A stretch of 64,000 bases of DNA. It comes from Gemmatimonas sp. (lineage in GTDB: Bacteria; Gemmatimonadota; Gemmatimonadetes; Gemmatimonadales; Gemmatimonadaceae). Under the pieces are notes generated by a model. It had not been told where the DNA came from, ran no database searches, and saw only the letters and a list, made by a program, of their open reading frames with translations. Location: assembly GCF_027531815.1 (NCBI RefSeq), contig NZ_JAPZSK010000001.1, positions 1 to 64,000 on the forward strand. The letters are read 5' to 3'. Both the position numbers and the translations under genes were made by a program. Every line of letters begins with the position of its first letter. Within the stretch, counting starts at the first letter, position 1. Positions 1 to 64,000 of the stretch are shown piece after piece.

Positions 1-198
1 AGCGCAGCGTCGGCCAGACCGGAGCCCCGACCCCGACTGCCCTAAAGACCCCGACCCGGGCCCAAACCCCGACTGGAGGAAGACCCCGACCGTGGTGGCG
101 GTGCCCCGACCGCTGTGGCCGTACCCCGACCGTCGTGGCAGGGCCGCGACCACACCCAAGACCACGACCCCGACCAGCAACGACCGAGCCCGAGAGGA
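1..198. repeat. CCCCGAC heptamer cluster with a 20-bp tandem repeat
   Basis: The stretch downstream of the metallopeptidase stop codon holds about eight copies of the heptamer CCCCGAC. Three of them (starting at 84, 104 and 124) lie exactly 20 bp apart and share the longer pattern CCCCGACCGNNGTGGC, so this part is a true short tandem repeat. No start codon, codon pattern or conserved protein feature supports a gene here. The function is unknown; it could be a 3' end region of a neighbouring gene outside the window. Confidence 0.55.
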
Positions 199-1065
199 TC
201 AACGCATCGCCGCAAACGTGTCGCAAGCGCCCGCGTCGCCCTGTTCGAAACCGCGCCGGAACCACTGCTGCCGATCGGCCGACGACCCGTGCGTGAACGA
301 TTCGCGTTGTACGCGGCCACCGGCCATCTGTTGCAGGCGATCGTCACCCACGGCAGCGGCGGCACCGAGCCCTTCCTCGAGGTCACCCGGCTCCAGCATG
401 CGCGCCCGCGCCGCATCGTGCGCCCATACGCCGGCGTAGCAGTCGGCCTGTAGCTCCATCGCCACCGACAGCGCGTTCTTCGCGCGCGGATTCTCCTGTT
501 GCAGGCGCCGCACCTGCTGTTCGGTCCCCAACACGTTCTGCACGTGATGGCCGATCTCGTGCGCAACGACGTACGCCTGCGCGAAGTCGCCGGGCGCGCC
601 GAACTGCCGGTGCAGCTGGTCGAAGAACGACAGGTCGATGTACACCTTCTCGTCACCCGGGCAGTAGAACGGCCCGCTGGCCGACTGCCCCGTGCCGCAG
701 GCCGTGGGCGTGGCATCGCGGAAGAGCACCAGCCGCGCCGGACGGTAGCGCGACATCTGTCGGGCCCACGTGGCCTGGGCGCTATCGAGCACCACCGAAA
801 CGAACTGCACCATGCGCTCTTCCGCCGGGTCGTTGAGCGGCGCCTGCTCGGCCGTGGGCACCGGTGCGCCCAACCCAATTCCGCCAGTGATCGGGGTGAC
901 GAGGTCGGTCTTGAACACATAGCTCAGCACGATGAGCACGAGCATGCCGCCCACACCGAGCTTCATGCCGCCACCGCGGAAGCCACCGCCGCCCATGCCA
1001 CCCGCACCGCCACCGCCGCGACGGTCTTCGAGATTACGACTGCGGCCACCAGGAGACCAACGCAT
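199..1065 (-). CDS. neutral zinc metallopeptidase, YpfJ family
   Basis: This 288-residue protein matches the YpfJ/KPN_02809 family of putative neutral zinc metallopeptidases. It has a charged, Gly-rich N-terminus (residues 18-33), one membrane segment at about 35-52, then a soluble domain probably facing the periplasm. The zinc motif HEIGHH lies at 169-174, with an Asn-Pro/Glu-rich helix after it, and the family's Cys pair (about 123 and 135) is present. The start is the ATG at 1065 because the conserved Arg-Trp-containing N-terminus begins there. The substrate is not known for the family. The gene stands alone; its upstream side is a short repeat-rich gap before an HNH gene in the same direction. 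Confidence 0.9.
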   Translation of the reverse strand: MRWSPGGRSRNLEDRRGGGGAGGMGGGGFRGGGMKLGVGGMLVLIVLSYVFKTDLVTPITGGIGLGAPVPTAEQAPLNDPAEERMVQFVSVVLDSAQATWARQMSRYRPARLVLFRDATPTACGTGQSASGPFYCPGDEKVYIDLSFFDQLHRQFGAPGDFAQAYVVAHEIGHHVQNVLGTEQQVRRLQQENPRAKNALSVAMELQADCYAGVWAHDAARARMLEPGDLEEGLGAAAAVGDDRLQQMAGGRVQRESFTHGSSADRQQWFRRGFEQGDAGACDTFAAMR

Positions 1066-1069
1066 GGCT

Positions 1070-1262
1070 CGGTACGTGAGAGGGGAAGGCGCGCGGAGAC
1101 GGCGTCACGGAGACGGCGTCATGGAAACCGCGTCATGGGAACCGCGTCATGAATTACCACATGAGCATAACCGCGGGAGCGCGACAGCGCAGGAACGCTT
1201 CCGCCGTTGCGATCACGCCGTCTTCCATGACCCATGACGCCGTTCCCATGACGCCGTTACGC
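1070..1262. repeat. short direct/inverted repeats around 'GACGGCGTCATGG'
   Basis: The left part of this gap repeats GACGGCGTCA and CCGCGTCATGG several times; the right part carries the complementary forms CCATGACGCCGTT. The two halves can fold into a long imperfect hairpin between two minus-strand genes. No gene is visible. It could act as an RNA 3'-end structure of the upstream HNH transcript. Confidence 0.5.
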
Positions 1263-1275
1263 TGTTGACCCGCCG

Positions 1276-1737
1276 TTACGCCGCCATCTCCGCCGCAAAC
1301 GCCAGACTGACCGCGCGCCGCGCGCCGCGTTTAAGCGCACGCGTCACGTTGCGGGCGTAGCGCACGAAGTTGGCCCCTGCCCACGGGTGACGGGCGAAGA
1401 ACTCGAAGGGGAGCAGGTCGCTCTTGAGGCGATTGCACGGCGCGCACGCCACCACGAGGTTCCCGGGGTCGTGCGCCCCGCCGCGCGCCAGCGGCACCAC
1501 ATGGTCGAGCGTCGCCGTGCGCTGATCGAGCCGCGTGGCGCAGTACACGCACCGCTGGTTGCAGTCACGGAGCGCGCCTTTGCGCAGGGCCCGCTTGAGC
1601 GCGACGTGCACGACCGTCTTGACGGTCGGGCGCACGCTGCCACGGGTACGCACGGCGCCGCGCTTGGAGGGGCGGGCGCCGCGGCCAGCGTCGTACGCGG
1701 CGCCGCGACTGAGTCGGAGGGCTGGTCGCTTGGGCAT
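1276..1737 (-). CDS. HNH endonuclease family protein
   Basis: The protein (154 residues from the ATG at 1737) has the HNH/McrA-like zinc-finger nuclease core: CVYC at 63-66, DHVVP at 78-82 with the catalytic His, an N-L-V segment, and CAPC at 98-101, a pattern in which four Cys bind structural zinc and the His-Asn-His core binds the cleaving metal. An Arg/Lys-rich N-terminus would suit DNA binding. A longer reading frame exists back to 1881, but its extra residues are low-complexity and the ATG at 1737 begins the sequence typical of the family. Stand-alone HNH genes of this size have unknown biological roles. A second member of the family sits at 24.3 kb. Confidence 0.8.
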   Translation of the reverse strand: MPKRPALRLSRGAAYDAGRGARPSKRGAVRTRGSVRPTVKTVVHVALKRALRKGALRDCNQRCVYCATRLDQRTATLDHVVPLARGGAHDPGNLVVACAPCNRLKSDLLPFEFFARHPWAGANFVRYARNVTRALKRGARRAVSLAFAAEMAA

Positions 1738-2097
1738 CTCAGCCCTCCCGCCACGACAACGCCCCAGCGGAGGCGGTGAACCTCTGGCCAGGGCGGCGGG
1801 GGACGAGAAGGTGCCGGCGCCCGAACGGAGCCGACGACGGGAAGGCATTCGCCTCGAGCAGGCGCTGCGCATGGGAGACACCGCGAGTGGAGCGCATCAT
1901 CCTCCTGGAACACCAAGTGGACACGCAAACCGCCGGACCCTCGACCGCCACCGTGAATGACCGCGACACGGCGCACTTGCCTGCATTCGCGACCACGGCG
2001 CGATTATGCGATCACGTATCTGCTGCCGTCAATAGCCAAGGGGCGAGGGAGTGACTCCCCCGCCCCTTCGTGACCACACCGCGACGCGCGCCGGCGC
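1738..2097. other. gene-free gap between HNH gene and HIT gene
   Basis: This 360-bp stretch must hold the promoter of the minus-strand HNH gene and the 3' end of the minus-strand HIT gene. Apart from the hairpin at 2038-2068 I see nothing that codes or folds strongly. Confidence 0.5.
2038..2068 (-). terminator. hairpin terminator-like element after the HIT gene
   Basis: A near-perfect stem with 15-bp arms (AAGGGGCGAGGGAGT against its complement) lies 30 bp past the stop codon of the HIT gene. It lacks a clear T-tract on the minus strand, so it may stabilise the mRNA end rather than terminate by itself. Confidence 0.5.
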
Positions 2098-2583
2098 TCA
2101 GTCCTTCATGCCGCTGTTGCGCAGTGGATCGCGCAGCATGCTGCCGATGCGCGCGGCCATGGCGTCCAGCTGCTGACGGTTGGGCATGGCCGACCCCGGA
2201 AAGGGCAGCGGCACATCGAAGCCGTCACCCTCACGCCGCGGAATCAGGTGAATGTGGTAGTGCATCACGTTCTGCCCCGCCGCCTGTCCGGAGTTCACCA
2301 CGATGTTCATGTCGCTCGCCCCCGACGCCGTCTGCACCACCGGAATGAGCTTCGCCGCCACGGTGTAGAGGTGCATCCCCACCGCCTTCGGAATGTCCTG
2401 CAGCACTTCGTAGTGCTCCCGTGGGACCACCAGCACGTGCCCGGCGTTGACCGGTTGGATGTCCATGAAGGCAATGGCCGTGGAGTCTTCGTAGCAGATC
2501 GATACCTCGGCGGCACCACGGATGAGATCGCAGAAAATGCAGTGTCCGGTCGACGGCTTCATCGGAGCGGTTGGGGCTTGCAT
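2098..2583 (-). CDS. HIT family protein (nucleotide hydrolase/transferase)
   Basis: A protein of about 161 residues from the ATG at 2583 (another ATG at 2562 is equally possible). It starts with a CIFC zinc-binding pair (15-18) followed by the ED-T-AF-D core of the histidine-triad family, and has the catalytic triad HYHIHLIP at 108-115. HIT proteins of this type hydrolyse dinucleoside polyphosphates or nucleoside phosphoramidates in the cytoplasm. The C-terminus is extended by about 40 residues beyond the triad. It is divergent from the 2-oxoacid dehydrogenase gene, with a 240-bp shared promoter region. Confidence 0.9.
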   Translation of the reverse strand: MQAPTAPMKPSTGHCIFCDLIRGAAEVSICYEDSTAIAFMDIQPVNAGHVLVVPREHYEVLQDIPKAVGMHLYTVAAKLIPVVQTASGASDMNIVVNSGQAAGQNVMHYHIHLIPRREGDGFDVPLPFPGSAMPNRQQLDAMAARIGSMLRDPLRNSGMKD

Positions 2584-2824
2584 GGCGGGGCAACGGGGGA
2601 GTCCAGACTGACCTTCGCAACCTGTGCTCCGGACCAATATCCGGCAAGCGAAACCGTTTTCCGATCCCGTCCCACCCGACGTACCGTTCACCCCTCCCGG
2701 GCGTCAGGCGGCGTCCGCTGGTGTCACACGGGCGATTCTCCGCCCCGTCGGTCCCCCACCGGCGGGTGCACCCCGCTATTTTTCCACGGGCTGCAGGGTT
2801 TCCCGTTCTCTCCTGACTTACACG

Positions 2825-4990
2825 ATGGCCACTTCGACCCGTCCGAGCCGCGCCCGAAAGGGCGAGGCCAGCGACACGACTGGATCGCCCGCCTCGGCGG
2901 ACGCGTCCGCTGCCGCGCTCACCCGCGACCAGCTCGTTCACGCATATCGCGTGATGTACACGTCGCGAAAGCTCGACGACAAGGAAATCCAGCTCAAGCG
3001 CCAGAACCGGATCTTCTTCCAGATCTCCGGGGCCGGCCATGAAGCCATCGGCGTTGCCGCGGGCCTCGTCCTGCGCCCCGGCTACGACTGGTTCTACCTC
3101 TACTACCGCGATCGCGCCCTCTGCCTGCAGCTCGGCATGACCCCCGCGGAGATGCTGTACAGCAGCGTCGGCGCCGCCATCGACCCCAACTCGGGTGGGC
3201 GGCAGATGCCCAGCCACTGGGGACACAAGGCGCTCAACATCACCACGGTCTCTTCGCCCACCGGCACCCAGTTCCTGCAGGCCGTAGGGTGCGCCGAGTC
3301 CACGCTGCGCGCCCGCCAGCTCGAGCTGAACGACCCCGCCTTCCCCGGTGACGACGTCACGCTGGTCACCACCGGCGACGGCACCACCAGCGAAGGTGAG
3401 TTCTGGGAGTCGCTCAACACGGCGTCCAACCTCAAGCTGCCCATCGTCTACATCGTCGAGGACAACGGCTACGCCATCTCGGTCCCCGTCGAGGTGAACA
3501 CCGCCGGCGGCTCCATCTCCAAGCTCGTCGCGTCGTTCCCCGGGCTCTACATCCAGGAAGTGGACGGCTGCGACCTGCTCGCGTCGTACGAGGTGATGCA
3601 GCGCGCCGTGCAGTATGCGCGCGAGCGTCAGGGGCCCGCGCTGGTGCACGCCAAGGTCATTCGGCCGTATTCGCACTCGCTCTCCGACGACGAGGTCTTC
3701 TATCGTCCCCCCGAGGAGCGCGACGCCGACGCCGCGCGTGATCCGCTCACCACCTTCCCGGCGTGGCTCATTGCCCAGGGGCACGCCACCGCCGATGAGC
3801 TGCAGGCGCTGCGCGACACCGTGGACGCCGAGGTGCTGGCCGCCACCGACGACGCCCTCGAGCAGCCCATGCCGACGGCAGAGTCGGTGCCGTACGCCGT
3901 GTACTCCCCCGACGTCGATCCCACGTCGGAGCGCTTCGACACGGAAGACGATCCGCAGTTCGAGGGTGGTGCCACCACCATGGTGGACCTGCTCAACGCC
4001 TGCATGCGCGACGAAATGGCCCGCGACGAACGCATCCTCGTCTTCGGCGAAGACGTGGCCGACGTGTCGCGCGACCAGTACCTCGGCAAGGTCAAGGGCA
4101 AGGGCGGCGTCTTCAAGGTCACGCACGGTCTGCAGAGCAAGTTCGGCAGCGCGCGCGTGTACAACTCACCGCTCGCCGAGGCCAACATCGTGGGGCGCGC
4201 CGTCGGCCTGGCGCACCGCGGCTTCAAGCCGGTGGTCGAAATCCAGTTCTTCGACTACATCTGGCCCGCCTTCATGCAGCTGCGTGACGAGGTGGCCACC
4301 ATGCGCTGGCGCTCCAACAACGCGTTCAGCGCGCCCATGGTGGTGCGCACCACCTACGGCGGCTACATCCGCGGCGCCATCTATCATTCGCAGACCGGCG
4401 CGTCGCTGTTCACCGCCAACCCCGGCCTGCGCGTGGTGTGCCCCAGCAATGCGCTCGATGCCAACGGTCTGCTGCGCACCGCCATCCGGTGCGACGACCC
4501 GGTGATCTTCCTCGAGCACAAGCACCTGTACCGCCAGACGTACAACAAGGGGCAGTATCCGGGTCCCAACTTCATGATCCCCTTCGGCAAGGCCAACACC
4601 CTGCGTGAAGGCACCGACGTGACGCTGGTGACCTACGGCGCCACCGTGCAACGCGCGCTCGTGGCCGCCAAGCAGCTCGCCGAAGAAGGCGGACCGAGCG
4701 TGGAGGTCATCGACCTGCGCACCCTCTCGCCGTGGGACAAGGAGGCCGTGTTCACGTCGGTGAAGAAGACCGGCCGCGTGATCGTCGCCACCGAGGACGC
4801 GCTGTCGTGGGGCTACGGGGCGGAAATCGCCGCCGCCATTGCCGACGAATGCTTCGCGTGGCTCGACGCGCCCGTGAAGCGCGTGGCCAGCCAGGATGTG
4901 TTCGTGGGCTACGCCCCCAGCCTCGAGGACGCCACGCTGCCGCAGGTGGAAACGTTCCGCCAGGCGTATCTGGATATCGTGGCGTTCTGA
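2825..4990 (+). CDS. branched-chain 2-oxoacid dehydrogenase E1, fused alpha-beta
   Basis: This 721-residue protein joins the alpha and beta subunits of a thiamine-diphosphate-dependent 2-oxoacid dehydrogenase E1 in one chain. The alpha half (to about 360) has the [10 protein letters not shown]...EDNGYAIS thiamine-diphosphate/Mg site; the beta half (from about 375) has the transketolase-like pyrimidine-binding domain with 'VFGEDVA' and the C-terminal domain ending with '[12 protein letters not shown]'. It decarboxylates branched-chain 2-oxoacids and passes the acyl group to the E2 lipoyl domain; no E2 or E3 gene is adjacent. The ATG at 2825 is chosen because sequence upstream of it is not family-like. 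Similar single-chain E1 enzymes are known in Bacteroidota and related phyla. Confidence 0.9.
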
Positions 4991-5001
4991 GGTTGCGGTT
5001 G

Positions 5002-5094
5002 GACTGACCACTGACAACTTCGACTCGGTACTACAAACTCCTCGCAGACCGCGGGGAGTTTGTAGTTCGTAGTCCGAGTTTTCAGTGGTCAGTC
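5002..5094. terminator. long hairpin between two convergent genes
   Basis: A perfect 13-bp outer stem (GACTGACCACTGA at 5002-5014 with its complement at 5082-5094) encloses a second complementary pair of arms (ACTACAAACTCC... and ...GGAGTTTGTAGT). The element sits exactly between the stop codons of two convergent genes, so it is probably a bidirectional transcript end. Its sequence is not like the other hairpin repeats in the window. Confidence 0.6.
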
Positions 5095-5099
5095 GAGCC

Positions 5100-6152
5100 T
5101 CACACCGGCGGCTTCTTCTTCAGCAGCCCGCCCAGCCCCTTCTTGAGCGCATCCTTCCCGCTGGGCTTCTCTTCCTTGCCCCCTGAAGCCGCGCGGGCGC
5201 TGTCCATGGACGCGCTGATTCCCGCCATCATCTGGCTCAGGTCCGTGACCTGATAGTTCTTGGGGATCTCGAACACCGTCGGGTCGATGTCGCCGGTCTT
5301 GAGCTCGGTCACTTCCATGGTGATGGTGTCGGCCATGACCTTGCCGTTCTTGTCGGTTTGCGTGGACCACGTGATGGTCTTGAGGGCGAGCCCAGTGCTG
5401 CCGTATTCGTTGGTGTACTTGCGCAGCTCCGCCTCGAGTTCCGGGTTGGTGCTCTTCACCCCCGACGCGAACGACCTGGCCCACCGCTCCATGTTCTTCG
5501 GGCTCCCCAGATCCACACCGGTGGCAATCCACTGATCGCTCGAATCGGTGGTCACCATCTTCTGATCCGGCATCATGGTGGCCTTGAGCTCCATCGTGCT
5601 CGAGTACCACGTGCGCACGCGGCGCGTCTTGTACCCCAGCATCGGCTCGCCCGCCCCCATGTCCTTGAAGCGGAAGGACGTGTTGCTCACCGTCATCTTC
5701 AGCATGGGGTTGTTCATGAGCGCCCCGAAGCCGCTGCCGAAGCCGTCGGCCGTCATGACCATGGCCTGTTTGTCCTTGGGGCTCACGACGATGAACTTGC
5801 CCGTCTCGCCCTGCACGATGACATAGCCGTTCTTCTGGCCCATGGGCGTCATCCCTTCGAGATAGTCCATACGAATGTTGCCGTCCTGCATGCGCACATC
5901 GGCGTACATGGCGCGCGATTCCCGCGTGCGCTTGTCGCTACTGCTGGACGTGATGCGGTACTTGAAGGTGGCGCCGGCGGCACGGGCGGTGGCGCCGGTG
6001 GCCGTGGCGCGCGGATGCCCCGGTTTGGCGGCCGTGAGCAGCAGCACCCCGCAGCCCAGCACGGTGACGCCAGCCAAGGGACGCAGGGGACGGCGGGATG
6101 GATGCGTGATGCGCACGAGCACTCCGGAATGACGTGACGACCGGGACTTCAT
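5100..6152 (-). CDS. exported protein of unknown function (DUF4412-like)
   Basis: A 350-residue protein with a basic N-terminus and a hydrophobic segment at about 25-45 that reads as an uncleaved or weak signal. The rest is beta-rich with repeated 'GQKNGYVIVQGETGKFIVVSPKDKQA' type strands, resembling DUF4412/LolA-like periplasmic folds, which bind lipid or protein ligands in a half-barrel. I base the family on general pattern only, so this is tentative. The C-terminus is Lys/Gly-rich, ending in a KKK cluster. It is convergent with the E1 gene and divergent from the S9 peptidase gene. Confidence 0.65.
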   Translation of the reverse strand: MKSRSSRHSGVLVRITHPSRRPLRPLAGVTVLGCGVLLLTAAKPGHPRATATGATARAAGATFKYRITSSSSDKRTRESRAMYADVRMQDGNIRMDYLEGMTPMGQKNGYVIVQGETGKFIVVSPKDKQAMVMTADGFGSGFGALMNNPMLKMTVSNTSFRFKDMGAGEPMLGYKTRRVRTWYSSTMELKATMMPDQKMVTTDSSDQWIATGVDLGSPKNMERWARSFASGVKSTNPELEAELRKYTNEYGSTGLALKTITWSTQTDKNGKVMADTITMEVTELKTGDIDPTVFEIPKNYQVTDLSQMMAGISASMDSARAASGGKEEKPSGKDALKKGLGGLLKKKPPV

Positions 6153-6302
6153 TGTCGAAGACCGGAACGGGAGAGCGAGAAGCTAGGAGTCGAGAATTCG
6201 CGCGCAAGCTCGACCGTACCGTCCCACGGTAGGGCACCGCATACCCCTGAACACACCCGCGCTCCGCATCGTATCTTCCGGCGTCCCCTACCCGGAGTGT
6301 TC

Positions 6303-9239
6303 ATGCCCGTGTCCGCCTGGCGCCCACGCGCGCTGTCCTGTGGACTCACGCTCACCGCGGCCCTCGCGGCTGCCGGTGCCCTGCCCGCGCAGTCGGCGCC
6401 CTCGGCGCCCCGGCCCATGACCGCCGCCGACATTTCCGCCTGGAAGTCGCTGCGCGGCGCCGCCCTGTCCAACGACGGGGGCTGGTTCGCCTACATCGTG
6501 GCCCCCAACGAGGGCGACGCCGAGGTGGTCGTGCGCCAGACCACAGCCGGCGGGAAGGTGCATCGCTTCCCCATCGGCGAAGCGCCCGCGGCGGCTGGAG
6601 GCCCCGGCGGTGGCGGCTCGGCGGGGCTGCAGCTCTCCGCCGACGGCAAGTGGGCGGCCATGCTGGTCTATCCCACCGCGGCCGAACAGAAGCGGCTGCG
6701 CTCGCAGCGCCGTCCCGTGCAAAGCAAGCTGCGCCTCGTGGAGCTGGCCACCGGCCAGACGCGCGAGTTCGAGCGGGTGCGCCGCTTCGCCTTTGGCGGT
6801 GAGGCGCCGCTGGCCATGGCCATGCATCAGTACGGCCCCGACGCGCCGGCCGGCGGCGCCGGGGGCGCGGGTGGTGGCCCGGCGCCCGGCGCGCCGGGGA
6901 TGGGAGGCAACCTCTTCGGCGGCGGCGGCGGACGTGTGGAAGGCACCGACCTCCTGCTGTACGAGCTGGCCAGCAAGATGGTGTACAACGTGGGCAACGT
7001 CGCCGACTTCGCCTTCGATGACAGTGGTCGCTGGCTGGCCTACGCGATCGACGCGCGTGACCAGGCGGGCAATGGCGTGCAGTTGCGCGATCTGCGCACC
7101 GGCGTGGTGCAGGCGCTCGACGCCGGCAAGGCGCTCTTCCGCCGGCTCGCGTGGAGCGACTCGCTGCCGGCGCTGGCGTATCTCAAGGGCACGGTGGACA
7201 GCGCCGCCACCGACACCACGTGGGGCGCCTTCGGCGTGGCCGCCGTGGGCACGCCGGCGCTGCGACGCGCCTCGGTGGGCGGGGGCGGCACCGGCAGCAC
7301 GGCCACCGGCATGGAGATCTCCCCCGATCGCACGCCACGGTGGACCGAGAACGGTGACGGGCTCGTGGTGGGGCTGCGCGTGGCCACCCCGCCGGTCCCC
7401 AAGACGGAACAGCTCGAGGATGACGAGCGGCCGTCGGTGATTCTCTGGCACCACAAGGACCCGCGGCTGCAGAGCATGCAGCTGGTGCAGGAGCAGGCGG
7501 ACAAGGGCTTCTCCTTCGTGGGCATCTACACGCCGGCCACCAACGCGCTGGTGCAGCTCACCGACGAGCGCGTGCGCACGGGCGCGCTGGGCGCGCGCGA
7601 CGGTTGGCTGCTGGGGAGCGACAACAGCGCCTACGAGCGCCAGAGCAGCGTGGACGGCATTCAGCGCCGTGACGTGTGGCTGGTGAACGCGCGCACCGGC
7701 GAGAAGACGCTGGTCAAGAAGGAGGCGCGCGCCCAAGCCCAGCTGTCTCCCGATGGCCGCACCGTGGTGTACTGGGATGATGGCCACTGGCAGGCGTATG
7801 ATGTGGCCACCAAGGCGACCACCACGATCACGAAGAATGCTCCCGTCACCTTCGTGGACACGGAGGACGACCACAACGTGGACCGTCCCCCCACGCAGTT
7901 CCTGGGCTTCAGCCGCGACGGCCGCTTCGTGCTGCTGCAGGACAACTACGATGTGTGGCGCGTGGCGCTCACGGGGACGGCGTTCACCAACCTCACGGTC
8001 AACGGGCGCGCGCAGCGCATCCGGTATGCGCGGCGCATCGTGACCGACGCGCGCGAGCGTGGCATCGACCTGTCGAAGCCGATCTTCATGGCGGCGCTGC
8101 AGGCGCGCACCAAGAAGGAAGCCATCGTGCGCATCGACGCCGCCAAGCCCGGCGCGGTGGCGCTCACCGGGTGGCGTGACGCGCGCCATGCGCCCATGAA
8201 GGCCAAGAATGCCGACGTGTGGGTGGCCAGCATCCAGACCGCGACGCGCTTCCCCGACTACTGGCGCGTGTCGTTCGCGGGTGGCGCAATCGCCGATTCG
8301 GTGCAGCTGTCCGACGCCAACCCGCGCATGAACGGGGTGGCCTGGAGCGCCGGTGCGCGGCTCGTGGACTACGTGACCGACAAGGGCGACTCGCTGCAGG
8401 GCGTGCTGGTGCTGCCGGCCGGCTATCAGGAAGGCAAGGCGTATCCCACCCTCACCTTCATCTACGAGCTGCAGTCGGACAACCTGCACAGCTTCTCCTC
8501 GCCCAACTTCAGCAGCTCCCCCAACGCGCTCATTGGTGCGCACACGTCACGCGGCTATGCGGTGTTCCTCCCCGACATCGTGTACAAGCTCAACGATCCG
8601 GGGATGAGCGCCGTGTGGAGCGTGATCCCGGCGGTGAAGGCCGCCATCCGGACGGGCGTGGTCGACAGCGCGAACGTGGGGCTGCACGGGCATTCGTGGG
8701 GCGGCTACCAGACATCGTTCCTGATCACGCAGTCCGACCTCTTCAAGAGCGCGGTGGCCGGGGCGCCGCTCACCGACATGATCAGCATGTACAGCTCGGT
8801 GTACTGGAACACCGGCAGCGCCAATCAGGGGATCTTCCAGAGCTCGCAGGGGCGCTTCAAGGGCAACTTCATCGAGCACCGTGACGCCTACGAGCGCAAC
8901 TCCCCCAACCGTTTCGCCGATCGGGTGAAGACGCCGCTCATCATCCTGCACAACGACAAGGATGGCGCGGTGGACTTCAACCAGGGGATCACGTACTACA
9001 ACACGCTCCGGCAGATGAACAAGGACGTGATCCTGCTCGAGTACGTGGGCGAGAATCACGGCCTGGCGCAGCTCAAGAACCGCAAGGACTACTCGCAGCG
9101 GCTCATGGAGTACTGGGACAGCTACCTCAAGGGGCAACCCGCGCCGGAGTGGCTCAAGAACGGCATCCCTCGCCTCAAGACCGAGGAGCACCTGCGGGAG
9201 CAGAAGAAGAAGCTCGAGGGGAAGAAGATCGCGATGTGA
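6303..9239 (+). CDS. prolyl oligopeptidase (S9) family serine peptidase
   Basis: An exported 978-residue peptidase with a signal peptide (about residues 1-30), a beta-propeller-like N-terminal domain with an unusual Gly/Pro-rich insertion near 185-215, and a C-terminal alpha/beta-hydrolase domain. The catalytic triad is visible: Ser798 in GHSWGG, Asp887 in NDKDGAVD, His919 in ENHGL. Such enzymes cleave short peptides after proline or other residues in the periplasm. I choose the ATG at 6303 over the GTG at 6297 because GGAG (6294-6297) is a well-placed ribosome site for the ATG and overlaps the GTG. It belongs to the large acyl-aminoacyl peptidase/DPP-like group that soil bacteria carry in many copies. 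Confidence 0.9.
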   Translation: MPVSAWRPRALSCGLTLTAALAAAGALPAQSAPSAPRPMTAADISAWKSLRGAALSNDGGWFAYIVAPNEGDAEVVVRQTTAGGKVHRFPIGEAPAAAGGPGGGGSAGLQLSADGKWAAMLVYPTAAEQKRLRSQRRPVQSKLRLVELATGQTREFERVRRFAFGGEAPLAMAMHQYGPDAPAGGAGGAGGGPAPGAPGMGGNLFGGGGGRVEGTDLLLYELASKMVYNVGNVADFAFDDSGRWLAYAIDARDQAGNGVQLRDLRTGVVQALDAGKALFRRLAWSDSLPALAYLKGTVDSAATDTTWGAFGVAAVGTPALRRASVGGGGTGSTATGMEISPDRTPRWTENGDGLVVGLRVATPPVPKTEQLEDDERPSVILWHHKDPRLQSMQLVQEQADKGFSFVGIYTPATNALVQLTDERVRTGALGARDGWLLGSDNSAYERQSSVDGIQRRDVWLVNARTGEKTLVKKEARAQAQLSPDGRTVVYWDDGHWQAYDVATKATTTITKNAPVTFVDTEDDHNVDRPPTQFLGFSRDGRFVLLQDNYDVWRVALTGTAFTNLTVNGRAQRIRYARRIVTDARERGIDLSKPIFMAALQARTKKEAIVRIDAAKPGAVALTGWRDARHAPMKAKNADVWVASIQTATRFPDYWRVSFAGGAIADSVQLSDANPRMNGVAWSAGARLVDYVTDKGDSLQGVLVLPAGYQEGKAYPTLTFIYELQSDNLHSFSSPNFSSSPNALIGAHTSRGYAVFLPDIVYKLNDPGMSAVWSVIPAVKAAIRTGVVDSANVGLHGHSWGGYQTSFLITQSDLFKSAVAGAPLTDMISMYSSVYWNTGSANQGIFQSSQGRFKGNFIEHRDAYERNSPNRFADRVKTPLIILHNDKDGAVDFNQGITYYNTLRQMNKDVILLEYVGENHGLAQLKNRKDYSQRLMEYWDSYLKGQPAPEWLKNGIPRLKTEEHLREQKKKLEGKKIAM

Positions 9240-9257
9240 GGCGGGCGGTGCAGCGGG

Positions 9258-9743
9258 TCACTTGACCGTGATCAGCTGCACCATCCCCTTCTCGGTGTGG
9301 GCGCGGCCATCGCGCCCCGGGATGAGACAGGCCAGGATGTACCGCCCAGGCTTGAGGCGGGCCGTCAGGAACGTCTCCTGCCGGGGCGCGATGGTGGCGG
9401 TCTGGCCCAGCGTGGGCATCCACGGGGGGATGATGCCCTTCTTCTGATACATGTCGAGGAACTCGCGCAGGGTGTGGTTGCTGGGCAGCTCGAGCAGCGC
9501 CATGGCGTGCAGGTCCTGCCCGACGTTCACCAGATTGAAGGTCACCACACCGTTGGCGACCGTGGGCGGGTTGCGGAAGGCGTAGTCGGCGCCTTCCACC
9601 AGGACGTATTCCACCCGGGTGGCCGCCGGCGGGCGTGTGGCCACCGCGCCCTGCCCTTCGACGGGGGGGACAGGTGCCACCAGCGCCAGCATCAGCACCA
9701 GCGCCTTGAAGCCAACCAGATCCTTCCGGTGTGTGCTGCGCAT
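9258..9743 (-). CDS. exported cupredoxin-like protein
   Basis: This 161-residue protein has a signal peptide (about 1-30) and a beta-sandwich pattern of the plastocyanin/azurin type. Possible copper ligands are His79 (in DLHAM), Cys139, His149 and Met154 (in C-x9-H-x4-M), the order found in type 1 copper sites, although the Cys-His spacing is longer than usual. An electron-transfer or copper-binding role in the periplasm is inferred. It is convergent with the S9 peptidase, with only 18 bp between stops, and its promoter lies in the riboswitch-containing gap. Confidence 0.6.
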   Translation of the reverse strand: MRSTHRKDLVGFKALVLMLALVAPVPPVEGQGAVATRPPAATRVEYVLVEGADYAFRNPPTVANGVVTFNLVNVGQDLHAMALLELPSNHTLREFLDMYQKKGIIPPWMPTLGQTATIAPRQETFLTARLKPGRYILACLIPGRDGRAHTEKGMVQLITVK

Positions 9744-10050
9744 GGGGCATCCCTCTCGAGTCCTGCGTCGGTGGCGCGCGACCTGGGCCCATCCCGGGTC
9801 GCGCCGTCATGGTGACGGATTGCGGGTTGGTAGCATGAGATCAAGCTCCCGGTCTCGATGGGAGGTTCCCCGCGAGCTCAGCCGTAACGTGTGACGCCCC
9901 CGCCTCCGCCGCGCTGCGTACAGGTGCCAGCGGTCAAACTGTCTCTTGACTCCCCGCCGCAAATGCCGGAAGTTGCGCGTTCCTTGCTCGCCCGCACGTG
10001 TGCGGCCGGGCAAGGGAGCCCCATGGTTATTGCACGAGCTGTACCACATA
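9744..10050. other. intergenic leader region upstream of the riboswitch
   Basis: This part of the 700-bp gap holds the promoter of the minus-strand cupredoxin gene and, presumably near 9880-10000, the promoter for the riboswitch transcript. The stretch TTGACT (9956 region) could be a -35 element, but no clear partner stands out. No coding signal is seen. Confidence 0.35.
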
Positions 10051-10227
10051 GGCGCTGGTCCCCGGCTTCCTTCCCCAGGAGCCGTGGCTAAGAGGGAACC
10101 CGGTGCAATTCCGGGGTGGCCCCGCCGCTGTAAGGGACGACGAGGAAGCTTTCCGCCACTGCGCCATGTCCGGCGCGGGAAGGCCGTTTCCGAGGACGAA
10201 TCCCAAGCCAGAAGACCTGCCATCGCC
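10051..10227 (+). promoter_or_regulatory. cobalamin riboswitch
   Basis: The conserved core of the cobalamin (AdoCbl) riboswitch is present in order: a P1 arm at 10051-10059 that pairs with 10219-10227, the AAGAGGGAA element, the GGTGCAATTCCGG turn, the GCCCCGCCGCTGTAA loop, GCCACTG, GGGAAGGC, GACGAATCC, and the B12 box GCCAGAAGACCTGCC (one base from consensus). It lies about 220 nt upstream of the ribonucleotide reductase start codon, in the same direction. Binding of the coenzyme usually lowers expression of the downstream gene. The region between the aptamer and the start codon would be the expression platform. Confidence 0.93.
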
Positions 10228-10355
10228 ACGAGTCCGCGCGCCCCCTCGAGGGAGGGTTCGCCGGGGATTGCTGCGCCGCACCGTCGGGCTCCCTGCCGCC
10301 GTGTGCGCGCAGCCCCGTCCGGGCGCCCTGCAAGACATCGCCGGGAGCCCTCGAA

Positions 10356-10377
10356 GTGCCCGCGACGTCGCGGGCAC
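10356..10377 (+). promoter_or_regulatory. perfect 22-bp palindrome in the riboswitch expression platform
   Basis: A perfect GC-rich palindrome (half-site GTGCCCGCGAC) lies between the aptamer and the start codon, about 70 nt before the ATG. No T-run follows, so it is more likely part of an alternative fold that hides or frees the ribosome site (GGAG at 10434-10437) than a simple terminator. A DNA-binding site for a regulator is the other option. Confidence 0.45.
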
Positions 10378-10444
10378 CTCGGGCCACGGGAGCGTCCTCG
10401 GGGGGTGTGCAACTGTCCGGCTACTTCCCCTCTGGAGACACTGA

Positions 10445-12877
10445 ATGAGCACGTCCGTCGCGCCGCGCGCCGCATCCGAAGTCCGTTCGACCTTTGGGGG
10501 CTATGATGCCGCCGGGGTGCGCGTCATCACGGAGGTCATCAAGCGCGATGGCCGCCGGGCGCCGTGGGACCCGGAGCGCATCACGCGCGCCATCGCCCTG
10601 GCCTTCTGGGCCTCGCGCCACGACGACGCTCCCAACCCGCACGCCAACGACGCGGCGCACCGCTTCGGCCTCGGCTTCACCGAGTTCGCCGATGTCTGTG
10701 AAATCACCCAGCTCGTCGTCAACACCGTCGAGCGCAAGGCCCTCGAGCGCACCCCCACGGTCGAGGAAGTACAGGACATCGTGGAAATGATGATCGCCGC
10801 GCGCGGGCACTGGGACGTGGCCAAGCGCTACGTCATCTACCGCGCCGCCCGGGCGCAGGTGCGCCTCGCCGCGCACGGCGAAAACGGACTCCAGGACTAC
10901 ATCTTCCTCTCGCGCTACTCGCGCTATCGGGAAGAGCTCGGCCGCCGCGAAACGCCCGCCGAGGCGTTCACGCGCGTCATGGACATGCACCGCGCGCACT
11001 TCGCCGACAAGCTCGACCTGCCCGTGGCCGGCTTCGGCGGCCGTCCGCTGCGCGAGCTCATCGACGAAACGGAGGCGGCGCTGCAGCGGCGCGCCATCCT
11101 CCCCTCCATGCGCTCGCTGCAGTTCGGCGGGCAGGCCATCGAGGCCAACAACGCGCGCATGTTCAACTGCGCGTTCACGCACATGAATCGCCTCGACGCG
11201 TTCAAGGAATCGTTCTTCCTCCTCATGTCGGGCACCGGCGTGGGCTTCTCGGTGCAGAAGCATCACGTGGCGCAGCTGCCGCACTTCCCCGTGCGCGGCG
11301 CCGAGAACGACCTCGAGGTAGTGCACTACACGGTGGGCGACACCCTCGAGGGGTGGGCGGATGCGCTCGATGCGCTCATGCGCAGCTACCTCGACAACAA
11401 AAAGATCGAGTTCAACTACTCCAGCATCCGTCGTCGCGGCTCGCCGCTGAAGACCTCGGGGGGTCGCGCCCCCGGGCACATCCCGCTCAAGAAGGCGCTG
11501 TCGGCCGTCGAGCGCATGCTCGACCAGGTCTCCGGGCGCGCGCTGCGCCCCATCGAAGTGTACGACATCCTCATGCACGTCGCCGTGGCGGTGCTCTCGG
11601 GCGGCATCCGTCGCTCGGCCACCATCTGCCTCTTCTCGGCCGACGACGATGAGATGGCGGCCGCCAAGACCGGCAACTGGTTCGAGACCAACCCGCAGCG
11701 CGGCAAGTCCAACAACTCGGCCGTGCTCGTGCGCCACCAGCACACCGAGCAGGAGTTCCAGCGCCTCTTCGAGCTGCAGAAGGAGTTCGGCGAGCCGGGC
11801 TTCTACTTCGTAGACGACGTGGAGTACGGCGCCAACCCGTGCGTGGAGATCGGCCTCGCGCCCTTCGCCATCGTCGACGACGCCGCGCAGGCGAAGCTCG
11901 CCGAATACGGCATGCCCGATGTGCCGGTGGGGAGCAAGGTGAGCGGCTGGCAGATGTGCAACCTCACCACCATCAATGCCAACGCCTGCGACGACGAGGC
12001 CGGCTTCCTGGCGTGCTGCCGCGCGGCGGCGCTACTGGGCACCCTGCAGGCCGCCTACACCAACATCGGCTACCTCGGCGCCGCCACGCGCTACATCAAC
12101 GAGCGGGAGTCGCTGCTCGGCGTGTCCATCTGCGGCATCCTCGACCGCCCGTCGCTGCTGCTCAACCCGGCCGTGCTGGAGCGCGGCGCCAAGGAGTGCC
12201 TCGACACCAACGCGGCGATTGCCGAACACCTGGGCATTCCCGCCGCGGCGCGCATCACCTGCGTGAAGCCCGAGGGCACCGCCAGCCTGGTGCTGGGCGC
12301 CGGGTCGGGTATCCACCCGCATCATGCGCGTCACTACTTCCGCCGCGTGCAGACGGCGCGCACCGAGCCGCTGTATCAGTGGTTCAAGCTCAACAACCCG
12401 CACATGACCGAGGCCTCGGCGTGGGATCCCGACACGACCGACGTGATCACCTTCCCCGTGACCGCGCCGACCGATGCCATCCTGCGCAAGGACGTGGGCG
12501 CGGTGCAGTTCCTCGAGTACGTGCGCCTCGTGCAGCAGCACTGGGTAGTGGCCGGCCGTCGCCATGAGTCGCACAACCCCGGCCTGCACCACAACGTCTC
12601 CAACACGGTCACCGTGCGCGACGACGAGTGGGACGCGGTGCAGCAGTTCATCTTCGAGAACCGCGGCTACTTCACCGGCATTTCGCTGCTGCGCGAAACC
12701 GGCGACAAGGTGTACGCGCAGGCACCGCGCGAAGAGGTGACCACCGACATGGACATGGCCAAGTGGAACGCGCTCGTCTACAGCCCGGTGGACTACACCG
12801 CGCTCTGGGAAGGCACCGACATGACCACGCTGGCCGACACGGTGGCCTGCGCCGGTGGGGCGTGCGAGATCGTGTAA
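10445..12877 (+). CDS. nrdJ: adenosylcobalamin-dependent (class II) ribonucleotide reductase
   Basis: An 810-residue enzyme that reduces ribonucleotides to deoxyribonucleotides with an adenosylcobalamin-generated thiyl radical. It starts with an ATP-cone allosteric domain (about 28-135), followed by the RNR barrel with 'PSMRSLQFGG', 'NNARMFNC', 'NPCVEIGL', 'MCNLTTIN' and the phosphate-binding 'KPEGTASLVLGAGSGIHP'. The C-terminus ends with CAGGAC, the redox Cys pair that re-reduces the active site; there is no glycyl-radical motif as in class III. Residue patterns resemble the monomeric RTPR/NrdJ type. GGAG before the ATG is a good ribosome site. The cobalamin riboswitch in front is unexpected for an enzyme that itself uses cobalamin. 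Confidence 0.92.
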   Translation: MSTSVAPRAASEVRSTFGGYDAAGVRVITEVIKRDGRRAPWDPERITRAIALAFWASRHDDAPNPHANDAAHRFGLGFTEFADVCEITQLVVNTVERKALERTPTVEEVQDIVEMMIAARGHWDVAKRYVIYRAARAQVRLAAHGENGLQDYIFLSRYSRYREELGRRETPAEAFTRVMDMHRAHFADKLDLPVAGFGGRPLRELIDETEAALQRRAILPSMRSLQFGGQAIEANNARMFNCAFTHMNRLDAFKESFFLLMSGTGVGFSVQKHHVAQLPHFPVRGAENDLEVVHYTVGDTLEGWADALDALMRSYLDNKKIEFNYSSIRRRGSPLKTSGGRAPGHIPLKKALSAVERMLDQVSGRALRPIEVYDILMHVAVAVLSGGIRRSATICLFSADDDEMAAAKTGNWFETNPQRGKSNNSAVLVRHQHTEQEFQRLFELQKEFGEPGFYFVDDVEYGANPCVEIGLAPFAIVDDAAQAKLAEYGMPDVPVGSKVSGWQMCNLTTINANACDDEAGFLACCRAAALLGTLQAAYTNIGYLGAATRYINERESLLGVSICGILDRPSLLLNPAVLERGAKECLDTNAAIAEHLGIPAAARITCVKPEGTASLVLGAGSGIHPHHARHYFRRVQTARTEPLYQWFKLNNPHMTEASAWDPDTTDVITFPVTAPTDAILRKDVGAVQFLEYVRLVQQHWVVAGRRHESHNPGLHHNVSNTVTVRDDEWDAVQQFIFENRGYFTGISLLRETGDKVYAQAPREEVTTDMDMAKWNALVYSPVDYTALWEGTDMTTLADTVACAGGACEIV

Positions 12878-12907
12878 CATCGGCGCGCCGCTCTCGGCGC
12901 GACCAGT

Positions 12908-12973
12908 AACTCAAAACCCGAACTCAGCACTCGAAACGCATCAGTCTCGAGTCTTGGGTTCGGGTTCTGAGTT
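12908..12973. terminator. palindromic hairpin downstream of nrdJ
   Basis: Arms beginning AACTCAAAACCCGAACTC and ending with their near-complement GGGTTCGGGTTCTGAGTT form a stem between the convergent nrdJ and the next gene. It shares the ACTCA/TGAGT style with the element at 58.95-59.16 kb. Confidence 0.55.
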
Positions 12974-12988
12974 CTGGGTCGGGCCAGG

Positions 12989-13471
12989 TCAGTGCTTCAT
13001 ACCGGTGTTGCACCCTTCCTCGAGCACTTCGAAGGCGTCGTGCAGCGCCTTCATGGCGGTCTTGAGCGCCGTATCGTCGGCCTTCGACGCCACGAGTGCG
13101 GCCACCTTCTCGGTCTCGCCTACGAGCCCCGCCTGCGCCTTCTGCAGCTCCGGCTTCTGGCACGCTGTCGGTGCCTTGGACGTCGCCACGGCCTTCGCCG
13201 ACGTGACCATGTTGCCGATCATGCCGCGCGTGGGCGCCATGTCGTTCTTGTCCTTGGCCGGGTGCCAAGTGGCCATCATGAGGCCGTGATAGGCATCCAA
13301 CTCCTTCCACGCGTTGGCCTTGGCGTCCTTGCCGTGCTGCATCTGCTTCATGTGCTCGGCGTGCATCGCCGCGTGGTCGTCCTTCTTGGCGGGCGGCTGG
13401 GTGGGCTGGGCGAAGGCAGGGGCGGATATGGAGCAGGCGGCTAGGGCCGCGAGGGCGAAGCGAAGGCGCAT
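12989..13471 (-). CDS. exported helical His/Met-containing protein, unknown
   Basis: A 160-residue protein with a clear signal peptide (cleavage after AFA near residue 21). The first mature segment holds HAAMHAEHMKQMQHG, rich in His and Met and able to bind copper or another soft metal. The remainder is predicted helical with two Cys (about residues 103 and 154). It resembles small cytochrome c'-like or four-helix periplasmic proteins but lacks a CXXCH haem motif. I do not recognise the family. It is alone, convergent with nrdJ. Confidence 0.7.
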   Translation of the reverse strand: MRLRFALAALAACSISAPAFAQPTQPPAKKDDHAAMHAEHMKQMQHGKDAKANAWKELDAYHGLMMATWHPAKDKNDMAPTRGMIGNMVTSAKAVATSKAPTACQKPELQKAQAGLVGETEKVAALVASKADDTALKTAMKALHDAFEVLEEGCNTGMKH

Positions 13472-13584
13472 GGTGAGGTCTGGTTGAGTGTGAGGAATCT
13501 GGCAAAGCTATACCCGGTCGAGGCCGGGGTGGATCCCCAGGCACGGCGCGGGCCGGGAGCCGCGGCGGACGACTGACGGCTGAG

Positions 13585-13625
13585 CCGTTCAGGGTTCAGG
13601 GTCGTGCGTTCAGGGTCATGGGTGC
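13585..13625. repeat. solo arm of the GTTCAGGGT repeat family
   Basis: The sequence GACGGCTGAGCCGTTCAGGG, followed by GTCGTGCGTTCAGGGTCATG, matches one arm of the 170-bp repeats at 17.4-18.95 kb, showing that this repeat family occurs at more than one place, here in the gap upstream of the M14 peptidase gene. Confidence 0.55.
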
Positions 13626-13723
13626 CACCGCGACCAACGTCTTCCCCTCCCGACTCGTAGCTTAACGGCGTCCCGCCCCCTCTCAGGCCGGGGCCGTTGT
13701 CCCCTCCCTCCACCCGCCCCCGC

Positions 13724-16537
13724 ATGTCTCTGATGCCCCGTTCGCATCGCCGGCGCGTGAGCCCCTGGTCCGCCGCGCTGCTCATGGCCGCGGTGCTGCC
13801 GCTCACCGCCCACGCGCAGCAGCGCACGACACCGGAGCAGTTCTTCGGGCACCGCATCGGTGCCGACTACGAGCTGCCCAACTACACGAAGCTGCACCAG
13901 TGGTTCATGACCGTCGCGAAGGAAAGCGACCGCGTCACGCTCGACACGATCGGCCTCACGGAAGAGGGCCGTCCGCAGATCATGGCCATCGTGACGAGCC
14001 CCGAGAATCACCGGAAGCTCGCCCGCTACAAGGAGATCTCCACGAAGCTCGCCAAGGCCGACGGCGTGGACTCCGCGGCCGCCGCGGCGATGGCCAGGGA
14101 AGGCAAGGTGATCTTCTGGATCGACGGTGGCCTGCACGCCACCGAGGTGCTGGGCGCGCAGCAGCTCATGGAAACGCTCTGGCAGCTCTCCAGCCGTACC
14201 GACGACGAAACCCTGCGCATCCTGAACGACGTGGTCATCCTCATGACGCACGCCAATCCCGATGGCATGGAGCTCGTCACCAACTGGTACATGAAGGAGA
14301 GCGACAAGCTCAAGCGCACCACGGCCACCATTCCGCGCCTGTACGAGAAGTACGCGGGTCACGACAACAACCGTGACTCCTACATGAATGCGCTGGCCGA
14401 AACGCGCAATATGTCCACGCAGCTGTTCATCGAGTGGCACCCGCAGATCATGTACAACCACCACCAGACGGGCCCCACGGGCACCGTCATGGCGGCACCG
14501 CCATACCGGGACCCGGCCAACTTCTGGTTCCACCCGGCGATGATCACCGGGCTCGATCTCGTGGGTGCGGCGCTCAACCACCGTTTCGTGCTCGAGCACA
14601 AGCCGGGACTCACCTTCCGTGCCGGCTCAAACTACAGCACGTGGTGGAATGGCGGCCTGCGCACCACGGGCTACTACCACAACCAGATCGGCATCCTCAC
14701 CGAAACCATCGGTAATCCCACCCCCATGCGCATCGCGCTGGTGCCGGAGCGTCAGGTGCGTTCGGCCGGGCTCCCCATGCCCATTGAGCCGCAGGAGTGG
14801 AAGTTCCGCCAGTCCATCGACTACTCGGTGTCGGCCAACTACGCCTTCCTCGACATGGCGTCGCGCTACCGCGAAACGTTCCTCTTCAACCGCTGGGTCA
14901 TGGGCACGGACCAGATCAAGGCGGGGCAGAAGGACACCTGGACGATCTCGCCCAAGCGCGTGGCCGCCATGGCCGCCAAGATCCAGGCGGACCGCGGTAC
15001 GGTGGCGGCGGAGAATCGCGCCGGCGGCCCGCGCGGCGGCGGTGTGGCGTCGAACGTCATGAACGCGGTCGCCAACGATCGCTACATGGCGGAGCTCAAG
15101 AAGCCGGAGAATCGTGATCCGCGCGCGTACGTGTTGAGCGCGGCGCAGAAGGACTTCCCGACCGCCACCAAATTCGTGCGCGCTCTGCAGTTCTCGGGCA
15201 TCGATGTGCACAAGGCTACGGCGCCCTTCAGCGCCAACGGCAAGTCGTTCCCCGCCGGCTCCTGGGTCATCAAGACCGATCAGGCGTTCCGCTCGCACGT
15301 GCTCGACATGTTCGAGCCGCAGGATCATCCGAACGACTTCCGCTATCCGGGCGGCCCGCCGATTCCGCCGTACGACAACGCCGGCTGGACACTCGCCTTC
15401 CAGATGGGCGTCGACTTCGAGCGCGTGCTCGATGGTGGTCTCACGGGGCAGTTCGAGAAGGTGAACGGCATCACCGCCATGCCTGCAGGCACGGTGGCGA
15501 AGGGGAAGGCCGGCTACTTCATTCACGCCGGCGTGAACGATGGCAACACGGTGGCCAACCGCCTCGCGCGCGTGAAGGTCAAGGCACAGCGGCTGCCCAC
15601 GGAGTTCAAGGACGGCAGCGCCACCTGGCCGGCCGGCTCGTGGTTCATCCCCGCCGGTGGTGCAGCCGACAAGGTCGTGGCGCAGGCGGCCAGGGACCTC
15701 GGTGTGAACTTCGCCGCGGCCAACGCGAAGCCCAGCGGCGCGCAGGCGGTGCAGCCGCTGCGCATCGGCCTCATCGATCGCTACGGCGGCAACATGCCCA
15801 GCGGCTGGACGCGTCTCATTCTCGAGAAGTTCGAGTTCGGCTACACCACGGTGTATCCGCAGGAGGTCGACGCGGGGAACCTCAAGGCCAAGTACGATGT
15901 GCTGGTGTTCACCGATGGCATGTTCAGCGAAGCCGGCGCCGGCCGCGGCTTCGGGGGCTCGCCCGACACGACGCTCATCCCGGCGGAGTATCGCAAGGAG
16001 CTGGGGCGCATTTCCGGCGATAAGTCGGTGCCGGCGCTCAAGGCGTTCGTGGAAGCGGGCGGCCGCATCGTGGCCATTGGCTCGTCGATCGGCCTCGGCA
16101 AGGCGATGGGGCTCCCCATCGAGAATCACCTCGCCGACGCCAATGGCCGTCAGTATCCGGGGGAGAAGTACTACATCCCCGGCTCGGTGCTCGAGGTGAA
16201 GCTCGACACCAGCGCCACGATTTCCGCCGGCATGGCGCCCCGGCCGGCGGTGATGTTCGACAACAGCCCGGTGATGAAGCTGGGCGCCGATGCGGCGGCC
16301 AAGGGCGTGAAGGTGCTCGCGACCTTCGACAACACCGCGCCGCTGCTCTCCGGCTGGGCGTGGGGGCAGGAGCTGCTCAAGGACGGCGTGGCGATGGCGG
16401 AAGCCACCATGGGCAAGGGGTCGATCTGGCTGTATGGCCCCGAGATCCTGTTCCGTTCGCAGGCGCACGGCACGTACAAGCTGTTCCTCAACGCCCTCGA
16501 CGGCGGCTTCAAGCGGCCAGCGAAAGCAATGCAGTAA
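13724..16537 (+). CDS. M14 family zinc carboxypeptidase-like protein
   Basis: An exported protein of 937 residues with a signal peptide ending near 'AHAQQ'. The N-terminal third is an M14 carboxypeptidase domain: zinc ligands His138 and Glu141 in LHATE and His239 in EWHPQ, then 'NHHQTGPTGTV'. The remaining two thirds is a large beta-rich and Rossmann-like region typical of the long M14 proteins of Gemmatimonadota and Bacteroidota, possibly glutamine-amidotransferase-like ('GLIDRYGGNMPSGWTRLILEKF'). It probably trims peptides in the periplasm. The start is one of two ATGs (13724, 13733); no strong ribosome site separates them. A T-rich hairpin terminator follows the stop. Confidence 0.85.
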   Translation: MSLMPRSHRRRVSPWSAALLMAAVLPLTAHAQQRTTPEQFFGHRIGADYELPNYTKLHQWFMTVAKESDRVTLDTIGLTEEGRPQIMAIVTSPENHRKLARYKEISTKLAKADGVDSAAAAAMAREGKVIFWIDGGLHATEVLGAQQLMETLWQLSSRTDDETLRILNDVVILMTHANPDGMELVTNWYMKESDKLKRTTATIPRLYEKYAGHDNNRDSYMNALAETRNMSTQLFIEWHPQIMYNHHQTGPTGTVMAAPPYRDPANFWFHPAMITGLDLVGAALNHRFVLEHKPGLTFRAGSNYSTWWNGGLRTTGYYHNQIGILTETIGNPTPMRIALVPERQVRSAGLPMPIEPQEWKFRQSIDYSVSANYAFLDMASRYRETFLFNRWVMGTDQIKAGQKDTWTISPKRVAAMAAKIQADRGTVAAENRAGGPRGGGVASNVMNAVANDRYMAELKKPENRDPRAYVLSAAQKDFPTATKFVRALQFSGIDVHKATAPFSANGKSFPAGSWVIKTDQAFRSHVLDMFEPQDHPNDFRYPGGPPIPPYDNAGWTLAFQMGVDFERVLDGGLTGQFEKVNGITAMPAGTVAKGKAGYFIHAGVNDGNTVANRLARVKVKAQRLPTEFKDGSATWPAGSWFIPAGGAADKVVAQAARDLGVNFAAANAKPSGAQAVQPLRIGLIDRYGGNMPSGWTRLILEKFEFGYTTVYPQEVDAGNLKAKYDVLVFTDGMFSEAGAGRGFGGSPDTTLIPAEYRKELGRISGDKSVPALKAFVEAGGRIVAIGSSIGLGKAMGLPIENHLADANGRQYPGEKYYIPGSVLEVKLDTSATISAGMAPRPAVMFDNSPVMKLGADAAAKGVKVLATFDNTAPLLSGWAWGQELLKDGVAMAEATMGKGSIWLYGPEILFRSQAHGTYKLFLNALDGGFKRPAKAMQ

Positions 16538-16612
16538 GCCCTGACTCCGTGTGAGCGGGCGGTGAAGTTGAACCGCTCTTGCGGAGGGCACGGAGGGCAC
16601 GCAGGAGCGGAG

Positions 16613-16654
16613 GCCGCGGAGAACTGCATCAGCGTTCTCCGCGGCTTCTTTCAT
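16613..16654 (+). terminator. intrinsic terminator of the M14 gene
   Basis: A perfect 12-bp stem (GCCGCGGAGAAC at 16613-16624 with 16634-16645) is followed by TTCTTTCATT. It lies 75 bp past the M14 stop codon. The GGAGGGCACGGAGGGCAC run just before it is a purine-rich motif seen again near 25.83 kb. Confidence 0.75.
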
Positions 16655-16673
16655 TGCTCCACTATATTCCGGC

Positions 16674-17399
16674 ATGCCACTCACGCTCCGCGACGTCGGC
16701 TCCCGGGCCACGAAACTGGCCGGCATGATGGTGCCGATCGGCCTCGGCCTTGGCGCCAGCAAACTGGCGTCGCCGTACATGCCGGCGTTCACGGAGTGGG
16801 TGAATTCGCTGGGTGCGTGGGCGCCGGCGGCGTTCGTGGCGGGCTATGTGCTGGCCACGGTGTGCATGATGCCGGCGTTTCTGCTCACCATTGCCGGCGG
16901 CGCGGTCTTCGGGCTGGCGCGCGGCTCGATGCTGGTGTTCGTGGGGTCCACGATCGGCGCCGCGATTGCCTTCACGCTGGGGCGCACGGTGCTGCGCGGT
17001 TGGGTGTCGGCGCAGATTGCGAAGCATCAGACGCTGCAGATCGTCGATCGCGTGATCGGTCAGGAAGGGCTCAAGCTCATGTTCCTGTTGCGCCTATCAG
17101 GGATCGCGCCGTTCGTGCTCACCAATTACGCCATGGGCGTTACGTCGGTGTCGCTGCCCCACTTCATGCTGGCCATGCTGGGGATGATTCCCACGATCGC
17201 CACGTATACCGCCGTGGGGCAGGCCGGCGCGCAGACGCCGGGGGCGGGCGCGATTCCGTCGTGGATGCTCTGGATGGGCGTGAGCGCGGCGATCGTGCTA
17301 GCGGTGCTGGTGACCCGCATTGTGCAGAAGGCGCTGCGGGAGGCGCAGATGCGGGAGAATATGGCGGCGATGGCGCAAGACGAGCGCGTTGCCGACTGA
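16674..17399 (+). CDS. TVP38/TMEM64 (DedA-like) membrane protein
   Basis: A 241-residue inner-membrane protein with five to six hydrophobic segments and the VTT/SNARE-associated domain signature: 'PAFLLTIAGGAVFGLARGSMLVF', 'GSTIGAAIAFTLGR' and 'FLLRLSGIAPFVLTNYAMGVT'. Members are lipid scramblase- or transporter-like proteins of the DedA superfamily. The start codon follows TATATT by five bases, so this gene may be leaderless, with its promoter directly after the terminator of the M14 gene. The C-terminal tail is charged and cytoplasmic. Confidence 0.85.
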   Translation: MPLTLRDVGSRATKLAGMMVPIGLGLGASKLASPYMPAFTEWVNSLGAWAPAAFVAGYVLATVCMMPAFLLTIAGGAVFGLARGSMLVFVGSTIGAAIAFTLGRTVLRGWVSAQIAKHQTLQIVDRVIGQEGLKLMFLLRLSGIAPFVLTNYAMGVTSVSLPHFMLAMLGMIPTIATYTAVGQAGAQTPGAGAIPSWMLWMGVSAAIVLAVLVTRIVQKALREAQMRENMAAMAQDERVAD

Positions 17400-18955
17400 C
17401 GGCTGACCCGTTCAGGGTTGGGGGTCGTGGGTGGAGGGTGATGGGTGGGAGTGCACGAACTCCATATCCTCAGCGCACGACCCTGTACCCTGAACGGGGC
17501 TGCGGCCAGTCGTGCAGGGCCGATTGTCGGCGGTGCGTCGTTTGCTCGCGGAGAAGCGCGTACGACTGCCGGCACGCCCGTTCAGGGTTGGGGGTCGTGG
17601 GTGGAGGGTGATGGGTGTGTATGGGGGCGGGGGGATGCTGCGGTGACGGTGGCTGCTGCGCGGACCCTTGCTTGAAGGTTGAGCAGCATGGGGCGCAGCC
17701 GATCGATCTTCGCAAGCAGATCCTGCGCGTGCGCGGAATTCATCAATTGCGCGTCACGCAGCAGCAGCAGGTGATTGTGGGCCTCGGCCAATGACGCGAG
17801 GGCAATGCCGAGGAAATGTGCGAACTGCGCACTGGTCGTGCGCTGCGCGCCTTCGGCGATGTTCGCACCAATCGACGCGGTAGCCCGGCGCACTTGCGAT
17901 ACCAACTCCGCGTTGCCTCTGGGAACGCGCGCCGTAATGCGGATCGTGGCCACCGCCAGATCGTGCGCCTGCCGCCATACGAGGAGCCTTCGGAAATCCT
18001 GCATTCCCCACAATGGCAGCAGCAAGCCGTCAACGTGACACCACGGATGCGTCCATTGTGCTCTTCCGACGCCCCACACACCCACCACCCTGAACGCACG
18101 ACCCCATACCCTGAACGGGGCTGCGGCCAGCCGTGCAGGGCCGATTGTCGGTGGTGCGTCGTTTGCTCGCCGAGAAGCGCGTACGACTGCCGGCACGCCT
18201 GTTCAGGGTTGGGGGTCGTGGGTGGAGGGTCGTGGGTGGGAGTGCACGAACCCCATACCCTCAGCGCACGACCCTTTACCCTGAACGGGGCTGCGGCCAG
18301 CCGTGCAGGGCCGATTGTCGGTGGTGCGTCGTTTGCTCGCCGATAAGCGCGTACGACTGCCGGCACGCCCGTTCAGGGTTGGGGGGCGTGGGTGGAGGGT
18401 CGTGGGTGGGAGTGCACGAACTCCATACCCTCAGCGCACGACCCTTTACCCTGAACGGGGCTGCGGTCAGTCGTGCAGGGCCGATAGTCGGTGGTGCGTC
18501 GTTTGCTCGCCGAGAAGCGCGTACGACTGCCGGCACGCCCGTTCAGGGTTGGGAGTCGTGGGTGGAGGGTGATGGGTGGGAGTGCACGAACTCCATACCC
18601 TCAGCGCACGACCCTTTACCCTGAACGGGGCTGCGGTCAGCCGTGCAGGGCCGATTGTCGGCGGTGCGTCGTTTGCTCGCCGAGAAGCGCGTACGACTGC
18701 CGGCACGCCCGTTCAGGGTTGGGGGTCGTGGGTGGAGGGTCGTGGGTGGAGGGTCGTGGGTGGGAGTGCACGAACTCCATATCCTCAGCGCACGACCCTG
18801 TACCCTGAACGGGGCTGCGGCCAGTCGTGCAGGGCCGATTGTCGGCGGTGCGTCGTTTGCTCGCCGAGAAGCGCGTACGACTGCCGGCACGCCCGTTCAA
18901 GGTTGGGAGTCATGGGTGGAGGGTCATGGGTGGTAACTGTTGGGTGGGAACTCGT
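17400..18955. repeat. tandem array of ~170-bp palindromic repeat units
   Basis: Units start with GTTCAGGGTTGGG at 17410, 17580, 18201, 18371, 18541, 18711 and (GTTCAAGG) 18895. Spacing is exactly 170 bp except for the last unit (184 bp, with a 14-bp duplication of the GTGGAGGGTC motif) and the unit carrying a gene (621 bp). Each unit has one arm GTTCAGGGTTGGGGGTCGTG, a loop of about 40-60 bp, the opposite arm CACGACCCTNTACCCTGAAC, and a conserved 80-bp spacer with TTTGCTCGCCGAGAAGCGCG. The units differ by only a few bases, so the array is recent. It is not a CRISPR: the spacers are all the same. Confidence 0.9.
17582..18004 (-). CDS. four-helix-bundle protein (23S rRNA intervening-sequence family)
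   Basis: A 140-residue protein of the IVP/S23 four-helix-bundle family (TIGR02436): 'MQDFRRLLVWRQAHDLAV', 'RRATASIGANIAEG' and 'FAHFLGIALASLAEAHNHL' are the family hallmarks. Members were found in insertions in 23S rRNA, and a relative (Avd) works with diversity-generating retroelements; their general function is unclear. No rRNA or reverse transcriptase is nearby. The gene occupies the loop position of one repeat unit: arms at about 17580-17617 and 18083-18118 flank it as inverted repeats. Its last 15 or so residues (Pro/His/Ser-rich) and stop codon are encoded by the repeat itself. The start is the ATG at 18004, since upstream codons are repeat-derived. Confidence 0.85.
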   Translation of the reverse strand: MQDFRRLLVWRQAHDLAVATIRITARVPRGNAELVSQVRRATASIGANIAEGAQRTTSAQFAHFLGIALASLAEAHNHLLLLRDAQLMNSAHAQDLLAKIDRLRPMLLNLQARVRAAATVTAASPRPHTHPSPSTHDPQP

Positions 18956-19028
18956 TCCTTGGGCGCCGTGGCCAGCGGCCGGAGAAATCGGCACGTAGAA
19001 TCCCGGGATCCCCTCTTTCCGGCCTTGT

Positions 19029-20462
19029 ATGCGCAACGCTCTCCTTGTCTCCCTGGCGGCTCTCGCCGCCTGCCAGAAGCCTTCGCCGTCCCCCCGTCCA
19101 TCGGCGGCTCCCCGCGTGGGGCCGGAGAACGGTTCCGTGCTCGTCGTTGGCGGTGGACAACAGGGGCCCGAGATCTTCGCCACGTTCATCGAACTCGCCG
19201 GCGGCCCCGATGCGCTCATCGTGGAAGTCCCCACCGCTGGCAGCGACTCCATCGACATCACCACCGTGGGGCGCGGCCTGCGCGCGGCCGGGGCGAAGAA
19301 CGTAGTGGCCTACCACACCACCGACCGCACCGTGGCCGACGCCGACAGCTTCGTGGCGAAGATCGCCAATGCGCGCGGCGTGTGGTTTGGGGGTGGGCGC
19401 CACTACCGCCTGGTGAATTCGTACAGCGGCACGAAGAGCCAGCGCGCCTTCGAAGCGGTGCTCGCGCGCGGTGGCGTCGTGGGCGGCTCCTCGGCAGGGG
19501 CCAGCATTCTCGCCAGCTACCTCGTGCGCGGGGCGCCGTCGAACGACAACCGCATCATGAATCACCCGCAGTATCTCACGGGCTTCGGCTATCTGCGCAA
19601 CACCGCCATCGACCAGCACGTGGTGGCGCGCGAACGGCTCCCCGATTTGCATGATTCGCTCATTGTGCGTCGTCGTGACTTGCTGGCCATCTCCGAAGAT
19701 GAAGGCACGGCGTGGGTGGTGCGCGGCGATACCGCCGAACTCATCGGGCGCGGCAAGGGCTTCGTGTACAACGCGCGCGAGCTCACCGATCCCGGACGCC
19801 CGTTCCTTACTCTGCTGCCGGGCGACCGCTTCGACCTCGGTGCGCGGCGTGTGCTCTCGCGTGCGGCGTCGGCCACACGACTCGACGGCACCTTTCTGGA
19901 CGCACTCTTCGGCAGTTATGGCAACGGCGTTCGCGGCGGGCTGGCGGTGCTGGTGGCGCGCGACGGCAAGGTGCTGCTCAACCGCGCATATGGCGTTGCC
20001 CTGCCCCCGCGCTTCACGCCCGAAACGGCGGTCCCGGTCTTTCGCCTGGGGCGTATGGGCGGTGTGCTCAGCGCCTCGCTCACCCCCGACAGCACCGGCC
20101 GCATCACCCCCGCGGTGATCCGGCGCGTGCTGAGCACGGGCGGCATGCAGCGTACCCGGTACGACAGCGTGAGCGGCGACTGGACCGCGAACGTGGACGA
20201 TCTCTATCGCTTCGAACTGGGACGCTTCCCGGTGCGGCCGGGGGCGCGCGACAGCTACACGCCGCCCGCGCCGTTCAGCATCGACACGGTGAACGGTCGG
20301 GTGCGTCATGCGGTCTATGGCACCGAGGATGGCATGCGTGGCGCGTGGGTGCGCTATCCCGCCGAGCGGCTGGTGATCATGGTGCTGAGCAACGACAGCA
20401 CCGCCGACGCCCGCGCCATGGCCGCGCAGCTGAGCGAGCGCGTGCTCGAGCCGCGCCGGTGA
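19029..20462 (+). CDS. cyanophycinase-like S51 peptidase fused to a defunct beta-lactamase-like domain
   Basis: A 477-residue exported protein with a lipoprotein-like signal (Cys15 in 'LAACQK'). Residues about 35-270 form an S51 (cyanophycinase/dipeptidase E) domain with the nucleophile Ser155 in GGSSAG and the 'DQH...R' segment. Residues about 295-477 resemble a serine beta-lactamase/esterase: 'LVARDGKVLLNRAYG', then the 'FRLG' strand and a C-terminal 'RYPAERLVIMVLSN'. The catalytic SxxK is replaced by RMGG (342-345) and most of the middle of the domain is missing, so this half cannot be an active beta-lactamase. The downstream cytochrome gene overlaps its stop codon, indicating an operon. 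Confidence 0.8.
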   Translation: MRNALLVSLAALAACQKPSPSPRPSAAPRVGPENGSVLVVGGGQQGPEIFATFIELAGGPDALIVEVPTAGSDSIDITTVGRGLRAAGAKNVVAYHTTDRTVADADSFVAKIANARGVWFGGGRHYRLVNSYSGTKSQRAFEAVLARGGVVGGSSAGASILASYLVRGAPSNDNRIMNHPQYLTGFGYLRNTAIDQHVVARERLPDLHDSLIVRRRDLLAISEDEGTAWVVRGDTAELIGRGKGFVYNARELTDPGRPFLTLLPGDRFDLGARRVLSRAASATRLDGTFLDALFGSYGNGVRGGLAVLVARDGKVLLNRAYGVALPPRFTPETAVPVFRLGRMGGVLSASLTPDSTGRITPAVIRRVLSTGGMQRTRYDSVSGDWTANVDDLYRFELGRFPVRPGARDSYTPPAPFSIDTVNGRVRHAVYGTEDGMRGAWVRYPAERLVIMVLSNDSTADARAMAAQLSERVLEPRR

Positions 20463-21493
20463 ACGACCGTGGTAATGCCAGTGCTCGCCTGATCGCGCCA
20501 CTGGCCACGCTGGCGACCGTGCTGCTGTCGATCGCCGGCGCGGCGCCGCTTCGGGCACAGGGGGGCGCACCGCCTTTCGACGTGCCGGCGTGGGCCTTCC
20601 CCACGGCACCGCCGCCGCGGCCGGGAACCGTGCCGGTCGTGCCCGACAGCGTCACACGCCACACGGTCCCCAACTCCACACGGCATTACACCAGGAAGCA
20701 GGTCGGCAACGCCTTCGACATCCCCGACTGGTTTCCGCGGCAGCATCCCCCCATGCCGGCGCCGGTGCAATACGGCGTGCGCCCGGAGGGACGCGCCTGC
20801 GGCTTCTGCCATCTCCCCGACGGGCAGGGACGGCCGGAGAACGGCACGCTGGCCGGCCTGCCCGTGGAGTACACCGTGCGCCAGCTGCGCGCCATGCGCG
20901 AGGGCACGCGCGGAAGTGCCAATCCCGCCGCCTCACCCAACCCCATGATCGCGGTGGCCAGAGGCTTCAGCGACGACGAGGTGCGTATCGCGGCGCGCTA
21001 CTATGCGCGCCTGCAGCTTACCCGCCGCAACATCGTTCGCGAAGTGGCGCAGGTGCCCACCACACGCGTCGCCGGACTGCTCTATGCGCTCGATGGTACC
21101 GGCCGGGAGCCCATCGACGGCCGACTCCTCGAGGTGCCCGAGTCGATCGAGCGCCATGATTTGCGCGATCCGTGGGTGCGCTACACGACCTACGTGCCGA
21201 CCGGGAGCCTCACCCGCGGCCGGCGCCTGGCCACCCAGGGACCCGCGGGACCCACCACGAGCTGCGGGGCCTGCCATGGCCCGCAGCTGCTCGGTACTGG
21301 TGACGTCCCTCCAATCGCCGGGCGCGCGCCCAGCAACATCCTGCGGCAGCTCATCAACTTCCGCACCCGCGCGCGTCGCGATTCCACCGCGGCATCCATG
21401 TACCCGGTGGTGGATTCGCTCACGATACACGACATGGTCGCCCTCGCGGCGTATGTCGGCTCCCTCCCCCCCTCCCGAACCCCGAGGAAGTAG
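20459..21493 (+). CDS. diheme c-type cytochrome
   Basis: A 344-residue exported protein with a signal peptide (about 1-35) and two CXXCH haem c sites, CGFCH at 114-118 and CGACH at 269-273, each starting a cytochrome c fold. It would carry electrons in the periplasm. The GTG start at 20459 overlaps the TGA of the cyanophycinase-like gene (GTGA), and the amidase gene starts 3 bp after its stop, so the three are probably translated together. A cytochrome between two amide-bond hydrolases is unusual, and I cannot infer the electron donor or acceptor. Confidence 0.85.
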   Translation: MNDRGNASARLIAPLATLATVLLSIAGAAPLRAQGGAPPFDVPAWAFPTAPPPRPGTVPVVPDSVTRHTVPNSTRHYTRKQVGNAFDIPDWFPRQHPPMPAPVQYGVRPEGRACGFCHLPDGQGRPENGTLAGLPVEYTVRQLRAMREGTRGSANPAASPNPMIAVARGFSDDEVRIAARYYARLQLTRRNIVREVAQVPTTRVAGLLYALDGTGREPIDGRLLEVPESIERHDLRDPWVRYTTYVPTGSLTRGRRLATQGPAGPTTSCGACHGPQLLGTGDVPPIAGRAPSNILRQLINFRTRARRDSTAASMYPVVDSLTIHDMVALAAYVGSLPPSRTPRK

Positions 21494-21495
21494 CC

Positions 21496-23220
21496 GTGCA
21501 TCGAATCCGTTTCGCCGGTGCTGGACAGGCCCTGCTGCTGGGTGCGCTCACGATATCGGGTCGCGTGCTGGGCGCGCAGCCACGAGCCGCTACGCCGCCG
21601 TCGGTCGTCGAAGCGAGCATTGCCGACCTGCAGGCCGCGCTGCGCGCGAAGCGCGTCACGTCGCGCCAGCTCGTGGAGCAGTATCTCGTGCGTATCGCCA
21701 CCTACGACCAGCGCCTGCGCGCCACCATCACGGTGAATCCGCGCGCGCTCGCCGACGCCGACGCGCGCGATCGGGAACGCGCGCAGGGCACAGTGCGTGG
21801 CCCCCTGCACGGCATCCCCGTGGCACTCAAGGACAACATCCTCACCCGCGATTTGCGCACTACGGGTGGGGCCCTCGCCTTCGCCGACCTCGTACCGCCC
21901 TACGACGCGACCCTCACGCAGAATCTGCGTGACGCCGGGGCCATCATCATCGCCAAGGCGCAACTCACCGAACTGGCCAACTGGGTGGCCAGCGGCATGC
22001 CAGGCAACTACAACGCGGTGAACGGTCAGGGGCTCAACCCGTGGGATCCGCGCCCCGATCCGCGCCCGGGGTTCGACGACGGCCGTGCCGTGATGGGCAC
22101 CGGCGGCTCCTCGAGCGGCATCGGCACCAACGTGAGCTTCTGGGCAGGCAACGTGGGCACGGAAACCTCGGGCTCCATCCTCTCTCCCGCGCACGCCAAC
22201 ATGCTCGTGGGGATCAAGCCCACCGTGGGGCGCATCAGCCGGCACGGCGTCATTCCCATCACCGCCGATCAGGACACCCCCGGCCCCATGACGCGTACGG
22301 TGGCCGATGCCGCCATCATGCTGGGCGCCATGGAGGGCGCGTCGCCCGATCCCAACGACGCCGCCACGAAGACGTGCACGCCGCCCGCAAACCGCGACTA
22401 CACGAAGTTCCTGGACGCCGCCGCGCTCAAGGGCGCGCGCATCGGTATTCCACGCGCCTTCTTTTACGACAGCGTGGTGTCGGGAGGCAGCACCCGTCCG
22501 CGCGGCGGCCTCACGCCGGCGCAGCGGGTGGTGATGACCGAGGTCATCGCGGTGCTGCGTGCGCAGGGCGCCGTCATTGTCGATCCGGTCACCATTCCCA
22601 GCATCGTGGCCCCCAAGGCCGACGACAACCTGCTCGACTGGAATCCGTGCAGTGGTCTCGACAACGCGCGCGGGCAGGATGCGAACTGCTCGAGTGTGCT
22701 CAAGTACGGCATGAAGCGCGACTTCAATGCCTTCCTCGCCACGCTCGGCGACAAGGCCCCGGTGGCGTCGCTCACGGCGCTGCGGCAGTGGAACATCGCG
22801 CATCAGCGCGCCGGCGCCATCAAGTACGGGCAGGCCAATCTCGACGTGTCGGATGAGCTCGATGTGCGCCTCGACCGCGAGAAGTACGAGGCCGATCGTC
22901 GCAAGGATCTGCGGCTCACCGCCACGCAGGGGCTGGATGTAGTGTTGCAGGGCGAAAAGCTCGATGCGCTGCTCTTCCCCGGCGCCAGCAGCGCCAACAT
23001 CGCGGCGCGTCCCGGCTATCCCAGCATCACGGTGCCGTATGCGCTGCTGCCGGTAACGGCGCCAACATCGGCCCCCTACCCTGCCGGGTTCGACCCCAAG
23101 CCCGCGCCGTTCGGGGTGACCTTCACGGCGGGGGCGTGTGCCGAACCGCGGCTTGTGGCGCTGGCCTACGCCTTCGAGCAGGCCACGAAGAAGCGGCAGA
23201 CCCCAGCGGGGTTTCCGTGA
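21496..23220 (+). CDS. exported amidase signature family enzyme
   Basis: A 574-residue amidase with a signal peptide (to about residue 28). The Ser-cisSer-Lys triad of the family is visible: Lys112 in 'ALKDN', the Gly/Ser-rich GTGGSSSG around 205-207, and the nucleophile Ser in TSGSIL near 225-227. The long C-terminal part with 'YPSITVPYALLP' is standard. It hydrolyses amide bonds of an unknown substrate in the periplasm. The start is the GTG 3 bp after the cytochrome stop. Together with the S51 domain two genes upstream, a peptide- or polymer-degrading unit is possible, but this is inference. Confidence 0.88.
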   Translation: MHRIRFAGAGQALLLGALTISGRVLGAQPRAATPPSVVEASIADLQAALRAKRVTSRQLVEQYLVRIATYDQRLRATITVNPRALADADARDRERAQGTVRGPLHGIPVALKDNILTRDLRTTGGALAFADLVPPYDATLTQNLRDAGAIIIAKAQLTELANWVASGMPGNYNAVNGQGLNPWDPRPDPRPGFDDGRAVMGTGGSSSGIGTNVSFWAGNVGTETSGSILSPAHANMLVGIKPTVGRISRHGVIPITADQDTPGPMTRTVADAAIMLGAMEGASPDPNDAATKTCTPPANRDYTKFLDAAALKGARIGIPRAFFYDSVVSGGSTRPRGGLTPAQRVVMTEVIAVLRAQGAVIVDPVTIPSIVAPKADDNLLDWNPCSGLDNARGQDANCSSVLKYGMKRDFNAFLATLGDKAPVASLTALRQWNIAHQRAGAIKYGQANLDVSDELDVRLDREKYEADRRKDLRLTATQGLDVVLQGEKLDALLFPGASSANIAARPGYPSITVPYALLPVTAPTSAPYPAGFDPKPAPFGVTFTAGACAEPRLVALAYAFEQATKKRQTPAGFP

Positions 23221-23238
23221 GACGCTCGACGACGCGGT

Positions 23239-23949
23239 CTACGGCGCCGCGGCGCGCATAGCCGCGAGCCCTCGGCGCTGCGCGCCCGTTTCGTCGAAGT
23301 TCTCCGGCGCCAACCACTCGGCAAAGGCCGCGCGACGTACGGACCAGTCGTCGTCGGTCATGGCGAACCATGCCGTGTCGCGGCTGTACCCCTTGATGAT
23401 CATGTGCTTGCGGAAGAGCCCTTCGGCGGCGAAGCCGAAGCGCAATGCCGCCCGCTTGGACGGGGCGTTGCGGTTGTCGCACTTCCACTCGAAACGGCGG
23501 TATCCCAGCGTCTCGAAGACGTAGGCGGCCATGAGGGCGAAGGCTTCCGTGGTGACGCGTGTGCGCGAAATGGCCGGCCCCCAGAGAATATGGCCGATCT
23601 CGGCCACGCCATTGGCCGCGTCGATGCGCATGAGCGACTGCCGCCCTTCGGCTCGACCCGTGCGATGGTCGATGACCGCGAAGAAGAGCGGGTCATCAGT
23701 CTGCCCCGCGCGCTGGGTCCAGGCATCGAAGGTGGCCCGATCCGTCGGCGGCGTATCCCAGAGGTAGCGGAAACGGTCGTCGGCGCCAGGCGCGATGGCC
23801 GCGGCGAAGAGCGCATCGCCATGCCGCACCGGGTCGAGTGGCTCGAGCGTGGTGTAGCGTCCCGCAAGCACCACGCGCGCGGGGTGCGGGCGGGGCGTCC
23901 AGTGGGCGAATGACTCGCCGTCGCCGCCCCCCCCGGGGCCCCCCGACAT
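23239..23949 (-). CDS. GNAT family acetyltransferase (RimJ/RimL-like)
   Basis: A 236-residue protein of the GCN5-related acetyltransferase superfamily. The pattern 'LEPLDPVRHGDALF', 'AEIGHILWGPAISRTRVTTEAF', 'RRFEWKCDNRNAPSKRAALRFGF...G' is that of the RimJ/RimL subgroup that acetylates protein N-termini or small amines using acetyl-CoA. The Arg-x-x-Gly/Ala pyrophosphate loop is degenerate (SRTRVT), as often in this subgroup. It is convergent with the amidase and directly follows (no gap) a small gene in the same direction, so the two are likely co-transcribed. Confidence 0.88.
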   Translation of the reverse strand: MSGGPGGGGDGESFAHWTPRPHPARVVLAGRYTTLEPLDPVRHGDALFAAAIAPGADDRFRYLWDTPPTDRATFDAWTQRAGQTDDPLFFAVIDHRTGRAEGRQSLMRIDAANGVAEIGHILWGPAISRTRVTTEAFALMAAYVFETLGYRRFEWKCDNRNAPSKRAALRFGFAAEGLFRKHMIIKGYSRDTAWFAMTDDDWSVRRAAFAEWLAPENFDETGAQRRGLAAMRAAAP

Positions 23950-24261
23950 TTACCGCTTCTCCATCGCGTCGCGGACGTCGAGCAGGATCTCGAAGTAGAG
24001 CTGCTCGCGGCGGTACGAGAAGTCGAGCGCGGCCATCTGCGCCGGATCACCCGTTTCCTTGGCGCGTTCGAAGGCTTCGCGGTACATCTCTTCCAAGTTG
24101 GTCAGGATTCGTTCACGGGAACGCGACATACGAAAGGCCTCGAGGGCTGTGAAGGTCAGGCGGGGCGGCAGATCGTCCACCGTCTCGATACTCTCTTCCG
24201 TGTCGAAGAACTTGGTCAGGCGCTCGAGCACGAGGCGCCGGCCGCGGTCGGGCAGGTTCAC
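23950..24261 (-). CDS. small conserved protein of unknown function
   Basis: A 103-residue, charged, mostly helical cytoplasmic protein. I start it at the GTG at 24261 because the sequence 'LVLERLTKFFDTEESIETVDDLPPRLTF' reads as coherent from there, and the upstream part of the open frame is the antisense of the HNH gene. No Cys or His motif is present. Its stop is adjacent to the acetyltransferase start, and it is divergent from the HNH gene with 22 bp between starts. Confidence 0.6.
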   Translation of the reverse strand: MNLPDRGRRLVLERLTKFFDTEESIETVDDLPPRLTFTALEAFRMSRSRERILTNLEEMYREAFERAKETGDPAQMAALDFSYRREQLYFEILLDVRDAMEKR

Positions 24262-24283
24262 GGGAGACGGGGGAAGGACGGCA

Positions 24284-24700
24284 ATGAATCGCTCAGCACT
24301 GTTTGCCCGCGACGGGGGCCGCTGCGTGTACTGCGGCCTCGTCTTCGAGCCGGACGCCCTGAGCGTGGACCACGTCCAGCCGCGGATGCGGGGGGGCGAT
24401 GGATCCCCGGGCAACCTAGTAACGGCCTGCAGGGGCTGCAACGCTCGCAAGGGGGGGCGCCCGCTGGCGCAGTTCCTGGCCGAGGAGCCGGAGGCCCGCC
24501 GGAACTTCTTCGCCCTGGCGCGGTATGTATGGCCACGACATCTGAAAGCGGTGGCCGAGGAGCTTGCGCGCCGGGGCGTGGGAGAGGCCTCAACGGAGCT
24601 CGTGGAGGGGGTCCGGGGGCTGCGCAGCTCCGAGGCCATCGCTAAATTTCTGCAGATGCAGGACGGCGGGACCGACAATTCAGAGTTGGAAGGGGAGTAG
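24284..24700 (+). CDS. HNH endonuclease family protein
   Basis: A 138-residue HNH protein: CVYC (14-17), 'LSVDHVQPRMRGG' with the catalytic His, 'GNLVTACRGCNARKGG' with the second Cys pair. This is the compact DUF-type HNH domain found in soil bacteria. It starts at the ATG at 24284, preceded by a GGGGGAAGGA ribosome site. The C-terminal helix region is not similar to the HNH protein at 1.3-1.7 kb. The target DNA is unknown. Confidence 0.85.
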   Translation: MNRSALFARDGGRCVYCGLVFEPDALSVDHVQPRMRGGDGSPGNLVTACRGCNARKGGRPLAQFLAEEPEARRNFFALARYVWPRHLKAVAEELARRGVGEASTELVEGVRGLRSSEAIAKFLQMQDGGTDNSELEGE

Positions 24701-24803
24701 CCACGCGGGCGGGCCGTAACGCCGTTCGTGCGGCCGGGTCGTCAAGACTGTCGCCGGCACCATCGGGTGCGGGCGGCACGGTCCGGTCGGGTCGAGTGTA
24801 CCA

Positions 24804-24876
24804 GGCGAGACCTTCACACGTGACACCATGACCGCCACGGGCGGCCGTGGTCGTTCGTGCGAAGGCTCGCCTTTTT
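24804..24876 (+). terminator. long structured hairpin with T-tract in the htpX leader
   Basis: Pairing arms GGCGAG + CCTTC + CACG (24804-24820) and CGTG + GAAGG + CTCGCC (24856-24871) form a stem with small bulges, enclosing an inner stem made of GACC/CACGG and CCGTGGTC, and five T follow at once. It is 100 bp after the HNH stop and 59 bp before the htpX start, so it may end the HNH transcript or act as an attenuator for htpX. Confidence 0.6.
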
Positions 24877-24934
24877 CGTGGGCACCGGTCTGGTCGTGTT
24901 CGAATCTCCATCACCGCAGCAACCATCCACACCG

Positions 24935-25780
24935 ATGAACAACATCAAGGTTTTCGTTCTCATGGCCGGCCTGACCGGCCTTGTCATGCTGATCGGCCAG
25001 ATGCTGGGCGGCGGAACCGGCGCCATCATGGGGCTGGTCATGGCCGCGGGCATGAACCTGTTCATGTACTGGGGCTCGTCCAAGATGGTCCTGCGCTCGT
25101 ACAACGCGCAGATCGTGGACGCGCAGCAGGCGCCGGAGCTGTATGCCATGGTCGACCGGCTGCGTCAGCGTGCGGGGCTGCCCATGCCCATCGTGGCCAT
25201 CGCGCCGCACGACCAGCCCAACGCCTTCGCCACCGGGCGCAACCCGGAGAACTCGGTCGTGTGCGTGACCGAGGGGCTCATGCGCATGATGAACCGCGAG
25301 GAGCTCGAGGGGGTCATTGCGCACGAGCTGGCGCACATCAAGAACCGCGACATGCTGCTGCAGACGATCGCGGCCACCATGGCCGGTGCCATCGGCAACA
25401 TCGCGCAGTTCGCCATGTTCTTCGGCGGCGGGCGTGACGATGAGGAGAGTGCCAATCCGGTCGTGGCAATCGCCATCATGATCATCGGTCCGATGATCGC
25501 CATGGTCATCCAGTTCGCCATCAGCCGACAGCGCGAGTTCAAGGCCGACGCGGTGGGCGCGGAGATCTGCGGCCGGCCGCTGGCGCTGGCGAGTGCGCTG
25601 GGTCGCCTGGAAATGGGTGCCCGTCGTATCCCGATGCAGGTGAGCCCGAATGCCGCGCCGCTGGCGATCGTGAACCCGCTGGCCGCGTTCAGCGTGCGCG
25701 GGGTGAGCAAGTGGTTCAGCACGCATCCGCCCACGGAGGAACGGATCGCGGCGCTGCAGCAGATTGCCGGGGCGCACTGA
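24935..25780 (+). CDS. htpX: membrane zinc metalloprotease HtpX (M48B)
   Basis: A 281-residue inner-membrane protease that degrades damaged or misfolded membrane proteins. Two membrane segments lie at the N-terminus (about 5-20 and 25-48), then the catalytic domain with HELAH at 130-134 (zinc ligands His130, His134; catalytic Glu131) and the third ligand in the 'SRQREFKADAVGAE' segment, and two further membrane segments between (about 150-205). The C-terminal 'WFSTHPPTEERI' motif is standard. The ATG at 24935 is used; an upstream frame extension encodes nothing conserved. Regulation may involve the hairpin in its leader. Confidence 0.93.
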   Translation: MNNIKVFVLMAGLTGLVMLIGQMLGGGTGAIMGLVMAAGMNLFMYWGSSKMVLRSYNAQIVDAQQAPELYAMVDRLRQRAGLPMPIVAIAPHDQPNAFATGRNPENSVVCVTEGLMRMMNREELEGVIAHELAHIKNRDMLLQTIAATMAGAIGNIAQFAMFFGGGRDDEESANPVVAIAIMIIGPMIAMVIQFAISRQREFKADAVGAEICGRPLALASALGRLEMGARRIPMQVSPNAAPLAIVNPLAAFSVRGVSKWFSTHPPTEERIAALQQIAGAH

Positions 25781-25870
25781 GAGAGGTCAGGGCTGAGGGA
25801 GACGCGTCCACACGGAGATCGCCGAGGGCCGTGAGGGCACGGAGAACAGCAAAGCCACTGAAATGGGAGA

Positions 25871-25906
25871 GGGGACCGGCGCCGCGAGGCATCGGTCCCC
25901 TTTTTT
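25871..25906. terminator. bidirectional intrinsic terminator, htpX / ferredoxin
   Basis: A perfect stem GGGGACCG (25871-25878) with CGGTCCCC (25893-25900) is followed by TTTTTTCATTTT on the plus strand; it lies between convergent genes. It is nested inside a longer inverted repeat (about 25808-25858 with 25914-25965) whose arms contain CACGGAGATC and GATCTCCGTG. Confidence 0.85.
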
Positions 25907-25952
25907 CATTTTGCAGTTCTCCATGCCCTCACCATCCTCTGTGATCTCCGTG

Positions 25953-26351
25953 TCAACGCGTTTCCACCTCGGTGAGCTTCGTGAGGACGCGCGTCCCCTG
26001 GGCTCCGGCTTCGTTGCCTGTTCCCCGGGACGCACCGGCCGGCGACGCCAGGCGATGGAACACGTGCTCCTCAACCACCTGCCCGCCCTTGAGGTGCTCC
26101 ACGACGATGCGTTCCATGAGCTCGGGGGTGACACCGTGGTACCAGACGCCCTCCGGGTAGACCGCCACGATCGTCCCGCCGCTGCAGACACCCAAACAGG
26201 GGGCCTCGCTGCGCTTGATGCGCTGGGGGCCGAAGAGCAGGCCATGCTGCTGCAGCAGCGACGCCAACCGGGAGTATACGGCGCGTCCCGCACGGTTCTC
26301 CGTGCAGTAGCCGCCAGTGCATACCAGCACGTGGCGGGAATAGGGCTCCAT
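25953..26351 (-). CDS. (2Fe-2S) ferredoxin domain protein, thioredoxin-fold
   Basis: A 132-residue protein with the thioredoxin-like 2Fe-2S ferredoxin pattern: C11-x4-C16 and C52-x3-C56, with 'SGGTIVAVYPEGVWYHGVTPE' as the conserved following strand. This type of ferredoxin carries single electrons, as in (NiFe) hydrogenase or cobalamin-related systems; its partner here is unknown. The ATG at 26351 is preferred, with an upstream ATG at 26369 possible. The last ~35 residues are low-complexity and lie in the inverted repeat next to the terminator. Confidence 0.85.
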   Translation of the reverse strand: MEPYSRHVLVCTGGYCTENRAGRAVYSRLASLLQQHGLLFGPQRIKRSEAPCLGVCSGGTIVAVYPEGVWYHGVTPELMERIVVEHLKGGQVVEEHVFHRLASPAGASRGTGNEAGAQGTRVLTKLTEVETR

Positions 26352-26405
26352 CACCGGCAAGACAGCCAACCTGCAATTCCTCTCAATTCGGCGCGTGGCG
26401 CGGAG

Positions 26406-26753
26406 CTAGTCTGACGTGGGAGGCTCGGGCGGGCAGGCCGCCCCTCGCGGCGGCGGCGGCGGCGCGGCGGGGTGCGCGCCTTGGCCGGCCGCCCGTTCCC
26501 GTACCAGCAGATACATGCCGCGCATGGCGAAGATGGTTCCCAGCAGCGACACCGCGACGCCCCGGGGGCCGGTATGCTGCAGCCAGCGTGCGGCGCCGGC
26601 GCTCATGAGGAACCCGAGCCCCGCCAGCACCAGCCCACGGATCTGGGTGGCGTTCAGGCGTCCGGCGCGCAACTGGTACAGCGCCGACCCCAGCAGCCAG
26701 GCGCCGCCCGTTCCCACAATGGCAGTGGCCAGTGTATCGCGGTCGAAATCCAT
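26406..26753 (-). CDS. small membrane protein, unknown
   Basis: A 115-residue protein with three hydrophobic segments (about 8-26, 40-57, 65-83) and a Pro/Ala-rich cytoplasmic tail. No known motif. Its start codon is 194 bp from the YagE-like gene in the same direction, but the repeat between them suggests separate transcripts. Confidence 0.6.
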   Translation of the reverse strand: MDFDRDTLATAIVGTGGAWLLGSALYQLRAGRLNATQIRGLVLAGLGFLMSAGAARWLQHTGPRGVAVSLLGTIFAMRGMYLLVRERAAGQGAHPAAPPPPPRGAACPPEPPTSD

Positions 26754-26794
26754 GGTACGGGGGTGAGAGGAACCGGCGGGTGAAGTCTAGTGGG

Positions 26795-26942
26795 TGAGGT
26801 GCGCGGCGCGCCGTTGGCGCGCCGCTTTTGTTGACAAGGGAGGGTGCAGGGGGAAGGCCGCAGGGAGCAGGCGGTCCTGTTCTGCCTCCTGCCCCCTGCT
26901 CCCTGCCCCCTGCTCCCTCCCTTGTCATGCCCGCCGCAGGCG
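26795..26942. repeat. composite hairpin repeat, copy 1 (left of the YagE-like gene)
   Basis: The module has a perfect GC hairpin GCGGCGCGCC-GTT-GGCGCGCCGC followed by TTTTGTT, then a purine-rich arm starting ACAAGGGAGGG and its pyrimidine complement ending CCCTCCCTTGT, then CATGCCCGCCGCAGGCG. A second copy lies on the other side of the neighbouring gene in the same orientation. Confidence 0.8.
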
Positions 26943-26946
26943 TACC

Positions 26947-28074
26947 TTACCGCGCCAGCCCCATGATGACTTCGAGAACAATCAGCAGCACGATCGCGAT
27001 TTCCAGCGTTTCGCTGCGCGCCGCCTGCGCCTCTCCGTTCAGCATGGCGTAGGTGTCGCGCAGAATGGCCAGCTTGCGGTCGATCCCCGCGCGCCACGTG
27101 CGCCCGCGGAAGAGTTCGAGCGCCGCCGAGTACACGCGGGCGAGGTACACGTCGTCCGTCACCTTGAGCGCATTCTCCACCCGCTCCACCAGCTCGGTGC
27201 TGTCGGCCACCTGCGCCTGCAGCCGCTGCAGCAGCGCCGCGAAGCGCCGCCCGGGAAACACCGCGTGCCGCGCGCGCGCCGCTTCAATGTCGTCGTACAA
27301 CTTCGGCAACTCGGCGTCGAGCAGGGCGTCGTAATAGCGCAGCTCGAGCAGCTGCGCGTTGGCGAACTCCAGGATGTACTGGAGGTCGGTGTCCTGATCG
27401 CCCGGTTCCACCACCAGCGCGCTGTCCCAGGTGACGATGGCGAGGTCGTCGCCGTAGTAGCTGAAACGGTGCGGCAGCAGTTCGCGCCGCGCGTCGGCAC
27501 TGAGGGGGCGCGATTCGTTGAGGAGCAGCGGCACCACATCGAGCTGCAGCAGCGATTCCGCGCTGTACGCGACGCCGTCGGAGCCGGTGACCCGCGCCAC
27601 GCGGAACACCGTGTAGTCCTCGTGCACGTCGGCGAGCTGCGGGCGCTCCACCGCCGGCTTGATGCGATCGGTGAGGAGGCGCAGGTGATGCCCCGTAATG
27701 GCCGTGATGGCGGGGTGGTGATGCAGCTGACGCCCGAAGTGCGTGAACGCCTCCCAGGAACTCCCCTGCGGCGCCCGGACCTTCACGCGCAGCGACACCA
27801 CGCCGAAATCGAAGATGCGCGCCGAGAGCTCCACCTCGTGTGCCGCATCGCCTACCAGCAGCGATTCCGCGCCCAGCAGCACGGTGATGGGCGGGTTGGA
27901 GATCTGCAGTGCCTGTCCCTCACCGCGCACCGGACGTACCCGTTCCGGACCACTGGTGGCGAGCAGGTCGAGGGCACGCTCGAGGTCGATGGAGTAGCCC
28001 ACATCGAAGAGCCGGTACGCGATGGCGGCGCCGGTATTCACGAGCGGGTCGCTGATCGGGTCGATCGGGTCCAT
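26947..28074 (-). CDS. RMD1/YagE (DUF155)-like protein
   Basis: A 375-residue protein whose C-terminal half has the helix pattern and final hydrophobic segment of the RMD1/YagE (DUF155) family: 'LAILRDTYAMLNGEAQAARSETLEIAIVLLIVLEVIMG'. The N-terminal half is alpha/beta and has 'GEGQALQISNPPITVLLGAESL'. Family members are membrane-anchored by that C-terminal helix, and in eukaryotes they act at mitochondria; the bacterial function is unknown. Assignment is by pattern and moderately sure. Copies of one composite repeat flank the gene on both sides. Confidence 0.7.
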   Translation of the reverse strand: MDPIDPISDPLVNTGAAIAYRLFDVGYSIDLERALDLLATSGPERVRPVRGEGQALQISNPPITVLLGAESLLVGDAAHEVELSARIFDFGVVSLRVKVRAPQGSSWEAFTHFGRQLHHHPAITAITGHHLRLLTDRIKPAVERPQLADVHEDYTVFRVARVTGSDGVAYSAESLLQLDVVPLLLNESRPLSADARRELLPHRFSYYGDDLAIVTWDSALVVEPGDQDTDLQYILEFANAQLLELRYYDALLDAELPKLYDDIEAARARHAVFPGRRFAALLQRLQAQVADSTELVERVENALKVTDDVYLARVYSAALELFRGRTWRAGIDRKLAILRDTYAMLNGEAQAARSETLEIAIVLLIVLEVIMGLAR

Positions 28075-28084
28075 GCTGGAAGGT

Positions 28085-28232
28085 AAGGTGTGCGGCGCGC
28101 CTTCGGCGTGCCGCTCTTGTTACAAGGGAGGGAGCAGGGGGCAGGGATCAGGGGGAAGGGGATCCTCTCTGCCCCGTGCCCCCTACCCCCTGCCCCCTGC
28201 TCCCTGCCTTGTCATGCCCGCCGCAGGCGTTC
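28085..28232. repeat. composite hairpin repeat, copy 2 (right of the YagE-like gene)
   Basis: Same order of parts as copy 1 at 26.8 kb: GC hairpin GCGGCGCGCC-TTC-GGCGTGCCGC then TCTTGTT, ACAAGGGAGGGAGCAGGGGG, pyrimidine complement CCCCCTGCTCCCTGCCTTGT, then CATGCCCGCCGCAGGCG. The two copies form direct repeats around a single gene. Confidence 0.8.
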
Positions 28233-28278
28233 CTCCCCCCGCGCTGGTTTTTCCCACCGCATACCTTAGCGTTGGAGG

Positions 28279-29180
<902 letters not shown>

Positions 29181-29184
<4 letters not shown>

Positions 29185-29642
29185 GCAATGAGAGTCTCAA
29201 GGACACCACCGCCATGCCGGTGGTAGGCAAGCCGCCCGCCAAGGTCACGGTCACGTGGGCGGGTGAGCATCGCTTCGACGGCCAGCGTCAGAGTGGTGGG
29301 CCGGCCATTCGCATGGACGCGGGTGGCGAAACCGGCCCCTCGCCCGTGGACACGCTGCTGTGCGCGTTGGCGGGGTGCACGGGCGTCGACGTGGTGGACA
29401 TTCTCGCCAAGCGTCGCACGCCGGTGCAGGCGCTGAGCGTGGATGTGGAGGGGGAGCGCTTTGCCGGTGTGCCGGGGCGTGTCACGGCCATCAAGCTGCA
29501 CTACCGCATCATTGGCGCCGAGGTGGAGCGTCAGCACGCCGAGCGCGCGATCGAGCTGGCGGTCACCAAGTACTGCAGCGTGCGCGACAGCCTCGATCCG
29601 CACATGCCGGTGACCTGGACGTTGGAGCTCAACGGCGGGTGA
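29181..29642 (+). CDS. OsmC family protein
   Basis: A 153-residue OsmC/Ohr-type protein: '[28 protein letters not shown]' contains the helix with the first conserved Cys, and '[17 protein letters not shown]' the second. Members reduce organic hydroperoxides through these Cys or bind related ligands. The start is the ATG that overlaps the rhodanese stop. A strong terminator follows. Confidence 0.9.
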
Positions 29643-29673
29643 GCGTGGGGGGCACGGAGAGCCATGGTTGACG

Positions 29674-29706
29674 AAAGGCCCATCGACGCACGATGGGCCT
29701 TTCTGT
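29674..29706 (+). terminator. intrinsic terminator after the rhodanese-OsmC operon
   Basis: A perfect 12-bp stem AAAGGCCCATCG with CGATGGGCCTTT around a 5-base loop, ending in a T-rich run, 32 bp after the OsmC stop. Confidence 0.9.
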
Positions 29707-29747
29707 TGCGCGGTGGTGACGGGCGATGAAGCGGCCACGGGCACCGA

Positions 29748-32700
29748 CTACGGATTCCTGACCAGCCGGAACCCGTCGTAGGAGAGCCGAGCCGAGGGTG
29801 CGCTTTCGCCGCGGTAGGCTGAGCGCGCGATGATCGCGTCGCCGAACCACGACCCGCCACGCAACACCCGGCTCGAGCCTGTCGTGGGGCCCGTGGGGTC
29901 GGTCTGCGCGGCGCTGGGATAGGGGCCGTACCAATCCTGCACCCACTCCCACACGTTGCCGTGCATGTCGAACAGCCCCCACGCGTTGGCCAGCCCCTGC
30001 GCTACGCGCCGCGTGGCATCGGCATCGCACCCGGAGTCGAACACCCAGGCGAAGGTGCAGATATTGCCGGCAATGCCGTAGTCGCCGGTCGTGCCGGCGC
30101 GCGCCGCGTACTCCCACTCGGCCTCCGTGGGCAGGCGATAGTTCTTCCCCGGATCCGCCGTGTTGAGGCGTTGCAGGAAGGTCTGGATGTCGAGCCAGCT
30201 GACATTCTCGACCGGGCACGTGTCGCCGCACGTGGGAAAGGCGCTGGGATTGGTGCCCATGACCGCGCGCCACTGCCACTGCGTCACCTCGGTTCGCTGC
30301 AGGAGGAACGCGCGGCTGATGGTGACCTGGCGCACGGGTCGCTCATCGCTGAAGCCTCCCGTTGCGGTTCCCATGCGGAAGGAGCCGGCGGGAATGAGCG
30401 CGAACTGCTCGGTGCCGAAGTTGGCGCCAAGCCCGGTGCCGCCGCCGCCGAAAGCGACCGTGACGGCGACATCCGCGGTCACGGTCGTCGCCGGAAAGGC
30501 GGCCGTGCCGGTCGCGGTGGCCGTCACGCGAATCGTGGTGCTGCCCAGCGCCACACTGCGCACGGTCGCGCTGTTGCCCGTGCCGGTGACGGTAGCCACG
30601 GCGCTGTTGAGCGACGCGTAGCTCACCACCGCGGCCGCCACGCCAGATGGCTGCGTGATCGTGGCGGTGATGGTGCCGGTGGCCCCAACGCCAAGCGACA
30701 GCGACGTGGGGGACACCGCGAGCGAGGTAATGGCCCGCGCCGAATCCACCGTGATGGTTGTGCTGCCGACCGACGGCAGCGAGGGACTCTGCGCCACGAG
30801 GGTGTACGTGCCGGGCCGATCGATGGTAAGCCCCTCGAAGGTGGCCACGCCCTGCACGGCAGGACGCGTGCCTGCTCCTCCCAGCACGGCTCCCTGCGAG
30901 TTGGGGGCCAAGGCCAGCGTGACGACATGGGCGGCCCCGGTCAGCGTTTGTCCTGACCCGTCTCGAATGGCCACCCGCACCGCCGGCAGGGGCGCCGTGG
31001 CTATGGCGCGAGCGGGTGGCTCCGTCGCAAACACCAACCGCGGCTGCGCACGCACGAACGTGCGGAGCGTTTGCAGCACGTCGGCGCGTGCGGTGGCGTT
31101 GGTGGTGAGACTCAGGTGGTCTGCCGCAACCCGCGCGCTGCTTGCCACGAGCGGGGGCGTCGCGCTCGCGGCGGCCACCACGCCATCGTTGTCTCCCGCA
31201 TCGAGGGCCCGCATGGCGCAACCGGGCAGCACCAGTGCGTTGCCGGCCGCTGCGCCGGTGCCCGACAGTTGTGCGCCGGCCACCGCGCGGATGCGCCCAT
31301 CGAGCGATCGTACCCCTTGCCGCACGCGCTCAATGATGCTGCTGCGGTCACTCAGATCGCGATAGCCGTCGCTCCTGTCCGCGAGGAGTTCCGTAAGCAC
31401 TCCCGACCGGTTCGCGACCGGCAGGGCCGCGCCGGCACAGCGACCAGCGGCCACCTCCGAGGCGACGAGATCGGTGCTGAGGTCATCGCGCGCCAGTGGC
31501 GAGCCAAGATAGGGCGTGCCGAGCGAGATGAGTCGCGCAATCCGCGGCGACGAGGCCTCGTCGAGCATGCCGACCGTTGCCACGAGCCCGCCCGTGGAGT
31601 GGGCCACCACCATCACCGGCTGGGTGCCGAAGCGTTCGGTGAGCAGTTCGCGAAAACGGCGCGCGCTGAATGCCATGCCATTGTACGTCGGGTAGCGAAA
31701 CACCCACGGCTCCACGGCAGTGCGCAGTTCGGCATCCGCAGCGATGCCGCTCAGGAGCGACTCCCACATGTCGCCCGCATCGTCGGGGAACCAGGCGGAG
31801 AAGTCCTCTGCGGTCAGCCTGCCCGGCTGGAGTCCATGCATGAACACCACCGGGATACGCGTACCGCTGAAGCGCGTGGTCACCCCGCGACTGCCCGCCG
31901 CATAGAGTGCGTACCCCACCGCCTCCGGCGTGGGATCGGGGAGGTATTCGAGATCGACGACGGTGCGCCCCCCCTGCGCGGCCGCGTTCGACAGCAGCAA
32001 CGTGGTTTCGATGCGCGTGACCGTGCGGCCCGCCTGATCGACCGCCGGTGAGACCGCATCGGCCACCGGGGCCGTGACCACGCGTCGGTTGTTCGGCAGC
32101 ACGGCCGTCACGCGCAGCCGTGGGAGTGGCGTGGAGGGAATTGGCGCCGCGGTCATCACCAACACGCGAGTGGGTGCCGCGGTGCTCGTGCTCTGTTGTG
32201 CGCGCAGTCTGGCGACCGACGCCAGCGCCGTCACGGTGATCCGCACGCTGAGTCTTCCGGCGCCCTCCTGACGCTCCTCGGCCGACACGCGCACCCCGGC
32301 CGGCAGCGCACCCGGCGGAATGAAGACCCCACTGCCGTTGCCGGCAATGACGCGGGTGGTATCGGTGGCCCGTACGACCGCCGAGGCAGTATCGGGGCGT
32401 ACGACGGACACCCAGGCGGTCCCCATGATGCTGCCGGCGCGCGCGGAAACCCGCACACGACCGGGGCTCACTGCGGTGACCACACCGGCCGGGCTTACGC
32501 TGGCCACCGTTGGCGTCTCGGAGGCCCACTCGATGGCAGACGATACAACGGTGCCCGCGGCGCCCCTCGCCTCCGCACGCAGTGTGGCTGTCTGTCCGGG
32601 AGCCAGGCGCAGCGAGTCCGGGGTCACGATCACTTCCCGCACCGCGGGCCCCCCGGGCTGCGGGGCCGTGGGGGGGCTGCCGTCGCCGCCGCCACAGGCA

Positions 32701-32780
32701 CCGAAAGCAAACGCCACAGCGCATGCGATCGCCGCGGAGTGAAGACCCCGGGCGATCGGACGTCGTGGATTCGTGGACAC
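29748..32780 (-). CDS. lipoprotein: Ig-like + lipase-like + Ig-like + SUMF1 domains
   Basis: A 1010-residue fusion. From the GTG at 32780 the order is: lipoprotein signal (Cys29 in FGACGGG), Big2 Ig-like domain (about 48-130), a linker, an alpha/beta hydrolase resembling lipases/PGAP1 (oxyanion HG near 315, nucleophile Ser395 in AHSTGG), another Ig-like domain (about 690-790), and a formylglycine-generating-enzyme (SUMF1/EgtB) domain to the end ('IPAGSFRMGTATG', 'RLPTEAEWEYAARAG', 'GNVWEWVQDWYG', 'RVLRGGSWFGD'). An upstream frame to 32918 exists but has no signal. The protein would sit in the outer membrane or be exposed; its substrate is unknown. SUMF1-type domains outside sulfatase activation often act as binding modules. 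Confidence 0.8.
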   Translation of the reverse strand: MSTNPRRPIARGLHSAAIACAVAFAFGACGGGDGSPPTAPQPGGPAVREVIVTPDSLRLAPGQTATLRAEARGAAGTVVSSAIEWASETPTVASVSPAGVVTAVSPGRVRVSARAGSIMGTAWVSVVRPDTASAVVRATDTTRVIAGNGSGVFIPPGALPAGVRVSAEERQEGAGRLSVRITVTALASVARLRAQQSTSTAAPTRVLVMTAAPIPSTPLPRLRVTAVLPNNRRVVTAPVADAVSPAVDQAGRTVTRIETTLLLSNAAAQGGRTVVDLEYLPDPTPEAVGYALYAAGSRGVTTRFSGTRIPVVFMHGLQPGRLTAEDFSAWFPDDAGDMWESLLSGIAADAELRTAVEPWVFRYPTYNGMAFSARRFRELLTERFGTQPVMVVAHSTGGLVATVGMLDEASSPRIARLISLGTPYLGSPLARDDLSTDLVASEVAAGRCAGAALPVANRSGVLTELLADRSDGYRDLSDRSSIIERVRQGVRSLDGRIRAVAGAQLSGTGAAAGNALVLPGCAMRALDAGDNDGVVAAASATPPLVASSARVAADHLSLTTNATARADVLQTLRTFVRAQPRLVFATEPPARAIATAPLPAVRVAIRDGSGQTLTGAAHVVTLALAPNSQGAVLGGAGTRPAVQGVATFEGLTIDRPGTYTLVAQSPSLPSVGSTTITVDSARAITSLAVSPTSLSLGVGATGTITATITQPSGVAAAVVSYASLNSAVATVTGTGNSATVRSVALGSTTIRVTATATGTAAFPATTVTADVAVTVAFGGGGTGLGANFGTEQFALIPAGSFRMGTATGGFSDERPVRQVTISRAFLLQRTEVTQWQWRAVMGTNPSAFPTCGDTCPVENVSWLDIQTFLQRLNTADPGKNYRLPTEAEWEYAARAGTTGDYGIAGNICTFAWVFDSGCDADATRRVAQGLANAWGLFDMHGNVWEWVQDWYGPYPSAAQTDPTGPTTGSSRVLRGGSWFGDAIIARSAYRGESAPSARLSYDGFRLVRNP

Positions 32781-32966
32781 TGACTCGCGCAAAGAGGACT
32801 CCGGTAGCGGCCCCCGAAGTCTAGCCGTCGATGGTGCTGCTGGAGGGAGCGCCCAGGGTGGCCGTATCGTCACCGTGGGCGCCATGACTGTCAGAATCGA
32901 CGGGAGCGGGCCGGGCATTGGGTGGGTGGGGTGGATGCCTCCGCACCCCCTGCCCTCCCTACGCCA

Positions 32967-34280
32967 TCACTTGATGAGCCAGATGCGCTGATTCACTGGG
33001 TACAGCCACTCCACCCCACGGTCGGTCACCATCGCGTCGTCCTCCAGCGGAATGCGCACCTTCGCTCCGCCCCATTCGGGGTTGGGAGTCCAGGCGAACA
33101 GCTCGATGCTGAACGGGTTGAACGGCTTGATGTTGAAGGTCATCTGCCGCGGGTTGAACCAGGCGATGCTCGGGCCGCTGCCGTGCCCGCGGTCGCCCAC
33201 GCTGTGGCAGCCAATGTTCACCTCGATCGCGCTGTCGGTGCCCACCTCGTTGAAGGTGCCCTGCATGCGGAAGCCGCCCTTGGTGATCTCCGCCTTGAGC
33301 TGCTCCACCATGGCGCCCGCCGTGGGGCCCGGCCTGATGGTGCGATGGATGATCTCCCGCACCTTGAGCGCGTTGTCGAAGGCGGTCTGAATGCCCTTGG
33401 GCGCCGCCGTCTCCCCCGGCTTGAGCACGTACGCCATGCGCTTCACGTCGGTCCACGTGTTGAGATAGCCCACGCCCCAGTCGATGATGACCAGGTCGCC
33501 GCGCTGGATGATGCGGCCATTGCTCGTGGCCTCGATCCCCTTGGGGCCGGTGATGTACACGCTCGGCATGTCGAAGCTCGAGCCCAGCGCCCGCTGCTGC
33601 AGCTGGTCCATCATCCACCACGCCACGTCCTCGAGCGTGGTGACACCCGGCGTGATGATCTCGTTGCTGAGCGCGCGTTCGGCAATGCGCCGCGAGATCT
33701 CTCCCGCTTCACCGAGGGCCACCACCTGCGAAATGGGGAAGCCGCTGCGGAAGTCGCTCACCACCTTCTCGCTGCTCACCAGCTTGGCCGCCCACTCGGG
33801 GCCAATCTCCTTCACGAGGCGATCGTAGCTGGTCTTGGAGAGCCCGTCGGCGGCGCCCACTTCCTCCGACATGTTGATGGCGATGCGCTTGGGATTGCGC
33901 TCGGCGATGAAGGCCTTGAGGTTCGCCAGGCCGAGGATGCGGTCGTACACCTTGCACCCTTCCAGCATGCCGCCGCTGGCGCCAATGGCCACGCGCTCGA
34001 TGCGGTCGCCACCCCGGTCGGTGAAGATATAGTAGCCTACGCTGCCCACGTACCCGCGCCCGAAATCCTCGTACATGGGGTCGAACTGATTCTCCTTCTG
34101 CATGGTGATCCACATGTCCACGCCGTTGTCGCGGAGGGCACCGGGGAGAATCTTGTCGAACTTGTCGCGGCGGATCTGACAGAGGCGCTCCCAGCGAACC
34201 TTGGCCGGCTCGGCAGCTGGCTGGGCGCTGGCGACAGTGGGGAGGGCGAGAAGGAGGGCGGAGAGAAGGGCGCGGCGCAT
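32967..34280 (-). CDS. M24 family metallopeptidase (aminopeptidase P-like)
   Basis: A 437-residue exported protein (signal peptide 1-20) with the 'pita-bread' fold of M24 peptidases (methionine aminopeptidase / Xaa-Pro dipeptidase). The 'GDLVIIDWGVGYLNTWTDVKRM' segment supplies the two Asp metal ligands. The usual His-Gly motif appears as 'CHSVGDRGHGSGP' and later Glu ligands are not obvious, so catalytic completeness is uncertain. It likely removes N-terminal residues from peptides in the periplasm. It is upstream-adjacent, in the same direction, to the SUMF1 gene, 187 bp away. Confidence 0.85.
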   Translation of the reverse strand: MRRALLSALLLALPTVASAQPAAEPAKVRWERLCQIRRDKFDKILPGALRDNGVDMWITMQKENQFDPMYEDFGRGYVGSVGYYIFTDRGGDRIERVAIGASGGMLEGCKVYDRILGLANLKAFIAERNPKRIAINMSEEVGAADGLSKTSYDRLVKEIGPEWAAKLVSSEKVVSDFRSGFPISQVVALGEAGEISRRIAERALSNEIITPGVTTLEDVAWWMMDQLQQRALGSSFDMPSVYITGPKGIEATSNGRIIQRGDLVIIDWGVGYLNTWTDVKRMAYVLKPGETAAPKGIQTAFDNALKVREIIHRTIRPGPTAGAMVEQLKAEITKGGFRMQGTFNEVGTDSAIEVNIGCHSVGDRGHGSGPSIAWFNPRQMTFNIKPFNPFSIELFAWTPNPEWGGAKVRIPLEDDAMVTDRGVEWLYPVNQRIWLIK

Positions 34281-34476
34281 GAGGGAGGGGTGAGGGTCCC
34301 CCGAAAGTGTACTCTTGAGAGGTGAGTCGCCAGACTTGAGGGGGAGAATTGAGCTCAGATAGCGGTGAGAACTGCGCTGGCCAGCAGCGAGAGTTGAGGT
34401 ACCCCTCCAGTCACGGCGTTACGCATGTCTCGCCCCATCACGCGCTCCTCGATACGCTGCGCCCCTGCTTCCCGGA

Positions 34477-34507
34477 GACCCCACACCGGCCCATGCGGTG
34501 TGTGGTC
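34477..34507 (-). terminator. hairpin at the stop codon of the HEAT-repeat gene
   Basis: Stem GACCCCACACCG with CGGTGTGTGGTC around a 7-base loop; its right arm overlaps the TGA of the HEAT-repeat gene. No T-tract follows on the minus strand. The remaining 34281-34476 gap has no visible gene. Confidence 0.5.
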
Positions 34508-36350
34508 ACTTGTTGATGATCTCCTGCAGCAGCTCGAGGGCGCGCGGATCCTTGCTGCGGGTGAGATACGTGATGGCAGCGCGACGCAACTCGGGGTTCT
34601 TTTCGGTGCGCGCCACGCTGATGAGCTTGTCGGTGCCGGCGTTGTCGCGAACACTGGCGAGCAAGGCCAGTACCTGGCGCCGGATCTCCATTTCGCGGCT
34701 CGTGTCGTAGACCTGCACCAGCGATGATACGATCACGCTGCCCGCGGGCCGGCTCACCGCGTCGGCCTGCGCGCTGCCAGGCGTTGCGGTCAGTACCGTG
34801 CCCCCAGCGCGGCGCGCGGTTTGCCCCACCACACGCGGCGTCCAGCTGGAATAGCCACCGCCCGTACCGAGATAGGCCACGGCAGTGCGGCGAACTTCCA
34901 TCGGTTCATGCCCATGCACCGCCAGTGCCACGAGGTACGCGCGCGACTCGTCGCTGCGGAGCGACGCGATGTACCGCAAAACCGTTTCCTTGAGCATCTG
35001 CCCGTTGGACTTCGCGTAGACGTCCGCGAGATACGCAAGCGGCTCAGCGACCTCGGGGGGCTTGCGTCCGAGATACCAGTGGAGCGCTTCGACGCGCAGC
35101 TCCTCCGGTGCCTTCACGTCGGCGGTGATGTCGCGAAGGGTGGCCAGCGCACGGTCTGAGCCGGACCGCCCGCCCGTCCCCACGCCCGCCCGAGACAATG
35201 CGTATACGGCACGCTTGCGCATGTCGAGCTCCTCGCCGTTGCGCGCGAGGTCCACCAGCATGTTCACCGCCTCCTCACTCGGCACGTTCGCCAGCCAGAA
35301 CACCGCTTGTTCACGCACCTCACGATCGGGATCGGACTTGGCGGCGTTCATGAGCAGCGAGGCCGCCTCGGGGCTCTTCTGCCGCGCGATCAGCCACACC
35401 GCGGTACGGCGCAGCTGCTGCGTGCACGGTTCACGACGCGCCAGGACCTTCTTGAGAATGGGCATCGCGCGCTCGGCGTCCATCTGCGTCACCGCGTTCA
35501 GCGCGTCCACCCGTTCGTCATCTTCGGCCCGCGGGCAGCCATCGTTTGCGGCACGTTCCGCGCGGCCCAGCACACTCTGCGCGGCCGCAACATTGCCACG
35601 CCGCCCCAACATGCCTTCGATGCGCGCGCTGAGTGCGGCGGCATCACCGCGCGTGGCTGCGCGCGGGTAGTCACGCTGCTGCAGTCCCAACGCATCCTGC
35701 GCGAGATGCAGATTCTGCTGCCCGCCAAGACGCTGCAGCGCGAACGCTTCCCAGTACGGCGCATCGGGGGCGTAGCTGCTCTTGGGGTACTTCTGCCGGA
35801 TCTGCTTGAACAGCTCCGCCGCGCGCTGGTAGGAATCGCCGCTGAGCGCCTTGCGCGCTTCACGGTAGAGCGAGTCGGCGAGGTCCTGCGCATCCCACGG
35901 CTCGGGGGCCATCGTGCGATAGCCTCGGGCCCGCTCGGTTGTGGCGGTCCACACGCCACCCTCCGCGGCGAAGGGCACCATGCGCATCGCCATCGCGGCG
36001 CTCTCCATGCCCAAGCGTGCACCTTCGGCGGCCATGGCCACCATGTCGGTGCTGGACAGTCGCGCCAGTTCGGCAATGCCGCGCGCATCGACCGAGGCCA
36101 GGGCGTGACCGACGGTTTCCGCGATGTACGGGTCGAGGGCATCGAGACGGGCGAGCACATCGAGGCCAGCGCGTGGCGCCGGAGGCGCGAGGGGTGCGGC
36201 CGGCGCGGGGCGATCGGCCGGAGCAGGCGCCGGGGCCGGACGCGGACGCGGCGGCTGTTGCGCGGCAATGGCGGTCGGCAACATGCCGCACAGCACGGCG
36301 CACGCTCCACCGATCGCCGTCAGTCGGGACATCAGGGGTCGCACGATCAT
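34506..36350 (-). CDS. exported HEAT-repeat / TPR-like scaffold protein
   Basis: A 614-residue protein with a signal peptide (to about residue 30), a Pro/Ala-rich linker (32-60), a tetratricopeptide-like stretch (about 165-260) and then at least five HEAT/armadillo-type helical repeats ('DREVREQAVFWLANVPSEEAVNMLVDLA', 'PELRRAAITYLTRSKDPRALELL'). Such repeats bind other proteins; no catalytic site is present. It starts at the ATG at 36350, preceded by GGAGGAG, and overlaps the stop of the membrane protein gene by the ATGA arrangement, so it is the third gene of a sigma-factor operon. It may be a periplasmic effector or sensor of that system. Confidence 0.8.
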   Translation of the reverse strand: MIVRPLMSRLTAIGGACAVLCGMLPTAIAAQQPPRPRPAPAPAPADRPAPAAPLAPPAPRAGLDVLARLDALDPYIAETVGHALASVDARGIAELARLSSTDMVAMAAEGARLGMESAAMAMRMVPFAAEGGVWTATTERARGYRTMAPEPWDAQDLADSLYREARKALSGDSYQRAAELFKQIRQKYPKSSYAPDAPYWEAFALQRLGGQQNLHLAQDALGLQQRDYPRAATRGDAAALSARIEGMLGRRGNVAAAQSVLGRAERAANDGCPRAEDDERVDALNAVTQMDAERAMPILKKVLARREPCTQQLRRTAVWLIARQKSPEAASLLMNAAKSDPDREVREQAVFWLANVPSEEAVNMLVDLARNGEELDMRKRAVYALSRAGVGTGGRSGSDRALATLRDITADVKAPEELRVEALHWYLGRKPPEVAEPLAYLADVYAKSNGQMLKETVLRYIASLRSDESRAYLVALAVHGHEPMEVRRTAVAYLGTGGGYSSWTPRVVGQTARRAGGTVLTATPGSAQADAVSRPAGSVIVSSLVQVYDTSREMEIRRQVLALLASVRDNAGTDKLISVARTEKNPELRRAAITYLTRSKDPRALELLQEIINK

Positions 36351-37087
36351 CAGTCTCCTCCGTAGATGACCGCATCGCTCAGCGAGGCGGCCGTGACCAA
36401 CGCGTTCACACGCGTCAGCAGGTTGGTTTCGCGTAGAGTTTCTCGCGGGGCGCGCTGGGTTTCCGGCGCGGTGGAGCGCGCCTGGATGACCTGCACGAGC
36501 ACGAGTTCGAGGTCTTGCAGCAGCCGGCGCGTGCGCTCGTCGCGCAGTTGGGGCTGATCGAGCAGCAGCCGCGTGGTGGTGAGCAGCTCCCGCGCCGGCG
36601 GCGCCAGTGCGGCATCGGCTCCTGTGGACTGCGTGTTGTCACTCACCGTGGTGAGCAGCGACACGGTGCGTGCGAGATGCTCCTGCATGGCTATATGCGA
36701 CGGATCGTTCGCGAGCGCCGGATCCGCCCCGTCGGCGGCGGCGCCCTGAGCCACGGACACGACCGGCGACGTGGGGGAGGAGCGGGGGAGCAGGTAGCGA
36801 CCAATCGCCACACCGCACACCAGCACGGCCGCAGCCGCCATCAGCTGGCGCAGGCGTCGCACTGACGCGGGGCGCGCGGCAGGCACCGGTGCGGTGGTCA
36901 CACGGTCCCGCCGGATGCGCGCCCACATCATCTCGCGCGGCACCTCGACGGCCTCGTCGAGCTCCGCCGTGGCTTCGCGCACGAGATCGAGCATCCACGG
37001 CTCGAGCGGTGCGTCGGATGCGGGGAGCGCCGACGACTCGTGCGACGGTTCCTCGTGTGGATCCTGCTGGTGGTGATGCCTGGTCAT
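36350..37087 (-). CDS. membrane protein, probable anti-sigma factor
   Basis: A 245-residue protein with a His-rich start (residues 4-6), a cytoplasmic acidic region, one membrane segment at about 82-100, and a helical periplasmic part. It lacks the ZAS zinc motif (HxxxCxxC). Its position directly after an ECF sigma gene (ATGA overlap) and topology fit an anti-sigma factor. The assignment rests on context, since the sequence has no recognisable domain. Confidence 0.65.
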   Translation of the reverse strand: MTRHHHQQDPHEEPSHESSALPASDAPLEPWMLDLVREATAELDEAVEVPREMMWARIRRDRVTTAPVPAARPASVRRLRQLMAAAAVLVCGVAIGRYLLPRSSPTSPVVSVAQGAAADGADPALANDPSHIAMQEHLARTVSLLTTVSDNTQSTGADAALAPPARELLTTTRLLLDQPQLRDERTRRLLQDLELVLVQVIQARSTAPETQRAPRETLRETNLLTRVNALVTAASLSDAVIYGGD

Positions 37088-37710
37088 GCCGACTCCTTGC
37101 CGAGCTGCAGTGGCGCGTGTGGGGCGAACGCGGCGAGCGCGTGTCGCAGCTTTTCGCGCGCCCGGGAGAGCTGTGACTTGCTCGTGCCAATGGCGCAGCC
37201 GAGCGCGTCGCTGATCTCCTCGTGCGTGAATCCTTCCACATCGTGCATGAGAAACACGCGGCGGGTGCCCTCCGGAAGCGCGGCGATCGCGGCCTTGAGA
37301 CGGGTCCGAAGGTCCGGGTCGCCAACGTCGGTGCTGCGGGCAGCCACCGTCGTGGCCTCCTCGAGCGGCGCGGCAAACGCCTCGCGGCGTTTGAGCGTGC
37401 GCAGCCCGTTGAGCGTGACCGACACGGCAATTGCATGCAGCCAACTGCTCAGCGCCGCGTCCCCGCGGAACTGTCCGAGCCGGTCGAAGGCCCGCAGGAA
37501 AGTGTCCTGCGTCCACTCCTGGGCCAGCTCCGGGCGTCCGCTCATCCGGAGGATGAGGCGGTACACCCGGTCCACGTGCCGGTCGTAGAACTGCCGTTCC
37601 GCCGCCGGGTCGCCGGCCCGGAGTCGGGCCAGCAACGCGGCATCGGAGGGCGTCTCGAAGGTCACGGGGTCGCCGGTTTCCGTGCTGTCGTCATGTCGGT
37701 GCGCATGCAT
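37084..37710 (-). CDS. ECF-family RNA polymerase sigma factor
   Basis: A 208-residue sigma-70 family protein of the extracytoplasmic function class. Region 2 ('AAERQFYDRHVDRVYRLILRMSG...WTQDTFLRAFDRLGQFRG') binds the -10 element and core polymerase; region 4 ('ALPEGTRRVFLMHDVEGFTHEEISDALGCAIGTSKSQLSRAREKL') has the helix-turn-helix for the -35 element. It is the first gene of the operon with the membrane protein and the HEAT-repeat protein. Its own promoter lies in or next to the palindromic repeats at 37.75-38.25 kb. Confidence 0.93.
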   Translation of the reverse strand: MHAHRHDDSTETGDPVTFETPSDAALLARLRAGDPAAERQFYDRHVDRVYRLILRMSGRPELAQEWTQDTFLRAFDRLGQFRGDAALSSWLHAIAVSVTLNGLRTLKRREAFAAPLEEATTVAARSTDVGDPDLRTRLKAAIAALPEGTRRVFLMHDVEGFTHEEISDALGCAIGTSKSQLSRAREKLRHALAAFAPHAPLQLGKESA

Positions 37711-37749
37711 GTGCGCGAGAAAGACAGCGCCGGAAGGGAAAGGGTTGCA

Positions 37750-38245
37750 CGCCGCGGTTCGGGAATGCTCGGATTGGTCCGGATGATCGGACGTCGGAGG
37801 TCGGACGAATGCCCGAAATCGGAGCCCAGAAACGGCGTTCGGAAATCGGAGGTCGGATGGGGTGTACCCGCAGTAACGGCCGCACGCTCCTCCGAACTCC
37901 GATTTCCGAACGCCCTTTCCGACATCGGACCTCCGGCATTCATCCGAGGTCCGACATCCGGAGCTCCGATCGATCCGACCATCGGAGCTCGGAGGTCAGA
38001 CGAATGCCCGAATTCGGAGCCCAGAAACGGCGTTCGGAGGTCGGAGGTCGGATGCGTGGTGCCCGCAGTACCGGCCGCACACGCCTCCGAACTCCGATTT
38101 CCGAACGCCCTTTCCGGCATCGGACCTCCGGCGCTCATCCGCTGTCCGACATCGGGATATCCGATCGATCCGACGATCGGAAGTCGGAGGTCGGAGGTCG
38201 GACGAATGCCCGAAGTCGGAGCCCCGAGACAGCGTGCGGGGGTCG
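37750..38245. repeat. ~195-200-bp palindromic tandem repeat, about 2.5 units
   Basis: Copies of TCGGACGAATGCCCGAA occur at 37801, 37996 (TCAGACG...) and 38198, spacing 195 and 202 bp. Within each unit the left half (CGAATGCCCGAAATCGGAG, CGGCGTTCGGAAATCGGAGG) is the complement of the right half (CTCCGATTTCCGAACGCC, CATCGGACCTCCGG...CATCCG), so each unit can fold on itself. The 550-bp gap otherwise holds only the sigma operon promoter region. No gene is visible. Confidence 0.85.
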
Positions 38246-38260
38246 GAAGCCCGATCTCCT

Positions 38261-38938
38261 TCAGCGCAGCGGTTCCGCCGCCCTCTGCTCCTGATTCACC
38301 ACAATGGGTTGGGCCGCGCCAGCGCCAAGCTGCCTGTTCTGGTCGCTCATGACCCGGGTCAGGAAGCGCTGCCCTTCCCCAATGCGCTCCACCTCAATGG
38401 CGATGCTCTCCACGCTCTGGCCCAGCTGCTCCAGGCGGTCGGTGACTTCGCGCGGGACGGGGGCGATAACGGTCGCGCCCTGTTTCCACAGCCGCCGAGC
38501 GCGCGCGAAGGCGAGAGGAAAGAGCACGAACAGCGTGAAGACGACCGAGACGGTCGTGATCGTCTCGAGCACGTCGCGGTCGGACGTGTCCGGCGGCGGC
38601 GTTTCCACGACCGCTCCCGGCACCGCCGATGCCTTGGCCACGGCCAGATCGGCTTGGGCGATCTGCTGCTCGAGGCTGGAGATGCGGGCATCGGTTTCCT
38701 TCAGCCTCGCCTCGAGGCCCTGCTGATCAGCCGGGGAGATCTCGTCCGCGCGAAGGTCGCTGGCGATGTCATTGCGCTGGTCCTGTACCCGCTCCAGCTG
38801 GTCGCGCAGCTCGCTGCGCTGTGCTTCCATGGCCTTGAGCACCGCCGAGGGCGAGGCCCCATCGGGGGTCATGGTGACCGGGAAGGCACCGTCCGGAACG
38901 GAGGTGGCGGTCGGCGGCGGCGGTGGGGTGGGCTGCAT
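38261..38938 (-). CDS. coiled-coil membrane protein, unknown
   Basis: A 225-residue protein with a Pro-rich N-terminus (residues 3-9), a coiled coil at about 35-100, a membrane segment at about 127-146 and a second helical region after it ('[33 protein letters not shown]'). No catalytic motif is visible. The ATG at 38938 is chosen over a GTG at 39064, because the extra residues upstream look non-coding. It could be a structural or signalling membrane protein. Confidence 0.6.
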
Positions 38939-39076
38939 GTCGCGGGCGCGGGTGACTCGAGGGAACGGACGGTCGCGATTGGCCGCGTCGATTGCTGGCG
39001 GCCTGTGTGCCGTACGTTCGGGAACGGACACGGTTTCGGCAATGCCATCGTCCGCACCGCTCACGCCCCCACGATG

Positions 39077-39499
39077 TTACCCCGCCACTACCGGTGCCGT
39101 ACGGCGACAGGTGGTGACCAGGCGGGCGTTCAACCAGTGCGCGCGCACGATGCACAGCGCACCAGCTACCCCCGCCAGCACCTCCGCCACGGGCATTTCC
39201 GTAGCGGGACGCACCACCAGCAGCAGGACGAACCCTGCGGCCAACCACAGCGCGGGGCGCGGCGAGCGGTGGCGCGGGTACGACGGCCCCAGACTGACGG
39301 CCCCCACGCCGAGCGACGCCGCAAGAAACACGGTCTCCACCTGCGGGTCGCCAAGTCGGCTGGCCCCGAGGGTCGACAGCAGCCCCGCAAACAGCGCCGT
39401 GGCCGCGCAGTGCACCGCGCACAGCGTGCTGGTGGCGATGCCAAGGCGGTCGAGCCAGGGCCGGTCAGGGCGTTCATGAGTGGCGACGGGGACGCGCAT
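39077..39499 (-). CDS. MerC-domain membrane protein
   Basis: A 140-residue protein with four membrane segments and the MerC motif '[12 protein letters not shown]' at about 26-37, whose two Cys bind metal in mercury transporters. Similar MerC proteins often appear near zinc-responsive genes. The start ATG at 39499 lies seven bases after a TATCAT -10 box with TTGATA as -35 (16-bp spacer), so the mRNA should be leaderless, and a Zur-type palindrome (39508-39523) lies over the promoter. It is divergent from the L31 gene. A role in metal uptake under zinc limitation is inferred. Confidence 0.85.
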
Positions 39500-39507
39500 G
39501 TCAGTAA

Positions 39508-39523
39508 TGATAGCGCGTTCTCA
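39508..39523. promoter_or_regulatory. Zur-type operator A (MerC / L31 divergent region)
   Basis: The 16-bp site reads TGATAGCGCGTTCTCA, equal to TGAGAA-N4-CTATCA on the other strand, matching three other sites in the window. An additional half-site TGATAG on the minus strand lies next to it (39528-39533), giving three half-sites in a row. It overlaps the probable MerC promoter. Confidence 0.7.
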
Positions 39524-39697
39524 TACTCTATCAAGGGCGCCGCGCCCAGTCGGTCCCTTGAATCCGCCGACCAACTCGGCCAGATATCAAGGCTGTGTTT
39601 CGACCCGGGGGCAATGCCCCCACTCCGCCCCGGCTCCCGGGGCATCCATTCAAGAACGCGCACACCGCCGGCAATGGTGGCGCATGCTGGAGTTCGC

Positions 39698-39943
39698 ATG
39701 GCCAAAGAAGGCATTCATCCGCCGTACCACTCGGTCGTTTTCAAGGATGCGTCGACCGGCGCGCTGGTCCTCACCCGTTCGACGATGACGAGCGAGCAGA
39801 AGATCAAGCTCGACGACGGCAACGAGTACCCGCTCATCCTCCTCGAAATCACGAGCGACTCGCACCCGTTCTACACGGGCACCCAGCGCCTCATCGACAC
39901 GCAGGGTCGCGTCGACAAGTTCAAGAAGCGCTACGGCCGCTGA
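39698..39943 (+). CDS. rpmE2: ribosomal protein L31 type B (zinc-independent)
   Basis: An 81-residue L31 of the C-minus type: '[24 protein letters not shown]' and '[26 protein letters not shown]' match the zinc-free paralog, and no Cys remains. In many bacteria this form replaces zinc-containing L31 when zinc is scarce and is repressed by Zur. The start ATG has CTGGAG upstream. It is the last gene before a strong terminator and is 175 bp from Zur-type operator A. Confidence 0.95.
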
Positions 39944-39961
39944 GCCTGATGACCGAACGCC

Positions 39962-39998
39962 AAACCGCCCCGGATCGCATCCGGGGCGGTTTGCTTTT
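39962..39998. terminator. intrinsic terminator between L31 and the desaturase gene
   Basis: A perfect 14-bp stem AAACCGCCCCGGAT with ATCCGGGGCGGTTT around CGC, then GCTTTT. It lies 19 bp past the L31 stop and touches the stop of the convergent gene, so it serves both. Confidence 0.9.
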
Positions 39999-40693
39999 CA
40001 GGTTGCGGCGTGGGCGGTGGTGCGCCCCGACGATGCGCGAGGGTGCGCCTGAGCGCGGGCGCGCCCCTGTCGCGCCACCTGCTGCCGGACGGCCTCGAGA
40101 TGCGGACCGAAGATGGCCGGATCATCGGCGAGCACCGCGCGCGCCATGGCTTCATCGTCGCGGCGCGTGACGCCGAACACCCGCGCAATCAGCCGCTCCA
40201 GTCCGCGCCAGAAACCCACGCCGTCGAGGATGGGATTGAGGAAGTCGGTGAGCACGCAGTAGTGCGAGTCTTTCCCCAGCACATGGTGGCGGTGGTGATG
40301 CGACGGTGATTGGATGAGGTGCAGCCGCTGCAGGAGCCGCACGATCGGGCCGTTCTCCCGGCGGGAGCGATGGCTCCACTTGTGCACCTGGTTGGCATTG
40401 AGCCCGAGCACCATGGACAGCGCAATCATCCAGTTGAACACGCCGAGCGCCAGCGTCAGGGCGGTGATGCCGGCGCAAATGGCGAGCAACAGCCGTGAAC
40501 TGAGGAACCACGAGTTCGTCACGAACGCCCGCGGGGCGTAATGATGCAGGATATTGGGCTTCGTGACGTGGCGACCAACGATGGGCCACGACGGGTCCCC
40601 GTACGCGTCTTCAATCCAGTGAAAGACGCCCGACAGCAAGTCGGTAATGAGCCAGACAGCGACGATCTGCAACAGCACGAGCAGTACGGACAT
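39998..40693 (-). CDS. CarF/TMEM189-type lipid desaturase
   Basis: A 231-residue membrane protein of the Kua/TMEM189/CarF family, which forms the vinyl-ether bond of plasmalogens. Family His motifs are all present: H25-W26, H42, H50-H51, H104 and H108 (HKWSH), the SHHHRHH cluster (131-137) and H144, which together bind a diiron centre. Membrane helices are at about 1-20, 65-100. In myxobacteria CarF mediates light/singlet-oxygen signalling. The C-terminal ~35 residues are low complexity, and the gene overlaps the terminator at its stop. If real, it predicts plasmalogens in this organism. Confidence 0.88.
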   Translation of the reverse strand: MSVLLVLLQIVAVWLITDLLSGVFHWIEDAYGDPSWPIVGRHVTKPNILHHYAPRAFVTNSWFLSSRLLLAICAGITALTLALGVFNWMIALSMVLGLNANQVHKWSHRSRRENGPIVRLLQRLHLIQSPSHHHRHHVLGKDSHYCVLTDFLNPILDGVGFWRGLERLIARVFGVTRRDDEAMARAVLADDPAIFGPHLEAVRQQVARQGRARAQAHPRASSGRTTAHAAT

Positions 40694-40825
40694 GTACGAC
40701 CTCCCGCATCGTGAACGTGAGATGCAACGGCAACACCGTGCTGCATGATGTGCTCCACCGTCCGCCGGCGCATCCCCCGTTTGCCTGACACCTGCGACTC
40801 TGGCGTCAGGCGGCGTCAGGCGGCG

Positions 40826-41683
40826 TCAGTCGGCGGCGGGCGGCTCGCTGCCGGTGAGCGCCGCCGTAATCAACAGCACGACGGCGGCAACCGCACACTC
40901 GACGCGCACAGCGCGCACGGCGGGATTTTCCCCCCGCGTGATGCGCTTTCGTTGACGGGCCCCGACGGTCAGCACGATGAGCACCAGCGCCGACTTGAGC
41001 AGGAGCAGACGGCCGTAGTCGCTGGCAAGAATGGCGGCGGGGGGCGTGCCCAGCAGGAGACGCGCGCCACTCCCCACGCCGGTGAGTACGGTCACCGGGG
41101 CCATGATCGTGGCCGTGCGGCTGAAGGTGCGCCACGCGGCGTCGCGCAGGGCAAAGGCCGGTACGCGAGTAATGAGCAGCGTCACCACCAGACCGCCAAT
41201 CCAGGCGCCCATCGCCGCCACATGCATGGCGTCGAGCAGCCGCGCCCCCAGCGGCCAGCGCTCATCGGCGGCGGCGTGCCCCAGCCCGCCCATTGCCGCC
41301 GCCACGCCCAGCGAGGCCATGAGCAGCAGCAGCGAGGTCGTACGTCCCACCGGCAGCAGCAGGGCCACACCGGCCAGAACGCACGCCCCCATCAATTGAC
41401 TCCACCCCTGCCCCCACCCGGTGTCGGTGAGCAGCGTGGGCACGTCGGCGCTGGTCATCTCGAGCGCGCTCAATTGCAGCACCAGCAGCAGCAGCGGCGC
41501 CGTCACCAGCGCGGCCGCCCCGCCCCACGCCAGCACGCGCGGGGCGCGCGATTCGTGCACGCTGCGTGCGCCGGCCTTCCACTCGGGATCGAGAAATGCC
41601 ACGCTGGCGCGTCCCATGGCCAGCAGCGCGCCCACGTACAGCAGCAGGCGCGCTGCTCCTGCCCACGTCACCCCTTCATTCAC
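40826..41683 (-). CDS. copD: CopD family copper transport protein
   Basis: A 285-residue inner-membrane protein with eight hydrophobic segments and the CopD domain: 'LLDAMHVAAMGAWIGGLVV' with a conserved His and 'FSRTATIMAPVTVLTGVGSGARLLLGTP' in the second half. CopD takes part in copper import across the inner membrane together with CopC. Its GTG start (41683) overlaps the copC TAG stop. Three 10-bp GCGTCAGGCG repeats lie just past its stop (40803-40835). Confidence 0.88.
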   Translation of the reverse strand: MNEGVTWAGAARLLLYVGALLAMGRASVAFLDPEWKAGARSVHESRAPRVLAWGGAAALVTAPLLLLVLQLSALEMTSADVPTLLTDTGWGQGWSQLMGACVLAGVALLLPVGRTTSLLLLMASLGVAAAMGGLGHAAADERWPLGARLLDAMHVAAMGAWIGGLVVTLLITRVPAFALRDAAWRTFSRTATIMAPVTVLTGVGSGARLLLGTPPAAILASDYGRLLLLKSALVLIVLTVGARQRKRITRGENPAVRAVRVECAVAAVVLLITAALTGSEPPAAD

Positions 41684-42069
41684 TACTTCGCGAGCTTCAC
41701 GGTGAACGCGGAAACGCCGTCAACGACATGACCATCCTTCGACATGGCCTTCCACGTGATCGTGTACTTGCCATCGGTCAACGGCGTACTGAACTTCGCC
41801 ACCACCGGTTCGTCCTTGGTGGCACCGCGTGTCAGTTTGGCGGTGGGTACGGCAGCGCCCGTCGCGTTGGTGACCGCCACCTTCGTGGCTGGCAGATCGG
41901 CGAGTTCACTCAACCACAGCTTCACGGCCTCGGGGGACGTGGTCACCGTCGTGTCCTTCCCGGGAAAGATCGCCCGCAACTTGAGATGCGGCAGGCGCGC
42001 CGCACTGACCAGAGCAGGAGTGACAACGGCCAGCACGAGCGCGGGCAGCAGCAGACGGGGACGCATCAT
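41683..42069 (-). CDS. copC: CopC family copper-binding protein
   Basis: A 128-residue periplasmic protein with a signal peptide (to about 25-28, ending 'VSAARLP') and a CopC beta-barrel. The mature N-terminus carries His ('LPHLKL') and the C-terminal part the 'SKDGHVVDGVSAFTVKL' motif (Asp-x-His), the Cu(II) ligands of the family. It overlaps the mbnH stop codon by ATGA and precedes copD, forming a four-gene operon with mbnP and mbnH. Confidence 0.9.
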   Translation of the reverse strand: MMRPRLLLPALVLAVVTPALVSAARLPHLKLRAIFPGKDTTVTTSPEAVKLWLSELADLPATKVAVTNATGAAVPTAKLTRGATKDEPVVAKFSTPLTDGKYTITWKAMSKDGHVVDGVSAFTVKLAK

Positions 42070-43235
42070 TTGGAGGCTCTCCATGGGTTCGAGAAGCGCG
42101 GATCGCGCAGAAACGTGCTATCGGTGAGACTGCGAAGAAAGGCCACGAGATCACGCTTCTCCTGCGCGGTGAGCTCCATGGGCTTGAGAAACTCACTCTT
42201 GAGCGGGCTGTCGGCGCCCACCCCCGCATGCGGCCCTCCACGAAGCGTGCGACCGCCAGCGTTGTAGTGCTCGATCGCCGCCTCGAGCGTGGCCACACTG
42301 CCGTCGTGCATGTACGGCGCCGTCACCGCGACGTTCCGCAGCGTCGGGGCCTTGAACTTGCCCATGTCCAGCGGGTCGTTCGACACGGCGTGCACGCCGG
42401 TATTGGGCGCTGGATAGGCGCCCTGGCCATCGATGTTGTACAGGCCGGTGTTGTGGAACTCCACCTCCACGAACCCCTTGCCCACGTAGTTCACGGTGCC
42501 CGTGAAGTTGAAGCCACCGTGACAGTGGAAGCACTCGGTCTTCTCGCTGAAGAACAGCGCCTCGCCGCGGCGTGCCGATGCGCTGATGGCCGAGCGTTGC
42601 CCCTGCTTGTATGCGTCGTACGGCGAGCGGCCGCTGATGAGCGTGCGCTGGAAGCTGGCGATGGCCTTCACGATGTGATCCAGCGACACGGGCTCACGCT
42701 GCCCCGGGAACGCCGCCGCGAAGAGCGTGCGATAGCGTGGCTCGCCTCGCACCCGCTCGAGCAACGCCTGTTCCGCTCCCGACAGCCCCAACTCGACCGG
42801 ATCCTCGCCGAACATGGGCACCAACGCCTGCTTTTCGAGCGACGTCATGAGCGGGTTGGCCCACGTGAGCGCCGGACTGTAGGCCACGTTGGCCAGCGAC
42901 ATGCTGCCGCGCGGATGCACCTCGCCGGTGGATCCCACCGCCCGCGGCAACGCATCCGCGAACGCTCGCGCCTGCTCGTGGCAACTGGCGCAACTGAAGG
43001 TGCCGGTGCCTGACAGCCGTGTGTCGTAGAACAGGTGCCGACCAAGCGCGACCTTGGCGGTGCTCATGGGGTTGTCCGCCGGCACCACCGGTTCAGGGAA
43101 ACCTGGTGGCAGCTGCCAGCGAAACGCCGCGCTCGGTGGCTGTGCCGCCGCGGTGACGACCGGCCAGTGACTGCCGACCACCACCGAGACCAGGCCCAGC
43201 CCGCCCGCTACCCCCCACAGCGTGCGACGACGCAC
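42066..43235 (-). CDS. mbnH: diheme enzyme MbnH (MXAN_0977 family)
   Basis: A 389-residue exported diheme protein of the bacterial cytochrome c peroxidase/MauG superfamily. Haem c sites are CASCH at 82-86 and CFHCH at 235-239. Its homologue in methanotrophs, MbnH, uses a bis-Fe(IV)-type state to convert a Trp of its partner MbnP to kynurenine. The GTG start (43235) lies one base past the mbnP stop with TGAGG before it. The pair with MbnP and copCD downstream supports a copper role. Residues upstream of 43235 in the open frame belong to mbnP. Confidence 0.9.
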   Translation of the reverse strand: MRRRTLWGVAGGLGLVSVVVGSHWPVVTAAAQPPSAAFRWQLPPGFPEPVVPADNPMSTAKVALGRHLFYDTRLSGTGTFSCASCHEQARAFADALPRAVGSTGEVHPRGSMSLANVAYSPALTWANPLMTSLEKQALVPMFGEDPVELGLSGAEQALLERVRGEPRYRTLFAAAFPGQREPVSLDHIVKAIASFQRTLISGRSPYDAYKQGQRSAISASARRGEALFFSEKTECFHCHGGFNFTGTVNYVGKGFVEVEFHNTGLYNIDGQGAYPAPNTGVHAVSNDPLDMGKFKAPTLRNVAVTAPYMHDGSVATLEAAIEHYNAGGRTLRGGPHAGVGADSPLKSEFLKPMELTAQEKRDLVAFLRSLTDSTFLRDPRFSNPWRASK

Positions 43236-43236
43236 C

Positions 43237-44127
43237 TCAGCGCGCCTCACCCTGCCCCACGGTGGCGCTTGCGCGCGCCACCCGGAAGAAGCGCGGCGTG
43301 TCGGCACCGGTCGCTGCAGGGTGTGCCAACCCGAGCGAGGCGAAGAGCCCGCCGCAGTCGCTGTCGCCGGGGGCAGACATGCACCCCAGTGCCGTCTGCG
43401 GCTGGTTGCGCCGCACGTCGCTGCGTGCGAGCAGCGCGCCGAGGTCGGCGACGATTACGTCACGTGACGGGTCGAAGCCGGCCAGTGCCACATCGGCACG
43501 GTTGGGCTGCGCGCACGACGTGGGGGACTTGGCCCCCGCCTCGCCGGTGCACCCGGTGCTGCCCAGATGAATGACCCAGCCGGTTGCAGCCGAATCGCCT
43601 TGTGCAGCCCGCAGGTCGACACGCAGGAACTTGTAGCCACCGTTCCACGACCAGAAGAGGCGCGACAGCGAGAGCGGCGCAGGCTGCGCCGCGAGATCGC
43701 CGTGGTTGCGCGCAAACGGCACACCGAGGGTGAACGCCACGCCGCGATAGCTACCGGCAGGCGCGAGCACGGTGATCTCCGGGTGCATCTCGGGCGTCCC
43801 ACCACTGCAGGGGCCGGTGCCGTTCTCGACATCCACGAGCGCGACATCACGGTCCTGCCATGGCGCCCGCGGCTGGATGGCAGCCGCTATCGTATCACCA
43901 CGCGCATTCACCAACCGCACGTTGTGCACGTAGAAGCGGAACTCGCTGGCCGTAATGGTGGCACCGGTGGTGCCGATACCGCTGTAGCTACGTCCGCACA
44001 CGAACGGTTCGCTGCCAACCATCGCCTGTACGCGGATGGTCACCGGGACAAGCGAATCGGCTACGGCGGGGAACAGCGGCGCGGGCGCCACGCTGGCAGC
44101 GGCGAGCGCGGCAAGCACAGTCAACAT
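43237..44127 (-). CDS. mbnP: copper-binding MbnP family protein (metallo-mystery pair)
   Basis: A 296-residue exported protein of the MbnP family (AZL_007920/MXAN_0976, 'four-Cys motif'). Cys residues are at 44, 107, 193, 205, 249 and 258, forming likely disulfides. The conserved aromatic segment 'FWSWNGGYKFLRVD' (158-171) holds Trp159 and Trp161, among which the MbnH target Trp is to be sought; His187 and the N-terminal Trp may bind copper. MbnP binds copper through an unusual site that includes the kynurenine. The ATG at 44127 follows a GGAG. It heads the mbnP-mbnH-copC-copD operon. No methanobactin genes are near. Confidence 0.9.
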   Translation of the reverse strand: MLTVLAALAAASVAPAPLFPAVADSLVPVTIRVQAMVGSEPFVCGRSYSGIGTTGATITASEFRFYVHNVRLVNARGDTIAAAIQPRAPWQDRDVALVDVENGTGPCSGGTPEMHPEITVLAPAGSYRGVAFTLGVPFARNHGDLAAQPAPLSLSRLFWSWNGGYKFLRVDLRAAQGDSAATGWVIHLGSTGCTGEAGAKSPTSCAQPNRADVALAGFDPSRDVIVADLGALLARSDVRRNQPQTALGCMSAPGDSDCGGLFASLGLAHPAATGADTPRFFRVARASATVGQGEAR

Positions 44128-44287
44128 GATGATTCTCCGGGCGAGGCACGTCGCCTCCGCACTCCGCGAATCGGAGCGCGCGGGACGCGCGCGGTGTGAG
44201 CAGCCGCTCGCCGATGGGGCACCGGTGACCCGGGTCCCCGCTGGCGATGACGGCGCAGGCGTCGTCGCCGCCCTCTGGGCAGCAACG

Positions 44288-44701
44288 TTACGCGGTCGCG
44301 GAGAACCCCGGAGGCGCCGTGGCCGGCGGGTGACGGTGCGTAGCGCGTGTATCGAGGCGCACCGCAGCGTGGCGCGGCGGCACGTCCCCACCCAACGCGA
44401 CATTCAGCACGCCGGCCGTTGGCGGCTCCGACGCCGGCATGGCAACCACAGTGGCCGCACAGCAATCGCTGACGCAGTCGCAGGGGGTGGTACGCGAGGG
44501 TCCGTCGTCCGCCGGCGCGCCTGGCGTGAGCGGCCCAGCCATCGCCGCGTGATGCGCGTGAGACGCCGTGGTCGGCACGGACAGCACCGCTTCCCCCGCG
44601 GCACTGTGCAGCTCCGCAAGTTGGGCGGACGCATGGTGCGGGCACTGCGGCTGAAGCGGCAGCACCAGACGTGCTGTCATCCACACCAGTGTCAGGAACA
44701 T
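44288..44701 (-). CDS. exported Cys/His-rich small protein (family 1)
   Basis: A 137-residue protein with a hydrophobic N-terminus (residues 1-15) and a CPHH, HAHH and CDCVSDCC cluster, suited to bind copper or zinc. Its C-terminus 'RHPPATAPP' matches that of the protein at 45320-45808, so they are likely paralogs of one family (DUF2946-like in character). An upstream ATG at 44731 is also possible. It sits 160 bp upstream of mbnP in the same direction. Confidence 0.6.
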   Translation of the reverse strand: MFLTLVWMTARLVLPLQPQCPHHASAQLAELHSAAGEAVLSVPTTASHAHHAAMAGPLTPGAPADDGPSRTTPCDCVSDCCAATVVAMPASEPPTAGVLNVALGGDVPPRHAAVRLDTRATHRHPPATAPPGFSATA

Positions 44702-44918
44702 CCCTGACCAGTCTCTGCATACACGCCGCATATCGTAACGCTAGGGCGATCCCCGCCTGTCTGTCAAATCATGGCCCACCCGGGCTGTGGGACGCGAAGG
44801 GCTCGGCACCGTCCGCCGCCGCAGCGCTGGCGCTGCCCAGGCCCCGAGCGTGCGAACGCCACGTTGTCAGTGCCCCCCTCCGTTCATCAGCTTCCGTCAC
44901 CCTACCACATTTCACACC

Positions 44919-45266
44919 ATGCAGACGGATTCGCTTCTCGTTTCCGGTACGGAAACCCCAGCGGTGGCACGCACCATCATCACGACCGCGATGAGCCCGT
45001 ATTGCCCGGGGCTCACGCTTGAGGTGTGCCCCAGCCCCCAAGCGGATAGCCTGCGGCGCGTCATCATCGCGCGAGTACAGCGGGGCGATACGCGAACGAT
45101 GATCGAGGCCGACCTCGAGCGCGACTTCGGCGCCGAGATCCGGTCGATGCCCAAGGCCGAGGGGTTCGGGCTGGTCGGCTGGGCCGTGCCGGGGCTCGTC
45201 GTGCTCGTGGGGGCGTTCATCGTGACGCGGTGGCTGCGCGGGCAGGTGCGGCGCACTGAACCGTGA
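44919..45266 (+). CDS. CcmH-like cytochrome c biogenesis protein
   Basis: A 115-residue protein like the CcmH/NrfF family, which reduces apocytochrome c for haem attachment. The motif is 'SPYCPGLTLEVCPSPQADSLR' in parts: Cys29 and Cys37 are separated by seven residues, rather than the usual CXXC. A membrane helix follows at 84-103. This variant form occurs in Gemmatimonadota and Acidobacteriota-type genomes. A short N-terminal part has no signal peptide. No ccm operon is adjacent. The many c-type cytochromes in the window would need such a factor. Confidence 0.75.
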   Translation: MQTDSLLVSGTETPAVARTIITTAMSPYCPGLTLEVCPSPQADSLRRVIIARVQRGDTRTMIEADLERDFGAEIRSMPKAEGFGLVGWAVPGLVVLVGAFIVTRWLRGQVRRTEP

Positions 45267-45319
45267 CGATGGATGGGCATGGGGATTGCGCCGGCCCTCG
45301 CCGAGGTTAGGATCACTTC

Positions 45320-45808
45320 ATGGGTGATTTTCGCCGCCTGCCCGCCGCGCTGTTCCTCATGCTCCACCTCGTGGTGGGCATGCGGCCGGCCGTGCCGTCG
45401 GCGGCGATGCAGCATTCGCCCTACCCGATGCAGCCCGTAGTGGCCTTGGCGACGGCAGCCGGCCAACAGGCCGATCACGGCGCCCACGGCATCCACGGGG
45501 CACCGTCGTCCGACGACGCTGCTCAGGCGCACGCAGCGAACGACCCGCCGTGTCATCGGGTCGACGCCGAAGGATCTGCACCCGATGGTGCCCCCGCCTC
45601 CGAGCATTCGTCGCATCACGATGCCGGATGCCATGGCGCGCCCTGCTGTGCTCCCGTGATGCCGCACGGGCAAATCCGGGCCATTGCCACGCGCGATGTG
45701 CCCGCGGCCCGCCAGCGTCCGCTGGTCGGTGCCGCCCGCGTGGTCTTTGCCGACGGCGCGCGTCGCCGGCCGCCGGCCACCGCACCACCCACCGCCCTGA
45801 ACGCCTGA
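45320..45808 (+). CDS. exported Cys/His-rich small protein (family 1)
   Basis: A 162-residue protein with a signal-like N-terminus (about 1-27) and many His (HGAHGIHG, HSSHHDAGCHGAPCC) and Cys residues for soft-metal binding. It shares the 'PPATAPP' C-terminus and general layout with the 44288-44701 protein, so the two are paralogs on opposite strands around the CcmH-like gene. Function unknown; a periplasmic copper-binding role is a guess from context. Confidence 0.6.
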   Translation: MGDFRRLPAALFLMLHLVVGMRPAVPSAAMQHSPYPMQPVVALATAAGQQADHGAHGIHGAPSSDDAAQAHAANDPPCHRVDAEGSAPDGAPASEHSSHHDAGCHGAPCCAPVMPHGQIRAIATRDVPAARQRPLVGAARVVFADGARRRPPATAPPTALNA

Positions 45809-46190
45809 CGTTCGGGGTTGCCCGCCCGGACGAACGGGCGTGCCCCGCGCGGCCTGGCCCCGCGCTGAACTCCCGCGGTCACGCGCGTCTGTAGCGGCGC
45901 GTCGCTCTCTCCGCTCTGGTGCGATGTCGTGCACCGGCAGGAGACTCCGCGAGCCCTTCCGACAATTCGACTCCGTACGCCCCGCGTACGCCCCATGCAG
46001 GTCGCCCGCGCCGTTGCCGCGCGCCGGCATCCCGCAGGTGGCCTCGTGGCCGGAGTCTGCGCACACGCCAGGAACCCTCTAGCCAAGGTCTCCAGTCCTG
46101 GTGTGTCCCCCCATCCGGCGGGCCCGCCGGGTGGGGGGGAGCAGGTCCCAGGTGGGGCCTGTGCGGTACTCACTTCTTCCCATTCGTCTC
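45809..46190. other. 382-bp gap with strong hairpins upstream of cytochrome c gene
   Basis: No gene is visible. Two hairpins stand out: CGGGG-TT-GCCCG with CGGGC-G-TGCCCCG right after the stop of the Cys/His-rich gene (45814-45846), a terminator candidate; and a near-perfect 16-bp stem beginning CCCCCCATCCGGCGGG at 46106-46137, 50 bp before the cytochrome start, enclosed in a second weaker stem (GGTCTCC.../...GGCC). Confidence 0.55.
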
Positions 46191-46742
46191 ATGCGTTTCT
46201 CTATCGCTACCGCGTCGATGGCTGCTGCCGTTGTCGCGCTCGCGGCGTGCGGCGGCGACAAGCCAGCCGATACGCCCCCCGCCGACAGCGCCGCCCCCGC
46301 GCCCGCAGCCACGCCCGCTCCCACCGATTCCGCGGCGCCGGTCGCCGCCGCGGGCAACGTCTCCATGGAAAAGGGGCAGGAGATCTACGCCCGCTGCGTC
46401 ACCTGCCATCAGCAGAACGGCGACGGCGTGCTGGGCGCATTCCCGCCGCTCGCCGGCTCGGAATGGGTGACCGGCCCAGTCGCTCGCCCCATCGCCATCC
46501 TGCTGCATGGTCTTCAGGGAGAAATCACGGTCAAGGGGACCAAGTACAACAGCATGATGCTGGCCTATGGCACAGGGGCTCCGATGACCGACGAGGAAGT
46601 CGCGTCGGTGCTCACCTATGTGCGCGGCAGCTTCGGCAACACGGCCTCGGCTGTCACTGTCGAGGATGTGGCGAAGGTGCGCACGGCCACCGCTGGCCGC
46701 TCCGCGCCCATGTCCCAGAAGGACCTCGAGGCGCTGCAGTAA
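46191..46742 (+). CDS. lipoprotein cytochrome c
   Basis: A 183-residue protein with a lipobox (Cys20 in LAACGG), a Pro/Ala/Asp-rich linker (21-55) that lets the domain swing away from the membrane, and one class I cytochrome c domain with haem site CVTCH (69-73) and probable axial Met in 'YNSMMLAYG'. It carries electrons in the periplasm. The next gene starts at its stop codon (TAATG), and a DJ-1-like gene follows. Confidence 0.88.
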   Translation: MRFSIATASMAAAVVALAACGGDKPADTPPADSAAPAPAATPAPTDSAAPVAAAGNVSMEKGQEIYARCVTCHQQNGDGVLGAFPPLAGSEWVTGPVARPIAILLHGLQGEITVKGTKYNSMMLAYGTGAPMTDEEVASVLTYVRGSFGNTASAVTVEDVAKVRTATAGRSAPMSQKDLEALQ

Positions 46743-47335
46743 TGCGGTCGCGTCACCCGGCCTTCGTGCTCGGGGTGGCGCTCCTTGGTGGTGGTATCGG
46801 GAGTGCGTGCGCTCCCGATACCGCTCCTCGTGACACTCCCCAGGCAGCTCGCGGGTCCACGCGCGCATCTTCGGCAACGCCCCGGCAGGCGGGCTATGCC
46901 ACCATGCACGACACCATGCCGGAAGCCATTCACCACGCGAAGCATGCGGCGGTGGAGCGACCGGCGGCGGAGATTCCGCGCTCGCAGTCGGCCGAGGCGT
47001 TCGCCACACGCCTCGAGCGTATTCCCGGTACCAAGGACGCATGGCTGTCGTTCACACTGCGTCGTCGACTGGACGGGGCCTTCGCCCGGCAGACCGACAC
47101 GGTCAAGTTGCTCATGAATTGCAACGCCGACTCGCTGCTGGTTCTCAACCGCAAAGGCTATGCGCTCTCCACCCGGATCATCCTGGCGCCGGGGCAACTG
47201 CTCTCGTTTTCTGCGACCGACCAGCAGCGCATTCGGGTATTCGGCCTCCGCCCGGTGTCGGCCGGCCAGCGCAGCGAATCGCTCGTGCGCTTCGCGCTGG
47301 GTGGGGATCTCGTAGTGCGCACGCCCGTCGACTGA
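46742..47335 (+). CDS. exported lipoprotein-like protein, unknown
   Basis: A 197-residue protein with a signal peptide and Cys at about 23 ('GSACAPD'), giving a probable lipoprotein. No recognised motif; His and Met lie in the middle ('HDTMPEAIHHAKHA'). It overlaps the cytochrome stop and precedes a DJ-1/PfpI-type gene by 23 bp, so the three probably form one operon. Confidence 0.6.
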   Translation: MRSRHPAFVLGVALLGGGIGSACAPDTAPRDTPQAARGSTRASSATPRQAGYATMHDTMPEAIHHAKHAAVERPAAEIPRSQSAEAFATRLERIPGTKDAWLSFTLRRRLDGAFARQTDTVKLLMNCNADSLLVLNRKGYALSTRIILAPGQLLSFSATDQQRIRVFGLRPVSAGQRSESLVRFALGGDLVVRTPVD

Positions 47336-47357
47336 TCTTTCACTCTGGAGGTACAGC

Positions 47358-48227
47358 ATGAATCGTCGGACGTTCAGTACGCAGACCCTGGCGGCGGCCA
47401 CGGCGATCGCCACCGGTGCGCTGTCCGCGTGCCGCACACGCCCCGCCACAGCGGTTGCCGCGGCCCAACACGAGAATGCGATGGTGCACCTCATCGACGA
47501 GCTGGCCGATGGCGATGCCGCACAGCGTGCGCTCATTCTTCCGGCAACCCCGCGACGCATCGGCATGCTGGTGTACCCGGGGATGTATCCGCTCGACCTC
47601 CTTGGACCGAAGACGGTGTTCAACGATCTGCTGAACACGCGGGTCCACCTCATCGCCCCGACGCTCTCCCCGGTGCCGGCAGGGAACGGGGTGAGCATTA
47701 CGCCCGATGTGACATACGACAGTTGTCCAACGGGGCTCGATGTGATCTTCGTACCCGGCGGTGGTGACGGCACCGTGCGGCTCATGCAGCACACGCCCAC
47801 ATTGCAGTTCCTGCGCACACAGGCCGAGTCGGCCCGTTGGGTCACGAGCGTATGTACCGGCTCACTCGTGCTGGGCGCGGCGGGCCTGCTCGATGGCTAC
47901 CGCGCCACCACGCACTGGGTCACGCACGACGTGTTGCGCCTCCTGGGCGCCACGCCGGTGCACGAGCGGGTGGTCGAAGATCGCAACCGCATCACCTCGG
48001 CGGGCGTCACGGCGGGGCTCGACATGGCGTTCACGCTCACGGCGCGCCTGGCCGGAGAGAACTACGCGCGGGCCGAGATGCTCAACATCGAGTACGACCC
48101 CGACCCGCCGTTCCGCGCTGGCTCGCCGAAGCGAGCAGGCCGAAAGATCACCAACGCGCTGTCCGGCATGTACGCCGGTATCGTGTCATCGGCCACGGCC
48201 GTCGCCAAGGCGCGGGCGCGGGGGTGA
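47358..48227 (+). CDS. DJ-1/PfpI family protein (exported)
   Basis: A 289-residue protein with a Tat-like N-terminus (NRRTF) and lipobox-like Cys25 ('LSACRTR'). The domain is DJ-1/PfpI in the isonitrile-hydratase/GlxA subgroup: 'IGMLVYPGMYPLDLLGPKTVF', the nucleophile elbow 'WVTSVCTGSLVLGAAGLLDG' with Cys at about 168, and 'ATTHW'. There is no AraC-type DNA-binding domain. It could be an enzyme acting on small molecules; the substrate is unknown. A ribosome site GGAGGT precedes the ATG. Confidence 0.85.
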   Translation: MNRRTFSTQTLAAATAIATGALSACRTRPATAVAAAQHENAMVHLIDELADGDAAQRALILPATPRRIGMLVYPGMYPLDLLGPKTVFNDLLNTRVHLIAPTLSPVPAGNGVSITPDVTYDSCPTGLDVIFVPGGGDGTVRLMQHTPTLQFLRTQAESARWVTSVCTGSLVLGAAGLLDGYRATTHWVTHDVLRLLGATPVHERVVEDRNRITSAGVTAGLDMAFTLTARLAGENYARAEMLNIEYDPDPPFRAGSPKRAGRKITNALSGMYAGIVSSATAVAKARARG

Positions 48228-48256
48228 TGACGGATACGGCAGCAGGTGGCCGTGCG

Positions 48257-49681
48257 CTACTCGTGCACCGCCACCCGCTTCAGCCGTCGCCACCCCACCC
48301 ACCATAGCAGCGCGGTGGGCAACAACAGCGCCAGCAGGGTGCCACCCTGCCCCGCCAGCACCTCGCCAACCGATCTATCGTCGTAGGCAAAGCGGGGGAG
48401 CGACGCGAGCTCGGCGTGACGCACCTTGCGCTCGCCGAACACGCGCTGAAAGAAGAAGGTCTGCCACGCTTCGTGGTGGCGGTCGATGGCGGCGTCGAAC
48501 CGGCGGAATCGCGCCAGGCTACGATCGGCGAGATCGTGCAGCAGCTCCTGCGCCATCACGGCGGGACTCGCCATGCTGGCCAGCGCCGCGGCGCGATGCT
48601 GCGCGGCCAACGCCGAGTCGAACGCGGCGTACACGGGGCGCATGGCGTCGTTGGCCCGCTCCTGTTGCGCCAGCGTGCGTCCCCACGCATTGCTCGCCGC
48701 CAGTACCCCGGTCTGCAGCATCTCGGGGTGATCGGCGAGGAACTGGTTCACGGCGGTATCGCCCTGCGCGGCGGCCTCGTCGCTGGCGGCGCGCAGTGCC
48801 GTGGTGAGCGCCACCCGCGATGGCGATGGATACACCGCCGACACCACGGCGCTGACGGTCGCGGGAATGACCACCACCACCACGAGCCAGCTCCCCAGCA
48901 GCAGGACGGCACTTGCCGCCGACGACCGGGCCGTGGCGTTGACCACCGCGATCACCCCCACCCAGAAGGCGGCGTACAGCAGCACGACCCCCAGCCAGAG
49001 CAGCAGGCGCAGCAGGACTGCCGGGTCACCGAGTGGCACGCCCACGAGCCACGCCATGAGACCGAGCAACACGCACGCCACGCCCAGCACGAACCCGGCG
49101 CGCACCCCCAGCTTGGCCAGCAACACGCGACTGGCCGGCACCGGCTGCGCGCGCCACAGCGCCATGGTACCCTGGTCGCGTTCACCGGTGATGGTGTTGT
49201 AGGTCAGGGCAATGAGCAGCAGCGGCAGCACCCACACCACCACGAACACCAGGTCGAACCGTCCCGCCAGCAGGTTGTGCGGATTCTCCACTTCGTCGGT
49301 GGCCATGAAGCTGGCCTTGCTGCGCACCGAGACACGCGCGTAGTACGGGTGCAGGTCGCTCGCGCCCACGGCCAGCCCCCCCAGAGGCGGCACATCGAGA
49401 ATGGCATGAGTGGTGGCCCCCGACGCCCCGAGTACGCCCGCCGGTGGCACGCTCACGGTACTGTCCCCCTCGGCGCGCTGCAGCAACGAATCGAGCTTGG
49501 CCAAACGCTCGCTGTCGGCACGGCGGATATCGGCGACCGCCGCTCGCTGGAAGCTGCTCCACTGTCGGCCGTTCCAGGCGCCATACAGCGCGACGGCGGT
49601 GAACAGGACCGCCAGCACCCACGGCGCACGATCAGCCAGCAGCAGGCGCCATTCGTTGCGCCACACGGTGGGCCATCGCAT
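48257..49681 (-). CDS. ABC-2 type permease with DUF3526-like domain (2)
   Basis: A 474-residue inner-membrane protein with a helix at about 20-38, a large periplasmic loop (to about 150), then five further helices ('LVFVVVWVLPLLLIALTYNTITGERDQGTMALWRAQPV' with the conserved ERxxGT signature), and a second periplasmic domain before the last helix. Its ATG (49681) overlaps the stop of the preceding permease gene. The two permeases and the ATPase form one exporter-like complex. Confidence 0.85.
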   Translation of the reverse strand: MRWPTVWRNEWRLLLADRAPWVLAVLFTAVALYGAWNGRQWSSFQRAAVADIRRADSERLAKLDSLLQRAEGDSTVSVPPAGVLGASGATTHAILDVPPLGGLAVGASDLHPYYARVSVRSKASFMATDEVENPHNLLAGRFDLVFVVVWVLPLLLIALTYNTITGERDQGTMALWRAQPVPASRVLLAKLGVRAGFVLGVACVLLGLMAWLVGVPLGDPAVLLRLLLWLGVVLLYAAFWVGVIAVVNATARSSAASAVLLLGSWLVVVVVIPATVSAVVSAVYPSPSRVALTTALRAASDEAAAQGDTAVNQFLADHPEMLQTGVLAASNAWGRTLAQQERANDAMRPVYAAFDSALAAQHRAAALASMASPAVMAQELLHDLADRSLARFRRFDAAIDRHHEAWQTFFFQRVFGERKVRHAELASLPRFAYDDRSVGEVLAGQGGTLLALLLPTALLWWVGWRRLKRVAVHE

Positions 49682-51099
49682 CAGACGACCGGGGCGGCGG
49701 GGGCGCGCCACACCAGAGCGAGAGCCAGCACCAGCCACCCGGCCAGCACGAGCAACGCCGCCGCCTGTGTCGCGACCGACTGACGCACCGGCGGCGCATC
49801 GTATTCGAACGGGGGATACTTGGCCCACAGCTCGGGCGGCGCCTTCCAGTCCCATTCGCCGGTGAGCGTGTTGTCGCGGAAGTAATTGTTGGTCCAGCGA
49901 ATGAGCCCGCGACGATAGAGCTCGGCCTGCACGGCAAAGTGCCGGTGCTGTTCCACGTCCGTCCCGGCGAGCCCCATGGAGAGCGAGCGCACCGCCAGCA
50001 ACGGGGACACGAGCCCCATCCACTGCGTGAGCGTATTTTGCGCGCGGTAGCGATCGTACAGATCGCCGAAGTGCCGGTCGAACACCGTGTTGGCGTATTC
50101 TTCCGAGGCCTGCATGGCAATGGCATCGAAGTTCACCGGGAGCGCCTCCAGCGACACCGCCCGGTACTCACGCAGCGCCTGCGCCTCGACCGCCTTGCGC
50201 CGCGCATCGGCGGGGTTGTGACCGTCGAGTCCCTGCTCGATATCGCGCTGCATCGCCGCCTGGAACGCCACCGCCGACGTCGTGGGGTGCAGCTGCCGCG
50301 CGAGATCGGCCACTGCCCGCGGGGCCACGAGCGAATTCATCGTCCAGAAGCCCAGCAGCAGCACCAGCGCCACACGCACGTTACGGGCGCGTGCGGAAAC
50401 CACCAGGGCCAGCGCCAGCAGCACGGCGAAATACGCCAGATACGTCAGCATGAGGAGCGCGAACCGCACCAGGTCATCGGCTCCGCGCCCGCCGCCGGCG
50501 CCAAGCCAGAGCGTGGCCACGCCAAGCAGCGTGGCCGGTACCAGCACGACCGCGAGCGCCGAGGCGATGCCGGCCGCCTTGCCCAGCATGAGGGTGCGCA
50601 TGGGTACGCCAATGGCCGCCAACTGCCGCAGCGTGCCGGTTTCCCGCTCACCCGCGAAGGCCGGAAACGCCAGCATCACGATGAGCAGCGGCACCAGCAG
50701 CTGCAGCACCGCGGCGGCGGTCCATTCGCCGAAGCGGGCCACGTTGGGGCGGTCCATTGCCGGCCGGCGCGTGAACTCGTTCTGCTTGTGCGCCTCGAGC
50801 CATGTCGTCACGCCGGTGTATGCATCGACGCCGTGATCGACGAACGACAGCGGCAGCGACGGCTTGAACACCCAGAGGCCGTAGTGCGCCGCCGAGTGCG
50901 GATTCTTGGCGCCCTGGTTGACCCAGAACCCGCGCATGGCTTCCTGCGCGGCCTCATGGTCGCGTGCGGTGCCGCGCGAGGTGGTGAGCCCGGTGAGCAA
51001 CGCCACCGCGAGCAGCAGCAGCAGGGCCACGGCGGCCACGCGGAAACGACCGTCGCGCCACATCTCCATGCGTTCCTTGCGGGCGATATGCGCAATCAT
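49681..51099 (-). CDS. ABC-2 type permease with DUF3526-like domain (1)
   Basis: A 472-residue partner of the permease that follows, built the same way: N-terminal helix, large loop with 'FTRRPAMDRP', helices containing 'LIVMLAFPAFAGERETGTLRQLAA', and a late periplasmic domain. The ATG at 51099 is 10 bp after the ATPase stop. DUF3526 permeases occur in operons controlled by metal levels in other bacteria; the cargo is not established. Context here (an operator of zinc type upstream) suggests a link with zinc, without proof. Confidence 0.85.
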   Translation of the reverse strand: MIAHIARKERMEMWRDGRFRVAAVALLLLLAVALLTGLTTSRGTARDHEAAQEAMRGFWVNQGAKNPHSAAHYGLWVFKPSLPLSFVDHGVDAYTGVTTWLEAHKQNEFTRRPAMDRPNVARFGEWTAAAVLQLLVPLLIVMLAFPAFAGERETGTLRQLAAIGVPMRTLMLGKAAGIASALAVVLVPATLLGVATLWLGAGGGRGADDLVRFALLMLTYLAYFAVLLALALVVSARARNVRVALVLLLGFWTMNSLVAPRAVADLARQLHPTTSAVAFQAAMQRDIEQGLDGHNPADARRKAVEAQALREYRAVSLEALPVNFDAIAMQASEEYANTVFDRHFGDLYDRYRAQNTLTQWMGLVSPLLAVRSLSMGLAGTDVEQHRHFAVQAELYRRGLIRWTNNYFRDNTLTGEWDWKAPPELWAKYPPFEYDAPPVRQSVATQAAALLVLAGWLVLALALVWRAPAAPVV

Positions 51100-51109
51100 G
51101 GGTGGCCCC

Positions 51110-51880
51110 TCAGTCGTGCATGTGGGTGAGATACAGCTGTTCGAGATCGGTATGTCCGATGTCGGCGGTCGCCAGTTCGGCCACGAGCGTGCCACGCTTC
51201 ATGATGCCCACGCGCGTCCCTGACTCCTTGGCGCGAAAGAGATCGTGGGTGGCCATGAGCACCGCCGCGCCGCGCTCCCGAAGCTTCCCGATGAGTTCGG
51301 AGAATTCGTTGGACGCCTTGGGATCGAGCCCCGAGGTGGGTTCGTCGAGCAGCAGCACGTCGGCCTGGCGCGCGACGGCAATGGCAATGCCCACCTTCTG
51401 TCGCATCCCCTTGGAGAATCCGCCCACGCGCTGCTTGATCTGTTCGTCGCGAAGCCCCACGTCGCGCAGGTGCGCGATGAGCTCCTCCGTCGGCAACGGC
51501 GCCGCTGCGGCAAGCCCGGCGAAGTAGTCGAGATTCTCGAGCGCCGTGAGCTGCTTGTAGAGCATCACCGTTTCCGGGATGTACGCGAGGTGTCGCTTGG
51601 CCTGCAGCGGGTCGCGCGTGACGTCGATGCCGCACACTTCCGCTGTCCCCGCGGAAGGCGCGACGAAGTTGAGGAAGAGATTGATGGTCGTGCTCTTCCC
51701 GGCCCCGTTGGCCCCCAACAGGCAGTAGACCTCGCCCGCGTTGATGGTGAGGTCGAGGGCGTTGAGCGCCACCACATCGCCGTAGCGCTTGGTGAGGCCA
51801 CGGGCAGCGAGGCGGGGAACAGCGGGCGTGGCCGCCAATGTGGTGGCAGAGGCCGATACCGCGAGATCCGTGGAATGCAT
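51110..51880 (-). CDS. ABC transporter ATP-binding protein
   Basis: A 256-residue ABC ATPase of the CcmA/NosF-like class: Walker A GANGAGKST (56-64), C-loop around FSKGM near 154, Walker B LLLDEP near 175 and the His switch 'MATHD' at about 208. It energises the two downstream permeases. An N-terminal 25-residue extension is low-complexity. It is divergent from a lipoprotein gene; Zur-type operator D lies between. Confidence 0.92.
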   Translation of the reverse strand: MHSTDLAVSASATTLAATPAVPRLAARGLTKRYGDVVALNALDLTINAGEVYCLLGANGAGKSTTINLFLNFVAPSAGTAEVCGIDVTRDPLQAKRHLAYIPETVMLYKQLTALENLDYFAGLAAAAPLPTEELIAHLRDVGLRDEQIKQRVGGFSKGMRQKVGIAIAVARQADVLLLDEPTSGLDPKASNEFSELIGKLRERGAAVLMATHDLFRAKESGTRVGIMKRGTLVAELATADIGHTDLEQLYLTHMHD

Positions 51881-51937
51881 GGCGCGACCGGCGTTGGTGA
51901 GCCGACCGACCCGAAAGAATCGGCGGCATTGCTATGC

Positions 51938-51953
51938 TGATAGAGCCTTATCA
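51938..51953. promoter_or_regulatory. Zur-type operator D and promoter (ABC / lipoprotein)
   Basis: The site TGATAG-AGCC-TTATCA matches the 16-bp palindrome found at three other places. A TTGCTA (51929-51934) and CATTAT (51952-51957) with a 17-bp spacer make a promoter for the plus-strand gene, whose ATG follows by 5 bases; the palindrome covers the spacer and the start of the -10 box. Confidence 0.65.
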
Positions 51954-51962
51954 TTATCGCTG

Positions 51963-52850
51963 ATGCGCGTTTCGGCAAGAGTTTTCCTGCTGGGCACCTT
52001 CGCGGTGGCCGGCGCATGCAATGGACGCTGGTCCATGGCCATGCCACCCGACACCGGCGTGCCCGCCCCTCGTACCGCCGCCGCACGCGGAGCGCACCGG
52101 CACGTGCACGTTCCCGGAGAAGTGCGCGGTGAACGGCTTGGCCCCGTGTTCGGGCGATCGGTGGTCAGCACGGTCTATCGTGACGGCCAGTGGCTGCACG
52201 ATTCGGCCGCGACCGATTCCGTCATCATGGCGCTTGTCATGCTCGCCCCCACGCACGTCTCGTCGCTCTTCCGCTTTGCTGCCGGCGAGCGGCCCACGCC
52301 GCGCCATCTCACCGTATGGCAGCGCGCCCGGGAGCTGGTGGCGCGCGCACAGCCCGACGTGCGCTTCGATGTGGCGCTCGACGCGCTCTCGTACGGCTCC
52401 GGTCCGGAGGTGGTGGCGCATCTGCGTCTGCTCGACGAACTCCTCGCCCCCGACCTCTGGTACTTCGTGAACTGGGATGACGCGGAACGTCAGGCGTTCG
52501 ACGTGGTCGCCAGCGCCACGGCGCAGGCTCATGCCAACGGGCAACCCATTGGTGGCCTCACGCGAGAGAACGAGATCGCCACGGACAGTGACTTCGGCGT
52601 CCTCACGGCACGCGGCCAGGCGCGCGCCATTCGCCGACAGCTTGCCGCACTCCGCCAGTACCACGACCTGCCGTATCTCGTGCTGCGCACACCAGGAAGC
52701 GCCGGCGGTGTGCTCACCGAGACCGCTCGTTGCCACTATGCCTGGCGGCTGGTCCTCGGGGGCGGCGTCGGCGGTTTCGCCCCCGCAGCGCTCGCCGACT
52801 CGCTCAGGCTGGCGGCGCCATGTCGCCGAGCCGCGTTATCGCGTCGGTAA
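51963..52850 (+). CDS. exported lipoprotein-like protein with HRHVH motif, unknown
   Basis: A 295-residue protein with a short signal and Cys19 ('VAGACNG'). A possible metal-binding HRHVH sits near residue 44-50. The rest is helical with no family I can name. The ATG lies directly after the -10 box, so it is probably leaderless, under operator D. The 3' end overlaps the convergent GTPase gene by 47 bp. Location and control suggest a role in zinc limitation. Confidence 0.65.
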   Translation: MRVSARVFLLGTFAVAGACNGRWSMAMPPDTGVPAPRTAAARGAHRHVHVPGEVRGERLGPVFGRSVVSTVYRDGQWLHDSAATDSVIMALVMLAPTHVSSLFRFAAGERPTPRHLTVWQRARELVARAQPDVRFDVALDALSYGSGPEVVAHLRLLDELLAPDLWYFVNWDDAERQAFDVVASATAQAHANGQPIGGLTRENEIATDSDFGVLTARGQARAIRRQLAALRQYHDLPYLVLRTPGSAGGVLTETARCHYAWRLVLGGGVGGFAPAALADSLRLAAPCRRAALSRR

Positions 52851-53769
52851 GCGCGTCGATCGGCAGCGCCACGCCGATGAACAGCGCCGTGGGCATCGCG
52901 TCGGCGTGTGGCCACGACGCATCGAGACGTACCCGCGAACTCCCGGGGAGTCGGTTCCATACGTACATGGGCCCAGGCTCGTCGGCAAAGCGCACGAGCC
53001 CCTTGGCTCGTACCACCTGCTCGGGGAGATCGGCCACGAACTGTTCGAAGGCGCGGCGCGACACCAGCGACGGCAGGGGCAGCGCGATACTGCCGAAGGG
53101 ATGTTCATGCGGCGCCCGTTCGGCGCGTGACCGCGGCGCCGCGGCCTGCAGCCCCGTGCCACGTCCCACCTGCTGCGCATCGTGCTGGACGTGCGCGGCC
53201 AGGGCGTGCAGCCACTCGGCGAACGATGCGGTCTCCACGAAGGGGGCGCGTGGGTTCTCCGTGCGCACCGCGCCCTGCACCGCCACACGCCGCGCGGCAT
53301 CCAGCTTGTGCGTCCAGTTGAGCAGCAGGTGCGTGGCGGTGTTCACCTGCGCGCGTTCGAGCGCATTGTGCCACCAGCGCTTCTGCCACCGCGCCGCGTC
53401 CACCACGGTGAGTTGCAGCGGCAGAGTGAAGTGCGCGAGCCGCGTGTCGGTGGTGAGGTGGCCCAGCAGTTCGTCGGTTTCCGTGGCACCGTTCGCTTCG
53501 ATGATCATCACGCTGCCGGGATCGGGCGGCACGTCGTACAAGGTCTGCAGCAGCTCCCGCAGGGAGCCGCAGCACACGCACTCGCCGTTGAGCGGCGTGA
53601 CGAGCGCCTCGAGCGCCCCCAGCCGCGCGGCGTCGACGCGGGCGTTCTGAAAGTCGTTGAGGATGATGCGCACCCGCGTGCCCCGCGCCGCCAGCTGCGG
53701 CACGAGCTCCGAGAGAAACCGGGTCTTGCCGGCGCCAAGGAAGCCGGCCATGAGCACGAGCGGGATCAT
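52804..53769 (-). CDS. COG0523 (CobW/YjiA) family GTPase
   Basis: A 321-residue G3E-type GTPase: Walker A GFLGAGKT at 9-16, the metal-binding CxCC motif at 64-67, 'LTVVDAARW' (switch) and 'NWTHKLD' (in place of NKxD, weak). The C-terminal CobW domain is 'AEQFVADLPEQVVRAKGLVRFADEP'. Such proteins chaperone zinc to enzymes during zinc limitation. Its N/TKxD motif for guanine is poor, so nucleotide specificity is uncertain. It is convergent with and overlaps the lipoprotein gene. Confidence 0.88.
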   Translation of the reverse strand: MIPLVLMAGFLGAGKTRFLSELVPQLAARGTRVRIILNDFQNARVDAARLGALEALVTPLNGECVCCGSLRELLQTLYDVPPDPGSVMIIEANGATETDELLGHLTTDTRLAHFTLPLQLTVVDAARWQKRWWHNALERAQVNTATHLLLNWTHKLDAARRVAVQGAVRTENPRAPFVETASFAEWLHALAAHVQHDAQQVGRGTGLQAAAPRSRAERAPHEHPFGSIALPLPSLVSRRAFEQFVADLPEQVVRAKGLVRFADEPGPMYVWNRLPGSSRVRLDASWPHADAMPTALFIGVALPIDALTDAITRLGDMAPPA

Positions 53770-53829
53770 GAGGGGAAGCTACCAGACACACCGAGGGGGA
53801 TGGACGATCGCCGCGGGGCGAGTCATTAT

Positions 53830-53845
53830 TGAGAAGCTTCTATCA
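53830..53845. promoter_or_regulatory. Zur-type operator B (DUF3299 promoter)
   Basis: The site TGAGAA-GCTT-CTATCA is a 16-bp palindrome. TATCAT at 53841-53846 can serve as the -10 box for the DUF3299 gene 22 bp downstream, so a bound repressor would block it; the COG0523 gene begins 60 bp away on the other strand. Confidence 0.7.
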
Positions 53846-53868
53846 TAACCACATCATCCTGTGCCGCC

Positions 53869-54360
53869 GTGCGTCCACGACAGCTCGCTTCCTGGGGACT
53901 CATGCTGCTCGTCGCCGCCATGTGCGGTGGCGTGCGGCCGCGGCCGATTCCCGATGCGCTGCCTGGTGCCGGGACGATCTCCGAACAGGGGGTCGTCACC
54001 GTAGACTGGAAGCTGCTCCGCGGGCTCGATTACCGCTCCGGCAAGATGAGCGACACGCTCAAGGCGCTCGATGGCAAGCGCGTTCGCGTGCCGGGCTTCA
54101 TCGTGCCGCTCGACGACCTGCAGGACCGGGCCAAGGAGTTCCTGCTCGTGCCGTACTTCGGCGCCTGCGTGCATCTGCCGCCGCCGCCGCCAAACCAGAT
54201 CGTGTACGCCACCCTGCGCAGCATGGCGACGCTCGCCCTCTTCGATCCGGTGTGGGTGATCGGGACACTGCGCGTCGAGAACTACACGTCCCCCTACGGT
54301 GTGGCGGGGTATCGCATCGAGGCCGAGAAGTTTTCGAAGTACGAGGATATGTCGCGATGA
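53869..54360 (+). CDS. DUF3299 domain protein (exported)
   Basis: A 163-residue protein with a signal peptide (about 1-20) and the DUF3299 core: 'LDGKRVRVPGFIVPLDD', 'FLLVPYFGACVHLPPPPPNQIVY' with a conserved Cys-x-His, and 'YRIEAEKF'. DUF3299 genes belong to zinc-responsive sets in several bacteria; the molecular role is unknown. The GTG start at 53869 is used. The next gene overlaps by ATGA. Confidence 0.88.
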   Translation: MRPRQLASWGLMLLVAAMCGGVRPRPIPDALPGAGTISEQGVVTVDWKLLRGLDYRSGKMSDTLKALDGKRVRVPGFIVPLDDLQDRAKEFLLVPYFGACVHLPPPPPNQIVYATLRSMATLALFDPVWVIGTLRVENYTSPYGVAGYRIEAEKFSKYEDMSR

Positions 54361-54863
54361 ACCGGATATCGAATCGTGTGTGCCTCGCTTCCGCGTTGCT
54401 CGTTGGCGCGCTTGGCGTACACGTTGCCAACGCCCAGCACACGCACGGACAGGCGACGCTGCTGATCGGTCTCGAAGGGGCAACGGGGCGCATCGAACTG
54501 CGCGCGCCGGCGGACGACATGTACGGCTTTGAACGGGCGCCACGCACGGCGGCCGAGCGGACCCGCCAGAACGCGGCCCTGACGCAGCTGCGTACCGGCG
54601 GGGCGACGTTGGTGAAGTTCGACGCGGCGCTGGGCTGTCGCGTGGTCGCAGACTCCGTAGGGGTGCTCCAGGGGCGCGGTACGCATGCCGAGGTGTATGC
54701 GCGCTGGCAGGTGCAGTGCGCGCGGCCGGTGGCAGGGCGTCCGATCGGCTTTGCCATCAGCCGCGCGTTTCCCAATGTCGAACGGGTGAGCGTGCAACTG
54801 CTCTCCGACAGTGCGCAGACCGGGCGCACCATCGTCCGCGATCGCGGCGTGGTTGTGCCCTGA
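54357..54863 (+). CDS. DUF2796 (ZrgA-like) periplasmic protein
   Basis: A 168-residue protein with a signal peptide ending 'VANAQHTHG', whose first mature residues contain H-T-H for metal, followed by the beta-rich DUF2796 domain: 'GQATLLIGLEGATGRIELRAPADDMYGFE'. ZrgA proteins bind zinc and are expressed in zinc limitation. It lacks the long His-rich loop of typical ZrgA, an oddity. It overlaps the DUF3299 stop. Confidence 0.8.
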   Translation: MNRISNRVCLASALLVGALGVHVANAQHTHGQATLLIGLEGATGRIELRAPADDMYGFERAPRTAAERTRQNAALTQLRTGGATLVKFDAALGCRVVADSVGVLQGRGTHAEVYARWQVQCARPVAGRPIGFAISRAFPNVERVSVQLLSDSAQTGRTIVRDRGVVVP

Positions 54864-54867
54864 TGAC

Positions 54868-54908
54868 CCGCACGCCCCGCTCGCGTTTAGCGCCGGGCGG
54901 GGTGTCGT
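54868..54908. terminator. hairpin between the DUF2796 gene and the permease gene
   Basis: Arms CACGCCCCGC and GCGGGGTG pair with one bulge in the 50-bp gap between convergent genes. No T-tract is seen. Confidence 0.4.
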
Positions 54909-54915
54909 ACGTGGC

Positions 54916-56784
54916 TTACGTGGGCGACAGCTCGAAGCGCAGCTCACCGAGGAACCCGCGCGCGCCGCGACGCAGTACGGAAGCCGCGTACAGCACCGCC
55001 ACGAGCGCCACGGCGGTGAGTTGCCACCACGTGCCCTGCTCTTCGCCAACGAGGGCCGGCTGCGACGCGGTCAGGGTGGGCCACAGCAGGTTCACCAGCA
55101 GACCGAGGGCGACCGCCACACCCACCATGGCGCTCGAGAAGAGCCAGGCGAAGCGACGTCCGTGCAGGCGCGTGAGAATGCCCAGCGTGGCGATGTTGGT
55201 GGCGGGACCGGTGAGCAACAGCGCCAGGCCGGCGCCGGGGCTCACGCCGGCCGCCACGAGCACCGCTACCAGCGGTGTCGACGCGGACGCGCAGATGTAG
55301 AGCGGCATCCCCACCGCAGCGAAGACAAGCACATCGACGCCCGTGGGCAGCTGCGTGAGCCACGATCCTTCCAGCAGGGGCGTGGCGAACGCCGCTACCA
55401 CGATGCCCGCCAGAATCCACGGCGCCGTATGGTCGACCATGTCGGCGAGCCCCGACTGCGCGGCCTGCGCCAGCTTGTCGCGGGTGGTCGTGTTTGCACT
55501 ACCGGCGTCGCCCAGGAGCGGGAGCGATGCGCGCTTGCGCGGAACGAGGGCCCCCACCAGAAGGGCAACGGTCAGGGCGGCCAGCGCCGCCGCCGCGACA
55601 CGAATGACGGTGTACTGGGTGCCCAGCAGCGGCACGGACAGCAGAATGGCGTCGATCCCCAACTCCGGCGTGGCAATGAGAAACGCCACGGCCGCCGTGG
55701 TCGAAGCGCCCCGCTGCACCAGCTGCTGATACAGCGGCACCACGCCGCACGAACAGATCGGCAGCGGCAATCCCACAGCCATTCCGGCAAGCCCCTGCCG
55801 TACCCGTGATCCCTTGCTCATCCACGCCAGCCCGCCGGTGGGGAGATAGGCGTACACGAAGCCCGCGGTGATATAGGCCAGCAGGACGGCTGGCGCGCTG
55901 TCGAGACAGAGCGCCCAGAACGCGTCACGGATGGCAGTGAAGGTGGAGAGTTCCAGGGCATCGCGGCGCAACAGGAGCAGCAGCCCCAGCATCGCCGCGC
56001 CGCTCAGGGCCCCCAGCCCGTTCGCCCAGCGGACCCATGGCGAAGGGTGATCGTGCACGTGACCAGATGCATGCGCGTGATCTTGAGCGTGATCGTGCGC
56101 ATGTGTGTGCGCATGCGCGTGCCCGGTCGCCTCCGTACCATGCAGATGCGGGTGCCCGGGCTCGTGCTCGTGCGCGGGATCATGGTCGTGCGCCGGATGG
56201 GCGATCACATGCAGCAGCGACCCTCCCACCAGCGCCTCGAAGAGTTGCCCGGCGCGCTCCGGCAAGGCGGCGAACAGCGCCGCCTCCGTCTGGTAGCCCA
56301 CCACGATCGCGACGCCCATGAACAGCAGCACCGTCCACGGGACCACCGGATGCCGATCGCTCAACACCCACCACACCATGAGGCTGACCGGCAGCTGATG
56401 CAGCAGCACCCCGTAGCCCAGCAGACTGCCGCCACCCATGCTCTGCGCCAGTGCGCTGCCATCGAGCAGCGAGTGCATGGCGATCCCCACCATCGCGAGC
56501 ACCGTCACGATCAGGTGTGTCTGTCGCACACCGAAGGTGAGCAGTCGCTCGGCGAGCCCCGGCAGCACGAAACCGGCCGCGATGCACACCAGCGCCAGCA
56601 GATCGCCATGCTCGATGGCGTGCGGCACGACATCGAGGAGCACCAGCCCGCCAATGCAGATGAGCACGAAGCCATCCACGAAGGTGAGCAACGCGGCCTG
56701 CCGGCGCGCGAGTTGGGCCACCACCGGACCGAGGGCGAGCGCCGCCAGGGTGGCGAGAAGCAATGTCATGCCGGACATACTCAA
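54916..56784 (-). CDS. ZIP-like domain fused to SO_0444-type metal permease
   Basis: A 622-residue membrane protein with two parts. Residues 1-190 resemble a ZIP zinc transporter: eight helices, with MHSLLDG (His104, Asp108) and LLHQLP (His129) as the paired metal-site motifs of helices IV and V. Residues 192-246 form a loop with twenty His (HDH, HAHAH repeats). Residues 255-622 match the SO_0444/DUF318 permease family with the PxCSC motif (Cys344, Cys346). Family members are suggested Cu/Zn effluxers. The gene is the third of an operon L33 - GTPase - permease under a Zur-type site; this would fit an importer more than an exporter. Confidence 0.8.
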   Translation of the reverse strand: MSMSGMTLLLATLAALALGPVVAQLARRQAALLTFVDGFVLICIGGLVLLDVVPHAIEHGDLLALVCIAAGFVLPGLAERLLTFGVRQTHLIVTVLAMVGIAMHSLLDGSALAQSMGGGSLLGYGVLLHQLPVSLMVWWVLSDRHPVVPWTVLLFMGVAIVVGYQTEAALFAALPERAGQLFEALVGGSLLHVIAHPAHDHDPAHEHEPGHPHLHGTEATGHAHAHTHAHDHAQDHAHASGHVHDHPSPWVRWANGLGALSGAAMLGLLLLLRRDALELSTFTAIRDAFWALCLDSAPAVLLAYITAGFVYAYLPTGGLAWMSKGSRVRQGLAGMAVGLPLPICSCGVVPLYQQLVQRGASTTAAVAFLIATPELGIDAILLSVPLLGTQYTVIRVAAAALAALTVALLVGALVPRKRASLPLLGDAGSANTTTRDKLAQAAQSGLADMVDHTAPWILAGIVVAAFATPLLEGSWLTQLPTGVDVLVFAAVGMPLYICASASTPLVAVLVAAGVSPGAGLALLLTGPATNIATLGILTRLHGRRFAWLFSSAMVGVAVALGLLVNLLWPTLTASQPALVGEEQGTWWQLTAVALVAVLYAASVLRRGARGFLGELRFELSPT

Positions 56785-56829
56785 GAGTAGCGCGGCCGAT
56801 GCGTGCGGCGAAGGCGGTATTGCGGATCC

Positions 56830-58074
56830 TCAGGCGACGCCGTCGTCATCCCCCTCTGCCTCGGCCCACTCCGGGAAGGGATCGGCGAACGCCGACCACA
56901 GCGCCGGACCGGCGGCAAACTCTTCCGGCGTCACGAGACACGCGTCGAGCGCGGCGGTCAATGCCGCCTGGTCGAGCTGCTGCCCGATGATGGCGATCTC
57001 CTGACGTCGGTCCCCCACCTCGGGGTCCCAGTGGCCTTCGATGATCGCGCGCTCCTCGTCGTCCACCTCCCAGGTCTCAGCCGGGCTGGCCGCGTACCAG
57101 TAGCCCGCCGGGTTCACCTCGAGCAGTTGGCCCGCCTGCGCCCAGCTGCCCACCAGGTCGGGGCGGGTGGCAATCCAGAAGAACCCCTTGGCGCGCAGCA
57201 CCCCGGGGAGGCCACGATCCACCTGTTCCCACAGCCGCTGCGGATGAAACGGACGCCGCGCGCGATACACGAAGCTCGAAATGCCGTATTCCTCGGTCTC
57301 GGGGACATGCTCCCCGGCGAGCTCCTTCTGCCACCCCGGTGCCGCCTCGGCCTGCGCGAAATCAAAGAGTCCCCGGCCAAGCAGGGCGGAGGGCGGCACC
57401 ACGCCCCGCGTCGCCGTCACCAGCTCGGCCTCCGGATTGAGGTGGCGCACAATGGCCACCAGCCGCCCCAGTTCGTCGTCGCCCACCAGATCGGCCTTGT
57501 TGATGACGAGGACATTGGCGAACTCCACCTGGTCGATGAGCAGATCGGGAATGGTGCGTTCGTCGTCGTCGCCGAGCGCGAGCTGGCGCGCCTTGAGATC
57601 GTCGAGCGATCCGAGGTCGGCGAGAAAGCGGTACGCGTCGACGACGGTGACCATGGTGTCGAGCCGGGCCACCTGCGCGAGTGATACCCCGTCTTCAGTT
57701 TCGAAGGTGAAGGTGGCGGCAACCGGCAACGGTTCGCCAATCCCGGTGCTTTCGATGAGCAGATAGTCGAAGCGCCCTTCGGCGGCGAGCCGCGCAACCT
57801 CCTGCAGCAGATCGTCGCGCAGCGTGCAGCAGATACACCCGTTGGTCATTTCCACCAGCGTTTCCTGCGTACGCGAGAGCGCCGCATCGCCGCCGCGCAC
57901 CAGCTGCGCGTCGATGTTCACCTCGCTCATGTCGTTCACGATCACCGCCACGCGCAGGCCTTCGCGATTGGCGAGCACGTGATTGAGCAGCGTGGTCTTG
58001 CCGGCACCCAGGAACCCCGAGAGCACGGTAACCGGCAACCGGCGGTCGCTGGTCGGCACGGCGGGCGCGCTCAC
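56830..58074 (-). CDS. COG0523 GTPase, ZNG1/ZigA-like zinc metallochaperone
   Basis: A 414-residue G3E GTPase with Walker A GFLGAGKT (20-27), the CxCC motif (80-83, CICC), the '[12 protein letters not shown]' switch, NKAD (around 197) and the C-terminal CobW domain ('[16 protein letters not shown]', '[14 protein letters not shown]'). It has more complete motifs than its paralog at 52.8 kb. ZigA/ZNG1 GTPases deliver zinc to client metalloenzymes. The GTG start (58074) overlaps the L33 stop (GTGA), and the permease gene follows after 45 bp. Confidence 0.92.
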
Positions 58075-58229
58075 TTGGACTCCCGGTAGAGCACGTGCTT
58101 CTTCACGAATGGATCGTACTTGCGTTGCTCGAGCCGTTGCGGCGTCGTGCGCGGATTCTTGGTGGTGACGTACATGTGGTGGCTCTCGGTGGAGCGCAGC
58201 TTGACGTTCACGCGGCCGCTCTTGGCCAT
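58071..58229 (-). CDS. rpmG: ribosomal protein L33, Cys-less
   Basis: A 52-residue L33 with '[29 protein letters not shown]', the Cys-less form like that of E. coli; the zinc-binding CxxC pairs of the other type are absent. Zinc-free L33 is Zur-controlled in other bacteria. A GGGAG ribosome site precedes the ATG. It is the first gene of the operon with the GTPase and the permease. Confidence 0.95.
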
Positions 58230-58248
58230 GGGATCTCCCGCAGAGGTG

Positions 58249-58283
58249 TTGACTACACAGTATTGAGATCCTAGTATCACTAA
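58249..58283 (+). promoter_or_regulatory. promoter and Zur-type operator C (L33 / unknown gene)
   Basis: TTGACT (58249-58254) and TAGTAT (58272-58277) with a 17-bp spacer make a near-consensus promoter for the plus-strand gene at 58284. The palindrome TGAGAT-CCTA-GTATCA (58264-58279) overlaps the -10 box. For the minus strand L33 transcript, TTAGTG and TACTGT around the same site can serve as -35 and -10. Confidence 0.7.
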
Positions 58284-58937
58284 ATGCCCGCGCAAGCCCC
58301 TCCCCGACCGCTGCGCTTCCCCGTGCTGCTCGACCAGCAGTTCTGGTTTCTCGGGCACGATATCCGGCACGCCGACGGCAACGCGCTGCAGCGGTTCGGC
58401 TTCGTGCGTTGGCGCTCGCCAGCTCCGGGGGGGACGAGCTGCTACGTGTACGCGCTCAATGCCGAGGCGCCGTGCGAGGCCGTGGTGTGCTGGGGCTTCG
58501 GGGCGTATTGCGGGCCGGTCCATTTCTCAGCGCTCATTGACACTGGGGACCGCGGCTCGAGGAACGACGAGCCGGGGCACCCCGCGTCGGCCTTTCCCGA
58601 TTCGTCCAATGGCCAGGCGTATCGCCCGGCCGGCGGTGTCCTGCTGCCTCGCCACGCCAGCAGTGCCCGCCTCACGGACCGGCCGCTGGCGCTTCCCCTG
58701 CACCAGCTGGGTCAGCTCCCCCGTGGACACTCGGCACGGACCAGCGCCGAGCAGGAGCGGGTGCACCACGGGATTGCCGCGGTTGCGGAGCTCTTTGCCC
58801 GCTACGAGGCGTGGGCCCCGTCGGTGCTCGGGCAGCAGTATCGGCTGCAGACCCTCGCCGAGTTGCCGCGGCACAAGCGCAAGCGGTTCGACCGCTCGGC
58901 CGACCTGCGCGCGCACTGGGAGTCATGGCGGCAGTAG
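58284..58937 (+). CDS. protein of unknown function with conserved Cys, zinc-regulon candidate
   Basis: A 217-residue soluble protein with '[19 protein letters not shown]', '[26 protein letters not shown]', and helical C-terminus; four Cys between 52 and 76 might bind metal. No family is recognised. The ATG starts seven bases after the -10 box, so the mRNA is likely leaderless, and operator C overlaps the promoter. It shares the control region with L33, the GTPase and the permease. Confidence 0.7.
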
Positions 58938-58949
58938 CGGTACTCGGTC

Positions 58950-59165
58950 CGCCCCGCGCGACTCGCGTTGCGCAACTCGGAACTCAAAACTCCAACTCAC
59001 GACTCACAACTCGCGTGGTGAGCCGTGAGTTCGAGTCATGGGTGTTGAGTGGGAGCGCTGGGCGCGCGCACTGCGAGTCGCATCGCGCAACTCGAAACTC
59101 AGAACTCCAACTCACGACTCACAACTCGAGTCGTGAGCCGTGAGTTCGAGTCATGGGTGTTGAGT
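58950..59165. repeat. two ~115-bp ACTCA/TGAGT palindromic repeats
   Basis: Two copies of a unit with CGCAACTCGGAACTCA, AACTCCAACTCACGACTCAC, and its complement GTGAGCCGTGAGTTCGAG, followed by TCATGGGTGTTGAGT, lie about 115 bp apart between convergent genes; each can form a hairpin. The minus-strand phosphatase gene ends inside copy 2. Confidence 0.8.
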
Positions 59166-59801
59166 TGCCGGGACTGTCGACCGCATGCGCCCTTCAACGG
59201 CCGCCACCACCCCCCACGCCACGCACGCCGCCACGACGGTGTCGCTCAGGTAGTGTGCGGTGGCCATGACGCGCGACAGCCCGCACCCCGCCGCGAGGAG
59301 GTAGAACACCCATCGCGCGCGCGGGAACAGTCGGGCCAGCGCAAAGGCGCCGGCGAAGGCCACCAGGGTGTGGGAGCTGGGCATCCCCATGCCGCGGTTC
59401 GACCACGGCCCATCGGCATAGGCGCGAAAGGCGTAGCCGAACAGCTCCGGGTCCGGGCGCAGCCGTCGCACCAGCAGCTTGAGCAGCTCGGCCGCGAGAC
59501 CGCCCAGCAGCGGGCCAAGCACGAGGAGCGTGGTGCCGGTCCTGCGCGCCCGCGGTTCTTCCTGTTGCAGCCACCACGCGAGCGCCAGCAGCAGCCAGGT
59601 GGGGAGAAACCCCATGCTGCGCAGCAGGCGCCCCCAGTCCTTCTCGTACACCCCCGGTACCCGTACCATGCGCCAGGCGACTTCGTCGAGCAGGTGGGCC
59701 GCCACAATGGCGGCGCCGCTCACGAGCAGCCAGCGCCCCCACGCGGGGCGGGAAACCGGTGGCGCCCCGGTGGGCGCAGGGTGTGGGGTCGGGTCGGGCA
59801 T
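59151..59801 (-). CDS. PAP2 family membrane phosphatase
   Basis: A 216-residue membrane protein with six hydrophobic segments and the type 2 phosphatidic acid phosphatase motifs: 'KLLVRRLRPDP', 'PSSHT' and 'SRVMATAHYLSD' (catalytic His). It dephosphorylates lipid phosphates, such as undecaprenyl pyrophosphate, at the membrane. The ATG at 59801 is used; upstream Met residues lack support. Its last residues are encoded in a repeat. Confidence 0.85.
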   Translation of the reverse strand: MPDPTPHPAPTGAPPVSRPAWGRWLLVSGAAIVAAHLLDEVAWRMVRVPGVYEKDWGRLLRSMGFLPTWLLLALAWWLQQEEPRARRTGTTLLVLGPLLGGLAAELLKLLVRRLRPDPELFGYAFRAYADGPWSNRGMGMPSSHTLVAFAGAFALARLFPRARWVFYLLAAGCGLSRVMATAHYLSDTVVAACVAWGVVAAVEGRMRSTVPATQHP

Positions 59802-59901
59802 GCGGCAAATCAATCGGGGCGCTCCCATGCCCGCCACTCTGGGCGCCACCATCGCGGCGGCCGGATGCCCCGGGCCAGTGCACCATGCCATATTTGACGC
59901 C

Positions 59902-60273
59902 ATGGAACGCAATACGCGGCAGCGCGATGCCATCCGACTGGTGTTCGAGGAGATTCCCCGGCCCCTTGGCCCCACCGAGGTCCTCGAGTACGGGCGGAGC
60001 CACGTCTCGAAGCTGGGCATCGCCACGGTCTATCGCACCATCAACTCCCTCGTGGATAGCGGCTGGCTGGTGCCGGTGGAGCTGCCGGGCGAGCCGCCGC
60101 GCTACGAGCGCGCCGGCTCGGCCCATCATCATCATTTCCGCTGCCGGCAGTGCACCCGCGTGTTCGAGATTCACGGGTGCCCGGGTGACCTGCGGGATCT
60201 CACGCCGCAGGGGTTCCACCTCGAGTCGCATGAGGTGGTGCTGTACGGGCTGTGTGACAAGTGCGCGGCCTGA
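59902..60273 (+). CDS. Fur family transcriptional regulator (Zur candidate)
   Basis: A 123-residue metal-dependent repressor. The N-terminal winged helix has 'LGPTEVLEYGRSHVSKLGIATVYRTINSLVDSGWL'; the dimerisation domain has the regulatory metal ligands in HHHHF (75-78) and His110, and the structural zinc site Cys81-x2-Cys84 and Cys118-x2-Cys121. The family includes Fur, Zur and PerR; the sequence cannot tell them apart with certainty. Four zinc-type operators in the surrounding 20 kb favour Zur, though a role over the copper genes downstream is equally possible. The SCO gene start overlaps its stop. Confidence 0.88.
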   Translation: MERNTRQRDAIRLVFEEIPRPLGPTEVLEYGRSHVSKLGIATVYRTINSLVDSGWLVPVELPGEPPRYERAGSAHHHHFRCRQCTRVFEIHGCPGDLRDLTPQGFHLESHEVVLYGLCDKCAA

Positions 60274-60830
60274 TCGCAGGCATCGCCGCGGGGCTGCTGC
60301 TCGTCTCCTGTGATTCCCGCGGCCGCTTCGAGGGTGTGGCCGTGGATCCGCCCCGGGCGATGACTCCGGTGGCGTTCACGCTCCCCGACAGCACCGCGTA
60401 CACGCTTGGGGGCACCCCCGGCGGCGCCACGGTGGTGTTCTTCGGGTACACGCACTGTCCCGACGTGTGCCCCACCACGCTCGCCGACTGGAAGCGCGTC
60501 AAGGCGCAGCTCGGGCCCACCGCGGCACGCGTGCGCTTCGTGTTCGTGACCGTCGATCCCGAACGCGATACGCCGGCCGTGGCGCTGCGCTATGCACGGC
60601 AGTTCGACAGCAGCTTCGTGGGGCTCTCCGGCGACGCCCCCACCACGGCGCGCGTGCTGGAACTGTTCGGCGTGGCCGCGGCGCGCGAGGCGGGCACGCC
60701 CGCAAGCGGCTACCTGGTCAGTCACTCGTCGCAGCAGTTCCTGCTCGATGAGCGCGGTGCCCTCGTGGCGCTCTACCCCTTCGGAACCCGCTGGGAGGCA
60801 CTCGCGGCCGACCTGGATCGATTGCTGTGA
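60261..60830 (+). CDS. SCO1/SenC family copper chaperone
   Basis: A 189-residue thioredoxin-fold protein with a lipoprotein signal (Cys17 in LLVSCDS), the copper motif CPDVC (66-70) and the third ligand His155. It delivers copper to the CuA site of cytochrome c oxidase in the periplasm. The GTG start lies within the end of the Fur gene, so the two are co-translated. It is followed by the PCu(A)C gene with overlap. Confidence 0.9.
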   Translation: MRGLIAGIAAGLLLVSCDSRGRFEGVAVDPPRAMTPVAFTLPDSTAYTLGGTPGGATVVFFGYTHCPDVCPTTLADWKRVKAQLGPTAARVRFVFVTVDPERDTPAVALRYARQFDSSFVGLSGDAPTTARVLELFGVAAAREAGTPASGYLVSHSSQQFLLDERGALVALYPFGTRWEALAADLDRLL

Positions 60831-61321
60831 TGATCCATCGTCGCCTTCACCAGGTCGCGCGCAAGGCCGTGCGCAAGACCGTGCACGTGGCCATCGCGGC
60901 CGTGCTGCCGGTGTGCGTGGGGTGCGCCGGTGGCGAGGCCGCCAGCGGCGACACGCCGCGCACGGGCCGCGTCGTGTCGGCCGCCTGGGCACGGCCGGCC
61001 GATTCCGGCGCCACCGGCGGCGCGTACTTCACCATCGTCAACGCCGACTCCGTGGCCACGGCACTCGTGGCGGTAACCAGCACGGCAGCCGCGGCCGCCG
61101 AAGTGCACGAGTCAATGCAGCACGACGGCATGGCCCACATGATGGCCCGCGCCGCCGTTCCCATTGCGCCGCGCGACTCCCTCGTCATGCTGCCCGGCGG
61201 CGTCCACGTCATGCTGCTGCAGCTCACGCGAGCGCTCGCCGTGGGCGATACCGTGCCGCTCACGTTGCGCTTTGCCGCTGGCGACTCGCTCGTGGTGCGA
61301 GTTCCGGTGCGCGCCCCCTGA
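60827..61321 (+). CDS. PCu(A)C copper chaperone
   Basis: A 164-residue periplasmic protein with a signal (Cys33 in VGCAGG) and the H-x-M copper site: His94, Met97 (VHESM), Met105, Met121, and HVML (His127, Met129). It loads copper to Sco/cytochrome c oxidase. It overlaps the SCO gene by 4 bp. Confidence 0.9.
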   Translation: MMIHRRLHQVARKAVRKTVHVAIAAVLPVCVGCAGGEAASGDTPRTGRVVSAAWARPADSGATGGAYFTIVNADSVATALVAVTSTAAAAAEVHESMQHDGMAHMMARAAVPIAPRDSLVMLPGGVHVMLLQLTRALAVGDTVPLTLRFAAGDSLVVRVPVRAP

Positions 61322-61331
61322 TCCTCGCCTC

Positions 61332-61682
61332 ATGACCCTGCACCGTGTCGCCACGCTCGTGGCGATCATCAGTGGCACCGCCGCGGTGGTGTGGTGGAGC
61401 TGGCCGCGCCCCGACACGCTCATTCGCGTGCAGCGCGGTGGCGTGGCCGTGGTGACCGATGCCCTTGGCCGCGACACCCCGTTGCCCGACACGGTCTTCG
61501 TGGGCGGCCGTGGCCCCAAGCGGAAGATTCGCGTGGTCAACGAGGATACGGTGCAGCATCGCCTCGCCATGTTCACCGTGCCGGCCGGCCAACAGACCGA
61601 CTATACGGTGCCGCCTGGCACCTTCGGTGGCGTCTGCTCGGCGCATCCCACGAAGACACAGCTCACCTTCGTGATCCAGTGA
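61332..61682 (+). CDS. small membrane-anchored cupredoxin-like protein
   Basis: A 116-residue protein with an N-terminal membrane helix (7-24) and a beta-sandwich with type 1 copper-like ligands His76 (VQHRLAMF), Cys102 and His105 (CSAH); Met80 or another residue may be axial. Electron transfer or copper handover with SCO and PCu(A)C is inferred from the operon. The start ATG is 10 bp after the previous stop. Confidence 0.75.
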   Translation: MTLHRVATLVAIISGTAAVVWWSWPRPDTLIRVQRGGVAVVTDALGRDTPLPDTVFVGGRGPKRKIRVVNEDTVQHRLAMFTVPAGQQTDYTVPPGTFGGVCSAHPTKTQLTFVIQ

Positions 61683-61689
61683 GGAGGCC

Positions 61690-62901
61690 GTGAGTTCGCC
61701 GTTTTCCGATCACCCGCTGCTGCCCCCCTCCACCATGAACGCGGCGCTCGACGACGCGTTGCGCGCGTTGGAAGCGCAGGGGCTCAAGCGCGCGCTGCGT
61801 CAGGTGCAGCAGCGGCGTGCGGGCACCGTGCTGCTGGGCGGCGACCGGGTGGCCGACTTCGCCTCCAACGATTACCTGGGGTTGGCGAGCGATCCGCGCG
61901 TGGCGCGCGCGGCCCATGCCGTGCTGCAGGCGGAGGGCACGGGCGCGGCGGCCGCCCGGCTCATCTCCGGCAACCATCCCATACACGAGGCGCTCGAGCA
62001 CACACTCGCCCGGCTCAAGGGGTGCGACTACACGCTGCTCTTTCCGTCCGGATACATGGTCAACGTGGGCGCCATTCCGGCGCTGGCCGACCGTGGCGAC
62101 GTGATCTACTCCGACGCGCTCAATCACGCGTCGCTCATCGATGGCTGCCGACTGTCGCGCGCCACGGTGCGCGTCTTTCCGCACAACGACCTCGATGCGC
62201 TCGAACGCATGCTGGCCGCCGAGCGTTCGCAGTTCCGTCGGGCACTCATCGTGGTGGAGGGCGTATTCTCCATGGACGGCGACTACTGTCCGCTCGACCG
62301 GCTCGTGCCCATTGCCCGGCACCATGAGGCGTGGACCTACGTGGACGATGCCCATGGCACCGGCGTCCTGGGCGCCACCGGCGCCGGCAGCCTCGAACAC
62401 TTCGGCGTCTCCCGCGATGTCGACGTGGTGGTGGGTACGCTCGGCAAGGCGCTTGGCACGGCCGGCGCCTACGTGGGTGGCTCACAGGAGCTCGTGGAGT
62501 TCCTCGTGAGCCGCGCGCGCTCGTTCATCTTCACCACCGGATCGCCGCCGGCGATGGCCGCCGCCACGCTCGAGGCGTTGCGCATTGCCGAGGTGGAAGG
62601 GTGGCGCCGCGATGCGGTGCGTGACCGCGCCCGGCGGCTGCGCCGGCGCCTCCTTGCGGCCGGACTGCAGGTCACCGGCCCGGAGGATGGGCACATCATC
62701 CCGCTGCTGATCGGTGACGCCGTGCGCACGATGGCCACGGTGGCCGATCTGCGACGCCGCGGATTCCTCGTGGGGGGCGTGCGCCCGCCCACCGTGCCGG
62801 CCGGAACGTCGCGTCTGCGCATCTCCATGTCCGCGGTGCATCCCGTGGAGCTGGTGGACGCCCTCGGCGCCACGCTCATCGACGTGCTGCGCCGAGTCTG
62901 A
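61690..62901 (+). CDS. bioF: 8-amino-7-oxononanoate synthase
   Basis: A 403-residue PLP enzyme that condenses pimeloyl-ACP (or CoA) with L-alanine in biotin synthesis. Features: 'SNDYLGLASDPRV', 'GNHPIHEALEH', 'LFPSGYMVNVG', 'VDDAHGTGVLG' and the PLP Lys253 in GTLGKALGTAG. The GTG at 61690 is 2 bp after a GAGGAGG site, a tight spacing; the ATG at 61735 is the alternative. The bioA gene follows after 40 bp. Confidence 0.9.
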   Translation: MSSPFSDHPLLPPSTMNAALDDALRALEAQGLKRALRQVQQRRAGTVLLGGDRVADFASNDYLGLASDPRVARAAHAVLQAEGTGAAAARLISGNHPIHEALEHTLARLKGCDYTLLFPSGYMVNVGAIPALADRGDVIYSDALNHASLIDGCRLSRATVRVFPHNDLDALERMLAAERSQFRRALIVVEGVFSMDGDYCPLDRLVPIARHHEAWTYVDDAHGTGVLGATGAGSLEHFGVSRDVDVVVGTLGKALGTAGAYVGGSQELVEFLVSRARSFIFTTGSPPAMAAATLEALRIAEVEGWRRDAVRDRARRLRRRLLAAGLQVTGPEDGHIIPLLIGDAVRTMATVADLRRRGFLVGGVRPPTVPAGTSRLRISMSAVHPVELVDALGATLIDVLRRV

Positions 62902-62941
62902 CTCGCGCGGCACCGTTTCTTCCTTCGCGCGCAGGCGCTGC

Positions 62942-64000
62942 ATGGCCCCTTCCTTTCTGTCGCTCGATGCCGCCCACGTGTGGCATCCCTACACCCAGCA
63001 TCATCAGGCGCCGCTCCCACGGCCCATCGCGCGCGCGGCGGGCAGCTGGCTGTTCGATACAAACGGCCAGGCCGTGCTCGATGCCATTTCGTCGTGGTGG
63101 GTCACGACACACGGTCACTGCCACCCGGCGCTGGTGCAGGCGATCGCCGATCAGGCGCGCACGCTCGATCAGGTGATCTTTGCCGGTTTCACGCACGAAC
63201 CGGCGGCACGGCTGGCGGCCGCGCTGGTCGAGCGGCTCCCCGCAGGCTTGTCGCGCGTGTTCTTCAGTGACGATGGATCCACGGCAGTGGAGGTGGCGAT
63301 CAAGCTGTCGCTGCAGTCATTCGCCAACCAGGGGACGCCCCGTCGGCTCATTGCCGCTCTCGACAATGCGTATCATGGCGACACCTTTGGCGCCATGGCG
63401 GCCGGCGCGCGCGGGGTCTTCACGCACATGTACGAGCCACTGCTCTTCGAGGTGGCGCGACTCCCCGACCCCTCCGAGGGCGACACGGTGCGCGCGCTCG
63501 ACGCGCTGCTGGACGCGCGCGGCCCGGAGCTGGCCGCGGTCATCGTGGAGCCGCTGGTGCTGGGCGCCAGCGGCATGCGCGTGTGGGACACGCGCGTGCT
63601 GCAGGCGCTGCGGGAGCGCACGTCGGCAGCGGGCGTGCATCTCATTGCCGACGAGGTGATGACGGGGTTCGGGCGTACAGGGCCCATGTTCGCCTGCACG
63701 CTGGCCAACGTACGCCCCGATCTCATCTGCCTGTCCAAGGGGATCACGGGCGGCGTCCTGCCACTGGGCGCCACCGTGGCCACCGAGGCGATCTTCGAGA
63801 CCTTCTCCAGCAGTGACCGTCGCAAGACGTTCTTTCACGGCCACTCGTACACGGCCAATCCGATTGCCTGCGCGGCCGCGCTCGCATCGCTGGCACTGTT
63901 CGACGAGGCGTGCGACGGAGCCCGCCGGCGCATTGCCGACTGCCATACGCGGCATCTTGCCGCCCTGCGCGATGTACCGGGAGTGAAGGCCGTGCGACAG
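62942..64000 (+). CDS. bioA: adenosylmethionine-8-amino-7-oxononanoate transaminase (partial)
   Basis: At least 353 residues, running past the right edge without a stop. It transfers an amino group from S-adenosylmethionine to 7-keto-8-aminopelargonate to make diaminopelargonate. Features: 'HVWHPYTQHH' at the start, 'SSWWVTTHGHCHP', 'FFSDDGSTAVEVAIKLS', 'HLIADEVMTGFGRTG' and the PLP Lys266 in LSKGITGG. The ATG at 62942 begins the family N-terminus. With bioF it forms a biotin operon. Confidence 0.93.
   Translation, partial: MAPSFLSLDAAHVWHPYTQHHQAPLPRPIARAAGSWLFDTNGQAVLDAISSWWVTTHGHCHPALVQAIADQARTLDQVIFAGFTHEPAARLAAALVERLPAGLSRVFFSDDGSTAVEVAIKLSLQSFANQGTPRRLIAALDNAYHGDTFGAMAAGARGVFTHMYEPLLFEVARLPDPSEGDTVRALDALLDARGPELAAVIVEPLVLGASGMRVWDTRVLQALRERTSAAGVHLIADEVMTGFGRTGPMFACTLANVRPDLICLSKGITGGVLPLGATVATEAIFETFSSSDRRKTFFHGHSYTANPIACAAALASLALFDEACDGARRRIADCHTRHLAALRDVPGVKAVRQ

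Follow-up and report, generated by a model that had tools for sequence, protein, structure and literature searches.

A cobalamin riboswitch upstream of a monomeric class II ribonucleotide reductase in Gemmatimonas, possibly held in reserve for B12 shortage

The aptamer, its leader and the gene downstream

The window is a 64-kb stretch of DNA (64,000 nucleotides) from Gemmatimonas, whose group comprises soil and freshwater bacteria. A cmscan search of the whole window returned a single Rfam family above threshold, the cobalamin riboswitch RF00174, with exactly one match (E 4.5e-28; gathering score 31.5 bits; Table 1). The match spans positions 1–189 of the 189-position model and is thus a full-length aptamer, as the original prediction had claimed; the start given there, 10051, falls 12 nt within it. 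Downstream lies an open reading frame with an ATG start that encodes a ribonucleotide reductase (RNR) and is preceded by a GGAG ribosome-binding site. The likely neighbouring genes (9258–9743 upstream and 12989–13471 downstream) are both on the minus strand, and the leader therefore serves the RNR gene alone. This agrees with the earlier statement that it is the only gene downstream, and rules out that the switch acts on some further gene of the same transcript.

Table 1. Features of the riboswitch leader and the reductase gene, in window coordinates
Feature	Position	Strand	Basis or remark
Candidate promoter TTGACT-17-GAAGTT	9946–9974	+	By eye, 14 leaders; putative
5′ leader hairpin, CUUGC...GCAAG type	9977–10019	+	Fold −28.6 kcal/mol; weakly predicted
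Complete cobalamin riboswitch aptamer, with the CCCCG of L5 at 10120–10124	10039–10238	+	RF00174, 114.9 bits
Segment A (GCGCGCCCCCTCGAGG), hardly variable; 5′ side of the long-range pairing with segment D	10236–10251	+	19-row alignment
GCCGGGGAT, candidate L13 partner of L5	10260–10268	+	CGGGG (10262–10266) invariant in alignment
Hairpin H1	10270–10313	+	Minimum-free-energy fold; two-sided changes at 2 pairs of its foot in the consensus
Hairpin H2, at the place of the terminator-like hairpin in relatives	10321–10350	+	4 pairs with compensating changes
Hairpin H3	10350–10383	+	−25.6 kcal/mol
Segment D (CCTCGGGGGGTGTGC), 3′ side of the long-range pairing with segment A	10396–10410	+	23 nt before the ribosome-binding site
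Ribosome-binding site GGAG	10434–10437	+	Sequence
Monomeric class II (RTPR/NrdJm-type) RNR, 810 aa; ATP-cone at residues 30–137; conserved C242, C466, C505, C802, C807	10445–12877	+	

Leader anatomy was compared across 22 aligned leaders, some of them near-identical, and in a formal alignment of 19 rows. Elements resembling TTGAC[AT] and GGAAGTT/GGAACTT recur by eye upstream of 14 leaders, while the promoter scanner found none in the window and one at the matching place in the related locus L057. The 5′ leader hairpin has a z-score of −1.68, with 12 of 200 shuffles folding equally well, and relatives have hairpins at this place by eye. Pairing of P1, which closes the aptamer, with the 5′ hairpin is visible by eye in some leaders. 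A search for NrdR boxes with a consensus motif gave best sites with 6 mismatches in 16 positions among 14 leaders, and with 7 upstream of NrdJ, too poor for any box to be proposed.

Between the aptamer and the gene, the long-range helix of segments A and D is part of the minimum-free-energy fold of 22/22 leaders, with 12–17 base pairs (16 in the window). Shuffled controls averaged 2–5 pairs and reached the observed number in 0–5 of 50 cases (3 of 50 for the window). Both strands barely vary, so that the support for this helix lies in pair counts against shuffles rather than in covariation. A local hairpin at 10243–10256 is an alternative to the A–D pairing of segment A. In cobalamin riboswitches, an L5–L13 kissing loop joins the aptamer to the expression platform. 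By analogy, CGGGG downstream of the aptamer is a candidate to kiss the CCCCG of L5; both motifs are present and both strands barely vary, and the interaction is a pseudoknot of a kind that the fold programs leave unscored.

Hairpin H2 is followed by a T-rich stretch in 21 leaders (4–8 T in 10 nt), as opposed to 2 T in the window, where the U-tract has been lost; neither the window nor L057 yielded a terminator in the scan. In an uncontrolled comparison that excludes the window row, the 5′ arm of H2, before its 3′ arm exists, is paired with upstream sequence in many leaders, frequently with CGGGG, as an antiterminator would be. A ligand-like fold was modelled with segment A fixed in the local hairpin and CGGGG blocked, both constraints being chosen by hand. 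The region from −20 to +9 was less open in this fold in 21/22 leaders (mean 0.57 to 0.44), start-codon openness was unchanged (0.62 vs. 0.61) and that of the ribosome-binding site shifted both ways. Such modelled folds weakly favour an OFF switch.

The reductase and its companions in the genome

The best NCBIfam family of the window RNR is TIGR02505 (RTPR, adenosylcobalamin-dependent ribonucleoside-triphosphate reductase), at 238.9 bits. Since this score is below the curated cut-off of 340.05, the protein is classed by sequence as RTPR-like and not as a member of TIGR02505. Its N-terminal ATP-cone (PF03477) scores 64.5 bits, and the class II insertion domain (PF21995) is marginal, at 27.2 bits against a threshold of 27.0. 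An AlphaFold2 model of the protein, for which 24 relatives were used, has a mean pLDDT of 78. In a Foldseek search with this model, the monomeric B12-dependent RNR 1L1L ranked first (E 9.1e-25; next PDB chain 1.4e-14). The model has the 1L1L fold, with a VIA Z of 28.8 over 582 residues (rmsd 3.3) and about 20–24% identity in the structural alignment. The Z of 29.5 against 6dqw_D, a partial class Id chain, is a tie over a shorter stretch of 352 residues.

Five cysteines, C242, C466 (in NPCVE), C505, C802 and C807, are invariant in 24/24 alignment rows; the thiyl-radical, redox-pair and tail roles that we take them to have were assigned by RTPR numbering. The window protein contains neither a glycyl-radical motif nor a YY radical-transfer pair, the latter being named in a passage of PMC6370689 as a mark of class I alpha subunits. 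Five riboswitch-free relatives do have a YY somewhere in the sequence. When RNRs with and without an upstream aptamer were compared, just two fixed conservative substitutions separated the groups, against 233 invariant columns, and loss of B12 dependence is therefore unlikely. The catalytic residues are preserved, and nothing in the sequence points to a lost dependence on B12. Family and predicted fold thus place the enzyme in the monomeric RTPR/NrdJm branch of class II, not with dimeric NrdJ. The earlier assignment to an NrdJ-type class II enzyme was right as to class; NrdJ proper is encoded elsewhere in the genome.

That second RNR, at locus L003, is the sole other PF02867 match in the genome. 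It is a dimeric class II NrdJ (TIGR02504, 686.7 bits; cut-off 400), is interrupted by an intein and has no riboswitch. A profile search of the window genome (G000) found no class I small subunit (NrdB, PF00268), and class III RNR (NRDD, PF13597) was found in none of the 17 genomes searched for it. The search for another reductase that the original prediction had proposed therefore yields a dimeric NrdJ without riboswitch, and neither nrdB nor nrdD. RF00174 occurs at only two places in the genome, before the window RNR gene and before a BtuF-like B12 uptake gene. The corrin-ring gene CbiC, which is one marker gene and not a pathway reconstruction, was detected in 0/24 genomes by a search that was positive in 7/14 control genomes. 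Gemmatimonas-group bacteria, or at least those examined, therefore probably import B12.

Distribution of the aptamer and of the two class II reductases

A scan of GTDB contigs returned 32 related loci. The aptamer lies directly upstream at 20 of these, namely all loci of at least 76% identity, and is missing at the other 12, which have 48–60% identity; two of the latter, L066 and L070, come with only 3 nt and 358 nt of upstream sequence, so that little was tested there. A 33-protein tree unites all 21 rows that have the aptamer, the window among them, at a support of 100/100, a topology consistent with a single gain of the aptamer. The recurrence at related loci from named genomes rules out a stray or chance match.

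In a survey of 30 genomes of the genus, 21 contained an RTPR-type gene; a 22nd listed match, in G022, is the ATP-cone of NrdA only and was left out. All 21 have an aptamer of 107–124 bits on the same strand, approximately 185–220 nt upstream of the RTPR-type gene (coordinates compared by hand), and eight of the nine genomes without the gene are also without a strong aptamer. The congener G022 encodes a class I RNR instead (NrdA, 645 bits; NrdB, 307 bits), and a cobalamin aptamer of 125 bits lies upstream. The nrdA and RTPR aptamers share ~75–81% identity over aligned positions and are no closer to each other than to BtuF-type aptamers, so that shared descent of the two is not claimed. No RNR was recognised among the short ORFs behind a 116-bit aptamer in G039 (L016).

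Dimeric NrdJ accompanies the RTPR-type gene in 18 of the 21 genus genomes, and in 12/12 of those at least 90% complete; the three without it (G063, G072, G078) are 57–84% complete. By hand comparison of coordinates, RF00174 was never near dimeric NrdJ in the genus and family samples. The family sample comprised 59 genomes, seven of them with an RTPR-type gene. The aptamer is present in G000, G048 and G050, and was not found in the examined flanks of the gene in G003, G018, G027 and G036. No PF02867 RNR was found in G003, G027 and G036 (95, 74 and 90% complete), in which, to judge from these searches, the RTPR-type enzyme may be the sole RNR and has no switch; unswitched enzymes of this kind would fit a switch tied to a reserve role. 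There are two exceptions: G018 has both RNRs and no aptamer beside the RTPR gene, and G050 has the aptamer with no NrdJ found (91% complete).

Function of the switch and comparison with known systems

Cobalamin riboswitches are taken to mark genes for B12 supply or for B12-free substitutes. A gene of a B12-using class that is kept under such a riboswitch clade-wide implies either that this rule needs an exception or that the enzyme has an unrecognised property. The original prediction saw a paradox here; the pairing that it described, of a riboswitch with a B12-family RNR, is real, but one fact was missing, namely that the genome encodes another RNR, NrdJ, besides this one. With a riboswitch-free NrdJ in the same genome and nrdAB under a cobalamin aptamer in a congener, the paradox becomes a known isozyme logic, though with an isozyme that is itself of the B12-using class.

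We give about even weight to the proposal that a riboswitch for adenosylcobalamin (AdoCbl), or for corrinoids more broadly, keeps a reserve RNR of the monomeric class II type repressed. That it would turn expression off, not on, is suggested by precedent, which strongly favours repression, by the nrdAB parallel and, to a small degree, by the modelled leader anatomy. When AdoCbl is plentiful, dNTPs would come from dimeric NrdJ, and the leader would hold the RTPR-type gene off. A drop in AdoCbl in these probable importers would empty the aptamer and allow the long-range A–D helix to form, whereupon the start region would open; relatives whose H2 is followed by a U-tract would also escape termination there. 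The RTPR-type enzyme would then be made together with the riboswitch-controlled B12 uptake system, and would take the role that nrdAB has in the congener G022 and in Streptomyces. The gain in shortage could be a lower need for AdoCbl, the use of another cobamide or simply added holoenzyme. Against this reading stand the window H2, which has no U-tract and no scored terminator, and the two exceptions G050 and G018; nor would a spare enzyme that depends on the same type of cofactor bring obvious relief once AdoCbl is gone. On balance, we favour a reserve enzyme for B12 shortage over the two ways out that the original prediction offered, an ON switch and a limit on enzyme excess, both of which retain some probability.

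A more specific form of this proposal, in which the two class II RNRs are a cofactor-abundance pair, with dimeric NrdJ for plenty and the monomeric RTPR-type enzyme for B12 scarcity, is tentative and somewhat doubtful. Tuning to scarcity would here mean much tighter AdoCbl binding or the use of other cobamides. For a viral NrdJm, equimolar B12 was enough according to a passage in PMC6459318; this result would fit a scarcity role by analogy and says nothing on the window protein.

An ON switch, by which AdoCbl binding would induce the B12-dependent RNR so that extra enzyme is made only when the cofactor is present, is less likely. It offers a simple logic for a B12-dependent enzyme, and the expression platform is unusual in that the A–D helix closes a multi-hairpin domain in all leaders and the free-state fold includes the terminator-like H2. 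Genes of B12-dependent pathways can moreover be B12-induced via antisense RNAs or sRNAs, as passages in PMC11575231 and PMC4991794 describe for Listeria and Enterococcus. However, of 86 cobalamin riboswitch reporters in PMC9600662, the 38 that responded are all reported to repress, 37 of them with a predicted terminator. In addition, the strong aptamer that the congener G022 has before nrdAB presumably works as an OFF switch, and the start region closes rather than opens in nearly all ligand-like folds, which argues weakly in the same direction.

Also less likely is a plain product-demand OFF switch, which would trim surplus apo-enzyme or AdoCbl use for an enzyme without any special low-B12 property. 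Another gene for a B12-dependent enzyme, mutA of Veillonella parvula, is listed among the repressing riboswitches of PMC9600662, and more apo-enzyme would capture more of a scarce cofactor by mass action. This explanation nevertheless leaves unaccounted for both the nrdAB swap in G022 and the fact that the housekeeping NrdJ is switch-free in every genome examined. Very improbable is a B12-independent RTPR-type enzyme with another radical source, under a classical OFF switch for a B12-independent isozyme: the regulatory logic and the nrdAB parallel alone speak for it, against the invariant catalytic cysteines, the few fixed differences between the two protein groups, the 1L1L fold, the lack of YY and glycyl-radical motifs in the window protein, the lack of NrdB in G000 and the lack of any consistent partner gene that was noticed.

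The individual parts are of known kinds. In the open-licence literature searched, no description turned up of a class II RNR gene behind a cobalamin riboswitch, nor in particular of one whose genome also encodes a class II RNR free of any riboswitch. An earlier listing may exist: a loosely worded passage in PMC5962746 (citing Vitreschak 2003 and Borovok 2006) counts 'some ribonucleotide reductases', along with other B12-dependent enzymes, among those that a B12 riboswitch usually controls. Known B12 switches have so far swapped B12-using for B12-free enzymes; if the two class II RNRs are indeed a cofactor-abundance pair, they would be, as far as the open-licence literature shows, the first isozyme pair switched by its common cofactor. 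The system offers a direct test of whether a second isozyme is kept for cofactor scarcity. Because a congener has nrdAB under a strong cobalamin aptamer, the genus amounts to a natural experiment on the ways in which B12 importers safeguard DNA synthesis.

Among known proteins, the RTPR of Lactobacillus leichmannii (1L1L) shares the monomeric class II fold, the catalytic cysteines and a C-terminal CxGGAC tail; the window enzyme differs in its low identity, its N-terminal ATP-cone and its score below the TIGR02505 cut-off. The Thermus virus NrdJm (in the part of PMC6459318 concerned) is named as monomeric class II kin, the residue comparison having been made with 1L1L only. Among known switches, V. 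parvula mutA resembles the window system in having a repressing cobalamin riboswitch, and by name encodes a B12-dependent mutase subunit; unlike it, mutA is not an RNR, and no isozyme pair is described for it in the section of PMC9600662 concerned. Closer in arrangement is nrdABS of Streptomyces coelicolor (Borovok 2006, as related in a passage of PMC4991794), which is B12-controlled through a cobalamin riboswitch before an accessory RNR, with class II NrdJ as the main RNR. The enzyme controlled there is class Ia and B12-free, in contrast to the class II enzyme of the window, and it is the congener G022 that matches the Streptomyces arrangement. For delta-proteobacteria, a mode of action like that of nrdABS has been proposed for the B12 elements in front of nrdDG (passage in PMC545781), with the same isozyme logic and an NrdJ partner, and with a class III, B12-independent enzyme under control. 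Both systems are precedents for an RNR that B12 represses. The window system has the trait that defines this type, a riboswitch on an accessory RNR beside a riboswitch-free NrdJ. As its controlled enzyme is, by family and modelled fold, class II rather than I or III, it would work like the nrdABS/nrdDG type without being a member of it.

Riboswitch-free relatives and weak small-subunit matches

The riboswitch-free relatives of the RTPR-type (monomeric class II) ribonucleotide reductase (loci L059, L060, L062-L064, L066-L068, L070, L071, L073 and L074) are scattered in the tree across Acidobacteriota, Verrucomicrobiota, Kiritimatiellota and other Gemmatimonadaceae. This scattered distribution suggests that the enzyme has spread by horizontal transfer. 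Weak matches to the small-subunit (NrdB) family PF00268, scoring 33-50 bits in frames of 317-700 aa, were found in six genomes (G018, G036, G033, G052, G008 and G015), and may represent R2-like ferritin-fold proteins instead of true NrdB. A riboswitch-free RTPR-type gene is present in two of these six genomes.

Intein in the dimeric NrdJ

In the source genome, the catalytic domain of the dimeric class II NrdJ is split into two halves by an intein. The frame comprises 1260 aa, compared with about 880-930 aa in several congeners, and its residues from about 286 to 603 match intein-containing helicase and gyrase families.

Leader hairpin, further aptamers and intergenic repeats

The 5′ leader hairpin may serve to stabilise the transcript, or it may belong to P1, the helix closing the aptamer. 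Relatives have a hairpin at the same position, with a differing sequence. Cobalamin aptamers also occur in other genomes, including a divergently oriented pair separated by about 95 nt and one in a genome of the family that lacks the RTPR-type gene, where short ORFs lie nearby. Within the intergenic repeats, the copies of the longer unit have a 170-nt spacing at the end and two of them are 95-96% alike, and the copies of the shorter unit include inverted orientations. ORFs of both strands repeat the same peptide in this region.

Coordinates of the features described
Feature	Location	Details
5′ leader hairpin	window 9977-10019	
Intergenic repeats	window 17296-18700	274-nt unit ×4; 55-nt unit ×5
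Intein-split NrdJ	L003:1207-4896 (source genome G000 C7:139734-142268)	
Cobalamin aptamer	G039 C236:8038-8256 (L016)	116 bits
Cobalamin aptamer	G008 C491:11146-11340 (-)	divergent pair
Cobalamin aptamer	G008 C491:11436-11638 (+)	divergent pair

Follow-up and report, generated by a model that had tools for sequence, protein, structure and literature searches.

One gene of a Gemmatimonas sp., lying in the 64,000-nucleotide stretch of DNA that was analysed as a whole (the window), encodes a ZIP-fold domain and an SO_0444-type permease in a single chain. Two known transporter folds are thereby combined in one conserved architecture that carries no name. Sequence, profile and structure comparison all back the assignment, which a first-pass annotation had proposed from the letters of the DNA. 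The gene sits in what looks like a zinc-starvation island, apparently switched on by zinc shortage. We consider it rather likely that the protein is a zinc-starvation importer under a Zur-like repressor, with the permease half as an attached export arm; the export arm is the least certain element of this reading. Import and export of trace metals are normally the work of separate, oppositely regulated proteins, and a conserved chain with both folds, here encoded beside a metallochaperone in a zinc-starvation operon, would be a test of selectivity or self-limitation built into one transporter. A search of open-licence papers for a ZIP/SO_0444-type fusion found no description of one.

Gene model and reading frame

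The features of the locus are collected in Table 1. The ATG six bases into the open reading frame is more likely to be the start codon than the TTG, and residues are numbered here from this Met, giving values two lower than those of the first-pass annotation. The motif residues named there (H104, D108, H129, C344 and C346 in its numbering) are all found at their places in the 622-residue frame, and the count of 20 His in its residues 192–246 is also correct; the whole protein has 28. Homologues with the same architecture are 36–88% identical. Comparison with the relative L001 gave dN/dS values of 0.12 for the ZIP part, 0.08 for the loop and 0.10 for TM8 plus permease, which indicate purifying selection across all three parts. 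Homologues and selection together show that the frame is not a chance one, and selection of this kind on each half speaks for both being functional in this organism. A joining of two genes by chance or by assembly has next to no probability: the identical fusion is found in 42 sampled proteins of three deep lineages, which already refutes it, and no evidence in its favour was found.

Table 1 Features of the locus (window coordinates; residues counted from Met)
Feature	Position	Strand	Remarks
ABC ATPase and two DUF3526/ABC-2 permeases	48257..51880	(-)	
Zur-like operator (predicted)	51938..51956	(+)	upstream of ABC operon, 58 nt before ATPase start
CobW2, second COG0523 GTPase	52804..53769	(-)	directly after the fusion gene in most relatives
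Zur-like operator (predicted)	53827..53845	(-)	between CobW2 and the divergent zrgE-zrgA pair
zrgE-like DUF3299 protein	53869..54360	(+)	PF11736 121.3 bits
zrgA zinc uptake protein	54357..54863	(+)	PF10986 110.7 bits
ZIP-like/permease fusion gene	54916..56784	(-)	622 aa from TTG; ATG at 56778
ArsP_1/SO_0444-type permease domain, PICSC	55090..55926	(-)	PF03773 120.7 bits (curated cut-off 32.3); NF033936 211.6 bits (equivalog cut-off 300)
ZIP-like domain	55966..56778	(-)	Met 1-271, TM1-TM8, His loop inside; BbZIP match, hhalign, PF02535 in homologues
His-rich TM7-TM8 loop	56041..56211	(-)	Met about 190-246; 20 His; low pLDDT
zigA, COG0523 zinc metallochaperone GTPase	56830..58074	(-)	NF038288 609.8 bits (cut-off 600)
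Ribosomal protein L33 paralogue, 0 Cys	58071..58229	(-)	4-nt overlap with zigA
Zur-like operator (predicted) TGATACTAGGATCTCAATA	58261..58279	(-)	precedes L33-zigA-fusion
Zur-type Fur-family regulator	59902..60273	(+)	matches Zur structures best in the PDB (2o03, 3mwm, 7vo0)

The ZIP-fold half

The N-terminal half is predicted to adopt the eight-helix ZIP fold (TM1–TM8), an assignment on which profile comparison, the AlphaFold model and matches to BbZIP of Bordetella bronchiseptica agree. A Pfam search with the window protein did not return PF02535 at its curated cut-off. The profile is matched by nine of 14 homologues (best 2.9e-7), the matches of relatives falling below the cut-off, as in L012 (27.2 against 35.1). 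Residues 95–252 of L012 align with profile positions 174–322, a match that spans the His loop and reaches the end of the ZIP profile. When a profile of the ZIP half was compared by hhalign with 20 canonical ZIPs of the same phylum, the match had a probability of 98.2% (E 2e-13, 228 columns). In a phmmer search of the PDB the fusion protein matched Zinc transporter 7 alone, in its His stretch, and a profile search had no match among the PDB sequences; BbZIP was reached by structure comparison, not by sequence alone. The AlphaFold2 model of the fusion protein was built from 14 sequences (pLDDT 77.8, pTM 0.79). In VIA-align comparison of the full model seven BbZIP chains rank first (Z 15.0–16.3), above every unrelated row, and residues 1–271 superpose on BbZIP 57–308 (205–223 aligned, rmsd 3.8–4.8). 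With the ZIP half folded alone, the first eight rows hold BbZIP entries (Z 8.9–11.1), and Foldseek gave a probability of 1.00.

The first-pass annotation had placed the ZIP part in residues 1–190 and proposed structure prediction as a check. The prediction finds the ZIP fold, to which these residues do belong, but TM8 (about 247–271) falls past the His loop. Since the ZIP part takes in TM8 beyond it, the His-rich stretch is the TM7–TM8 loop, which by analogy with BbZIP topology is predicted to be cytoplasmic. The loop is disordered in the AlphaFold2 model (pLDDT below 50 at 197–244). In BbZIP a His-rich cytoplasmic loop between TM3 and TM4 is a built-in zinc sensor (PMC10256678). The His-rich loop is not universal: many fusion members have 0–3 His at this place, some carry a His cluster on the C-terminal tail and some have none at all. 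The earlier suggestion of an internal metal store is weakened by this variation, and the idea that the loop is an essential store was given up on the same grounds.

His-102 and His-127 are present in all fused proteins (42/42), all standalone ZIP-like forms (30/30; see below) and all canonical ZIPs compared (20/20). Position 106 is Asp or Glu in 42/42 fused proteins and is invariant in the standalone forms also, while Pro-130 is invariant in fused and canonical ZIPs; the TM4 HxxxD/E and TM5 HxxP motifs are complete in every one of the 42 fused proteins. The full M1/M2 binuclear site is absent, the positions of E211, N178 and D208 of BbZIP being occupied by Val-131, Ser-103 and Gln-128 in the window protein. 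Among the fused proteins position 131 is Val in 35 of 42, position 103 is mostly Ser or Ala and position 128 mostly Arg or Gln. In TM7, His-190 is found where 20/20 canonical ZIPs have Tyr. A second His follows at 194; its spacing from a conserved Pro suggests that it corresponds to H275 of BbZIP, a ligand of the M3 egress site (PMC11549095). The transport site of BbZIP is M1, and BbZIP that has lost M2 is only modestly less active (PMC11549095); the residue pattern is thus compatible with a ZIP that is altered yet still works. A weakened metal site is possible in view of Val-131 at E211 and of Ser-103 and Gln-128 at M2.

The permease half

The C-terminal half exceeds the curated cut-off of ArsP_1 (PF03773) and stays under that of the SO_0444 equivalog (NF033936). 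With the cut-offs of PF02535 and NF033936 both missed, the fusion is a curated member of neither the ZIP nor the SO_0444 family, and the chain did not turn out to be one established full-length family. The features of the SO_0444 type, the PxCSC motif and the permease domain, are present. CSC is kept in 41/42 fused proteins and the other permease motifs in 33–41 of the 42; among homologues this half is slightly better conserved than the ZIP half. A search with PF11449 (ArsP_2) was uninformative, matching nothing, controls included. Residues 277–570 of the model resemble the ArsB, YdaH, INDY and CNT structures with Z up to 13.6, a middling value that points to a common elevator-like arrangement and not to function. 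Only one relative of this half has been phenotyped: SO_0444, which confers protection against excess zinc and copper (PMC3219624). Excess Cd and Cu induce another relative (PMC10092412). We note that in one genome (G490, L144:2023-3925) the permease half is split over two reading frames, either a frameshift or a sequencing error.

Genomic context

On the minus strand the genes stand in the order L33–zigA–fusion. The low-zinc setting expected in the first-pass annotation is supported by the Zur-like regulator, the operator sites, the Cys-free L33, ZigA and ZrgA; zrgA and the DUF3299 gene are zinc-starvation genes in Vibrio (PMC9817125). The genome encodes two FUR proteins, this regulator being one. 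The window contains three copies of the operator pattern TGATANNNNNNTNTCANTA, where 0.00 are expected (before L33, between CobW2 and zrgE–zrgA, and before the ABC operon), a count that is partly circular because the pattern was refined on those same sites. An earlier form, TGATANTNNNNTNNCANTA, derived from relatives plus the window locus, has five matches in the 4.3-Mb genome when one mismatch is allowed, three of them in the locus; the reversed control has four. In L001, L013, L071 and L073 a Zur-like operator again precedes L33 or the fusion gene. With a regulator present and a predicted operator upstream, the operon classes as a putative member of the Zur regulon. One more exact operator match at another place in the genome (L086) was set aside; it looks like chance, and the genes nearby have no evident zinc link. 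The ABC ATPase and DUF3526 permeases behind a Zur-like operator (48257–51956) form a candidate zinc-related ABC system. L33 and zigA also stand beside the fusion in L001, L007, L013, L071 and L074. In most other relatives a second COG0523 GTPase directly follows the fusion, and most of the distant members are found outside the L33–zigA–fusion operon context.

The fusion is a zinc-uptake candidate for a genome (99.9% complete) in which ZnuB (PF00950), ZnuA (PF01297) and canonical ZIP (PF02535) gave no match, the controls being matched; a search of the same genome for a second SO_0444-type permease found none. The argument that it is the sole importer was dropped once ZrgA had been found. ZrgA and the ZrgE-like protein point to another route of zinc uptake, and the fusion thus need not be the main importer. 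Within the genus the fusion is present in 14 of 16 sampled genomes. In the two others, G111 and G218, canonical ZIPs match strongly (1e-28 and 6e-32) and there is no such permease. Only G019 and G249 among the 14 fusion-bearing genomes match PF02535. In G249 it is the fusion itself that matches weakly; the G019 fusion does not match, so this genome may hold a further ZIP. In the G019 fusion (L071:5388-7142) gene order, ZIP half and His loop are intact, and the permease half is in frame and lacks the CSC, TPE and TGPATN motifs. One more ZIP match and an ABC-3 match, both weak, were obtained in G019, and the loss of the permease motifs may therefore reflect redundancy.

Distribution and history

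The search for the same architecture in other genomes yielded the 42 sampled proteins. The fusion is found across the genus and the family to which this genome belongs and in other families of Gemmatimonadota; outside this phylum it was found in the phylum of a Bdellovibrionota MAG (L014) and in that of L012. Thirty standalone ZIP-like forms of about 200 residues, without a permease, fall in the same clade as the fused ZIP halves. Fused and standalone forms together make one clade (support 100/99) apart from the canonical ZIPs. The fusion defines a ZIP-like clade missed by Pfam. The standalone forms occupy three places in the unrooted tree, where well-supported branches force at least two changes. 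Some 30 standalone copies were examined for an unfused pair, and none had a permease gene nearby; plasmid records contained no copy of the fusion. The statement that the two families are usually separate proteins needs qualifying for the ZIP-like branch, in which an old fusion followed by losses of the permease, leaving the standalone forms, appears to fit the unrooted tree best.

Three standalone proteins (L045:3911-4543, L048 and L053) have seven helices, TM8 being absent together with the permease; a FeoB-like gene appears to lie near at least the L045 gene. In family f5 (L078:7599-14000, also L080, L081 and L083) the fusion gene is divergent to an apparent type I polyketide synthase, with KS, AT, DH, MT and ER domains in L078. 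A link to a metallophore is conceivable there.

Proposed mechanism and alternatives

Of the proposed roles, uptake of zinc by the ZIP half during starvation has the best support, and taken alone it is probably correct. As zinc falls, the Zur-like repressor would release the L33–zigA–fusion operon. The ZIP half would then carry Zn2+ inward by elevator motion, and by way of the TM7 His residues (H190 and H194) the metal would reach the His loop on the cytoplasmic side. There it may be buffered, curb additional uptake or pass to ZigA. The role of the permease half is the least certain part: it would vent zinc in excess, or soft metals (Cu, Cd) imported by mistake, and one chain would both import and proofread. 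That this half is an export or proofreading arm is a tentative assignment, its chances somewhat below even; it may also be a further route of import or have a structural role. The complete picture, one chain in which import and export elevators are joined by a cytoplasmic metal-binding loop into a self-limiting or proofreading zinc transporter, is speculative and rather doubtful. A two-way valve is possible.

The protection that SO_0444 gives against zinc and copper excess (PMC3219624) is odd for a member of a starvation operon, and counts against our reading. Both halves might instead import, the permease half having become, under Zur control, an additional uptake route or acting in series with its ZIP partner. 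The starvation context of the operon suits such an arrangement, as does a permease half whose near-complete motifs and low dN/dS mark it as functional here. However, its only phenotyped relative is of the efflux type (PMC3219624) and another responds to Cd and Cu excess (PMC10092412), and we regard import by both halves as unlikely. The protein could conversely be an efflux pump in effect, the ZIP-like half with its weakened site being a sensor or scaffold that gates the permease. Such a role could be read into the missing fourth M1 ligand and M2 ligands and the slightly better conservation of the permease half; it sits poorly with the invariance of H102, D/E106 and H127, with standalone ZIP-like forms arising at no fewer than two places in the tree, with the retention of the ZIP half in G019 where the permease motifs are lost, and with the starvation context. 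We judge it improbable.

Starvation control itself assumes that the Zur-like protein represses. Were it to activate the operon, an exporter would be made at high zinc, as with zitB in Streptomyces coelicolor. The position of the operator alone cannot separate activation from repression, and a Zur that activates an exporter gene has been described (PMC5472717, PMC11077047). The Cys-free L33 and ZigA share strand and operator with the fusion, however, and in known systems both are tied to zinc starvation, which makes activation very improbable here.

Comparison with known systems

The locus has ZrgA, a DUF3299 (ZrgE-like) protein and a Zur-like operator in common with the ZrgABCDE zinc uptake system of Vibrio, but the fusion protein is no part of that system as described (PMC9820375, PMC9817125). 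ArsP_1 permeases (PF03773) and SaoE (NF040736) have the same domain length as the permease half, and the PF03773 cut-off is exceeded; against SaoE, however, the fusion scores 107.5 bits where the cut-off is 325, and ArsP_1 and SaoE are without a ZIP part. SO_0444 of Shewanella oneidensis (NF033936, Cu/Zn efflux) shares the whole permease domain including PxCSC. In the fusion this domain reaches 211.6 of the 300 bits, stands behind a ZIP-like domain and belongs to a starvation operon rather than to a ZntR-like regulator. With BbZIP (PDB 5tsa, 7z6n, 8ght) the N-terminal half shares the eight-helix fold, TM4 HxxxD, TM5 HxxP and the invariant Pro52. It differs in its separate clade (100/99), in scoring below PF02535, in the Val at E211 and the changed M2, and in having His190 where TM7 of canonical ZIPs carries Tyr, with His194 in addition; its His-rich stretch lies in the TM7–TM8 loop and not between TM3 and TM4, and a permease is attached.
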